From NCBI GenBank assembly GCA_913058135.1, contig CAJXPR010000033.1, forward strand, positions 1 through 32,303: a DNA stretch of 32,303 nucleotides, written 5' to 3'. Within the stretch, counting starts at the first letter, position 1. Each line of letters begins with the position of its first letter. The stretch is from an uncultured Gammaproteobacteria bacterium. GTDB taxonomy: Bacteria > Pseudomonadota > Gammaproteobacteria > Pseudomonadales > Pseudohongiellaceae. A program made the position numbers and the translations under genes. Shown piece after piece: positions 1-32,303 of this stretch. The notes under the pieces were generated by a model that was not told the origin of the DNA, ran no database searches, and worked only from the letters and a program-made list of their open reading frames with translations.

Positions 1-49
1 ATCTACACAGAGTAGATCGTCGGCAGCGTCAGATGTGTATAAGAGACAG
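1..49 (+). other. Nextera i5 adapter with Tn5 mosaic end (artefact)
   Basis: Positions 1-8 are the end of the P5 arm, 9-16 (AGAGTAGA) match a standard Nextera i5 index, 17-30 are the read-1 transposase arm (TCGTCGGCAGCGTC), and 31-49 are the 19-bp mosaic end AGATGTGTATAAGAGACAG. This is untrimmed library sequence, not genome. Genomic sequence starts at 50. Reading through it gives the false N-terminal peptide MCIRDR. Confidence 0.98.
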
Positions 50-305
50 GGGCACAACCACCCTGGCCCAGATCCGGATTAAACAGGGTGAAGATAAACT
101 GCGCTGCTACCAGTTCAACACTCAGGTCGCGAAACACTACTTCTGCCAGGTCTGCGGCATCTACACACACCACCAGCGCCGCTCCAATCCCGCCGAATAC
201 GGCTTCAACATTGCCTGTCTGGAGGGCGTTAATCCGTTTGCGCTCGACGACGTCGTTGTCATGGACGGCGTCAACCACCCGTCCGACCGGCCTAAACCAG
301 TATGA
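50..305 (+). CDS. GFA/CENP-V family zinc protein, 3' fragment
   Basis: This is the C-terminal part of a glutathione-dependent formaldehyde-activating (GFA) family protein, a small zinc-binding fold often annotated as an aldehyde-activating enzyme. About 84 genuine residues remain. They include a CxxC zinc pair (FCQVCGIYTHH) followed by the family-typical stretch ending in YGFNIACLEG. The 5' end is cut off by the contig end, and the first six residues of the open frame (MCIRDR) come from the Nextera adapter and must be discarded. The gene ends in TGA at 303-305, 43 bp before the next gene. Family assignment rests on the CxxC-GIYTHH pattern and the downstream conserved block; the biochemical substrate cannot be inferred. 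Confidence 0.8.
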
Positions 306-348
306 TTGGACCAACATGATTCGATTAACCACACTACGAGGGACGTCT

Positions 349-912
349 ATGTCACGCCTGATCAAAGCCTTACCCCTGCTGCTTGTTGCCCTGTTCACTC
401 TGGGTGCAACTGCCCAGTCCTGGCAATGGGCGCCAGACTTCTCCGAAGGCAGCAAGCTGCCACCAATCTCGGCGCAAGACCAGAACGGTAGCGTGCACAC
501 ACTGGCCGACCTGACGGGTGAGAAAGGTCTGGTGCTGGTGCTCAGCCGTTCTTTTGACTGGTGCCCCTACTGCATCAGCCAGCTGCAACAGCTGGTGGAG
601 GTAGCGCCCGAGTTTGAAGCCATGGGCTTCAATGTCGCCACCATGACCTACGACTCACTGGAAACCCTTAAAAACGCCGAGATAGACTACGGCATCGACT
701 TCCCGCTGCTGCGCGATGAAGAAACCCGGCATTTCAGCGCGCTAGGAATCCTGAACGACCAGTACGAACCCGGCGAGCGAGCCTACGGTATTCCATACCC
801 CGGCATCTTTCTGCTCAACGCAGATGGCACCATTGAAGCCAAGTTTGCCGAGGTCGATTACCGCGACCGTCCTGACTTCAGTCTGGTGCTCGACGTGGCA
901 GAGGCGCTGTAG
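349..912 (+). CDS. Secreted AhpC/TSA-type peroxiredoxin-like protein
   Basis: A 187-residue thioredoxin-fold protein of the AhpC/TSA (redoxin) family. Residues 1-22 form a signal peptide (MSRLIKALPLLLVALFTLGATAQ), so it should act in the periplasm. The WCPYC motif (Cys72 and Cys75) sits at the usual redox-active place after a hydrophobic strand. The later PYPGIFLLNADG segment holds the cis-Pro region expected of thioredoxin folds. The start at 349 is chosen because GAGGGA lies about six bases upstream and a signal peptide follows; an in-frame ATG at 316 and a longer frame from 88 overlap the GFA gene and lack coding character. The gene stops just before the integrase remnant, so integron decay or deletion has brought intI next to it. 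Thiol peroxidase versus thiol-disulfide exchange activity is not resolved. Confidence 0.82.
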   Translation: MSRLIKALPLLLVALFTLGATAQSWQWAPDFSEGSKLPPISAQDQNGSVHTLADLTGEKGLVLVLSRSFDWCPYCISQLQQLVEVAPEFEAMGFNVATMTYDSLETLKNAEIDYGIDFPLLRDEETRHFSALGILNDQYEPGERAYGIPYPGIFLLNADGTIEAKFAEVDYRDRPDFSLVLDVAEAL

Positions 913-932
913 ACCGCACTCAATGCCTCGAG

Positions 933-1592
933 CTATATCCTGCCACGGCAGAATATGCTATCAACCTGTCTGGTGCGTGTTTTTGGTACAAGCGCACCAG
1001 AACCTGACGCAGAGCCCCAATAAGGTGTCATGCACCTGACGGGCGGTAGCGTGCCTGAAGGTCTGAGCCCCGAGCTCAAATCAGCCGGTCCAAAGGGCTG
1101 GCGATCTTTGCGCCCTTTGCCATCACGCGCTGTTACAGAGAGGTGGTCAAAGTCAACGTCCTGTACCCGTAGCCGCAGACACTCGTTGATACGCAGCCCG
1201 CTTCCGTAGAGGACCTCAATGATCAGGCGGTTGCGGCCGGTCAGCTGGTTCAGGATGCTTCGCACCTCATTCAATGACATGACAGTTGGCAGTTGACGTT
1301 GTTTGGTAGCCAGCGTGAAGCCCAGTTCGCCGAGTTCTTGGTCAAGAAACTTGTGGTAAAGATAAACCAACGCGTTGAGCGCCACCTTTTGAGTATTTAT
1401 CGCAACTTTGCGGTCGGCTGCGAGAAAAGTCAGAAAAGCGCGAACATCATCAGCGCCCGCGTCTGTCGGATGACGGCGATCAATAAAGTAGATGTAGCGC
1501 CGGATCCAGTGCAGATAGGTTTTCTGTGTACGCAGGGCGTAGCCACGAAGCCGCATGTCGCGGACGAGCTCCTGAAGAAACGGGCTTGGCAT
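933..1592 (-). pseudogene. intI: Integron integrase IntI, decayed and truncated
   Basis: This is a tyrosine recombinase of the integron integrase family. The N-terminus (MPSPFLQELVRDMRLRGY, then TYLHWIRRYIYF and DRRHP) and the middle (EVLYGSGLRINECLRLR with the first catalytic Arg, then GKGRKDR with the Lys) are well kept. After GKGRKDR the frame is lost. Pieces resembling the family's LHDxDL region and the IntI-specific patch before the catalytic core appear in different frames around 950-1090. The C-terminal catalytic HxxR box and nucleophile Tyr are absent before the neighbouring redoxin gene. The start at 1592 is preceded by GGAGG at four bases; a longer frame to 1613 is unlikely. It is divergent from the cassette array, as intI normally is. 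The enzyme must be inactive. Confidence 0.88.
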
Positions 1593-1616
1593 AGAACCTC
1601 CATGTTCAGACAAGTC

Positions 1617-1645
1617 TTGACATAGTGTTATAGCACAGTTATCCA
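1617..1645 (+). promoter_or_regulatory. Candidate cassette promoter Pc
   Basis: A perfect TTGACA (1617-1622) is followed after 17 bases by TATCCA (1640-1645), a weak -10. It points from the integrase side into the array, where Pc of an integron lies. The weak -10 makes this tentative. Confidence 0.35.
1627..1632 (-). promoter_or_regulatory. Candidate intI promoter, extended -10
   Basis: On the minus strand TGCTATAAC gives an extended -10 (TG-n-TATAAC) upstream of intI. It overlaps a poor LexA-like half (CTGT then eight bases then ACTA, against the consensus ACAG). No convincing -35 is seen. If LexA control existed it has decayed with the gene. Confidence 0.3.
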
Positions 1646-1773
1646 GATATACGAGGGCACGCTGAACAGGGGCAATCGGGGGAAATGAGGTCAGAGTTAT
1701 ATTTGTGTTCAGATAGTTGGAAGCGGGTTTTGAAATATGACTGTATTGAGATTACGTGCAGGAACGTCTATTA

Positions 1774-1804
1774 ATCGTGCGTGCGCACGATACAAATGTT
1801 AAAT
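1774..1804 (+). other. attI-like primary recombination site
   Basis: An 18-bp perfect palindrome (ATCGTGCG-TG-CGCACGAT, 1774-1791) precedes the core GTTAAAT (1798-1804), which fits the GTTRRRY consensus. The core is exactly complementary to the ATTTAAC box at the 3' end of the first cassette (2382-2388). That is the expected relation between the integration point and cassette 1, so the cassette begins at 1799. Confidence 0.68.
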
Positions 1805-1820
1805 AGCAGGTATAGCCAAA

Positions 1821-2387
1821 GTGCCAACTGAACATCCAAGATTGCGCAGAGCCATTGAGAAAAACCTGAATGGACTGAACAATTGCATCCTTAAGCGACG
1901 GGTGCACAATAAATTTTATGAATTAGGTACAGCCCATGGACTGGACTTTTTCAGGATCGCAATTCATGCACTTTACAATGACTTATTTGCCGAGTTACAT
2001 CGATCATTTGACACTCACCAAGATGCCGCATCCATTTGGTATGTGCGAAACCTTGACAGCCGACTATTCGATGAAGCACTAGCTGAGGTTGATATCACTT
2101 TAGAAAGGCTAGAGGAACTTGCGGAGAAAACTAAACATATTCGCGACAGGGTTCACTTCCATGTCGATCGCCGAGATTTACTTGAGCCAGTATCAGCGTG
2201 GCGAACCGCTGCTTTAACAGGAAATGAGGTTATCGAACTTACAGAGAAATCTCATGAAATCCTAAGAATTATGTATCTTCGACTTACAGGAGAAGACAAA
2301 CCTGTACCAGAATACTATGGAGAAGATGTGGAGCTGATAGTTAGGTCGTACAAAGAGGCTCATAGTGATGCGCCACTTGCTATTTAA
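1821..2387 (+). CDS. Cassette 1: AbiU2-like helical protein
   Basis: A 188-residue, all-helical protein starting with GTG. The segment with FFRIAIHALYNDLFAELHRSFD resembles the conserved core of AbiU2/HEPN-like proteins, a family linked to abortive phage infection. The HEPN-type RNase motif (RxxxxH) is approached by RDRVHFH around residue 112, but I cannot prove catalysis. It is the first cassette after attI, the position best served by Pc. Its TAA stop (2385-2387) is supplied by the attC R'' box ATTTAAC. The sequence is visibly more AT-rich than the exopolysaccharide genes, as is common for cassettes. It could equally be a HEPN protein with another role. Confidence 0.55.
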   Translation: MPTEHPRLRRAIEKNLNGLNNCILKRRVHNKFYELGTAHGLDFFRIAIHALYNDLFAELHRSFDTHQDAASIWYVRNLDSRLFDEALAEVDITLERLEELAEKTKHIRDRVHFHVDRRDLLEPVSAWRTAALTGNEVIELTEKSHEILRIMYLRLTGEDKPVPEYYGEDVELIVRSYKEAHSDAPLAI

Positions 2388-2462
2388 CAATCAGTTCAAT
2401 CGCCCCTTCGGGGCTCTAGGACAAGCGGCAAAGCCACTTGCCTATTAACAAGGGCGTTATGC
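2382..2462 (+). other. attC site of cassette 1
   Basis: R'' is ATTTAAC (2382-2388) and the core R' is GTTATGC (2456-2462). A GCCCC-TTC-GGGGC hairpin lies between them at 2402-2414. R'' is the exact complement of the attI core at 1798-1804, which closes cassette 1. Confidence 0.78.
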
Positions 2463-2492
2463 AGCGCCCAAGAACACGCCACAGCGAGGATA

Positions 2493-2521
2493 TTGAAACG
2501 CGTCACGTGACAGCGTACAAT
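2493..2521 (+). promoter_or_regulatory. higBA promoter with palindromic operator
   Basis: TTGAAA (2493-2498), a 17-base spacer and TACAAT (2516-2521) form a good sigma-70 promoter. The spacer holds a perfect 10-bp palindrome GTCACGTGAC (2502-2511), placed where a bound HigA dimer would block RNA polymerase. Transcription would begin at about 2528, next to the higB ATG at 2529, implying a nearly leaderless toxin message. Confidence 0.6.
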
Positions 2522-2528
2522 TTGTCCG

Positions 2529-2810
2529 ATGATCAAAACTTTCGCAGACAAGCATACCCAAGAGCTGTATTGCACTGGGAAATCGAAGAAATTCCCCCCT
2601 GACATACACTGCAGGGGCGCACGCAAGCTCGAATACGTTAATTTGGCTGAGCGGCTGGAAGACTTGAAGGTTCCTCCCGGCAACCGCTTACATCCCTTGT
2701 ATGATGAGCGTCAGGGCCAGCACGCGATCCGGATTAATGATCAGTGGCGCATCTGCTTTCGATTCGAAGACGGCGATGCCTATGACGTGGAAGTCTGCGA
2801 CTACCATTAG
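2529..2810 (+). CDS. higB: Cassette 2: HigB-type toxin
   Basis: A 93-residue RelE/ParE-superfamily toxin of the HigB (plasmid maintenance killer) type, expected to cleave mRNA at the ribosome. It matches the family in length and in landmarks: MIKTFADKHTQELY at the N-terminus, the KLEYVNLAERLEDLKVPPGNRLH block, and the C-terminal INDQWRICFRFEDGDAYDVEVCDYH with the usual basic and aromatic residues. The toxin precedes its antitoxin, which is the higBA order. Antitoxin higA starts 9-15 bases after the toxin stop, so the two are co-transcribed from the promoter inside the cassette and do not depend on Pc. Confidence 0.9.
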   Translation: MIKTFADKHTQELYCTGKSKKFPPDIHCRGARKLEYVNLAERLEDLKVPPGNRLHPLYDERQGQHAIRINDQWRICFRFEDGDAYDVEVCDYH

Positions 2811-2825
2811 AATGAGGTGATGAGA

Positions 2826-3140
2826 ATGGCTATTTCCAATACCGGCGGCATGAAGCGCAGGCCCACCCATCCAGGTGAAATGCTGCGAGAAGATTTCCTG
2901 CCGGACTATGACCTTACAGTTACTCGCCTAGCGGAAGCGCTGGGCGTATCGCGCCAGTCCGTGAATGAGCTGCTGCGTGAGCGCAGGGCAGTTAGTCCCG
3001 AAATGGCAATTCGCTTGGGGCGGCTGTTTGGTAATTCACCCGAATTCTGGCTGAACGCGCAGCGCGCCGTTGACCTGTGGGAAGCTGGTCAAGCGCTAAA
3101 GAAAGAAGTCTCGCGCATTCGTCCACTTGATGCAGCATAA
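2826..3140 (+). CDS. higA: Cassette 2: HigA-type antitoxin
   Basis: An antitoxin of the HigA/VapI family with an Xre-type helix-turn-helix (TRLAEALGVSRQSVNELLRERRAVSPEMAIRL, given here in two parts: TRLAEALGVSRQSVNELL then RERRAVSPEMAIRL). The N-terminal RPTHPGEMLREDFL is a hallmark of HigA. It neutralises HigB and should repress the operon through the palindrome at 2502-2511. The ATG at 2826 has GAGG eight bases upstream; ATG 2820 and GTG 2817 are in-frame alternatives. The TAA stop (3138-3140) lies inside the attC R'' box GCATAAC. Confidence 0.9.
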   Translation: MAISNTGGMKRRPTHPGEMLREDFLPDYDLTVTRLAEALGVSRQSVNELLRERRAVSPEMAIRLGRLFGNSPEFWLNAQRAVDLWEAGQALKKEVSRIRPLDAA

Positions 3141-3201
3141 CCATCAGGTGAATGTGACCACCACACGTTGTGCGCTGGCACATTACCATGGGCGGTAGTG
3201 C
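3135..3201 (+). other. attC site of cassette 2, degenerate core
   Basis: R'' GCATAAC (3135-3141) is the exact complement of the GTTATGC core that opens cassette 2 (2456-2462). The 3' core reads GGTAGTGC (3194-3201), where the complement of the next cassette's end predicts GTTAGTGC. One base of the essential GTT has mutated, so recombination here should be poor. Confidence 0.6.
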
Positions 3202-3204
3202 TCG

Positions 3205-3477
3205 TCAGGGGCGGCGGCTTTCTTCCACGTCGTCAGAGAGCCAGACCTTGATCAGAGACTGGTAAGGCATATCTCGCTTGTTCGCCTCGATCTTGATTCG
3301 ATCCAAAAGTGACTCAGGCAGTCTAAGGGAAATAGTTTTGGTGGAAGGTTTCAGGTTCGGAAACTGCGCACGTTTGGCCTGCTTCCAGTCAACGTACTCT
3401 GTTGAGTCATGGCTTTCCCAGAAAGCACGCTCTTCGGTTTCGTTTTTGAACTCTGGCGTTTTTCTAGCTTTGCTCAT
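3205..3477 (-). CDS. Cassette 3: CopG/BrnA-like antitoxin
   Basis: A 90-residue ribbon-helix-helix protein paired with a BrnT toxin. The region TKTISLRLPESLLDRIKIEA is the RHH strand and first helix, followed by MPYQSLIKVWLSD, typical of BrnA/CopG-type antitoxins. The N-terminal half (EERAFWESHDSTEYVDW) is the toxin-binding arm seen in this group. Its start overlaps the end of brnT by 14 bases, so translation is probably coupled. The gene runs opposite to the cassette direction and must rely on its own promoter. Confidence 0.83.
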   Translation of the reverse strand: MSKARKTPEFKNETEERAFWESHDSTEYVDWKQAKRAQFPNLKPSTKTISLRLPESLLDRIKIEANKRDMPYQSLIKVWLSDDVEESRRP

Positions 3478-3763
3478 AAATCTTCCGCTCCTTACGGTGC
3501 ATATTACGGGCGGAAATCACTCGGATCAGACTCCCAGCACCTCGCAAGGTAAATGTAATGTGCAACTGCCGTCGGTCATCCGTTACGCCCAGCGCATGGT
3601 ATCGAGTCTCATCCTGGCTATGCCTGTGGTCCGGCATAATCAGAAGAGGCTGGTTGAAAAACACCTGTTCTGCCTCCGATTGGCGCACGGCGTGCTTATC
3701 CCTACTTTTCCGGGCATTGCCGTCATCCCAATCGAATCCGGTAATTTGCGTCGAGTCAACCAT
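3464..3763 (-). CDS. brnT: Cassette 3: BrnT family toxin
   Basis: A 99-residue BrnT-family ribonuclease toxin. Visible family features are GFDWDDGNARKSRDKHAV at the N-terminus, the following EAEQVFFNQPLL, the central RYHALGVTDDRRQLHITFTLR and the C-terminal IRVISARNMHRKERKIYE, which carries the conserved R-x-I-S-A-R motif. The toxin is first in the operon and its antitoxin follows with overlap. The pair is on the minus strand while nearly all other cassettes read plus. A perfect inverted repeat lies only three bases upstream of the ATG and probably binds the antitoxin. Confidence 0.9.
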   Translation of the reverse strand: MVDSTQITGFDWDDGNARKSRDKHAVRQSEAEQVFFNQPLLIMPDHRHSQDETRYHALGVTDDRRQLHITFTLRGAGSLIRVISARNMHRKERKIYEQS

Positions 3764-3766
3764 GGA

Positions 3767-3787
3767 TGTATATTACCAGCATATACA
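3767..3787 (-). promoter_or_regulatory. brnT operator/promoter
   Basis: TGTATAT and ATATACA form a perfect 7-bp inverted repeat with a 7-base spacer just upstream of the minus-strand brnT start. On the minus strand TTGCAG, 16 bases and TAATAT (overlapping the repeat) make a plausible promoter. Autorepression by the RHH antitoxin is inferred. Confidence 0.5.
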
Positions 3788-3800
3788 CAATCTGCAAGCC

Positions 3801-3892
3801 GCACTAACAATTAATTGCAGTTCGTTCCGGCCCTGCTGGGCCTACACCGGACGTGACCTGGCGGTCACGCCGCTGAATAAAGGGCGTTAGGC
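3801..3892 (+). other. attC site of cassette 3
   Basis: The left end GCACTAAC (3801-3808) is complementary, with one mismatch, to GGTAGTGC at the start of cassette 3. The core R' is GTTAGGC (3886-3892), a perfect GTTRRRY. Inverted repeats such as CCGGCCC-GGGCC and GTGACC-GGTCAC lie between. Confidence 0.75.
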
Positions 3893-3899
3893 AACTTCC

Positions 3900-4646
3900 A
3901 TGAGCGTCAACTACGACACACTAGCACCGGAGTATATCAACTACAGAGTAGCGGATACTCGCATTGATGCTGCGATACGCAGGCATATTGTGCCAGGTGA
4001 AAAGGTCCTAAACGTTGGCGCGGGTCAAGGCTCTTATGAGCCAGTTGACTGCGACGTAACTGCCGTTGAACCGTCACGCGAAATGATAGCGAGACGGGCT
4101 GCGACAAAGGCAAAAGCGCTGCAGGGTTCAGCTGAGCATCTGCCTTTTGACGATAATAGCTTTGACACGTCCCTAGCGATTTTAACCATCCATCACTGGC
4201 ATGACATTCAGAAAGGCCTGCGGGAATTGAAACGCGTCACGCGCGGCAAAGTCATCGTCCTAACTTGGAATGGAGATTTCGGTGATTTTTGGCTGCCCGA
4301 CTACCTCCCGGAGATTGCTAGCATCGACGTCGAGCTATTCCCATCAGTAGATCAACTAACTGAATGGCTGGGGCCGGATACTACCGATGAGGGTCTGGAA
4401 ATTCCGTATGATTGCACTGATGGATTTATGTGCGCCTATTGGCGGCGTCCTGAAATGTACTTGATACCAGCCGCTAGGCAGGCAATTTCGACATTTTCAA
4501 GAGTTGGTGACATCAGAAGCGGGCTGAGCCGTCTCACTACAGATATTCAGTCCGGTAAGTGGCACAAGAAGTATCAATCGCTGCTGGGGAAAACCAGTTT
4601 AGACTGCGGCTACAGGTTGGTGGTACATGGAAATAGCGTTGCCTAA
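3900..4646 (+). CDS. Cassette 4: class I SAM-dependent methyltransferase
   Basis: A 248-residue methyltransferase of the Methyltransf_11 type. Motif I is VLNVGAGQGSYEP near residue 40, the acidic end of strand 2 is TAVEPS, and EHLPFDDNSFDTSLAILTIHHW is the characteristic post-motif region. A C-terminal half without recognisable domain (residues about 120-248) would set substrate specificity. The substrate is unknown; cassette methyltransferases commonly modify small molecules. Translation starts at ATG 3900, eight bases after the attC core, so the leader is minimal. Its TAA stop (4644-4646) is part of the R'' box GCCTAAC. Confidence 0.85.
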   Translation: MSVNYDTLAPEYINYRVADTRIDAAIRRHIVPGEKVLNVGAGQGSYEPVDCDVTAVEPSREMIARRAATKAKALQGSAEHLPFDDNSFDTSLAILTIHHWHDIQKGLRELKRVTRGKVIVLTWNGDFGDFWLPDYLPEIASIDVELFPSVDQLTEWLGPDTTDEGLEIPYDCTDGFMCAYWRRPEMYLIPAARQAISTFSRVGDIRSGLSRLTTDIQSGKWHKKYQSLLGKTSLDCGYRLVVHGNSVA

Positions 4647-4718
4647 CAAAGTCATCAACTGCGCGCCTTTGCCGCCGGACACGGCCTGCGGCCGCGCCGG
4701 TTATGAACGGCGTTTGAG
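4641..4718 (+). other. attC site of cassette 4
   Basis: R'' GCCTAAC (4641-4647) complements the cassette's opening core; the match extends to 10 bp (GTTGCCTAAC against GTTAGGCAAC at 3886-3895). The 3' core is GTTTGAG (4712-4718), off consensus by one base. The interior GCGCGCC...GCCGCGCCGG arms closely resemble the sites at 5238 and 7195. Confidence 0.8.
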
Positions 4719-4759
4719 CCTTCAGCACCCAGAGCCAAAGGTTGCCCAATTATGAATGA

Positions 4760-5215
4760 ATGGAATCGTTTATGATTTTAGAGTTCGAAGCCGCTTTCCA
4801 GGAGCACTTGGATGAACTTGTGAGAATACGGATAGCTGCTATGCGCGACAGTCTCACGAAAGTTGGGAGATTTGATCCGGATCGAGCCAGAGAAAGATTT
4901 GCGTCAGAGTTTAATCCCGAGTACACAAGATTTATAAACTTTGGCGGGCTTAGGGTCGGATTCGTAGTAGTGAAGCCGGAGGCAGGTGGTCTGAAACTGG
5001 ACCACCTATATATTGAACCAGACTATCAAGGGCGTGGAATTGGTGGGAAAGTACTTCAAACCATTTTCAACACAGCAGATCAATTGCGTCTACCGGTTTT
5101 AGTTACAGCGCTTCGAGACAGTGAGTCAAACAGTTTCTATAAACGCCATGGATTCAAGTATCAGGACGAAACGGAATGGGACATAAATTATATCCGGATG
5201 GCCAGCACCCATTGA
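4760..5215 (+). CDS. Cassette 5: GNAT family N-acetyltransferase
   Basis: A 151-residue GNAT acetyltransferase. Motif A is clear: LDHLYIEPDYQGRGIGGKVLQ contains the acetyl-CoA-binding Q-x-x-G-x-G loop. It is followed by VTALRDSESNSFYKRHGFK, the motif B region with the N-x-x-x-x-F-Y-x-x-x-G-F signature. Length is normal for a one-domain GNAT. The substrate (amine, antibiotic, peptide) cannot be read from the sequence. The start at 4760 gives MESFMILEF; ATG 4772 is an in-frame alternative, and no strong ribosome site is visible. The cassette lies between two attC sites and has the plus orientation. Confidence 0.87.
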   Translation: MESFMILEFEAAFQEHLDELVRIRIAAMRDSLTKVGRFDPDRARERFASEFNPEYTRFINFGGLRVGFVVVKPEAGGLKLDHLYIEPDYQGRGIGGKVLQTIFNTADQLRLPVLVTALRDSESNSFYKRHGFKYQDETEWDINYIRMASTH

Positions 5216-5237
5216 GGACATCAATATTTTCCAGAGG

Positions 5238-5315
5238 CTCTAACAATCTCTTTCAGTTCGCGCCTTCGGCGCCGGATGCAACCTGCGGTTGCACCGCTGA
5301 TGAAGGGCGTTATGT
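5238..5315 (+). other. attC site of cassette 5
   Basis: The end GGCTCTAAC (5236-5244) matches the complement of the cassette start GTTTGAGCC (4712-4720) at eight of nine bases. The core R' is GTTATGT (5309-5315). Strong internal arms GCGCC-TTC-GGCGC and GCAACC-TGC-GGTTGC are present. Confidence 0.75.
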
Positions 5316-5339
5316 GTTCATGCGTGACTGGAGAGGCCA

Positions 5340-5639
5340 ATGAATACAATTTTCCCGCAGCTGGGAAATGCAGAGGGATCGTTTACAGCCGTTTCGATTG
5401 GACAGGTCAATGGCAGCCCTGCATTTGCAAGAGTGATGGAGAATTTCGAAGGCCCGCTACATGTGCACGAAACTAGCGATGAAATGTTCGTTGTGCTTAG
5501 CGGTGTCGTATATCTCGACTTCGAGTCAAACACCGTGAAGTTGGAGGTAGGGGAGTCATATACGGTTCCAGCTGGCATCGCCCACAAATCAAGAGTTCCC
5601 GGTCGCGCTGAGCTGATCGTTATTGGCGGTAAGGATTAA
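5340..5639 (+). CDS. Cassette 6: small cupin protein
   Basis: A 99-residue single-domain cupin. Motif 1 is GPLHVHETSDEMFVVLSG with the metal-binding H-x-H-x4-E pattern. Motif 2 is GESYTVPAGIAHK with the last His ligand. It is therefore probably a metal-binding beta-barrel, but enzyme, isomerase and sensor roles are all possible. ATG 5340 has GAGAGG four bases upstream. The stop TAA at 5637-5639 precedes the attC by 25 bases. No promoter is evident inside the cassette. Confidence 0.85.
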   Translation: MNTIFPQLGNAEGSFTAVSIGQVNGSPAFARVMENFEGPLHVHETSDEMFVVLSGVVYLDFESNTVKLEVGESYTVPAGIAHKSRVPGRAELIVIGGKD

Positions 5640-5664
5640 AGGCAGTGACTATTTTTAGGGCCAC

Positions 5665-5742
5665 ACGTAACCAGGCCATTAAGTTCGCGCACTTTGTGCG
5701 CCGGACCTCGTTTCACTCGGCCGCTTATGGCGGGCGTTAGCA
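5665..5742 (+). other. attC site of cassette 6
   Basis: R'' region ACACGTAAC (5663-5671) matches the complement of the cassette start GTTATGTGT (5309-5317) at eight of nine bases. The core R' is GTTAGCA (5736-5742). Arms TTCGCGCAC-TTT-GTGCGCC form the central hairpin. Confidence 0.75.
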
Positions 5743-5771
5743 GCCACCTGAAATCCACCTCCCTTGCCAAT

Positions 5772-5799
5772 TGAGTAAAAAAGGAATAATTTATACTCA
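5772..5799 (+). promoter_or_regulatory. Candidate operator of brnTA (cassette 7)
   Basis: TGAGTA (5772-5777) and TACTCA (5794-5799) form an inverted repeat with a 16-base AT-rich spacer directly over the brnT start. By analogy with the operator of the reverse brnTA pair it may bind the antitoxin. The sequence itself differs from that site. Confidence 0.3.
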
Positions 5800-6062
5800 T
5801 GAGCGATTTCGAGTACGACGACGACAAAAGTCAGGCAAATCTTGAGAAACATGGTATCGACTTTCTGGATGCCCAGTATTTATGGGAAGACCCTTATCTG
5901 CTGGAGATCCGGGCCAGATCCGATGATGAACCTCGGTTTTTGGTCATAGGCCGTATAGGCCACAAGCACTGGTCTGCCGTCGTCACCTACAGAAACGGAA
6001 CGATTCGGCTCATTTCTGTAAGGCGTTCCCGGACAAGAGAGGTAGAGCTGTATGAAAGCTAA
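5799..6062 (+). CDS. brnT: Cassette 7: BrnT family toxin
   Basis: An 87-residue BrnT toxin, close to the compact family length. It shows FEYDDDKSQANLEKHGIDFLDAQ at the N-terminus (given in part: SQANLEKHGIDF is the family signature), ARSDDEPRFLVIGRIGHKHW in the middle, and the C-terminal IRLISVRRSRTREVELYE with the conserved R-x-I-S-x-R segment. The next gene, the antitoxin, starts inside its last codons with an 11-base overlap, giving coupled translation. It is a separate lineage from the toxin at 3464, since residues shared between the two are limited mainly to family motifs. Confidence 0.92.
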   Translation: MSDFEYDDDKSQANLEKHGIDFLDAQYLWEDPYLLEIRARSDDEPRFLVIGRIGHKHWSAVVTYRNGTIRLISVRRSRTREVELYES

Positions 6063-6321
6063 AGATTTTGACAAGAAGTTCGACCAGGGCAAAAAAGACA
6101 TCATTAATGATCTTGATCTATCCACGGCGCGTCGCGCAAACCAGGATCAGAAGCGTATCAACGTCGACTTCCCTTCATGGGTAGTAGAGTCATTGGATCG
6201 TGAGGCGGCGCGTATTGGTGTTACTCGGCAATCTATTATAAAGGTCTGGCTGGTTGAGCGTTTAAAGGCAGAAGCTGCTAACAAACCGCTGAATGACGAT
6301 GCCGCGGGCGGTGCGCATTAG
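6052..6321 (+). CDS. brnA: Cassette 7: BrnA/CopG-type antitoxin
   Basis: An 89-residue antitoxin partner of BrnT. The ribbon-helix-helix region is QKRINVDFPSWVVESLDREA followed by RIGVTRQSIIKVWLVERL. The N-terminal half is charged and probably wraps the toxin. The last fifteen or so codons (AANKPLNDDAAGGAH) are encoded by the attC site itself, which begins at 6276. Recombination at this attC would therefore leave the coding region intact only because the cut is at the downstream core (6328). This makes the antitoxin tail a product of recombination-site sequence. Confidence 0.9.
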   Translation: MKAKDFDKKFDQGKKDIINDLDLSTARRANQDQKRINVDFPSWVVESLDREAARIGVTRQSIIKVWLVERLKAEAANKPLNDDAAGGAH

Positions 6322-6334
6322 CGGAGCGTTAGGT
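6276..6334 (+). other. attC site of cassette 7, overlapping the antitoxin gene
   Basis: GCTGCTAAC (6274-6282) is the exact 9-bp complement of the cassette start GTTAGCAGC (5736-5744). The core R' is GTTAGGT (6328-6334). At about 59 bp it is near the lower limit for attC sites. CCGC/GCGG arms lie inside. Confidence 0.78.
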
Positions 6335-6365
6335 GCAAAGTAGTCTAGAGCAAGGAAGATACAGC

Positions 6366-7187
6366 GTGGAAATGTCGAAGTACAAGGCCGACGAAATTGA
6401 GGCGTTCTATAGCAAGGACGCTGCTCCCGAATGGCGCAGAATGGTTAAGACTCCTGAGGAAGAGGTAAAGCTGCAAGTACACAGCCACTACCTCAAATCT
6501 TATCTCAACCTTGGTATGGATGTTCTTGAGGTGGGCGCTGGTCCAGGTAGGTTTACACAGACCTTGCATGAGCTTGGCTGCCGCATTCTCGTGAGTGACA
6601 TCTCCATGGTGCAATTGGAAGCAAACCGGGAGAATGCGAAAAATCTCGGATTTTACGAATCCGTAACCGATTGGGTTAAGGCTGACGTAACGAACCTGAA
6701 GCCTTTCTCATCTGACAGCTTTAACGCCATAGTCGCCTATGGTGGGCCCCTGAGTTATGTGTTTGATCAGGCAGAGCGATCGCTTCTTGAGTGTCACAGG
6801 GTGCTAAGATCAGGCGGTCTGGTGATCGCTAGTGTCATGTCTCTCTGGGGTACTTTACATCGGTTCTTCCCTAACATTAGTTCACGAGATTTCTCCGAAC
6901 TGATCAAGACTGGTGACGTCACTCCTGAGACCGAGCCATATACAGGCCACTATTTCCACATGTATAGAGCCGAGGAACTCCGGTGTGTACTTGAAGCCAC
7001 CGGATTTGAGGTAACTGGCATGTCGGCTTCGAATAGTCTGTCGTCTACACATATCGACACCCTCGAGAACATCCGACAAGATCCAGAGAAGTGGAGGGAG
7101 CTGATTGGAATGGAAATAGAGGCCTGCGCGTCGCCCGGACTAGTGGAATCAGGCACTCACATTATCGTTGTCGCACGCAAACGATGA
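6366..7187 (+). CDS. Cassette 8: class I SAM-dependent methyltransferase
   Basis: A methyltransferase of about 273 residues, unrelated in detail to the one at 3900. Motif I is VLEVGAGPGRFTQTLHELGC with the acidic strand-2 end ILVSDIS. The strand-4 region is FNAIVAYGGPLSYV and the following helix carries ECHRVLRSGGLVIAS, typical of Methyltransf_11/25 enzymes. The C-terminal part (FHMYRAEELRCVLEATGF) matches the usual final strand and helix. GGAAG at 6354 is well spaced for a GTG start at 6366; ATG 6372 is the alternative. A longer frame reaching GTG 6333 would begin inside the attC core. Substrate unknown. Confidence 0.85.
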   Translation: MEMSKYKADEIEAFYSKDAAPEWRRMVKTPEEEVKLQVHSHYLKSYLNLGMDVLEVGAGPGRFTQTLHELGCRILVSDISMVQLEANRENAKNLGFYESVTDWVKADVTNLKPFSSDSFNAIVAYGGPLSYVFDQAERSLLECHRVLRSGGLVIASVMSLWGTLHRFFPNISSRDFSELIKTGDVTPETEPYTGHYFHMYRAEELRCVLEATGFEVTGMSASNSLSSTHIDTLENIRQDPEKWRELIGMEIEACASPGLVESGTHIIVVARKR

Positions 7188-7194
7188 GAAATGC

Positions 7195-7273
7195 ACCTAA
7201 CCAATCAATGAACTTCGCGCCTTTGGCGCCGGACGCAGCAAGCTGCGCCGCGCCGGTACCTATGGCGTTATGT
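7195..7273 (+). other. attC site of cassette 8
   Basis: GCACCTAAC (7193-7201) is the exact complement of the cassette start GTTAGGTGC (6328-6336). R'' ACCTAAC fits RYYYAAC fully and the core R' is GTTATGT (7267-7273). The interior GCGCC-TTT-GGCGC arm resembles the sites at 4641 and 5238. Confidence 0.82.
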
Positions 7274-7299
7274 GTCCGAGTTGACATTGGAGCAGAGTC

Positions 7300-7614
7300 A
7301 TGGGTGTGATCGTTATCGTCGGATATAGACCGAAGCCTGGAAAGGAAAAAGAGCTTGATGCATTGATGCAAACACATGTGGAAAGGCTCAGGAATGAGGG
7401 GTTAGCGACTGATCGAGACTCGGTTCTGATGAGGGCAGAAGACGGGACGGTTGTTGAAGTGTTTGAGTGGGTTTCGCAAGAGGCAATTGACACGGCTCAC
7501 TCGAATTCCAAGGTATTGGAAATGTGGCAAGAATATTCTGAGGTCTCCGAATATGTGCCGATAGGCGAGTTGCCGGAGGCCAGCCAGCTTTTTGCGCAAT
7601 TCGCAAGCTTCTAG
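7300..7614 (+). CDS. Cassette 9: ABM-like dimeric alpha/beta-barrel protein
   Basis: A 104-residue protein that fits the antibiotic biosynthesis monooxygenase (ABM)/dimeric alpha-beta barrel fold. It begins with a strand VIVIVGYRPKPGKEKELDALM, continues with a helix to VERLRNEGL, then a strand with EDGTVVEVFEWVSQEAIDTAH, a typical ABM pattern. Such proteins include small oxygenases, heme-degrading enzymes and stress proteins; no catalytic residues can be named. It starts 27 bases after the attC core. Its own attC R'' box, which should resemble the complement of GTTATGTGT, is missing downstream, where a transposase remnant is found instead. Confidence 0.72.
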   Translation: MGVIVIVGYRPKPGKEKELDALMQTHVERLRNEGLATDRDSVLMRAEDGTVVEVFEWVSQEAIDTAHSNSKVLEMWQEYSEVSEYVPIGELPEASQLFAQFASF

Positions 7615-7617
7615 CCA

Positions 7618-7668
7618 AGAAGAACGTGGCAGTACACCAACGAGTTCAAGGCAAAAGCGGTTGAAGAT
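7618..7668 (+). pseudogene. IS3-type transposase OrfA N-terminal remnant
   Basis: One frame reads RRTWQYTNEFKAKAVED from 7618, which matches the start of IS3-family OrfA proteins (basic residues, then YTxEFKxxAV). Only about 17 codons survive and no helix-turn-helix follows. It lies exactly where the attC end of cassette 9 should be, so an insertion followed by deletion is the likely cause. The short length limits certainty. Confidence 0.45.
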
Positions 7669-7681
7669 CACAATTTCCCGT

Positions 7682-7752
7682 TGCCAACTTTTGTGCAAAG
7701 AGCCGCACAAAGATGCCATTACGAATTTTTTCCGGTTAGTCGAACGTTAGGT
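7682..7752 (+). other. Degenerate attC between cassettes 9 and 10
   Basis: The core R' GTTAGGT (7746-7752) is intact. The left half is not: no box complementary to the start of cassette 9 is found. A TTTGTGC/GCACAAA hairpin (7690-7707) is the only strong structure. I read this as the surviving right part of an attC after the left part was lost. Confidence 0.4.
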
Positions 7753-7756
7753 GGAT

Positions 7757-8083
7757 ATGATGACAACTGCGACCTCATTGATGGCGAAAGACAACGGGCT
7801 GTACCTGGAAACATCCGCGGACGCATTGGATGTAATAGGCAGCGGTCTGCAGGGCTGCGTTTTCACGGAGTCCGACATTTGTCCGGACTTTTTTGATTTG
7901 CGAAATGGCACCGCAGGAGATGTATTTCAAAAGTTCGTCAACTACAAATTCAAGGCTGCTTTCGTCATTCCAAACAGGCACAACCTTGGCGAGCGCGTGA
8001 CCGAGCTAATAAGGGACCACAAAAGACATACCTCGATACGGTTCTTCGAGAGCGTCGAAGACGCCGTGGCATGGCTTCAATAA
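7757..8083 (+). CDS. Cassette 10: DUF4180 protein
   Basis: A protein of about 108 residues matching DUF4180. The conserved core CPDFFDLRNGTAGDVFQKFVNYKFKAAFVI (in part: DFFDLRNGTAG and QKFVNYKFKAAFVI) is characteristic, and the C-terminus ends in the usual FFESVEDAVAWL. The function of DUF4180 is not established. ATG 7757 and 7760 both lie just after the attC core, and a GTG at 7751 is possible. No R'' box complementary to GTTAGGTGG exists after the stop. This is therefore the end of the recognisable array, and this cassette can no longer be excised. Confidence 0.82.
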   Translation: MMTTATSLMAKDNGLYLETSADALDVIGSGLQGCVFTESDICPDFFDLRNGTAGDVFQKFVNYKFKAAFVIPNRHNLGERVTELIRDHKRHTSIRFFESVEDAVAWLQ

Positions 8084-8124
8084 AGTATCTATCGTGGTAT
8101 CGACTCCGGCCCGTGAAAGTAAGA

Positions 8125-9075
8125 TCAACAAGTGACGAATTCGCATATTTCCCGGGTCAGCTCAGCGTCGTGACCAAGCCAGATGTGTCCGCCGTCGGGA
8201 AAGACAACCAAGCGCGTGTCAGGTATCCGGTTGTCCAGTAGCCGCGCAGTTTCAGCCGTGCCGAAGAGATCGTCTTCACACGACACGATCAGCGTCGGCA
8301 CGGCTATATTTTCGAAAGCTGTTGTCGAGGGCGTTCCGGCCCAGAAACCGTCGCTGCGCAAACCGTCAGTCTTGCGGCTGATCGGCATCAAGCCTTCGCG
8401 GATCAGGTCGGCCCGGAGGCTTTCTTCGGGAGTAACTCTGGCCAGTAGGTTCGGATCGGTTGCCAGCAGTGTGCGCAGCAGCGTCTGCGAGGCGAATGTT
8501 GCGAACGACCAGAACCAGACATCCGAACTCAGCACGCGCTCGACCAAAGCACTCTGTAATGCGCTGAATTCCACCGGGTCGCGGCCCGTCAGGTTCGATG
8601 CGGGCACGATGAGGACAAGATGCGAACAGCGCTCCGGATGGCGCAGTGCAAACTCGGCTGCTGTGAGCGCCCCCGCCGAGCCCCCCGCAACGGCGATCCG
8701 ACCGATATCGAGATAGTCGAGTAATTCCACGAGCACATCCGCCTGGTGCGCAGGTGAGGCATCCTCGGGGAACGCGCTGCGCAGGTAACCGAAGCGCGAC
8801 GGCGCAACGATCTGGAAGCCCGCTTCAAGAAGACCATGGGCAAAGAGCAGCCCCTGATCGAACCCGCCGCCCGTTCCATGGATCATCATAAGCGGCGGCC
8901 CGTGCCCCGCAATTGCGTACTCTAACGCCCCTGCGCTTGTCTCAATGACAGTGCTGCGCCGAACGATGCGGGCTTCTGCTGCCGCCATCGTGGCTCGATA
9001 GGCGCCCGTACCCCAAGCCCCCGCCGCAAGCGCGAAGCCACCAAGACCGGTCAACAAAGTGCGCCTGGAGATCAT
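8125..9075 (-). CDS. Tat-exported alpha/beta hydrolase
   Basis: A 316-residue alpha/beta-hydrolase. The N-terminus MISRRTLLTGLGGFALAAGAW has the twin-arginine motif S-R-R-T-L-L and a hydrophobic stretch, so export by Tat is likely. The oxyanion-hole HGTGGG is at 66-71, the nucleophile elbow GGSAG has Ser133, the acid is probably in the SCEDDLFG segment near 267, and the catalytic His is in DGGHIWLGH near 296. The substrate is unknown; homologues include haloperoxidase-like esterases. It converges on the integron's last cassette with 41 bases between and no visible terminator. Its GC-rich style differs from the AT-rich cassettes. Confidence 0.88.
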   Translation of the reverse strand: MISRRTLLTGLGGFALAAGAWGTGAYRATMAAAEARIVRRSTVIETSAGALEYAIAGHGPPLMMIHGTGGGFDQGLLFAHGLLEAGFQIVAPSRFGYLRSAFPEDASPAHQADVLVELLDYLDIGRIAVAGGSAGALTAAEFALRHPERCSHLVLIVPASNLTGRDPVEFSALQSALVERVLSSDVWFWSFATFASQTLLRTLLATDPNLLARVTPEESLRADLIREGLMPISRKTDGLRSDGFWAGTPSTTAFENIAVPTLIVSCEDDLFGTAETARLLDNRIPDTRLVVFPDGGHIWLGHDAELTREICEFVTC

Positions 9076-9307
9076 CGCACAGCGTCGATCGCCGGCGACC
9101 AGGTGGCGAGGAAAAGCGTAATTATGAGAAATACGAAGATCCCGGAGGTCGGAATTGAGAGCTGTACTGGTGGCTGTGGATCAATTTGCACGAGGGGAAG
9201 CTCCGGGAGACAGACTTCCAAAAATGTTATTCTGGCACATTGAGCGGGAGTATTGCTGATTTGGATCAACGGACGCGTGGCTGCAACAGCCTTAGGCGAG
9301 GGTGTAC

Positions 9308-9523
9308 ATGAATAAATTCAATCCCAGAAAATTGCTCAATAGTAAATGGACAGCTGTTAAGCCAGTTAAAAAAGAGAAGCACTTTCTCGTAACGAAGCTT
9401 GAATTCGATGAAGGTAGCGATGTCCGTCGCTGCTTGATGGAGGCAGTTCTTTCCAATCGATCGGAGCTGATAGACTGGAAAGAACTGGAAAACGAAGATA
9501 ACTGGGTTCAAGGTTGGAAATGA
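9308..9523 (+). CDS. TIGR02450 family small Trp-rich protein
   Basis: A 71-residue protein with the TIGR02450 signature: NPRKLLNSKWTAVKPVKKEKHFLVTKLEFDE (in part: LLNSKWTAV and KEKHFLVTKLEFDE), then CLMEAVLSNR, IDWKELENEDNW and a terminal QGWK. Four tryptophans are conserved in position. Function unknown; the family occurs widely in proteobacteria as a stand-alone small gene. ATG 9308 is chosen over GTG 9302 because homologues begin at MN. Confidence 0.85.
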   Translation: MNKFNPRKLLNSKWTAVKPVKKEKHFLVTKLEFDEGSDVRRCLMEAVLSNRSELIDWKELENEDNWVQGWK

Positions 9524-9542
9524 AATCGTAGCGCCCTGCGCT

Positions 9543-10370
9543 CTAGAAGACGTAAATAAATCCGACGCCTATCTCGCCTTCAAAATTGCTACGAGCGATC
9601 GGGCTATCCTGAACCTCGCTGCTGAAGAGCTCATAAAGCACTTCGCCAAAAATCTGCCAGTTCTCGTTGATGTAATTGCGGTACGTGTAATTCAGGCCAA
9701 TCGAACGGAACCCCGAGCTCAGATTAGTCTGATTCAGTCCCGATGCAGCTGACTGCCGTGCATTGATGCCAAAGTCTCGATTGGCACGCTCGCTGTCGTG
9801 AAACACCGCAACGACCCCAAGTTCTGAACCGGTTCCGTCGCTCTGATTGCCGAAACGGCGTCCTGCGCCGAACAGACCAAGCGTGCCGTTGTCACCGGTT
9901 ACCACCCGACCATCCAGCCAGTAACGCCAGTTGGCATCAAAAGCACGACGCGCCTGCAGCACGAACTCAGTGCCCTCTTCCGTATTGCCGAGTCCATCCA
10001 GTCGGCCATCGTCGGAATCACCTTCTTCCCGCCCTTCTTCGAAAGCTACAGTGGCCTCGAATAGCCATGTATCAGAACGCAGTCCCCGCCACCCCAGTGC
10101 TTCACCTGCCCAGTAGAAAATGTTATCGCCTCTGCGCCATTGCACTGCGCCAGCAGGCTGGGCTTCCAAACCGAATTCATCCGAGCCTTCATAGGCAGTC
10201 TCGTATTCAACACCCAGGCCCAGCCCGAAGGCCCAGCCATCATCACCTCTGGTGAAGTCGTCGAGCGAGGGTAAAGGCACCAACGCCGTTTTTTCTTCCT
10301 GTGCCAATGCTGTTTGCACGAAGGAAGCTTGTACTAAAACTGCCAGCAGTAAACCTGTAACCTTTTTCAA
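9543..10370 (-). CDS. MipA/OmpV family outer-membrane protein
   Basis: A 275-residue beta-barrel protein of the MipA/OmpV family. Residues 1-23 are a signal peptide (MKKVTGLLLAVLVQASFVQTALAQ). The mature part alternates hydrophobic and polar residues, contains the family-typical FGLGLGVEYETAYEGSDEF near the start, and ends in a Phe (FEGEIGVGFIYVF), the barrel-assembly signal. In Escherichia coli MipA is a scaffold between murein enzymes, while in others it is a porin-like or antibiotic-uptake protein; which applies here is unknown. It converges with the Trp-rich gene, 19 bases apart. The 251 bases upstream (10371-10621) hold only the regulatory space of this gene and the next; no other gene is seen there. 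Confidence 0.88.
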   Translation of the reverse strand: MKKVTGLLLAVLVQASFVQTALAQEEKTALVPLPSLDDFTRGDDGWAFGLGLGVEYETAYEGSDEFGLEAQPAGAVQWRRGDNIFYWAGEALGWRGLRSDTWLFEATVAFEEGREEGDSDDGRLDGLGNTEEGTEFVLQARRAFDANWRYWLDGRVVTGDNGTLGLFGAGRRFGNQSDGTGSELGVVAVFHDSERANRDFGINARQSAASGLNQTNLSSGFRSIGLNYTYRNYINENWQIFGEVLYELFSSEVQDSPIARSNFEGEIGVGFIYVF

Positions 10371-10621
10371 TTAGATTCCGCTCCGGTATGTGTTGGTATA
10401 TAGTGATTTTGCTTATTGGTCTGATAATACGTAAAGCCTGTGTGAACAGATCAGACAATGAACCTTGCGCCGGGCAAGCGCTGATCCGCCAGGCAAAGCG
10501 GCTGGAGTCGAGGTTGCTATCTCGTGGTGGCATGAGCGATGATCACTTTTCGTGGTAGTAAATAGTGAACGGTGAACGCTATGGACCTGCATTACACACT
10601 CAAGGATAAGGAGCTTCCAGT

Positions 10622-10960
10622 ATGTTGATAAAATTTACCAGTGAGCAGACTGCTGGTTTTGTCATGCTCGAAGATGCTGCCGATCAACTGTTAACCGCCA
10701 TGGGCCATGGTGGCAGCACGGAAGGGGCGGTCAGCGGTGAAGCACTGGCCCGTGCATTGGATAGCCTGAACTCAGCCATTGCGCGTGCACAGGAAGAACC
10801 GGCCGACGATGCCTTGCAGGACACCGACGACGATGACGATGAGGATGAGGAAGGCGGTGAACCTGAAGCGGTCGCTCTGCCCGCCCGAGCTGCGCCGTTG
10901 ATGGAAATGCTGCGGCGCGCGAAAGCGGCTGGCGGTTACGTAATGTGGCGCCCGAACTGA
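10622..10960 (+). CDS. DUF1840 protein
   Basis: A 112-residue DUF1840 protein. It begins MLIKFTSEQTAGFVMLEDAADQLLTAMGH, in which FKS/FTS-x-x-T-x-x-VxML is the family mark, has an acidic linker of consecutive Asp and Glu around residues 65-80, and ends with PLMEMLRRAKAAGGYVMW. The family has no known function and occurs mainly in beta- and gammaproteobacteria. AAGGAG lies ten bases before the ATG. It is probably co-transcribed with the DsbA-like gene, which starts ten bases after its stop. Confidence 0.87.
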   Translation: MLIKFTSEQTAGFVMLEDAADQLLTAMGHGGSTEGAVSGEALARALDSLNSAIARAQEEPADDALQDTDDDDDEDEEGGEPEAVALPARAAPLMEMLRRAKAAGGYVMWRPN

Positions 10961-10970
10961 AGGATCCCCC

Positions 10971-11612
10971 ATGACCAATATGCAGATAGACATTGTTTCC
11001 GACATCGCCTGCCCCTGGTGTGCGATTGGTTATGCCCGCCTGCAGCGCGCCATGCAGCAATTGGCGCCGGACTATGAGTTCACGGTGCGGTGGCATGCGT
11101 TTGAGCTTAACCCGACTCACGATGGCCAGGGCGAACCCATCCTGCCGGCGCTGGCCAAAAAGTATGGCCGCAACGAGGACGAGATGCGCGATGCCCAGGC
11201 CAACATGATGTCGATTGCCAAAGAGCTGGGCATCAACTTTGAGAAACTGCAGGAGCGCCTGACCGCCAATACCTTTGATGCTCACCGCCTGGTCAAATGG
11301 GCTGATGAACACGGTAAGCAGACCGAGATGAAACAGGCCCTGTTCGAAGCCTATTTCGGCAAGGCGCAGGATGTCTCTGACTCCAGCGTGCTGATCAGCT
11401 GTGTCGAACGGGTGGGGCTGGACGCCGATGCAGCCCGGCAGGTACTGGCATCTGACCAGTACACCAAGGCGGTGCGGGACGACGAAGCCAAATACCAGCA
11501 GGCCGGCGTCTCCTCCGTGCCTGCCTTCATCGTCAACAACAAATACCTGATCTCCGGCGCGCAGGACCCCGAGGTGCTGGTGAAGGCGTTTCAGGATATT
11601 GCTGCGGCGTAA
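10971..11612 (+). CDS. DsbA/FrnE-family thiol oxidoreductase
   Basis: A 213-residue DsbA-fold protein of the FrnE/2-hydroxychromene-2-carboxylate isomerase group. The active site CPWC (Cys14 and Cys17) follows the N-terminal strand IDIVSDIA, with a helical insertion from about 60 to 130 and a cis-Pro loop SVPAFIVNNKYLISGAQ near 175. No signal peptide is present, so it acts in the cytoplasm. FrnE-like proteins are tied to oxidative-stress tolerance and polyketide dimerisation. AAGGA lies six bases before the ATG. It converges with arsH. Confidence 0.9.
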   Translation: MTNMQIDIVSDIACPWCAIGYARLQRAMQQLAPDYEFTVRWHAFELNPTHDGQGEPILPALAKKYGRNEDEMRDAQANMMSIAKELGINFEKLQERLTANTFDAHRLVKWADEHGKQTEMKQALFEAYFGKAQDVSDSSVLISCVERVGLDADAARQVLASDQYTKAVRDDEAKYQQAGVSSVPAFIVNNKYLISGAQDPEVLVKAFQDIAAA

Positions 11613-11677
11613 CGCAGGGCCAAGGCGCAGCTGCGACCGTGGAGGCGCTATGCCTAACGGGTTGCCCGACCCGGCTG

Positions 11678-12412
11678 TTATATCCGGGCGACCACGTCCT
11701 GTTCGGCGGACACTGGCAAATCCGCCGCCTTGCGCTCTGAATACCGGTTGACCAGCGCCTGACTGTGCGGCCGCAGCAACAAGGTAAAGCGGATCAGTTC
11801 CTCCATTACATCCACGATGCGTTCATAGTAGGGCGAGGCACGCATGCGGCCGTTGTCATCAAACTCCTGGTAGGCCTTGGCAACGCTGGACTGGTTGGGG
11901 ATGGTGAACATGCGCATCCAGCGTCCAAGCAGACGCAGGGTGTTAACCGAGTTGAAGGACTGCGAGCCGCCGCTGACCTGCATCACCGCCAGGGTGCGGC
12001 CCTGGGTCGGACGCACGGCGCCCATGCTCAGCGGCAGATGATCGATCTGGGTTTTCATCACGCCGGTGATCTGTCCGTGACGTTCGGGACTACACCACAC
12101 TTGCCCTTCCGACCAGATGGCGAGTTCGCGCAATTCCTGCACGGCCGGGTGCGCATCGCCTGCCACCTGATCGGGTAATGGCAGATCGGAAGGATCAAAT
12201 ATTTTCACATCCGCGCCCAGAAAGCGCAGGATGCGCGCGGCTTCTTCGGTGGCCAGCCGCGAGAATGAACGCTCGCGCAGGGAGCCATACAACAGCAGGA
12301 TGCGCGGCGGATGCGGCAGACAGGCGTGCTGCAGGGCGTCGGCTTTTTTCTGCAGGTAGCGGGTATCCAGTGCCGGCAAATGATCGGGCTCTGGCAGTGT
12401 TCTGACTCTCAT
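11678..12412 (-). CDS. arsH: ArsH-type NADPH-dependent FMN reductase
   Basis: A 244-residue flavoprotein of the ArsH family. The FMN-binding phosphate loop is [10 protein letters not shown] (43-52), followed by [10 protein letters not shown] and the [20 protein letters not shown] block diagnostic for ArsH. In characterised bacteria ArsH oxidises toxic trivalent organoarsenicals such as methylarsenite to pentavalent forms and reduces quinones or metals as a side activity. It is the last gene of a likely padR-MFS-arsH operon, 39 bases after the MFS gene. No arsR, arsB or arsC is in the window, so the physiological inducer may not be arsenite. Confidence 0.92.
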
Positions 12413-12451
12413 GCAAATGACTCCTTTATCAACAGGGTGCTTGTGTAATCG

Positions 12452-13651
12452 TTAACGGGCGGTCGTCGGGGCGGGCGCCGACGCAACTGGCCTGATGAAC
12501 ATCAGCGCGGCAAACGCCAGGCAACCCAGCGCTGCCGACAGCAGCAGCGCATGGATGCCAAAATCATCAATCAGCACGGCAAATACCACCGGGGCAAATG
12601 CCTGGCTGGCGCGCGCCGGCATCATTAGCCAGCCCTGCCGCAGGCCGTAGTCCTGAGGCCCGAATATGGCCAGCGGCAAGGTGCCTTTGGCGATGGTCAG
12701 GATGCCGTTGCCGGCACCGTGCAAGACTGTGAACACGACGGCCAGCGGCGAAATAAACGCCAGCGGTGAATTAAAAGCCAGTAAGCACACGACACCCACT
12801 GGATGCGTCATCGACGCCATGCGGGCGGACAGTAGGGGGTGAAAACGCTGCAGCAGCGAGTATTCCAGAAAGCGGGCGCCGACCTGCGCGGGCCCGACCA
12901 GGCCGGCGATCAGTACGGCGGTAGCCAGCGGCAGACCGGTTTCCTGCAACAGCCTGGGCAGGTGCGCGGCCATGGCGGTGCTGGTGAACCAGGTGACGGC
13001 AAACACAAAGGCCAGCAGCGCCATGGTCAGCCTGCCGTTGGCAGGCGGCTGAAGCGTGTCATCGGTGGCGATTACCCGGGACTTTTTCAGCCGCGGCAAC
13101 ATGAAGCGGTTCAGTGGCAAGCCCAGCAGAATATGTGCGCTGGCCCAGACCAGACAGGCGCCGCGCCAGCCCAGCGCACTTTCCAGTCCCGCTGTTATCG
13201 GCCAGCAGACGGTGCTGGCAAAACCTGCGATCAGGGTAATGCCGGTGATGGCATTGCGGGCGTTGCTACCGTAGATACCGGCCAGGGTCGAGAATGCCGA
13301 CTCGTAAAGGCCCATGGCCATGCCCACCCCGATGATCAGCCATGCCAGCCATAAGGTGACCGGCCCGATCGCCTGGCTGAGCAGCACCAGACCCAGGGCA
13401 AATATCACACTGGAGGCGACCAGCACCGGACGCCCGCCGCGGTGGTCGATACGGCGACCAATCATCGGTCCGAGCACTGCTGACAGCACCAGCGCCAGGG
13501 AAAATGCGCCGAACACATTGCCACTGCTGATGCCCAGATCTTCGGCGATCGGGTTGGCGAGAATCGCTGGCAGGTAATAGGTCGACCCCCAGCCCAGCGT
13601 CTGCGCCAGGCCCAGCGACAATACAATCGGTAAACGCTTGGGTTCCGACAC
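12452..13651 (-). CDS. MFS efflux transporter
   Basis: A 399-residue major facilitator with about twelve membrane segments. The loop GRRIDHRGGRPVL between helices 2 and 3 is the MFS motif A variant. The first half carries QTLGWGSTYYLPAI and the glycine-rich GVGMAMGLYESAFSTLAGIYG in helix 5, a pattern seen in bacterial drug or metabolite exporters. Its place between a PadR-type regulator and arsH suggests export of the compound acted on by ArsH. It is not clearly ArsJ, ArsP or ArsB, so the substrate is left open. The upstream gap to padR is 52 bases. Confidence 0.88.
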   Translation of the reverse strand: MSEPKRLPIVLSLGLAQTLGWGSTYYLPAILANPIAEDLGISSGNVFGAFSLALVLSAVLGPMIGRRIDHRGGRPVLVASSVIFALGLVLLSQAIGPVTLWLAWLIIGVGMAMGLYESAFSTLAGIYGSNARNAITGITLIAGFASTVCWPITAGLESALGWRGACLVWASAHILLGLPLNRFMLPRLKKSRVIATDDTLQPPANGRLTMALLAFVFAVTWFTSTAMAAHLPRLLQETGLPLATAVLIAGLVGPAQVGARFLEYSLLQRFHPLLSARMASMTHPVGVVCLLAFNSPLAFISPLAVVFTVLHGAGNGILTIAKGTLPLAIFGPQDYGLRQGWLMMPARASQAFAPVVFAVLIDDFGIHALLLSAALGCLAFAALMFIRPVASAPAPTTAR

Positions 13652-13703
13652 TTACCTTCTCCCTCTAGGCATCGATCTACGAGGTATGTTCATAAAAAAA
13701 CGC

Positions 13704-14156
13704 TTACTGCCCTGCTTTGGTGGCCGGGCTGCAACAGGTATCTGCGTTCGACGCATCTGCCACCGAACGGCTGTCCAGAATACAGCGTGTGGCTTCCTGC
13801 CAGGCTTGCACCGCGACCTGAAAGGCATCGCGACCTTTCTGTGTCAGTGAATACACCTTGCGCGCCCGCCCCTGCACGGTTTCAGTATCACAGCTCAGGT
13901 AACCGCCGGCCTCAAACTCGTTAAGCATGGGGTACACCGTGCCTTCCGACGGACTGCAACAGCCGCCGGTGCTTTTCTCCACCGCCTGCACCACTTCATA
14001 CCCATGCATGGGTTGGCGGTGCAGCACGGACAACACAAAAAACTTGGACAGCGACATTTTGATGGTGCCCTGCCAATAGGCTGGGTTGCCGTAATTGGGC
14101 ACCTGGCGGGTGCTGCTGCGGGGGTTGGCTGAGGTCTTGCTAGTGGCTGTGCTCAT
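13704..14156 (-). CDS. PadR-family regulator with paired cysteines
   Basis: A 150-residue PadR-type winged-helix repressor. SKFFVLSVLHRQPMHGYEVVQAVEK and SEGTVYPMLNEFEAGGYL are the conserved DNA-binding helices, and RKVYSLTQKGRDAF the wing. Unusual for PadR proteins are two adjacent cysteine pairs, Cys66-Cys67 in GGCCSPSEG and Cys141-Cys142 in DTCCSP, plus Cys89 and Cys125. Such thiols could bind trivalent arsenic or a soft metal, or sense oxidation, which fits control of the MFS-arsH genes downstream. The ATG at 14156 is chosen because longer frames run across the promoter of the divergent gene. The start MSTATSK precedes a 30-residue unstructured lead. Confidence 0.85.
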   Translation of the reverse strand: MSTATSKTSANPRSSTRQVPNYGNPAYWQGTIKMSLSKFFVLSVLHRQPMHGYEVVQAVEKSTGGCCSPSEGTVYPMLNEFEAGGYLSCDTETVQGRARKVYSLTQKGRDAFQVAVQAWQEATRCILDSRSVADASNADTCCSPATKAGQ

Positions 14157-14236
14157 GTCGCGCAATTTATACCTCGATGCCGGAGGTGTCAACCGGTTAG
14201 TGTGGCCGGGGCGCAAATGGCGGAGCGACGCTGGCT

Positions 14237-14264
14237 TTGCTTGCCCGGCAACTCTCCCTATAAT
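14237..14264 (+). promoter_or_regulatory. Sigma-70 promoter of the glycosyltransferase gene
   Basis: TTGCTT (14237-14242) and a perfect TATAAT (14259-14264) are separated by 16 bases. Transcription would start near 14271, giving a leader of about 43 bases to the GTG at 14314. It lies in the divergent region with padR. Confidence 0.55.
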
Positions 14265-14313
14265 GCCGGCAACCAACTTCGACGCCAACGCCACCCCCCA
14301 CAATAGGGATACC

Positions 14314-15243
14314 GTGACCGATACCAAGCACACCGGCTGGCCCCTGCACTTCCTGGTTTTCTCGTTTAACCGCGGCGAATTCCTGGCCCATTGCATCAAC
14401 AGCATCCGCCGCTGCGCGCCCGACTGTGCCATTACCGTGTATGACGACAACAGCACCGATCCGCTGACCCGGCAGCTGCTGTCCCGGCTCGACAAAGATA
14501 AAGACGTGACAGTCGTGCAACCGATTGCGGACGGCACGGGCGGCAAGCACGGCGGCCTCTACTACAATATGCAGCAGGCATGGCAGGCACTCAGTGACGA
14601 CACGCTGATCTGCACCCTGCAGGACGACATGCAGATGGTGCGACCGCTTTGTCCCGGTGAAATCGGACATTGGCACCATCTGTTCAGCAGCGGCGCGCAT
14701 CGGGGCTTTCTGCAGCCGGCCTTTATCAAAAGCCTGAAGCCGGCAGGTACAAGCCAGGTTCGTTACGATGACAACAAACAGGTCTATCTGATTGACCGTG
14801 AGCAGCGCAGTGCCGGCGCCTGGTATTCGGATATCTTCATGATACAGGTGGGTCTGTTACGACAGGCGGACTGGCAGTTCAGGGCGCGCGAATCGGGTAA
14901 TGAGCAGCAGGCCCGGCAGCATTTCCAGCAGATGGGGTATGTGCGTAATCCCTTTGTTGCGTGGCTGCCGGGTGCGCCAGCATGGCGCGGCAAACGGCGC
15001 ACGGCGGCCATGAAATATGCCGAGCGCAGCCGGCATTGCGGGTTTTACCCGTTGCAGATCATGTCAGAGCAACAGTCGTCCGCGTTCTGCGCCCGCGCTG
15101 ACGATCAGCTGCCGCTGGCCGAATCAGTGCTTACGCTGGAAAGTGAACGCAAACTTGAAAAGCCCTGGTTCTATTATCCATTACAGGACAGGCGCCTGCT
15201 GAAACAGCTTAATCGTCTTGAACTGACGCTTCGCCGCAGCTGA
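14314..15243 (+). CDS. Glycosyltransferase family 2-like protein
   Basis: A protein of about 309 residues with a GT-A nucleotide-diphospho-sugar fold start: HFLVFSFNRGEFLAHCINSIRRCAPD, then ITVYDDNSTD, which is the usual binding of the uridine and ribose, and later CTLQDDMQMV, which holds the metal-binding DxD-like acidic pair (QDDMQ). The C-terminal half has no named motif. The start at GTG 14314 has AGGGA seven bases upstream; the in-frame ATG 14263 overlaps the -10 box and cannot be transcribed from that promoter. It lies beside the exopolysaccharide operon, pointing toward it, and may add to that polymer. Donor and acceptor are unknown. Confidence 0.72.
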   Translation: MTDTKHTGWPLHFLVFSFNRGEFLAHCINSIRRCAPDCAITVYDDNSTDPLTRQLLSRLDKDKDVTVVQPIADGTGGKHGGLYYNMQQAWQALSDDTLICTLQDDMQMVRPLCPGEIGHWHHLFSSGAHRGFLQPAFIKSLKPAGTSQVRYDDNKQVYLIDREQRSAGAWYSDIFMIQVGLLRQADWQFRARESGNEQQARQHFQQMGYVRNPFVAWLPGAPAWRGKRRTAAMKYAERSRHCGFYPLQIMSEQQSSAFCARADDQLPLAESVLTLESERKLEKPWFYYPLQDRRLLKQLNRLELTLRRS

Positions 15244-15266
15244 TACCCTGGTGATACAGCCCGTGT

Positions 15267-16814
15267 CTAGAATCGGTGTCTTGCCGTCAGTACCAACCGG
15301 TTTTCTGTGTAATTGCTGAATTCACTCTCTGAATCCCTACGGGTGTGTTCGTAGCTCATACTGATGTTGGTGTCCCTTCCCAGCTGTCGATTGAGGCCAA
15401 AGGCGGCGCGCCAGGTCTGCGCCGGTTCACGGAATGTGCTGATGGCGTTGTCGCCTCGCCCCTCCCCCTCACGCACGCGCAAATTGGCAGTGGCGGACAG
15501 GTTGGATGACAGAGACCGGGTGAGTGACAGCCCCAGCGTGGAAAACTCTGCGTCCGCCAGGTCTGCGAGACGCTGCTGCTGCGAGTTGGTCGCAGTGACC
15601 GCGATTGTTGTGCGTTGGCCGGTATAACGATAGGTAAGTCGCAACTGCTCGTTAATAATCGGCGTGTTACCAATAAAAGTCGGTGTGTCCGGGAATTCTC
15701 CAGGACCAAAACCGGGCCCTAAAACCGGATCGAAAGCTGGATCAAGCGCCGGGTCAAAAGCGGGATCGAGCGCCGGATCAAACCCTGACCCGAACCGATC
15801 GCCGGTAAGACCACTGCCACCGCGCAGATCGCGGGGCAGTCTCAGGCGCCGGTTGTAGTCGGCTATTAACTCGCTGCGCCGGTGGCGATAGCGAATACTC
15901 GCGTGCGGGGTGGTGCCAAAAAAGCGCTCGCCCGTGCCCACGTTTACCTCGACACGCTCATTGGGAGACCAGCGCAGGCTGGCGTCCCAGTATTCGCCGT
16001 CGATCTCGGGCCGAAGGCTGACAAACTCATTGCTCTCCTCGCCGACCAGGGCAGAGATCTGCCAACTTGCACCCAGCCGCAGCGATGCGCTCACTTCTGC
16101 GGAAGACAGCGTATTTTCAAAGGGTGGCACGGTCTCAGTGCCTTCGTATTCCACCTCGCGGTAACGTCCTGACAGGCCAAACGTCAACCGGTTATTGCTC
16201 GGCTCCGTGTTCAGATTGAATTCGCCGAGGTTCTGGCTGCTGTCACCCAGGCGCTGTGCGTCGTTGTTCTGTTCGTTGTAATGGTAGCGGACCCGCAGAT
16301 CGGCGCTGTTAAAATACCGGCGCTGAATCAGTGCCCCGGCCCCGTACTGATAAACAACATTGGTGTTGCCGCGACCATCAAAGGTATCCGGGTCACCCGG
16401 CGCAAACGGGTCGAGGTTTCTGGTGCGGGCAGAGGCATCGGACTCCAGGGTCAGCCAGTCCTGTATCAGCTCGTAGTCACCGTGATAACGCAGCCGCGGT
16501 ATGAAGGTTTGGCGATCACCCTGTGTGAATCCCTGACCACCGGCACAGTCGATATCACTGTCCCCCAGCGTGCTGAAGCGCACACTGGCATCCAGGCCCA
16601 CGTTGGTGCGCGCGCCCTGGCCACGAAGGCTGACGTCCGGCGTCAGGGTGCCGTAGCCCCGGCTCTGCCGGTCGTCATCGCTGAGACAGATGTTATCTGA
16701 AAACTCCGCACCTACGGACAGGCCCGCCTGCTTTTCCCATTCGGCGGCCAATAGTTCTGACAGACAGGAAAGGCTGACAACAACGCCGGTCATCAGGGCA
16801 GTGCAAGGCTTCAT
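15267..16814 (-). CDS. TIGR03016-type PEP-CTERM-associated outer-membrane protein
   Basis: A 515-residue beta-barrel protein of the family linked to exosortase A loci. Residues 1-23 are a signal peptide (MKPCTALMTGVVVSLSCLSE LLA). The mature protein is rich in alternating strands (RYHYNEQNNDAQRLGDSS, RLTFGLSGRYREVEY) and ends in VLTARHRF with a terminal Phe. It is the last gene of the ligase-export operon and starts with an ATGA overlap with the autokinase stop, so translation is coupled. The likely role is an outer-membrane channel or platform for the exopolysaccharide. A low-complexity insert of seven (F/L)-(D/G)-P-(A/G/V) units lies in an external loop around residues 345-372. Confidence 0.85.
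   Translation of the reverse strand: MKPCTALMTGVVVSLSCLSELLAAEWEKQAGLSVGAEFSDNICLSDDDRQSRGYGTLTPDVSLRGQGARTNVGLDASVRFSTLGDSDIDCAGGQGFTQGDRQTFIPRLRYHGDYELIQDWLTLESDASARTRNLDPFAPGDPDTFDGRGNTNVVYQYGAGALIQRRYFNSADLRVRYHYNEQNNDAQRLGDSSQNLGEFNLNTEPSNNRLTFGLSGRYREVEYEGTETVPPFENTLSSAEVSASLRLGASWQISALVGEESNEFVSLRPEIDGEYWDASLRWSPNERVEVNVGTGERFFGTTPHASIRYRHRRSELIADYNRRLRLPRDLRGGSGLTGDRFGSGFDPALDPAFDPALDPAFDPVLGPGFGPGEFPDTPTFIGNTPIINEQLRLTYRYTGQRTTIAVTATNSQQQRLADLADAEFSTLGLSLTRSLSSNLSATANLRVREGEGRGDNAISTFREPAQTWRAAFGLNRQLGRDTNISMSYEHTRRDSESEFSNYTENRLVLTARHRF
15699..15782 (-). repeat. Seven 12-bp units coding (F/L)(D/G)P(A/V/G)
   Basis: On the minus strand seven in-frame 12-bp units encode FDPA LDPA FDPA LDPA FDPV LGPG FGPG. 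A 24-bp higher period (FDPALDPA twice) is clear. The repeat sits in the outer-membrane protein and, being whole codons, can change length without breaking the frame. Confidence 0.8.
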
Positions 16815-17713
16815 CGGTGCGTCACCTCGCTGCTGGCAGCGTCATGGCCGTAGCCGTAACCATACCCATAGCCATACCCGTAACCTGACCCATAACCCGA
16901 ACCGATACCAAACAGGTTGAAGCGATGTCGGGGTGCCTTGTTCAGCATCACGGCAACCATCTTATCTTTGCCTATACGCTCCAGCGCTTCCTTGACCGCA
17001 TGTTGCGGCGTACGATTTGCCGCCGCCACAAAAACGATCTGCCCCATGAAACTGGCCAGCACGCCGGATTCGTTGGTTAACAGCAGGGGCGGCGAATCAA
17101 ACACGATAACGCGATCGGAATAACGACTGGCAAGCTCCTGCATCAGCTGATGCATTCTTTCGCTGGCCAGCAGTTCGGTGGCTTTCTCGTGGCGGCTGCC
17201 GGCAGGCATGAAGCGCAGATTGCGTATCGAAGTGGTCAGGATAACGTCCTCCGGCTGCGCATCCCCCAGCAGGATATCGATCAGCCCTGGCGTATCCTCC
17301 GGCACCCCCAGCACCTGGCCGGCTGATGCTTTGTGCACATCCGCGTCTATATAGAGGACTGTCACATCCTGCTCCATAGCCATGCTCATGGAGAGGCTCA
17401 GGGATGAAAATGTTTTGCCGTCTCCCTCCAATGCACTGGTGACCATGATGAGATTGGCATGAGAGATGGGCGCGGCCGACATGCCGGAAATATTTTTCAG
17501 CAATGGCCGTTTGATAGCACGAAATTCTTCGGCCACGGTGCTGCGGGGCTTGGTTGGTGTCAGATAACCGTTATCGTGCAGCTGATCGAAAGGTATGTCG
17601 ACGTCTGCGTTTTTATTGTGCGTCATCTGTGCCCCGACCGGCACCTTCGGTTCCGGTGACGCTGCAGGCGGCGTGTGCTGGCGGTTGCCAAGTGCTTTCT
17701 CAATTGTACTCAT
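16811..17713 (-). CDS. XrtA-associated tyrosine autokinase/ATPase
   Basis: A 300-residue P-loop protein of the bacterial tyrosine-kinase type (TIGR03018 group). Walker A is SALEGDGKTFSS, Walker A' is VLYIDADVHK and Walker B is VIVFDSPPLLL. The N-terminal 70 residues hold the EEFRAIKRPLL helix that contacts the chain-length protein. The C-terminus is a tail of repeated Gly-Tyr dipeptides with seven tyrosines (around residues 272-290), the expected autophosphorylation cluster. The separate kinase and chain-length polypeptides follow the XrtA pattern rather than fused Wzc. The low-molecular-weight phosphatase encoded at 22072 would be the opposing enzyme. Confidence 0.9.
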   Translation of the reverse strand: MSTIEKALGNRQHTPPAASPEPKVPVGAQMTHNKNADVDIPFDQLHDNGYLTPTKPRSTVAEEFRAIKRPLLKNISGMSAAPISHANLIMVTSALEGDGKTFSSLSLSMSMAMEQDVTVLYIDADVHKASAGQVLGVPEDTPGLIDILLGDAQPEDVILTTSIRNLRFMPAGSRHEKATELLASERMHQLMQELASRYSDRVIVFDSPPLLLTNESGVLASFMGQIVFVAAANRTPQHAVKEALERIGKDKMVAVMLNKAPRHRFNLFGIGSGYGSGYGYGYGYGYGYGHDAASSEVTHR

Positions 17714-17799
17714 GTCCGTCCTCTGCCATCTGTATTCGCCGGGCCCGGTCGATACTGGACCGGACCGCGATTGAGTTTGGAACCTGTCACTTTCTGGAC

Positions 17800-17827
17800 C
17801 AGCTTTTTATGCATCAGCTTTTTATGC
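17800..17827 (-). repeat. 15-bp tandem duplication in autokinase leader
   Basis: CAGCTTTTTATGC occurs at 17800-17812 and again at 17815-17827, with a period of 15 bases (14 of 15 identical over a full unit). It lies in the 128-base gap between the chain-length and autokinase genes. On the minus strand the unit reads GCATAAAAAGCTG. Confidence 0.85.
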
Positions 17828-17841
17828 TTCAACCCGCACGA

Positions 17842-19380
17842 TCAGCCTAACAGGCCGGGCACTGCCCATGCTGCGGCAAATGCCAGCAGCAGGCCAAGCA
17901 CACCCACAACGAATGCCGTCAGTGCCAGGCGGTCCTTGCGAACTTCAGCGCGGGACTTGACGTAGGAAACACTGCCGAGCAGGGGCATGCCGCTTGTCTG
18001 CGCGAGCATGCGGGCGTCGGTGACAATGGGATGCAGTAACGTGAGCAGAAATGCCAGCGCGCCGCCACTGCCGAGTGCCACTACCAGAATGCCCGCATTC
18101 AGCAGCGGTTTGTTGGGCTCATTGGGTTGCAGGGGCACGAAGGGCGGATCGATCACTCTGAAAGTGACGTCACCCGCGTTCCGTTGCAGGTCCTCTGACA
18201 TCCGCGCCGATTCGCGGCGCTCCAGCAGTTGCTGATGCTGCCGGTTGATGACGTCATAGTCGCGGTTCAACTGGGTGAGCTGGGCTTCAACGTCCGGGAT
18301 ATGATTGACGTGTGCCTCCAGGTTCTGCACACGCTCTTCGTATTCCGCTACACGAACCTCCAGCGACGCTGTTTGCGCCCGGGTCTCTGCCAGCAGGGAG
18401 CGCATATCCTGGTACACCGCGCTGGGCACGGACTCTCCATTGGTGCTCGACGGATTGTCGCGGGCTTCTTTATAGCGCGCCTGTCGCTCTGCTTCCAACT
18501 GGGCAATCAACCCCTGCAGGTAACGGATTTCCGGGTGTCGGTCGGTGTACTGGGTGAGCATGCCATCCAGCTGCATCTGCATGGACTCTATGCGGTCATT
18601 AAGCGCCTGGTCGCCTGCTGCCAGCCCGCTACCCGCAACGGACACCGGATCTTCATTCTCCAGCTGGCGGGCCAGCTCGGCACTACGGTTCTCCAGCTCC
18701 CGCAACTGCAGACGCGCCTCTTCCAGTGCAGTGCGCGCCTGCAGCAAACGGGAATAGTAGTTCCCGCGCTCGCCGGGCAGCATGCTGACATTGGTTTTCT
18801 GGAATTCCGCCAAACGGTTCTCGGCGGCGATCAGCCTGGCTTCCGATTCGGCAATCTGCTGATCCAGAAACGCCTGGGTCTGGGTATTGTCGGAGCTCTG
18901 GTCTTCCATGGACGTCTCGACAAAAACGGTAATCAGCGATTGCGTCAGCCGCCGTGCCGTTTCCCGGTCGGGGTGAGTCACCGAGATGGAATACAGGGAG
19001 TTGTTGCCGCGGGAACCCCGCAATGAGATGGTGTCCTGCAGACGTCTGATCAGTCTGTCCCTGTCAGCCTCGGTCCGCGCCTGCAGGTCGAGGTCGGTCA
19101 TCCGCGCGAGTCGTTCCAGATTCGGTCGGCTCAGCAGCGTCCGGCTGACCATGGAAATGCGTTCGTCGGCATTCGGCGTCACTGTGAGGCCGCGCATCAG
19201 TGGCCGCAGCAGCGACCCGGTGTCAACATTTATCCGGGCGGTGGCGACGTAGGACTCGGGCATGCGGGCGATGAATGCCCATCCGGCGAGCGCGATTGCC
19301 CATGCCACGATCAGTGCGACCCAGCGATACCGCCAGATGCCAAGCACGTAGCTCCACAGTTGCGCGAATGTATCCTGCAT
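17842..19380 (-). CDS. XrtA-system polysaccharide chain-length determinant
   Basis: A 512-residue Wzz-type inner-membrane protein (TIGR03007 group). The N-terminal membrane segment is YRWVALIVAWAIALAGWAFI (20-39), then the Wzz domain with ESYVATARINVDTGSLL. Residues about 160-420 are long coiled coils (ESEARLIAAENRLAEFQ, ALEEARLQLRELENRSAELA). Two further membrane segments lie near 435-455 and 487-510. There is no kinase domain; that is the next gene. It controls polymer length together with the export lipoprotein upstream, whose gene is 35 bases away. Confidence 0.9.
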   Translation of the reverse strand: MQDTFAQLWSYVLGIWRYRWVALIVAWAIALAGWAFIARMPESYVATARINVDTGSLLRPLMRGLTVTPNADERISMVSRTLLSRPNLERLARMTDLDLQARTEADRDRLIRRLQDTISLRGSRGNNSLYSISVTHPDRETARRLTQSLITVFVETSMEDQSSDNTQTQAFLDQQIAESEARLIAAENRLAEFQKTNVSMLPGERGNYYSRLLQARTALEEARLQLRELENRSAELARQLENEDPVSVAGSGLAAGDQALNDRIESMQMQLDGMLTQYTDRHPEIRYLQGLIAQLEAERQARYKEARDNPSSTNGESVPSAVYQDMRSLLAETRAQTASLEVRVAEYEERVQNLEAHVNHIPDVEAQLTQLNRDYDVINRQHQQLLERRESARMSEDLQRNAGDVTFRVIDPPFVPLQPNEPNKPLLNAGILVVALGSGGALAFLLTLLHPIVTDARMLAQTSGMPLLGSVSYVKSRAEVRKDRLALTAFVVGVLGLLLAFAAAWAVPGLLG

Positions 19381-19415
19381 AATTTATTCTGTCCCTGTTG
19401 GCGCCAATAAACGGA

Positions 19416-20048
19416 TTAGAACCAGGATTCCGTAATAACTACGATATCGCCCGGTTCCAGGGCTACGTTTGCGGATATGTCACCTTTTTTGAGCAGGTCA
19501 TCCAGACGCACGCCGTAGGACCGATCTTCGCCGTTAATATTGCGTATCAGTACTGAGCGGTTGCCCGCCGCAAATTCCGTCATGCCGCCCACCGCAACCA
19601 TCAGGTCCAGCAAGGTCATGTGTTCAGCGTAGGGGACGCTTGATGGTGTGGTCGCTTCACCGATAACGCTGACCTGTTGCTCGGGCACCCCGACAAACCC
19701 ACGGACAATCACACTGACCACGGGCTCGCGCACGTATTCGGAATACTCTTCCTCAATCTGCCGTGCCAGTTCCGTGGATGTCCTGCCGCTGGCCTGCATG
19801 TCCTCCACCAACCGCGTGGTCAGCTTGCCGTCGGGTCGCACAATACCGGTGGTGCTGAGTTCTTCCTGGCCCCAGACAAAAATCTCGAGCGTATCGCCAG
19901 GGCCGATCACGTATTCGTGATCCCTGGGGCCGGACTCGGGAATCGTCTGCTGGCTGTTGCCGCAGGCCGACAGCAGCAATGCCGCTACCAGGGTAACAGA
20001 CATGGCCAAGCACCGGCGTAATTGCACAAGGAGGGGGGTAGCGATCAT
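19416..20048 (-). CDS. XrtA-system exopolysaccharide export lipoprotein (Wza-like)
   Basis: A 210-residue polysaccharide export protein of the Wza/TIGR03027 type. The lipobox is LSAC with Cys29 after a hydrophobic signal. The Poly_export domain starts at YVIGPGDTLEIFVWGQEELS, and the SLBB-like part is VSVIGEATTPSSVPYAEHMTLLDLMVAVGG. It is short, so it forms the periplasmic ring part without the long C-terminal helix of E. coli Wza. Export across the outer membrane may therefore need the TIGR03016 barrel at the end of the operon. GAGGAG precedes the ATG. Confidence 0.9.
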   Translation of the reverse strand: MIATPLLVQLRRCLAMSVTLVAALLLSACGNSQQTIPESGPRDHEYVIGPGDTLEIFVWGQEELSTTGIVRPDGKLTTRLVEDMQASGRTSTELARQIEEEYSEYVREPVVSVIVRGFVGVPEQQVSVIGEATTPSSVPYAEHMTLLDLMVAVGGMTEFAAGNRSVLIRNINGEDRSYGVRLDDLLKKGDISANVALEPGDIVVITESWF

Positions 20049-20113
20049 ATGGTTGCTCCTCTCGGGAATCCCTTTGTTAGTAATTTTGCTCCTGTTCCCG
20101 GTTGGGAATAACG

Positions 20114-20164
20114 AAGCTGGTATAGTCCAGCTTTAGATTTGAAAGTTCTGTGTGGAAACACACA
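20114..20164. promoter_or_regulatory. Two perfect hairpins in ligase-export gap
   Basis: AAGCTGG-TATAGT-CCAGCTT (20114-20133) has a 7-bp stem. TGTGTG-GAAA-CACACA (20149-20164) has a 6-bp stem and, on the plus strand, a GAAA tetraloop. Neither is followed by a T-run. They may be operator or mRNA structures in the 157-base gap. Confidence 0.4.
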
Positions 20165-20205
20165 TAACTCGCCGAACGATTATTTTCCCGGCCAACATTC
20201 CTGGA

Positions 20206-21816
20206 TCAGGGGCCTGCGAGATATTCACCGGCGAGTGTCTGGCGATCTATTTTGCCGTTGTGATTGTACGGCAGAGACTTGCGCACAACAATTTCAGCAG
20301 GCTGCATGAAACCCGGCAGCTCCCTTCGACAGCAGTCCAACACCCGTTCACGCAGTGCCGAGGAGTCGGCACTCTCGTCAGCCCGGTCATCGACCGGTGC
20401 GACAATGAGCAATATACGCTGGCCCAGCGTCGCATCAGGCAGCCCCATCGCCATGGCACCAGCCACCAGACCAGTGCTGTAAGCGACCTCTTCGATTTCA
20501 GTGGGACTGACCCGATAGCCCGACGTTTTTATCATCTCGTCCTTGCGGCTGACAAAATACAGGTAGCCTTCGTCATCCTGCACAACCTGGTCACCGGACC
20601 ACACCGCCAGTTCTGGAACCGTAAGACCGGTATCCTGCCCGGGGCAGGGTCTGAAGCGGCGCGCTGTATTATCCGGGTCTTTCCAGTAGCCAAGCGCCAC
20701 CAGCGCGCCGCGATGCACCAGCTCTCCAGGCTCATCCGGACCGCACAACTGTCCGGCCTCGTTGACGACCAGTATCTCGGCATTCGGGATTGCCTTGCCT
20801 ATGGACTGGGGGCGGTGCGCGATCTGCTCTGGCGGCAGATAGGTCGAGCGGAAAGCCTCGGTCAGACCATACATAAGATATATGCGCGTGTCGGGCAAAT
20901 GCTGTTGCAGGGCGTTAGTGGTGCTTACCGGCATTGCGCCACCGGTGCTGGTAATGTAACGCAGACAGGAGGCGGCCTCAGGGGGCCACGCCAGTTGCGC
21001 CAGCCGGGTCCATAGCGTGGGCACCGCGCCCAGCCCGGTAATGCGGTATCTGGCCACAGCCCGCAACACGTCCCGAGGCAGCAGATAGTTCATCAGTACC
21101 ACTGAGGCGCCCGCGCAGAAGGCGGTGGTAAGCTGACTCAGGCCTGCGTCAAAACTCAACGGCAAGACGGCCAGGATCCGGTCGTCGGAGGTGTTTTCCA
21201 GGTACCCGGCTACGCTGCGGGCCCCGGCCACCATGTTGCGGTGCGACAACACCACGCCTTTGGGTTTACCGGTACTGCCGGACGTATAGAGAATTGCCAC
21301 CATGTCGTTGTCGATGCGCCGATGGGGCCGCGATGGTTTTGCCGCCAACAGATTTTGCCAGTTGCTCAGGCGTATCCATTCGGCGTCACGGACCAGCGCC
21401 ACGTCTTGCGGGCCGAGCTTGTCGTCAACGACAATCACCGTGTGTACGCTGCGCCATTCGGGGATTTTTTCAGCCAGTGTTGCAAGTCGCTGCATGGAGG
21501 TAATCAGCACGCCTGCCTGACAGTGTTCAACAATATGACTGACCTGTCCGGGCTTGAGCAACGGGTTGACAGGCACGAAGCTGGCACCGGCGCAGGACGT
21601 GCCAAAAATGGCAGCAACAGTCTCCGGTTGCGGGGGCAGATAGATGGCCACGCGTTCGCCGGCATCGACACCAACGGCCAGCAGTCCGTTTGCCACCTGT
21701 TGCATCATCGCCTGCAACTGCGAATACGACACATGGGTTTCACCGCACACAACGGCGGTTCTGCTGCCATCGGCTTCAGCCTGTGCGGTGATCAGTTCAT
21801 GCACAAGTTCAACCAT
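20206..21816 (-). CDS. Exosortase A-associated acyl-CoA ligase (AMP-forming)
   Basis: A 536-residue adenylate-forming enzyme of the TIGR03098 type. The P-loop-like motif AILYTSGSTGKPKGVVLSH is near 173-191, the adenine-binding region YLMYGLTEAFRSTYLP near 310, the ribose-binding and hinge segment SRKDEMIKTSGYRVSPTEIEE near 430, and the catalytic Lys in NHNGKIDRQ near the C-terminus. It activates a carboxylic acid as acyl-AMP and transfers it to CoA or a carrier. In this group the true substrate is unproven and may be an amino or fatty acid. It is the first gene of the minus-strand operon. GGGAG lies upstream of ATG 21816. Confidence 0.9.
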   Translation of the reverse strand: MVELVHELITAQAEADGSRTAVVCGETHVSYSQLQAMMQQVANGLLAVGVDAGERVAIYLPPQPETVAAIFGTSCAGASFVPVNPLLKPGQVSHIVEHCQAGVLITSMQRLATLAEKIPEWRSVHTVIVVDDKLGPQDVALVRDAEWIRLSNWQNLLAAKPSRPHRRIDNDMVAILYTSGSTGKPKGVVLSHRNMVAGARSVAGYLENTSDDRILAVLPLSFDAGLSQLTTAFCAGASVVLMNYLLPRDVLRAVARYRITGLGAVPTLWTRLAQLAWPPEAASCLRYITSTGGAMPVSTTNALQQHLPDTRIYLMYGLTEAFRSTYLPPEQIAHRPQSIGKAIPNAEILVVNEAGQLCGPDEPGELVHRGALVALGYWKDPDNTARRFRPCPGQDTGLTVPELAVWSGDQVVQDDEGYLYFVSRKDEMIKTSGYRVSPTEIEEVAYSTGLVAGAMAMGLPDATLGQRILLIVAPVDDRADESADSSALRERVLDCCRRELPGFMQPAEIVVRKSLPYNHNGKIDRQTLAGEYLAGP

Positions 21817-21851
21817 CGGTAAAATCTCCCTGTAAGACCGTGGCAGGTGAA

Positions 21852-21875
21852 TTTATGTACGCTTCCTAACATAAA
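21852..21875. promoter_or_regulatory. Inverted repeat upstream of the ligase gene
   Basis: TTTATGT (21852-21858) and ACATAAA (21869-21875) form a perfect 7-bp inverted repeat, 36 bases before the ligase ATG. It is a possible operator or leader hairpin. No clear sigma-54 or sigma-70 box was found for the ligase operon. Confidence 0.4.
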
Positions 21876-21991
21876 AACGACGCGCGCCTTGCCTGGCGCG
21901 GGGGTGCCGATTGGCGCTCCAACTCTGCTACACTTTGTACACGACAATGCATAAAACGATGCAGAAATTATCACGCTCCGGCAGTCAATGT

Positions 21992-22007
21992 TGGCTCAGC
22001 CTTTGCG
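21992..22007 (+). promoter_or_regulatory. Sigma-54 promoter of the phosphatase operon
   Basis: TGGCTCAGCCTTTGCG has the invariant GG and GC exactly ten bases apart, TGGC at -24 and a full TTGC at -12. It differs from TGGCAC-N5-TTGC by one base. The start would be near 22018, about 55 bases before the phosphatase ATG. PrsR is the likely activator. Confidence 0.68.
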
Positions 22008-22010
22008 GTT

Positions 22011-22062
22011 ATTATCAAATATTATCAAATTACTGCATCACTAATACAACGGTTACAACGGT
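22011..22062 (+). repeat. Two perfect short tandem duplications in the leader
   Basis: ATTATCAAAT is repeated head to tail at 22011-22020 and 22021-22030. TACAACGGT is repeated at 22045-22053 and 22054-22062. Both lie between the sigma-54 element and the phosphatase start. Confidence 0.9.
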
Positions 22063-22071
22063 TGTCTCTGA

Positions 22072-22635
22072 ATGATATGGTCGCGACCTGAAGCACAGGT
22101 GCTGTTCGTGTGTACTGCAAATATTTGCCGCTCCCCGCTGGCGGAAGCGCTGCTGCGTCATCGTCTCGGCGATCTGGGCCTGGAGAAACGCGTTCGCGTG
22201 CGCTCGGCAGGCACCCAGGCCGCACGGCGCGGTTGCCGGCCGGATCCCAGAGTCCAGCAACTGGCGGCCGGGTTCGGGATTTCGCTAGCGGGCATCCGCG
22301 CCCGGGCGCTGACACCAGCGCTGCTGCACAACAGCGACTTTGTGGTGGTGATGGCACGGGAGCATCTGGACCACATTAATCGCGTGTTTGCGCGCGATGC
22401 CTGGTCTCGGGAGGGAACGACTGACGGAGATGTATCAGAAAAAGTGCAATTGCTGGGGAGTTTTCTTCCACGTCGGCACGGCAGCGCAGTCGATATTCCG
22501 GACCCCTATTACGGCGATCAGCAGGGTTTTTACACCGTCCACCAAATGATTGATTCTGCGCTAAGCGGTTTCCTGCACCAACTGGATGCATTTCTGGAAA
22601 ATAGTGAAACGAAAATGAGAGGTCTGGCACCTTAA
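22072..22635 (+). CDS. Low-molecular-weight protein-tyrosine phosphatase
   Basis: A 187-residue LMW-PTP (Wzb/Etp-like). The active-site loop is VCTANICRSP with nucleophile Cys14 and Arg20 in the C-x5-R pattern, and the general acid Asp is in IPDPYYG near residue 143. An RSAGT segment after the first helix is also typical. It would dephosphorylate the Gly-Tyr tail of the tyrosine autokinase at 16811. It is divergent from the exopolysaccharide operon and first of a plus-strand set, 22 bases before the acyltransferase. No strong ribosome site is seen before ATG 22072. It has about 30 extra residues compared with Wzb, chiefly in the segment after EHLDHINRVF. Confidence 0.92.
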   Translation: MIWSRPEAQVLFVCTANICRSPLAEALLRHRLGDLGLEKRVRVRSAGTQAARRGCRPDPRVQQLAAGFGISLAGIRARALTPALLHNSDFVVVMAREHLDHINRVFARDAWSREGTTDGDVSEKVQLLGSFLPRRHGSAVDIPDPYYGDQQGFYTVHQMIDSALSGFLHQLDAFLENSETKMRGLAP

Positions 22636-22657
22636 ACTCCCGCACAGGATGGTAATG

Positions 22658-23443
22658 ATGTCCAAACCGAACCCTGCACCTGCCGGGCTTTCGCGCCTGG
22701 AAGAGTTCAATCACTACTTTGAACTGGCCCCCGCTGTTAGCCAGGCGCAGCGCAATATGGTCTACCACATACGCTATCGCGTGTACTGCGAAGAATTCGG
22801 TTACGAGTCACCGGAATCATCCAGCAATGGCGAAGAAATTGACGAATTTGACGATCAGTCCGCGCATTGCCTGGTCACCCACCGGCAGTCCGGCGTGCCG
22901 GTAGGCTGCGTGCGTGTGGTCATGCTCGAAGGCGACGACAGGCTGCCCATGGAGATTCATGCCGGTGACAGCCTGCATCAGGCTTACATGGACGAATTTG
23001 CCACACAGCGCAATGTCATCTGCGAAATCTCCCGACTCGCTGTGGACAGCGCATTTCGCCGTCGCAACCGTGAGCAGTCCACCCGGTTCGGCAATATCGA
23101 TGCCGTTGGGGCAGCAGGGCCGGAGCTGCGCTCCCTGCCCCTGGTGGCACTGTCTCTGATGGTAGGCGCTGGAGCGCTGGCAGATGTGGTGGGCAGAAAG
23201 CACTGCTTTGCGATCATGGAGCCTTTTCTGCCGGTCATGATGCGACGCGCCGGCATTCATTTCCGGCGCGTCGGCGAAGACTTTGAGTTCCGCGGGGTAC
23301 GTGCGCCCTACTACGGAGACATGAGTGAGCTGTTCAACAATGCGCCTGAAGAGCTGCGCCAGTATTTTAATCTGATGCGCTCAGAGTTTGCGGCGACGCT
23401 ACAGGCCAGGCCCCTGTTTGAAAAGCTGCCTCATGAGACCTGA
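22658..23443 (+). CDS. PEP-CTERM/exosortase-associated LuxI-like acyltransferase
   Basis: A 261-residue acyltransferase of the TIGR03694 group, related to acyl-homoserine-lactone synthases and N-acyl amino acid synthases. YHIRYRVYCEEFGYE near residue 33-47 is the LuxI-like N-terminal core (R-x-x-V-Y-x-x-E), and PVGCVRVV is the central strand. VICEISRLAVDSAFRRRNRE is the third conserved part. Enzymes of this type join a fatty acyl group to an amino acid; members linked to PEP-CTERM loci have been shown to make long-chain N-acyl amino acids, tyrosine among them. The start at 22658 has AGGAT seven bases upstream; ATG 22649 and 22655 are in-frame alternatives. The flavoenzyme follows after 86 bases. 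Confidence 0.87.
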   Translation: MSKPNPAPAGLSRLEEFNHYFELAPAVSQAQRNMVYHIRYRVYCEEFGYESPESSSNGEEIDEFDDQSAHCLVTHRQSGVPVGCVRVVMLEGDDRLPMEIHAGDSLHQAYMDEFATQRNVICEISRLAVDSAFRRRNREQSTRFGNIDAVGAAGPELRSLPLVALSLMVGAGALADVVGRKHCFAIMEPFLPVMMRRAGIHFRRVGEDFEFRGVRAPYYGDMSELFNNAPEELRQYFNLMRSEFAATLQARPLFEKLPHET

Positions 23444-23529
23444 CCAATCAAGCTGAGAGAGAGAACTGACAACGCAGTCGGACCTGGCGGGACCAGGCAT
23501 ACAAAAAACAAGGACAAGGAGTAGTTGGC

Positions 23530-25134
23530 ATGTCAATAAGCGCCAGGAATGCGCTTGATGCATTCGTCGCCCTGCTGGGCAAGGACAACGTGGTTACCGG
23601 CGACGCCGATTTACAGCAATATCGGCGTGCCACGTTTCACTGCGATATCGATGTACCCGCGGTGGTGCGCCCCGCCAACATTGCCGATGTGCAGGCATGC
23701 CTGCGCATCGCCAACGAGTTCAGAGTGCCTGTTTACCCGATCAGCACCGGCCTGAATATCGGCTACGGATCGACGGTACCGCCTTCTGCCGGCTGCATTA
23801 TCATGGAGCTGAAACGCCTCGACCGTATCATCGAATACAATGCTGAGCTGGGGTATGTGCGAGTTGAGCCCGGGGTAACCCAGCAGCAGCTTTACGATTA
23901 TCTGCGCGAGCACAATGCGCCCTACTGGCTAGATGTGACCGGATCCACGCCACGCCACAGCATGATCGGCAATATCGCCGAACGGGGGTTTGGCCATACG
24001 CCCTATGCCGATCATTTTGCCAACATCGGCGGCTTCCAGGTAGTGCTGCCCAACGGCGACCTGCTCACCACCGGCTTTGGCCAGTTCGACAACGCTGTCG
24101 CCACGGGTGCCTATCGCTGGGGCGTGGGGCCGCATTATGACGGGCTGTTCACGCAATCAAACCTCGGCGTGATTGTTGAGGCCACCATCTGGCTTATGCC
24201 CGAGCCGGAATACATGCAGTTCTTCTCCTGCCGTATCGCGCACGAAGCAGATCTGCCCGCACTGATCGAACTGCTACGCCCGTTGCGGCTGGACGGCACC
24301 ATCCGCAGCGCCATGCACATCGGCAATGATTACAAGATTGTTTCTGCCACCCAGGGCTATCCCTGGACACAGGCAAAAGGCGCAACGCCGCTGCCGCAGG
24401 ATGTCATGCAGGCCAAGGTCAGGGAATGGGACTGCGGTTCCTGGAACGTATCGGGCGCGCTCTACGGCACGCGCGCCACCGTGGCGGATGCCCGCAAACG
24501 CATCAGGCGCCAGCTGCGTGGTCAGGTGCAACGGCTGCGCTTCGTCGATCAGCGCCTGCTGACACTGGCAGAGCGTTTTGCCAAACCCTATCAGCGGCTG
24601 ACCGGGGTCAGATTGGCCGAAGTTCTCAAGGTGCTGAAGCCGGTGTTCGGCATGACCCGTGGCGTGCCCTCGGCCGCGATGATGGCCAGCAATTACTGGC
24701 GCAAGAAAGACTTTCCCGAAGCATCGGCCGACCTCAGCCCCGAGCAGGATAACTGCGGCGTTATGTGGCTGGCGCCGGTGGCCCCCACCCGCGGCGTCCA
24801 CGCCGCCGCCATCTGGGATATCGTCAAGACCACCATGCTTGCCCATGGTTTTGAGCCATCGGTATCGATCACTCTGATCAGCGAGCGAAGCCTGGACTGC
24901 GTGGTGAATCTGGCCTACGACCGTGACATCCCCGGTGAGGACGGCCGGGCCATGGACTGCCACGATGACATGCTGGCGCAGTTTTGTGCCGCCGGCTACT
25001 ACCCGTATCGATTGGGTATCCAGGCAATGAGGAAGATGCCCCCGAAGACGGCTTCGTATGACAGGTTTTTTGCGGACATCAAATCCGCTGTTGACCCCAA
25101 TGGCATACTCGCACCGGGGCGCTACCTGCCCTGA
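23530..25134 (+). CDS. VAO/4-cresol dehydrogenase-type FAD oxidoreductase
   Basis: A 534-residue flavoenzyme of the vanillyl-alcohol oxidase/PCMH family. FAD-binding features are VYPISTGLNIGYGSTVPPSAG (about 70-90), YVRVEPGVTQQQLYDYL, and the VTGSTPRHSMIGNIAERGFGHTPYADHF block (about 138-165) that closely follows 4-cresol dehydrogenase (GS-x-x-x-S-x-x-GN-x-x-x-RG-x-G-x-TPYADHF). The C-terminal substrate domain ends with the family's NPNGILAPGRY-like VDPNGILAPGRY. Members oxidise para-alkyl or para-alkoxy phenols via a quinone methide. AAGGAG lies eight bases before ATG 23530. Its place next to an N-acyl amino acid synthase suggests a tyrosine-derived phenol as substrate (inference). No cytochrome partner is in the window. 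Confidence 0.87.
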   Translation: MSISARNALDAFVALLGKDNVVTGDADLQQYRRATFHCDIDVPAVVRPANIADVQACLRIANEFRVPVYPISTGLNIGYGSTVPPSAGCIIMELKRLDRIIEYNAELGYVRVEPGVTQQQLYDYLREHNAPYWLDVTGSTPRHSMIGNIAERGFGHTPYADHFANIGGFQVVLPNGDLLTTGFGQFDNAVATGAYRWGVGPHYDGLFTQSNLGVIVEATIWLMPEPEYMQFFSCRIAHEADLPALIELLRPLRLDGTIRSAMHIGNDYKIVSATQGYPWTQAKGATPLPQDVMQAKVREWDCGSWNVSGALYGTRATVADARKRIRRQLRGQVQRLRFVDQRLLTLAERFAKPYQRLTGVRLAEVLKVLKPVFGMTRGVPSAAMMASNYWRKKDFPEASADLSPEQDNCGVMWLAPVAPTRGVHAAAIWDIVKTTMLAHGFEPSVSITLISERSLDCVVNLAYDRDIPGEDGRAMDCHDDMLAQFCAAGYYPYRLGIQAMRKMPPKTASYDRFFADIKSAVDPNGILAPGRYLP

Positions 25135-25165
25135 CGCACGATCGCAGTTGCGGCGCGCACGGACT

Positions 25166-25198
25166 GTCGAAAAATCTTACACATTTCACTTTTTGGAC
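25166..25198. promoter_or_regulatory. Candidate PrsR upstream site
   Basis: GTCGAAAAA (25166-25174) and TTTTTGGAC (25190-25198) form a 9-bp inverted repeat with one mismatch, about 60-90 bases upstream of the sigma-54 element. That is a normal place for an enhancer. No copy was found before the phosphatase promoter, so this is weak. Confidence 0.3.
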
Positions 25199-25256
25199 GC
25201 ATGGAGATTTAGGGGATATTTCATACATCGCTGATATAAAAGGATTATTCATAAGC

Positions 25257-25272
25257 TGGCACACTTGCTGCA
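25257..25272 (+). promoter_or_regulatory. Sigma-54 promoter of the PEP-CTERM gene
   Basis: TGGCACACTTGCTGCA has a perfect TGGCAC at -24, GG and GC exactly ten bases apart and CTGCA at -12. Transcription would start near 25283, about 44-59 bases before the translation starts. This fits control by PrsK/PrsR encoded nearby. Confidence 0.82.
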
Positions 25273-25314
25273 CTATCCCGCACAGAGAGACCAAGAAACG
25301 CAACGTGCTACCAA

Positions 25315-25344
25315 GGAGTTAGGAATATGGGAGTTAGGAATATG
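25315..25344 (+). repeat. 15-bp tandem duplication of ribosome site and start codon
   Basis: GGAGTTAGGAATATG occurs twice head to tail (25315-25329 and 25330-25344). Each copy has a GGAG ribosome site and an ATG in the same frame, so the gene has two equivalent starts five codons apart. Confidence 0.93.
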
Positions 25345-26214
25345 AAAACTATCAGTAACACGAAGAAAATGGTCGCCGGGCTGGTTCTGGCCATGGGCGG
25401 CCTGTCCGCAGGCACCGCGTCTGCTTCCATGATCGAATCATGGGACTGGATTTCAGACGGTGGCTTCCAGATTGGCGGCGCTACCTGTGACAACGGCGCA
25501 GAGGCTGCCTGCAGTCTGCAGTATGACAACACATCTGTTGAAACGCCAAGCGGCATTGCCGGGACGGCCAGCATGATGACCTGGGGCACCGGTTCCGGCG
25601 GTGGCGCACAGAGCGGCCTGCAGGGCGTCTTCGGTGGCTCAATGGCGCCCGATAACGGTCCGTTTGACGCCCAGGCGCTTGACTCCGGGTCGGTACCGAT
25701 TCCCATGTTCGAGCAGATTATGACCAATGGCGGCTGGACCAACACCGGTGCTGCGGTTCACTACAACAACGTCATCACCGAGCTTGGTGGTCACATGACC
25801 AGTGCCGTACTGACTACCAGTTTCCAGCTGCTGTCACCGAACGTGGGTCCGTTGAATGTGGCCAACCTGAACATTGATTTTAACGAAACTCTTAATTCGG
25901 GTTCATGTACATCAGGCAATCCACACGGAACCGTGTGTGATGATGTGTTTACCCTGACAGGCAACCTGGCCCCGGTTTCATTCGAGGTTGATGGCCGGCT
26001 GTACACCGCATCATTCCGACTGGCTGATGGACCGGGCGCTATTGTGCAAGGTGACACCATCTATACGGCCGAGATGAATCCCGGTACTGCAGTGATGTAC
26101 GTGCAGGGCCGTATTGATACCATCCCGCTGCCCGGCGTCCTGGCGCTGATGGGTATGGGCCTGGTGATGATCGGCTGGCAGGTACGAGGCCGCGGTCGTC
26201 GCAAGCTGGTCTGA
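25342..26214 (+). CDS. PEP-CTERM sorting-domain protein, THxN-like
   Basis: A 290-residue exported protein (295 if ATG 25327 is used). Signal peptide: MKTISNTKKMVAGLVLAMGG followed by LSAGTASA. The C-terminus has the three-part sorting signal: a short motif DTIPLPG, a membrane segment VLALMGMGLVMIGW and a basic tail RGRGRRKLV. The motif reads P-L-P rather than V-P-E-P. The body includes TWGTGSGGGAQSGL and VHYNNVIT, resembling the W-G and T-H-x-N parts of THxN-type PEP-CTERM proteins. Exosortase would remove the tail and the protein would reach the cell surface or matrix. A sigma-54 promoter precedes it and a terminator follows, so it is a single-gene unit. Confidence 0.87.
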   Translation: MKTISNTKKMVAGLVLAMGGLSAGTASASMIESWDWISDGGFQIGGATCDNGAEAACSLQYDNTSVETPSGIAGTASMMTWGTGSGGGAQSGLQGVFGGSMAPDNGPFDAQALDSGSVPIPMFEQIMTNGGWTNTGAAVHYNNVITELGGHMTSAVLTTSFQLLSPNVGPLNVANLNIDFNETLNSGSCTSGNPHGTVCDDVFTLTGNLAPVSFEVDGRLYTASFRLADGPGAIVQGDTIYTAEMNPGTAVMYVQGRIDTIPLPGVLALMGMGLVMIGWQVRGRGRRKLV

Positions 26215-26236
26215 CCAGCACATCTGTACTATCCTT

Positions 26237-26269
26237 AAAGCCGGGCTCGCAAGTGTCCGGCTTTTTTTT
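26237..26269 (+). terminator. Rho-independent terminator after PEP-CTERM gene
   Basis: The stem AAAGCCGG (26237-26244) pairs with CCGGCTTT (26257-26264) and a run of eight T follows (26262-26269). It ends the PEP-CTERM transcript 23 bases after the stop and separates it from prsT. Confidence 0.88.
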
Positions 26270-26308
26270 GTGCCCCGGCGGGCACTGATTTATTCAGGGA
26301 GGTTGACG

Positions 26309-28663
26309 ATGGCAAAGGACTTTGCTTTTCTCGTAGCAACAACAAAAAAAACAATCGCCACACCGGTTTTCCGCTGCGCTGGCTATCTTGCCCTGACAGC
26401 AGCACTGACCGCTTGCTCACCGGCAGCGGATGAGGATCTGCTGGGACGCGCACGAACGGCCCTGGACGAAGGCAACATCAGGGCCGCGGAGATTGATGTC
26501 CGAACCGCCTTGCAGGAAAGCCCGGACAACGCCGAAGGTCGGCGCCTGCTGGGCGAGATCAGTCTGTACCAGCAAAACCCGGCGGCCGCCGCGGAACAGT
26601 TTGAACGTGCCCTGCAGGCGGTCGACGGTGACGCCGACAACCATGCAGAGCTGCATGTATTGTATGCGCGGGCGTTGCTGGCAGCTCGCCGCAGCGAGCA
26701 ACTGCTGGCGCAGCACGAACAGGGTGATTTCTCCAGTGTTGCCAACCATCCGCGCTATCTTGCCATTCTTGCCACGGCTCAGGCCGAGGCAGGGCAGTTG
26801 CAGAACGGTCGCGACTCGCTGACAGCGGCGCTGACGGCTGCACCGGATGATCCTCTGGTCGTCACCACCGATGCGCTTTTCCAGCTGCTGTATTCGCAAA
26901 ACCTGGAAGCGGCGCAAACCATTCTGCAAGACACCGTGGTGGCGCATCCCGACTATGCAGACGCCTGGAGTCTGCTCGGCGGCATTCAGCGGATGACCAG
27001 AGCATTCAGCGAGGCAGAAGCCAGCTACGCCAAAGCAGTGGAACTTAACCCGCGACGCTTCACCGACCGCCTTAACCTTATTTCTGTACAGCTCGACCAG
27101 GGCGATACGGAAGCGGCCAACGACAAATTGCAGGCGATGTTGGCCAGTGATCCTGATCACCCCGGCGTGAACTATCTGTACGGCCGGATGCTGGTGGAAG
27201 GTGGCGAGAACGTGGAGGCGCTGACCGCTCTGGCCAACGTGCTGAGTGTGCTGCCCGATCATCCTGGCAGCCTGTACCTGTCCGCTGTCGCCAACATCGC
27301 TGAAGGCAATCTGGCCACCGCGCGCAGTCAGCTGGATCGACTGCTTGCCGCTCAGCGTGACAACGTGCAGGGGCATTTGCTGATGGCCAATCTGCACCTG
27401 CTCACGGAAGACCCCCAGGGGGCAGAAGAAGTGGCGCGCAGCATTCTGCAGGACGACAACACCAACTATGCCGCCATGAGTCTGCTGGCGACAGCGCTCA
27501 ATGCCCAGGGTCGAAGCAGCGATGAGGAAACCATCGAGCTTTATCAGCGCATGGCGCAGGCTCGCCCGGACGCCGCAGAACCTCGGTGGGCTCTGGGGTC
27601 TGCGCTGATGCAGGCTGGTGACGCTGACGCCGGTGCCGAGCAGTTCCAGCTGGCCCGCGAGCTGTCACCGGAACCCACCGTGGCGCAGGAGCGAATGATC
27701 CAGACGCGGCTCGCCAATGGCGACGTTGCCGGTGCACGAGCAGATGCTGAAGCGTATGCGCAGCAGCAACCGCAAAGTCATCGCCCGCACCTCTTCCTGG
27801 CCCGGATCGCCATGAAGCAGAATGATCTGGATGAGGCACGCACGCAGTTTGGTGAAGCCGAGGAACGCCTGCATGAGGCCCTTGCTGAAGAACCGGATAA
27901 CCTGGAACTGCAAGTGTTGATGATCGACGCCTTGATGGGACAGGGCAAACTCGAGGAAGCGGACGTCCTGCTTACTGCCCTGCCGCCAGACCTCGTCAAT
28001 GACCCGGGTGCACTGCTGGCCAGGGGACGCATAGCACTTGCCGAAGACCGGCCGGCAGAGGCGGAACCACTGTTGCGCCGGGCGCTGACAGAGAGCCCGA
28101 ACTCCATGACCCTGTTATGGTTGAGCGGCGCGATCGGTGCGCAGGGTCGTGTTGATCAGGCAATCAATCTGCTGACCGAATGGCTTGCCGACAATCCGGC
28201 CGACGTGCTGGTACGCAATGAACTGGCGTCCATCTATGTGCGCCTGGGCCGCGAAGAAGAGGCCCGGGAGGAGTACCAGCGGGTGGTCGAAAGAGGACCG
28301 GATAATGTGTTCGTGCTGAACAACCTGGCCTGGCTGCTGCGCGAAGATGATCCGCAACAGGCACTGGAGCACATCAAAAGAGCCAGAGAGCTTTCTCCGC
28401 GCAATCCGCGGATTATTGACACGCAGGCGATGATCCAGCTTGAAATCGGCGAGATACAGGAAGCCTTGTCACTGAACCAGGCAGCCCTGGATCTGGCGCC
28501 GGAGGCGCCCGACCTGCTGTACAACCGGGCGCTGATTCTGCATGCCAATGGTGAAAGTGACGAAGCCTACGACATTCTGCAGACACTGGCCGGCGCGGAA
28601 AATGCTGCCTACCCGCAGAAGGAACAGGCCCGGGCGCTTCTCGCCGAGTGGCAGCAGCGCTGA
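26309..28663 (+). CDS. prsT: XrtA/PEP-CTERM TPR lipoprotein PrsT
   Basis: A 784-residue protein made almost wholly of tetratricopeptide repeats. The lipobox LTAC (Cys36) follows a hydrophobic stretch, so it is a lipoprotein facing the periplasm. TPR-type units recur from about 45 to 780, for example YADAWSLLGGIQRMTRAFSEAEASYAKAVELNP (in part: AWSLLGGIQRMTRAFSEAE) and NVFVLNNLAWLLREDDPQQALEHIKRA (in part: VLNNLAWLLREDDPQQALEH). It is a constant companion of PrsK and PrsR in exosortase A genomes and is thought to scaffold surface assembly. The ATG at 26309 has AGGGAGG six bases upstream; a longer frame to 26270 starts in the terminator. It converges with prsR. Confidence 0.92.
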   Translation: MAKDFAFLVATTKKTIATPVFRCAGYLALTAALTACSPAADEDLLGRARTALDEGNIRAAEIDVRTALQESPDNAEGRRLLGEISLYQQNPAAAAEQFERALQAVDGDADNHAELHVLYARALLAARRSEQLLAQHEQGDFSSVANHPRYLAILATAQAEAGQLQNGRDSLTAALTAAPDDPLVVTTDALFQLLYSQNLEAAQTILQDTVVAHPDYADAWSLLGGIQRMTRAFSEAEASYAKAVELNPRRFTDRLNLISVQLDQGDTEAANDKLQAMLASDPDHPGVNYLYGRMLVEGGENVEALTALANVLSVLPDHPGSLYLSAVANIAEGNLATARSQLDRLLAAQRDNVQGHLLMANLHLLTEDPQGAEEVARSILQDDNTNYAAMSLLATALNAQGRSSDEETIELYQRMAQARPDAAEPRWALGSALMQAGDADAGAEQFQLARELSPEPTVAQERMIQTRLANGDVAGARADAEAYAQQQPQSHRPHLFLARIAMKQNDLDEARTQFGEAEERLHEALAEEPDNLELQVLMIDALMGQGKLEEADVLLTALPPDLVNDPGALLARGRIALAEDRPAEAEPLLRRALTESPNSMTLLWLSGAIGAQGRVDQAINLLTEWLADNPADVLVRNELASIYVRLGREEEAREEYQRVVERGPDNVFVLNNLAWLLREDDPQQALEHIKRARELSPRNPRIIDTQAMIQLEIGEIQEALSLNQAALDLAPEAPDLLYNRALILHANGESDEAYDILQTLAGAENAAYPQKEQARALLAEWQQR

Positions 28664-28671
28664 CTCGGCAA

Positions 28672-28694
28672 GGGCCGTCAGTTACTGGCGGCCC
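28672..28694. terminator. Possible hairpin between prsT and prsR
   Basis: GGGCCG-T-CAGT-T-ACTG-G-CGGCCC is a near-perfect 23-base palindrome between the two convergent genes. It includes the prsR stop codon (28682-28684). There is no T-run, so it may be only a weak bidirectional terminator. Confidence 0.4.
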
Positions 28695-30142
28695 ACGCTG
28701 CTGACGACATTGTCAGTTCCGCCGGCAATCTTGGTTGTCACAGCTTTCTCAGCTCTGCCAGCCTTTTTGTCGAGCTGATATTTCTCCAGCATGCTGTACA
28801 GCGTCGGTCGGGCCACACCAAGCAGACTGGCCGCCTCGGAGATGTTGTCCTCCGTGTAACTCATGGCACGGACAATCGCCTGCTTTTCGGCGGTCTCGCG
28901 CACCCTTCGCAGGTTCAGTGGCATATCGCCAAGCTCGTCTTCTGCCAGGCTCAGATCCATGTCCTGCGCCGTCACCTGGCTGCCTTCCGCCATGATCACG
29001 CCGCGCTTGACCCGGCTTTCCAGCTCCCGCACGTTACCGGGCCAGGTGTATTTCTCAATGGCCGCAATAGCCGCGTCGTCGAAGCCCTTGACGTTGCTGG
29101 ACAGCTCGGCTGCGAAACGCGACAGGAATGCCTTGGCCAGTACTGCGGCATCGCCGTCACGATCTTTCAGGGCCGGGATTTCAATGGTCATCTCGCTGAC
29201 CCGGTAATACAGATCCTCGCGAAAACGGCCAGCCTGGATCTGCTCTTCCAGGTTCTGATGCGTGGCGCAGACAATGCGTACATCCACCGGGATTTCGCGT
29301 CGCCCACCAATACGTTCCACCACGCGCTCCTGCATGAACCGCAATAACTTGGCCTGCAGATCCAGTGGCAGATCGCCTATCTCATCCAGAAACAGCGTGC
29401 CGCCGTCGGCGTATTCTATCCTGCCCGGCGTCTGCTGGCTGGCGCCGGTAAAGGCACCTTTTTCGTAGCCGAACAGCTCACTTTCAAGCAGGTTCTCCGG
29501 AATGGCGGCGCAGTTTATCGCAACCAGCTTTTTGCCTGCTCTGGGACTCAGGTGATGCAGGGCGCGGGCGAAGCGCTCCTTACCGGTGCCGCTGGCGCCG
29601 AGCAGCAGCGTGGTGATATCACTGGGGGCGATTTTCTCCACGGTACGACAGACCTTGAGCATTTCCGGGCTGATAGCGATGATGTCCCGCAGCGGCATGT
29701 TCTCGTCATGGTGTTGCAATTTGGAGTTTTCCAGCTCCAGTTCGTAAACATGTTGAGCGCGTTCCACCAGCAGCGCCAGCAGCGCAGGGTCGGCAGGTTT
29801 CTGATGAAAATCGTAGGCGCCATTGGCAATGGCCTTGACCGCATTGGCATGATCATTGTCCCCAGTGACAATGATCACCTTGGTCCGTGGTGTCAGGGAA
29901 AGTATTTCTTTCAGTGTCGCCATGCCTTCGCTCACACCGCCCGGGTCCGGCGGCAGACCGAGATCCAGCAGCACTACACCGGGCTCGTAACGACGCAGGG
30001 CGGTGATGGCTTCACTGCGGTCACCGGCGATGATCACCTCGTAGCCATCAAAGGCCCAGCGCAACTGGCTTTGCAGACCTTTGTCATCTTCAACAACCAG
30101 CAGGTATCTGGTTGTGTCATTGTCCTGACGATTCTGTGTCAT
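28682..30142 (-). CDS. prsR: PEP-CTERM-box response regulator PrsR (sigma-54 activator)
   Basis: A 486-residue NtrC-type regulator. The receiver domain has the acidic pocket EDD (18-20) and the phosphoacceptor Asp60 (VVLLDLGLPP), with the Lys in FHQKPAD. The AAA+ domain (about 150-380) has Walker A GASGTGKE, the sigma-54 contact loop GAFTGA, Walker B GGTLFLDEIGDL and the arginine finger region REDLYYRVSE. A Fis-type helix-turn-helix closes the protein (NISEAASLLGVARPTLYSMLEKYQL). It should activate the sigma-54 promoters at 21992 and 25257. Its start lies inside prsK, overlapping by 26 bases; AAGGA is five bases upstream. Confidence 0.95.
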   Translation of the reverse strand: MTQNRQDNDTTRYLLVVEDDKGLQSQLRWAFDGYEVIIAGDRSEAITALRRYEPGVVLLDLGLPPDPGGVSEGMATLKEILSLTPRTKVIIVTGDNDHANAVKAIANGAYDFHQKPADPALLALLVERAQHVYELELENSKLQHHDENMPLRDIIAISPEMLKVCRTVEKIAPSDITTLLLGASGTGKERFARALHHLSPRAGKKLVAINCAAIPENLLESELFGYEKGAFTGASQQTPGRIEYADGGTLFLDEIGDLPLDLQAKLLRFMQERVVERIGGRREIPVDVRIVCATHQNLEEQIQAGRFREDLYYRVSEMTIEIPALKDRDGDAAVLAKAFLSRFAAELSSNVKGFDDAAIAAIEKYTWPGNVRELESRVKRGVIMAEGSQVTAQDMDLSLAEDELGDMPLNLRRVRETAEKQAIVRAMSYTEDNISEAASLLGVARPTLYSMLEKYQLDKKAGRAEKAVTTKIAGGTDNVVSSVGRQ

Positions 30143-32252
30143 ACGAGTTCCTTTCGCTTGTCGTGTCTTCCCTTGCCGGCGTGCACGGTATGGTGACGTG
30201 AATGGTCGTCCCTTTGCCGATGCTGCTGCTCACACTGATATCGCCGCCCAGCTGGCGAATATACTCACGGCTTTCGAACGCGCCGATGCCCATGCCGGTC
30301 AGGCCCTTGGTAGAGTCGAACGGGCGGAACAGGCGGTCGCGGATAAAATCTGCGCTCATGCCATGTCCGTTATCCTCGATATCTATCCGCGCCAGATCCG
30401 CATCACCCGCCAGCCGGACAATCACGTACCCCTCGCTGGCGGCCGCTTCCTGGGCATTCTGGATCAGGTGACTGAACACGGTAACCAGTCGTTCCCGATC
30501 TGCCTGTACGGTGAACGCGGCCTCGCCACGATTGTGCATGGACTGATCGCCGGTGGCAACCTCTGCACGTGGCGCCGGCCGGGTGCCTGCCCTGCCCGCA
30601 ACAACTTCCTGCACCAGTCTGGTCAGATCCACACTGTCTGTGGGGGCACTGCGCAGTCCACTACGCATCTGCTCCATCAGCCGCTGCATGCGCGCTACCG
30701 AGTTCTCCACGGTGCTGATCATGTCATCAACAAACGCAGGGTTATTGCGGTGCCTGGCGGCATTGGCAACAATCAGCGACTGCTGGGCAAGCACATTTTT
30801 CAGATCATGGACCACATAGGCGGAAAGACGATTGAAGGCATCAAACTGGCGCGCTTCGACCAGTGCGTTGCTGGCCATATGCTGGGCCAGGTGGGTCGCC
30901 GCCTGACAGCCGGCGGTCTTGAGCAGATCCCGATCCTCCCAGTTGATGCTGTGTTTGAGCGGTGATCTTTTCAGCATCAGCACAGCCTGCAACTGGTCAC
31001 GGAACATCAGCGGAATAATCAACCAAAGCTGGTTGTCGTCCTGCAGCCAGGCCGGCAGTTCCAGATCCTCGTAGACCTCGGGTGAGCGCCGCCACTCGTC
31101 CAGATCTATCACCCAGTCGGTTTTCTGCAGCCAGCCCGGCAGCGCTTCCAGGTCAGCGCCAGCGGGCGGGCGCGGCATTTCCCAGTTGGCCAGCAGACGC
31201 ATGGGTTGTCCATCATCGCTGGCCCACAGCAGACCGGCCGGACTGCTGGCCAGTGGCGCCATGATGGCGATGATGCCCTCGTAAACACCCTCGTTGAGGC
31301 TGGCCAGCGCCCGGGTGAACTTCAGCCATTCTTCACGATAATCATAGTGGTAGTGGAAAAAATGCTTACTCAGAAACACCACGATTTGCGCCCGGACCCG
31401 GCCGGAGAACAGCACCGCGCTGAGCAGCGCCGCCGCCGCCGCGAGAAAACCCAGTTGCAGCACACTGCCCCAGGAGCCGCCAAGATAGCTGATGGCATAT
31501 CCGGCCGCCGCCATGGCCAGCAGATACAGGCCCGCCCCAGTCAGGGTCACGGTATGGAACACCACCTGGCGGGAAACCTGCAGATTCACCCGCCAGTTAC
31601 TGTTGCGTGAGATGGCCACGGCCAGCAAGGGAAAGGCTAGTGCATTGATCAGCCCACGAGCGTCCCACAGCTCCCGGTCCAGTTCACGAAACAGCAGCGC
31701 CTCTGCGTACATGAAAAAATCATAGGCGAGCAATGCGCCCAGGCCCAGACACAGGTATTTGATCGACCAGCGTGCGTTCCGGGTAGCATTACGGTATAGC
31801 TGTTCAATTAGCACCAGGCCCAGCAGGGCCAGAACCAGCCACAGGGCAAGAATGAGCGGATACCGCAGCCCCTGGGCCAGGGGCTGCGGTGACACCAGTG
31901 GGCGACTCACGATCAGCACCAGCGCCGCGGCGAATATCGGCAATGCCGCCCGACGCCAGCGCCAGCCACCAATTGACCAGAGCGAACCGTCAGTCTGCAG
32001 GCCCAGCAGCTGCAGCAGGATGAACAGCCAGCTGCCGTTGCGGGCCAACTCGACCAGCAGCACCAGTGCGACCGGCTGCACCGTGACCGAGCTTAACGCG
32101 ACTGTGGCCGCCCACACGGCGGTGGCAGCGCAGGCGACCAGTAATGAACCGCCCAGCGGGCTGGCGCGCCGGAACATGACCAGCAAAACGCCGAGAACAG
32201 TGAAGCAGACACTTGCTGCGAGGTAAGTGATGAGTCCGATATTTACCAGCAT
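30117..32252 (-). CDS. prsK: XrtA/PEP-CTERM histidine kinase PrsK
   Basis: A 711-residue membrane kinase. About nine or ten membrane segments fill residues 1-310, starting with MLVNIGLITYLAASVCFTVL. A GAF-like region follows (about 330-470), then the phosphoacceptor helix with YVVHDLKNVLAQ (His near 490), and the ATPase with VFSHLIQNAQEAA (N-box), IDIEDNGHGM (G1) and GLTGMGIGAFESRE (G2). It phosphorylates PrsR. The genuine start is ATG at 32250-32252; the open frame continues upstream only because the adapter adds MGSEMCIRDRL. Only four genomic bases remain 5' of the start, so the promoter is off the contig and a further upstream start cannot be excluded. Confidence 0.93.
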   Translation of the reverse strand: MLVNIGLITYLAASVCFTVLGVLLVMFRRASPLGGSLLVACAATAVWAATVALSSVTVQPVALVLLVELARNGSWLFILLQLLGLQTDGSLWSIGGWRWRRAALPIFAAALVLIVSRPLVSPQPLAQGLRYPLILALWLVLALLGLVLIEQLYRNATRNARWSIKYLCLGLGALLAYDFFMYAEALLFRELDRELWDARGLINALAFPLLAVAISRNSNWRVNLQVSRQVVFHTVTLTGAGLYLLAMAAAGYAISYLGGSWGSVLQLGFLAAAAALLSAVLFSGRVRAQIVVFLSKHFFHYHYDYREEWLKFTRALASLNEGVYEGIIAIMAPLASSPAGLLWASDDGQPMRLLANWEMPRPPAGADLEALPGWLQKTDWVIDLDEWRRSPEVYEDLELPAWLQDDNQLWLIIPLMFRDQLQAVLMLKRSPLKHSINWEDRDLLKTAGCQAATHLAQHMASNALVEARQFDAFNRLSAYVVHDLKNVLAQQSLIVANAARHRNNPAFVDDMISTVENSVARMQRLMEQMRSGLRSAPTDSVDLTRLVQEVVAGRAGTRPAPRAEVATGDQSMHNRGEAAFTVQADRERLVTVFSHLIQNAQEAAASEGYVIVRLAGDADLARIDIEDNGHGMSADFIRDRLFRPFDSTKGLTGMGIGAFESREYIRQLGGDISVSSSIGKGTTIHVTIPCTPAREDTTSERNSYDTESSGQ

Positions 32253-32256
32253 GAGC

Positions 32257-32303
32257 CTGTCTCTTATACACATCTCCGAGCCCACGAGACAGGCAGAAAT
32301 CTC
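32257..32303 (+). other. Nextera i7 adapter with Tn5 mosaic end (artefact)
   Basis: Positions 32257-32275 are the mosaic end CTGTCTCTTATACACATCT, 32276-32290 the read-2 arm CCGAGCCCACGAGAC, 32291-32298 (AGGCAGAA) match a standard i7 index and 32299-32303 start the P7 arm. Not genome; genomic sequence ends at 32256. Confidence 0.98.

Follow-up and report, generated by a model that had tools for sequence, protein, structure and literature searches.

What might be made by an N-acyl amino acid synthase (NAS) whose gene is followed directly by that of a flavoenzyme of the vanillyl-alcohol oxidase (VAO)/p-cresol methylhydroxylase (PCMH) superfamily, and that within a PEP-CTERM locus? This question is raised by a stretch of 32,303 nucleotides from an uncultured gammaproteobacterium of the Pseudohongiellaceae, the whole of which was analysed and is hereafter called the window. 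Its relevant features are as follows:

20206..21816, minus strand: exosortase A-associated acyl-CoA ligase of the divergent operon (TIGR03098, 731.2 bits)
21992..22006, plus strand: weak sigma-54-like core 5' of the phosphatase-NAS-flavoenzyme run, at chance level
22072..22635, plus strand: low-molecular-weight phosphotyrosine phosphatase (PF01451, 117.8 bits)
22649..23443, plus strand: TIGR03694 N-acyl amino acid synthase with a predicted LuxI/FeeM fold (212.3 bits; putative catalytic Glu126)
23530..25134, plus strand: VAO/PCMH-superfamily flavoenzyme of the CndG clade, a predicted N-acyl tyrosine oxidative decarboxylase (PDB phmmer matches, tree, residues)
25257..25272, plus strand: sigma-54 -24/-12-like site TGGCACACTTGCTGCA, with one mismatch to the consensus, 54 nt 5' of the PEP-CTERM gene
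25327..26214, plus strand: THxN family PEP-CTERM protein, 3' of the pair (NF038125, 113.5 bits)
26270..28663, plus strand: PrsT TPR protein (TIGR02917, 407.7 bits)
28682..30142, minus strand: PrsR, PEP-CTERM-box sigma-54 response regulator (TIGR02915, 689.2 bits)
30117..32303, minus strand: PrsK histidine kinase, open at the contig end (TIGR02916, 758.8 bits)

Both genes of the pair lie where an earlier sequence-only reading of this DNA had placed them, and the identities that it proposed, a TIGR03694 acyltransferase and a VAO/PCMH flavoenzyme, hold by profile and PDB matches, as do by profile those of PrsT, PrsR, PrsK and the TIGR03098 acyl-CoA ligase. The genome itself carries an XrtA/PEP-CTERM system, with a TIGR03109 match of 328.8 bits on contig C84 and PrsT, PrsR and PrsK in the window. 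The phosphatase gene ends 13 nt 5' of the acyltransferase gene and is probably the first gene of a phosphatase-NAS-flavoenzyme operon; the acyltransferase and flavoenzyme genes, both on the plus strand, are separated by 86 nt.

The acyltransferase ORF encodes 264 aa, and an in-frame ATG at 22658, 9 nt after 22649 and with AGGA ahead of it, is an equally plausible start. The protein scores 212.3 bits against TIGR03694, exceeding the curated cut-off of 111.95, and also passes the Pfam cut-offs of Acetyltransf_5, FeeM and Autoind_synth. Its predicted model (pLDDT 84.8) has the FeeM chains of 2g0b among its top fold matches (E 1.0e-07), and FeeM is an N-acyl tyrosine synthase that is specific for tyrosine. 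The putative catalytic glutamate column, E126 in the window synthase, is invariant in all 74 aligned relatives, and a profile comparison aligns E126 with a glutamate of the FeeM set; a passage of PMC4897644 ascribes a catalytic role to the FeeM glutamate. We infer that the window enzyme N-acylates tyrosine or a close aromatic amino acid. In a synthase tree, from which L210 was left out as the same gene as in L234, the flavoenzyme-linked synthases did not form one clade; thus, the amino acid used may differ among the linked synthases.

The flavoenzyme is full-length at 534 aa, with a Pfam FAD_binding_4 match of 91 bits. In phmmer searches of PDB chains it was strongly matched by p-cresol methylhydroxylase (E 8.6e-79), by vanillyl-alcohol oxidase (about 1e-58) and by eugenol oxidase. 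It has Y79, Y493 and R494 at the Tyr/Tyr/Arg positions which, from the roles known in VAO and PCMH, we take to be the phenolate anchor. Across the 97 members of its clade (delineated below) these residues are retained in 78, 88 and 95 members, respectively, with leucine replacing Y79 in 13. Covalent linkage of FAD is through a histidine in VAO and a tyrosine in PCMH. The VAO histidine column (411 by alignment) is occupied by valine in the window enzyme and by histidine in 9 of the 21 rows of an outgroup of PCMH/VAO-like enzymes, drawn from 19 loci. Cys409 is a residue specific to the clade.

The strong superfamily resemblance to PCMH, VAO and eugenol oxidase chains of known structure would suit an ordinary alkylphenol catabolic enzyme of the 4-cresol dehydrogenase or eugenol oxidase type, whether cytochrome-coupled or O2-using. 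However, the flavoenzyme tree sets the window protein apart from the PCMH-like genomic homologues, and places it in a clade with the enzyme of the chondrochloren cluster, the oxidative decarboxylase whose gene name we take to be CndG (FastTree support 0.924, and 0.843 without one long-branch member; SH-like values, from a tree with an arbitrary root at L224). Furthermore, a cytochrome-like neighbour, sought as a small same-strand CxxCH ORF within 300 bp, was found beside none of the 97 clade members, the window included, as against 7 of the 21 outgroup enzymes, and the setting here is a PEP-CTERM/exopolysaccharide locus. The separate clade and the lack of a cytochrome neighbour led us to reject cytochrome-coupled cresol catabolism, and we regard alkylphenol catabolism of any kind as very improbable.

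The anchor for this clade is the chondrochloren-cluster enzyme of Chondromyces crocatus, to which the window protein is 44% identical over 527 aa. In genome G458, the homologue overlaps the 3' end of an NRPS gene of C-A-PCP-TE organization by 4 nt, and a halogenase about 38 kb away is identical in 512 of 512 residues to PDB 3e1t, listed in a table of a review as CndH of C. crocatus. The sections of a review that deal with the decarboxylase describe the C. crocatus enzyme as an FAD-dependent oxidative decarboxylase that acts on N-acyl tyrosine via a quinone methide. As clade members occur in NRPS, type III polyketide synthase and synthase contexts, not all of them need be decarboxylases.

To what extent, then, do synthase and flavoenzyme genes belong together? 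An N-acyltransferase gene was found within 300 bp of 39 of the 97 clade flavoenzymes and of none of the 21 outgroup enzymes; the linked genes comprise 21 TIGR03694, 8 FeeM and 10 c4 members, 37 of the 39 being on the same strand. Extending the distance to 3 kb raised the count to 45/97, with the outgroup still at 0/21. Two points define these figures: the c4 profile was made from flavoenzyme neighbours, so that its 10 cases are no independent test, and leaving c4 out gives 29/97 within 300 bp; and 39/97 is a lower bound, as for 11 of the 97 members the sequence reaches less than 1 kb to one side. Duplicates (L048, equal to L147; L174, equal to L093; and L176, equal to L088) were dropped ahead of the counts, and near-identical rows from separate genomes, such as three from Microcystis, were retained. 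When the 14 Marinobacter-group loci are set aside, an N-acyltransferase is linked to 22 of the 67 clade flavoenzymes surveyed. The pair was seen with either gene first and in several lineages, and flavoenzymes of this clade also have FeeM-family partners, as in Massilia, and c4 partners, as in Bryobacteraceae; the adjacency exceeds chance.

The c4 family, an acidobacterial neighbour, gave no Pfam match in the member from L078 and no NCBIfam match in that from L082. It aligns to the TIGR03694-type profile with a probability of 91%, and against the FeeM-set profile there was no match (0.3%). The best fold matches of its model (pLDDT 87) are acyl-homoserine-lactone synthases (E 1.5e-07), with FeeM at rank 25 (E 1.7e-05). 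Another neighbour, the mostly deltaproteobacterial c10, was not taken up as a further N-acyltransferase, its profile probabilities against the two synthase sets being 0.4 and 0.2%. By eye, the c10 sequence resembles that of a membrane protein.

Seen from the side of the synthases, the pair is a minority arrangement among TIGR03694 genes. A class sample of 369 genomes has TIGR03694 at 68 places, spread over 47 genomes, and 4 of these 47 have a flavoenzyme of the clade (tabulated by hand, as are the genome counts that follow). At E <= 1e-60, 13 genomes of the sample gave a flavoenzyme match, and the tree assigned 5 of them to the same clade, namely the genome of the window, G139, G191, G233 and G287. 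TIGR03694 is also present in 4 of these 5, being absent from G287, and was found in none of the 8 sample genomes with PCMH-like enzymes. Among 39 other NAS loci, a count that excludes L036 and L040 as linked already and L041-L044 and L047 as weak or cut matches, one has a flavoenzyme alongside. The sequence-only reading had named lack of conservation of the pair among the things that would refute it; the pair does recur, in several lineages, and so withstands this check, yet as the lesser part of TIGR03694 occurrences.

These counts bear on whether the flavoenzyme acts on the product of its neighbour at all. Its substrate could instead be a free para-alkylphenol or a tyramine derivative, the two genes being neighbours through a shared surface or secondary-metabolism island. 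This would agree with the 52 of 97 clade members that lack such an N-acyltransferase out to 3 kb, and with the cyanobacterial members, which adjoin a type III polyketide synthase and a methyltransferase. Of 30 genomes picked from those of the unlinked members, TIGR03694 was detected in 4 and FeeM in 7, with a union of 10. The recurrence of three N-acyltransferase families at close range, nearly always on the same strand and never beside the outgroup, in two gene orders and several NAS lineages, argues against a separate substrate, which we judge to be improbable.

The reading that we favour, and hold to be probable though well short of assured, is a two-enzyme lipid pathway attached to the XrtA/PEP-CTERM locus, in which N-acylation is followed by oxidative decarboxylation. 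The TIGR03694 synthase would transfer a long acyl group from acyl-ACP (or acyl-CoA) to the amino nitrogen of tyrosine or of a closely similar aromatic amino acid. The phenolate would then be held by Tyr79, Tyr493 and Arg494 of the flavoenzyme, and hydride transfer to FAD from the benzylic position would create a para-quinone methide. Loss of CO2 from this intermediate would yield a long-chain N-(4-hydroxystyryl)amide, an enamide lying 46.0055 Da below the N-acyl tyrosine, and the reduced FAD would pass on its electrons with no cytochrome subunit for the purpose, probably to O2. We infer the amino acid and acyl specificity, decarboxylation over plain desaturation, O2 as the acceptor and a role at the surface or in biofilm from the comparisons given here. 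Supply of the acyl group by the TIGR03098 ligase, as had been suggested, is uncertain; characterised N-acyl amino acid synthases use acyl-ACP, according to part of a review.

The sequence-only reading had likewise proposed acylation and then side-chain oxidation, and this order of steps is kept; it had looked for products 2 Da lighter or 16 Da heavier, whereas the decarboxylated product (minus CO2 and two hydrogens, -46.0055 Da) now appears likeliest, because the clade holds the chondrochloren oxidative decarboxylase. If the flavoenzyme merely desaturated or hydroxylated N-acyl tyrosine with retention of the carboxyl group, an N-acyl dehydrotyrosine (-2 Da) or a beta-hydroxy derivative (+16 Da) would result. 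The quinone methide is an intermediate common to both outcomes, the review sections on the decarboxylase report that with a blocked carboxyl group the acid is retained and the product is a dehydro compound, and N-acyl dehydrotyrosines are known natural products. On the other hand, the closest characterised relative decarboxylates a free carboxylate, as stated in the same sections, and the dehydrotyrosine route proposed for the known producers uses a nitroreductase-family enzyme. One residue was considered in this regard, in the column that we take to match Asp170 of VAO, with its role known from that enzyme. It is glycine in 93 of the 97 clade members, which says little, the outgroup also being without Asp there (Ala 13, Gly 5, Ser 2, Met 1 among 21), and the column was dropped as a sign of decarboxylation. 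On this evidence we regard retention of the carboxyl group as unlikely, though less so than a separate substrate.

The pair had also been placed under PrsR/sigma-54 control, and for this we found no support. A -24/-12-like site precedes 1 of 40 NAS/flavoenzyme rows (39 distinct units, the list counting both L048 and L147), and the window as a whole has 5 sigma-54-like cores with 2.79 expected, which is not significant, the core at 21992-22006 being at chance level. Direct sigma-54 control of the pair is thus unsupported; the good site precedes the PEP-CTERM gene instead. Similar sites were found before PEP-CTERM genes in 7/15 cases for cluster c3, 4/5 for c15, 0/7 for c9 and 1/6 for c12. Cluster c3, a PEP-CTERM BLAST cluster of 14 loci with the window included, proved to be THxN in both other loci tested (L130 and L146), and proteins related to the window PEP-CTERM protein adjoin the pair in the Marinobacter group.

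For a link of N-acyl amino acid synthases with PEP-CTERM systems, a publication of 2011 is cited, and a passage of a 2016 paper still called the physiological function of the N-acyl amino acid products and of their synthases unclear. In Methylomonas sp. LW13, disruption of one such synthase is reported to have abolished both the usual polysaccharide band and the ability to grow in a gradient system. With a partner enzyme that recurs beside the synthases and whose product can be predicted, the role of the synthase lipids becomes testable, through an exact mass shift to be sought in Marinobacter, Massilia, Colwellia, methanotrophs and Acidobacteria. More tentatively, and with considerable doubt, the CndG-type oxidase may have been recruited repeatedly by TIGR03694, FeeM and c4 N-acyltransferases, as a widespread lipid module that furnishes long-chain N-(4-hydroxystyryl)amides for PEP-CTERM/exopolysaccharide surfaces. 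Were this so, the synthases of exosortase systems would gain a defined downstream product and a role, for example as a phenolic lipid of the matrix that can be oxidised, or as a signal controlling the matrix. In the passages of the open-licence PMC literature that were consulted, no description of the pair in a PEP-CTERM setting was found.

Among known systems, 4-cresol dehydrogenase, vanillyl-alcohol oxidase and eugenol oxidase share with the window flavoenzyme the superfamily and the conserved phenol-binding positions, and differ from it in clade, in signature positions and in the lack of a cytochrome neighbour here. The pathways of stieleriacine, thalassotalic acid, kyonggic acid and tyrazolone, in the part of PMC12479983 that describes them, also start from an N-acyl tyrosine made by a stand-alone synthase, the side chain of which is then oxidised; unlike what is proposed for the window, the stieleriacine-type pathways retain the carboxyl group, and they are linked to a ThiF-like protein and a nitroreductase-family desaturase. 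The PEP-CTERM/exosortase synthases cited in the literature share the TIGR03694 family and the exosortase setting, and to these the adjacent tailoring flavoenzyme is an addition. The CndG-type enzyme, of the same clade (44% over 527 aa), acts on N-acyl tyrosine according to the review sections; its substrate is delivered by a PKS/NRPS line that terminates in C-A-PCP-TE, whereas the window has a single stand-alone acyltransferase. Similar in outline is the fee pathway from soil environmental DNA, in which FeeG turns N-acyl tyrosine into N-acyl-4-(2-aminovinyl)phenol (a passage of PMC8762209) and oxidative decarboxylation leads to long-chain enamides and enol esters (PMC8762209; a figure legend of PMC2895911). 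The window differs in its TIGR03694 synthase and its XrtA/PEP-CTERM locus, FeeG having been compared by description only; in the succession of tyrosine N-acylation by FeeM and oxidative decarboxylation to an enamide by FeeG, that pathway is a known precedent for the chemistry proposed here.

The window carries two adjoining genes, identified by their TIGR03694 and FAD_binding_4 matches and separated by 86 nt, and in this respect the sequence-only reading was borne out:

22649-23443, + strand: TIGR03694 acyltransferase (N-acyl amino acid synthase), 212.3 bits against a cut-off of 111.95, also passing the cut-offs of Pfam Acetyltransf_5, FeeM and Autoind_synth
23530-25134, + strand: FAD_binding_4 flavoenzyme, matching solved chains of p-cresol methylhydroxylase (E 8.6e-79), eugenol oxidase and vanillyl-alcohol oxidase

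The acyltransferase starts 13 nt after the end of a gene for a low-molecular-weight phosphotyrosine phosphatase, which makes a run of these three genes likely. The surroundings of the pair encode an exosortase A-associated acyl-CoA ligase, an export protein, a chain-length protein, a tyrosine kinase and a TIGR03016 outer-membrane protein, as well as a THxN PEP-CTERM protein followed by PrsT, PrsR and PrsK. XrtA lies on a different contig (C84) of the same genome, and neither it nor TIGR03694 at cut-off was detected in the 34 other sampled genomes of the family, which include 14 congeners. Horizontal gain of these genes, or mis-binning of their contigs, is possible. Elsewhere in the window, at 11678-13651, ArsH (384 bits) stands beside an ArsK-like MFS transporter (244.5 bits, under the cut-off of 400), and from these matches the two are likely an arsenic resistance pair.

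The best functional anchor for the window flavoenzyme is provided by Chondromyces crocatus. The Polyangiaceae genome G458 encodes a homologue with 44% identity to the window flavoenzyme across 527 aa; its gene shares 4 nt with the end of a C-A-PCP-TE NRPS gene, and at a distance of about 38 kb there is a halogenase identical in 512/512 residues to PDB 3e1t, an entry assigned in a review table to CndH of chondrochloren biosynthesis in C. crocatus (PMC8407142). Given the NRPS overlap, the CndH-identical halogenase and a single flavoenzyme match at E <= 1e-60 in this genome, we take the G458 gene to be that of the chondrochloren oxidative decarboxylase, CndG. The C. crocatus enzyme is described as an FAD-dependent oxidative decarboxylase of acyl tyrosine, in which a quinone methide loses the carboxyl group (PMC3039461), and FeeG is described as converting N-acyl tyrosines to N-acyl-4-(2-aminovinyl)phenols (PMC8762209).

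A three-member flavoenzyme alignment scanned against genome contigs recovered 245 relatives, and the best 80 loci of these, together with 31 context loci and reference loci, and minus three duplicate loci, gave a set of 118 sequences. In a FastTree phylogeny 97 of them, including the window protein, were split from 21 PCMH/VAO-like enzymes with a support of 0.924 (0.843 upon removal of one long branch). Tyr79, Tyr493 and Arg494 align with the Tyr, Tyr and Arg that bind the phenolate of VAO and PCMH substrates, and are conserved in 78/97, 88/97 and 95/97 members of this clade. As the outgroup keeps these residues too (21/21, 20/21 and 20/21), they point to a phenol substrate, not to one particular phenol. 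Marks of the clade that are rare or absent in the outgroup include Cys409 (92/97), Tyr389 (89/97) and Pro278 (93/97). The column that we take to align with the flavin-linking His of VAO is two residues from Cys409, and a covalent cysteinyl-flavin at this position is a candidate worth a test. The column aligned with VAO Asp170, a Gly in 93/97 clade members, was set aside because the outgroup enzymes lack this Asp too. No clade member (0/97) has a small CxxCH gene on its strand within 300 bp, versus 7/21 of the outgroup, which makes an oxidase likelier than a cytochrome-coupled dehydrogenase.

In the proposed pathway the TIGR03694 synthase, in which both the predicted fold and the catalytic-glutamate column were found, would N-acylate an amino acid, presumably tyrosine; a catalytic role of the corresponding FeeM Glu is described in PMC4897644. 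Acyl-ACP, described as the donor for other such synthases (PMC8762209), probably provides the acyl group here too, and the TIGR03098 ligase is a possible participant in acyl supply. The flavoenzyme would then remove a hydride at the benzylic carbon with loss of CO2, for which the computed mass change is -46.0055 Da. This prediction, which builds on the anchor enzyme and on the conserved residues, replaces the product 2 Da lighter or 16 Da heavier that had been expected earlier; the main rival is plain desaturation by the flavoenzyme, with the carboxyl group retained.

N-acyltransferases were detected using purpose-built profiles of three sets, namely TIGR03694, FeeM and c4, a family found near acidobacterial flavoenzymes. 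They lie within 300 bp of 39/97 clade members (21 TIGR03694, 8 FeeM and 10 c4), on the same strand in 37 of these 39, and within 3 kb of 45/97, while three further members lie within 300 bp of a gene with an NRPS condensation domain. In contrast, none of the 21 outgroup enzymes has an N-acyltransferase within either distance or a condensation-domain gene within 300 bp. Because c4 was itself recognised as a flavoenzyme neighbour its count is not independent, and with TIGR03694 and FeeM alone adjacency stands at 29/97. With all three sets, the count within the survey of the best 80 of 245 is 36/81, or 22/67 minus the 14 Marinobacter-group loci. In the window, as in the Cellvibrionaceae, Methylococcaceae and Colwellia loci, the synthase precedes the flavoenzyme; in the Marinobacter group the order is reversed. 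FeeM-family genes are found within 300 bp of the clade flavoenzyme in Massilia, an Oxalobacteraceae bacterium, a deltaproteobacterium and a planctomycete, the family being Pfam-confirmed at loci L105 and L145. The planctomycetal genome with L145 (G425) has ten flavoenzyme homologues at E <= 1e-40, and the L145 copy overlaps the FeeM gene. For the 52 clade members with no N-acyltransferase within 3 kb, 30 genomes were searched, and TIGR03694 was found in 4, FeeM in 7 and at least one of them in 10.

Less biased than the flavoenzyme-based survey is a sample of 369 genomes from the class, cross-tabulated by hand with the window's own genome counted in both tallies. It contains flavoenzyme matches at E <= 1e-60 in 13 genomes and TIGR03694 in 47 (68 places). 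By the tree, five of the 13 have a clade enzyme (the window's genome, G139, G191, G233 and G287); TIGR03694 is present in all of these except G287, as against 0/8 genomes with PCMH-like enzymes. Where both genes occur they are adjacent in 3/4 genomes, and on separate contigs in G233. Viewed from the synthase side, a flavoenzyme adjoins 1/39 synthase loci, with two known linked loci left out. For the TIGR03694 synthase, this pairing is thus the less common situation, which speaks against a simple rule. As the flavoenzyme-linked synthases are scattered over several places of the synthase tree, the pairing was probably acquired or inherited more than once.

The acidobacterial neighbour is typified by the following feature:

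L082:8373-9191: c4-family gene, with relatives located close to the flavoenzyme in L075, L076, L078-L081, L085-L087, L089 and L092

Genes of this family lie within 1.3 kb of the flavoenzyme in 12/14 loci with acidobacterial record titles among the best 80 of 245. The proteins are about 290 aa long, and the members searched against Pfam (from L078) and NCBIfam (from L082) had no match. The predicted structure (pLDDT 87) matched acyl-homoserine-lactone synthases, with FeeM lower down, and the profile aligns with the TIGR03694 set at a probability of 91%; c4 is predicted to be an acyltransferase family with a LuxI-like fold. PEP-CTERM-type proteins (one member tested per cluster) also occur near flavoenzymes of Acidobacteria (cluster c9, 7 loci) and mainly deltaproteobacteria (cluster c12, 6 loci). 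Four cyanobacterial loci (L097-L100; Microcystis and Desmonostoc) depart from the general pattern: there a gene for a type III polyketide synthase and another for an ICMT-like methyltransferase adjoin the flavoenzyme, which suggests a different phenolic lipid substrate. In L095, L096, L103, L104 and L111-L113, of which six have deltaproteobacterial record titles and one (L112) an acidobacterial title, a conserved membrane-protein-like ORF (c10), whose one tested member had no Pfam match, follows the flavoenzyme tail to tail. An MMPL-type transporter (c17) precedes the flavoenzyme in four of these seven loci and in L090.

A -24/-12-like site with one mismatch is present at 25257-25272, upstream of the THxN PEP-CTERM gene. 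Against a background rate of 0.052 per 300 bp, comparable sites precede 7/15 genes of the THxN cluster (c3), 4/5 of the EDSAP-1 cluster (c15), 0/7 of c9 and 1/6 of c12. Within 300 bp upstream of the first gene of the unit, as defined here, such a site occurs in 1/40 synthase/flavoenzyme rows (39 distinct). The window unit may really begin with the phosphatase gene, upstream of which a core site lies at 21992-22006; the window has five such cores versus 2.79 expected. Given these counts, the PEP-CTERM gene is plausibly under sigma-54 control, while the control of the pair by PrsR/sigma-54 that had been proposed is unproven.

Tyrosine acylation with oxidative decarboxylation is already known from fee, and PEP-CTERM-linked synthases were reportedly described by Craig et al. 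in 2011; our searches of open-licence papers turned up no description of the TIGR03694/flavoenzyme pair. In Methylomonas sp. LW13, formation of the normal polysaccharide band is described as depending on a synthase of this kind (PMC11072679), a comparison that concerns the synthase. The N-acyl dehydrotyrosine pathways are described as linked to a nitroreductase-type enzyme (PMC12479983). Chondrochloren biosynthesis likewise includes the oxidative decarboxylation of an acyl tyrosine, but there the first step is performed by an NRPS.
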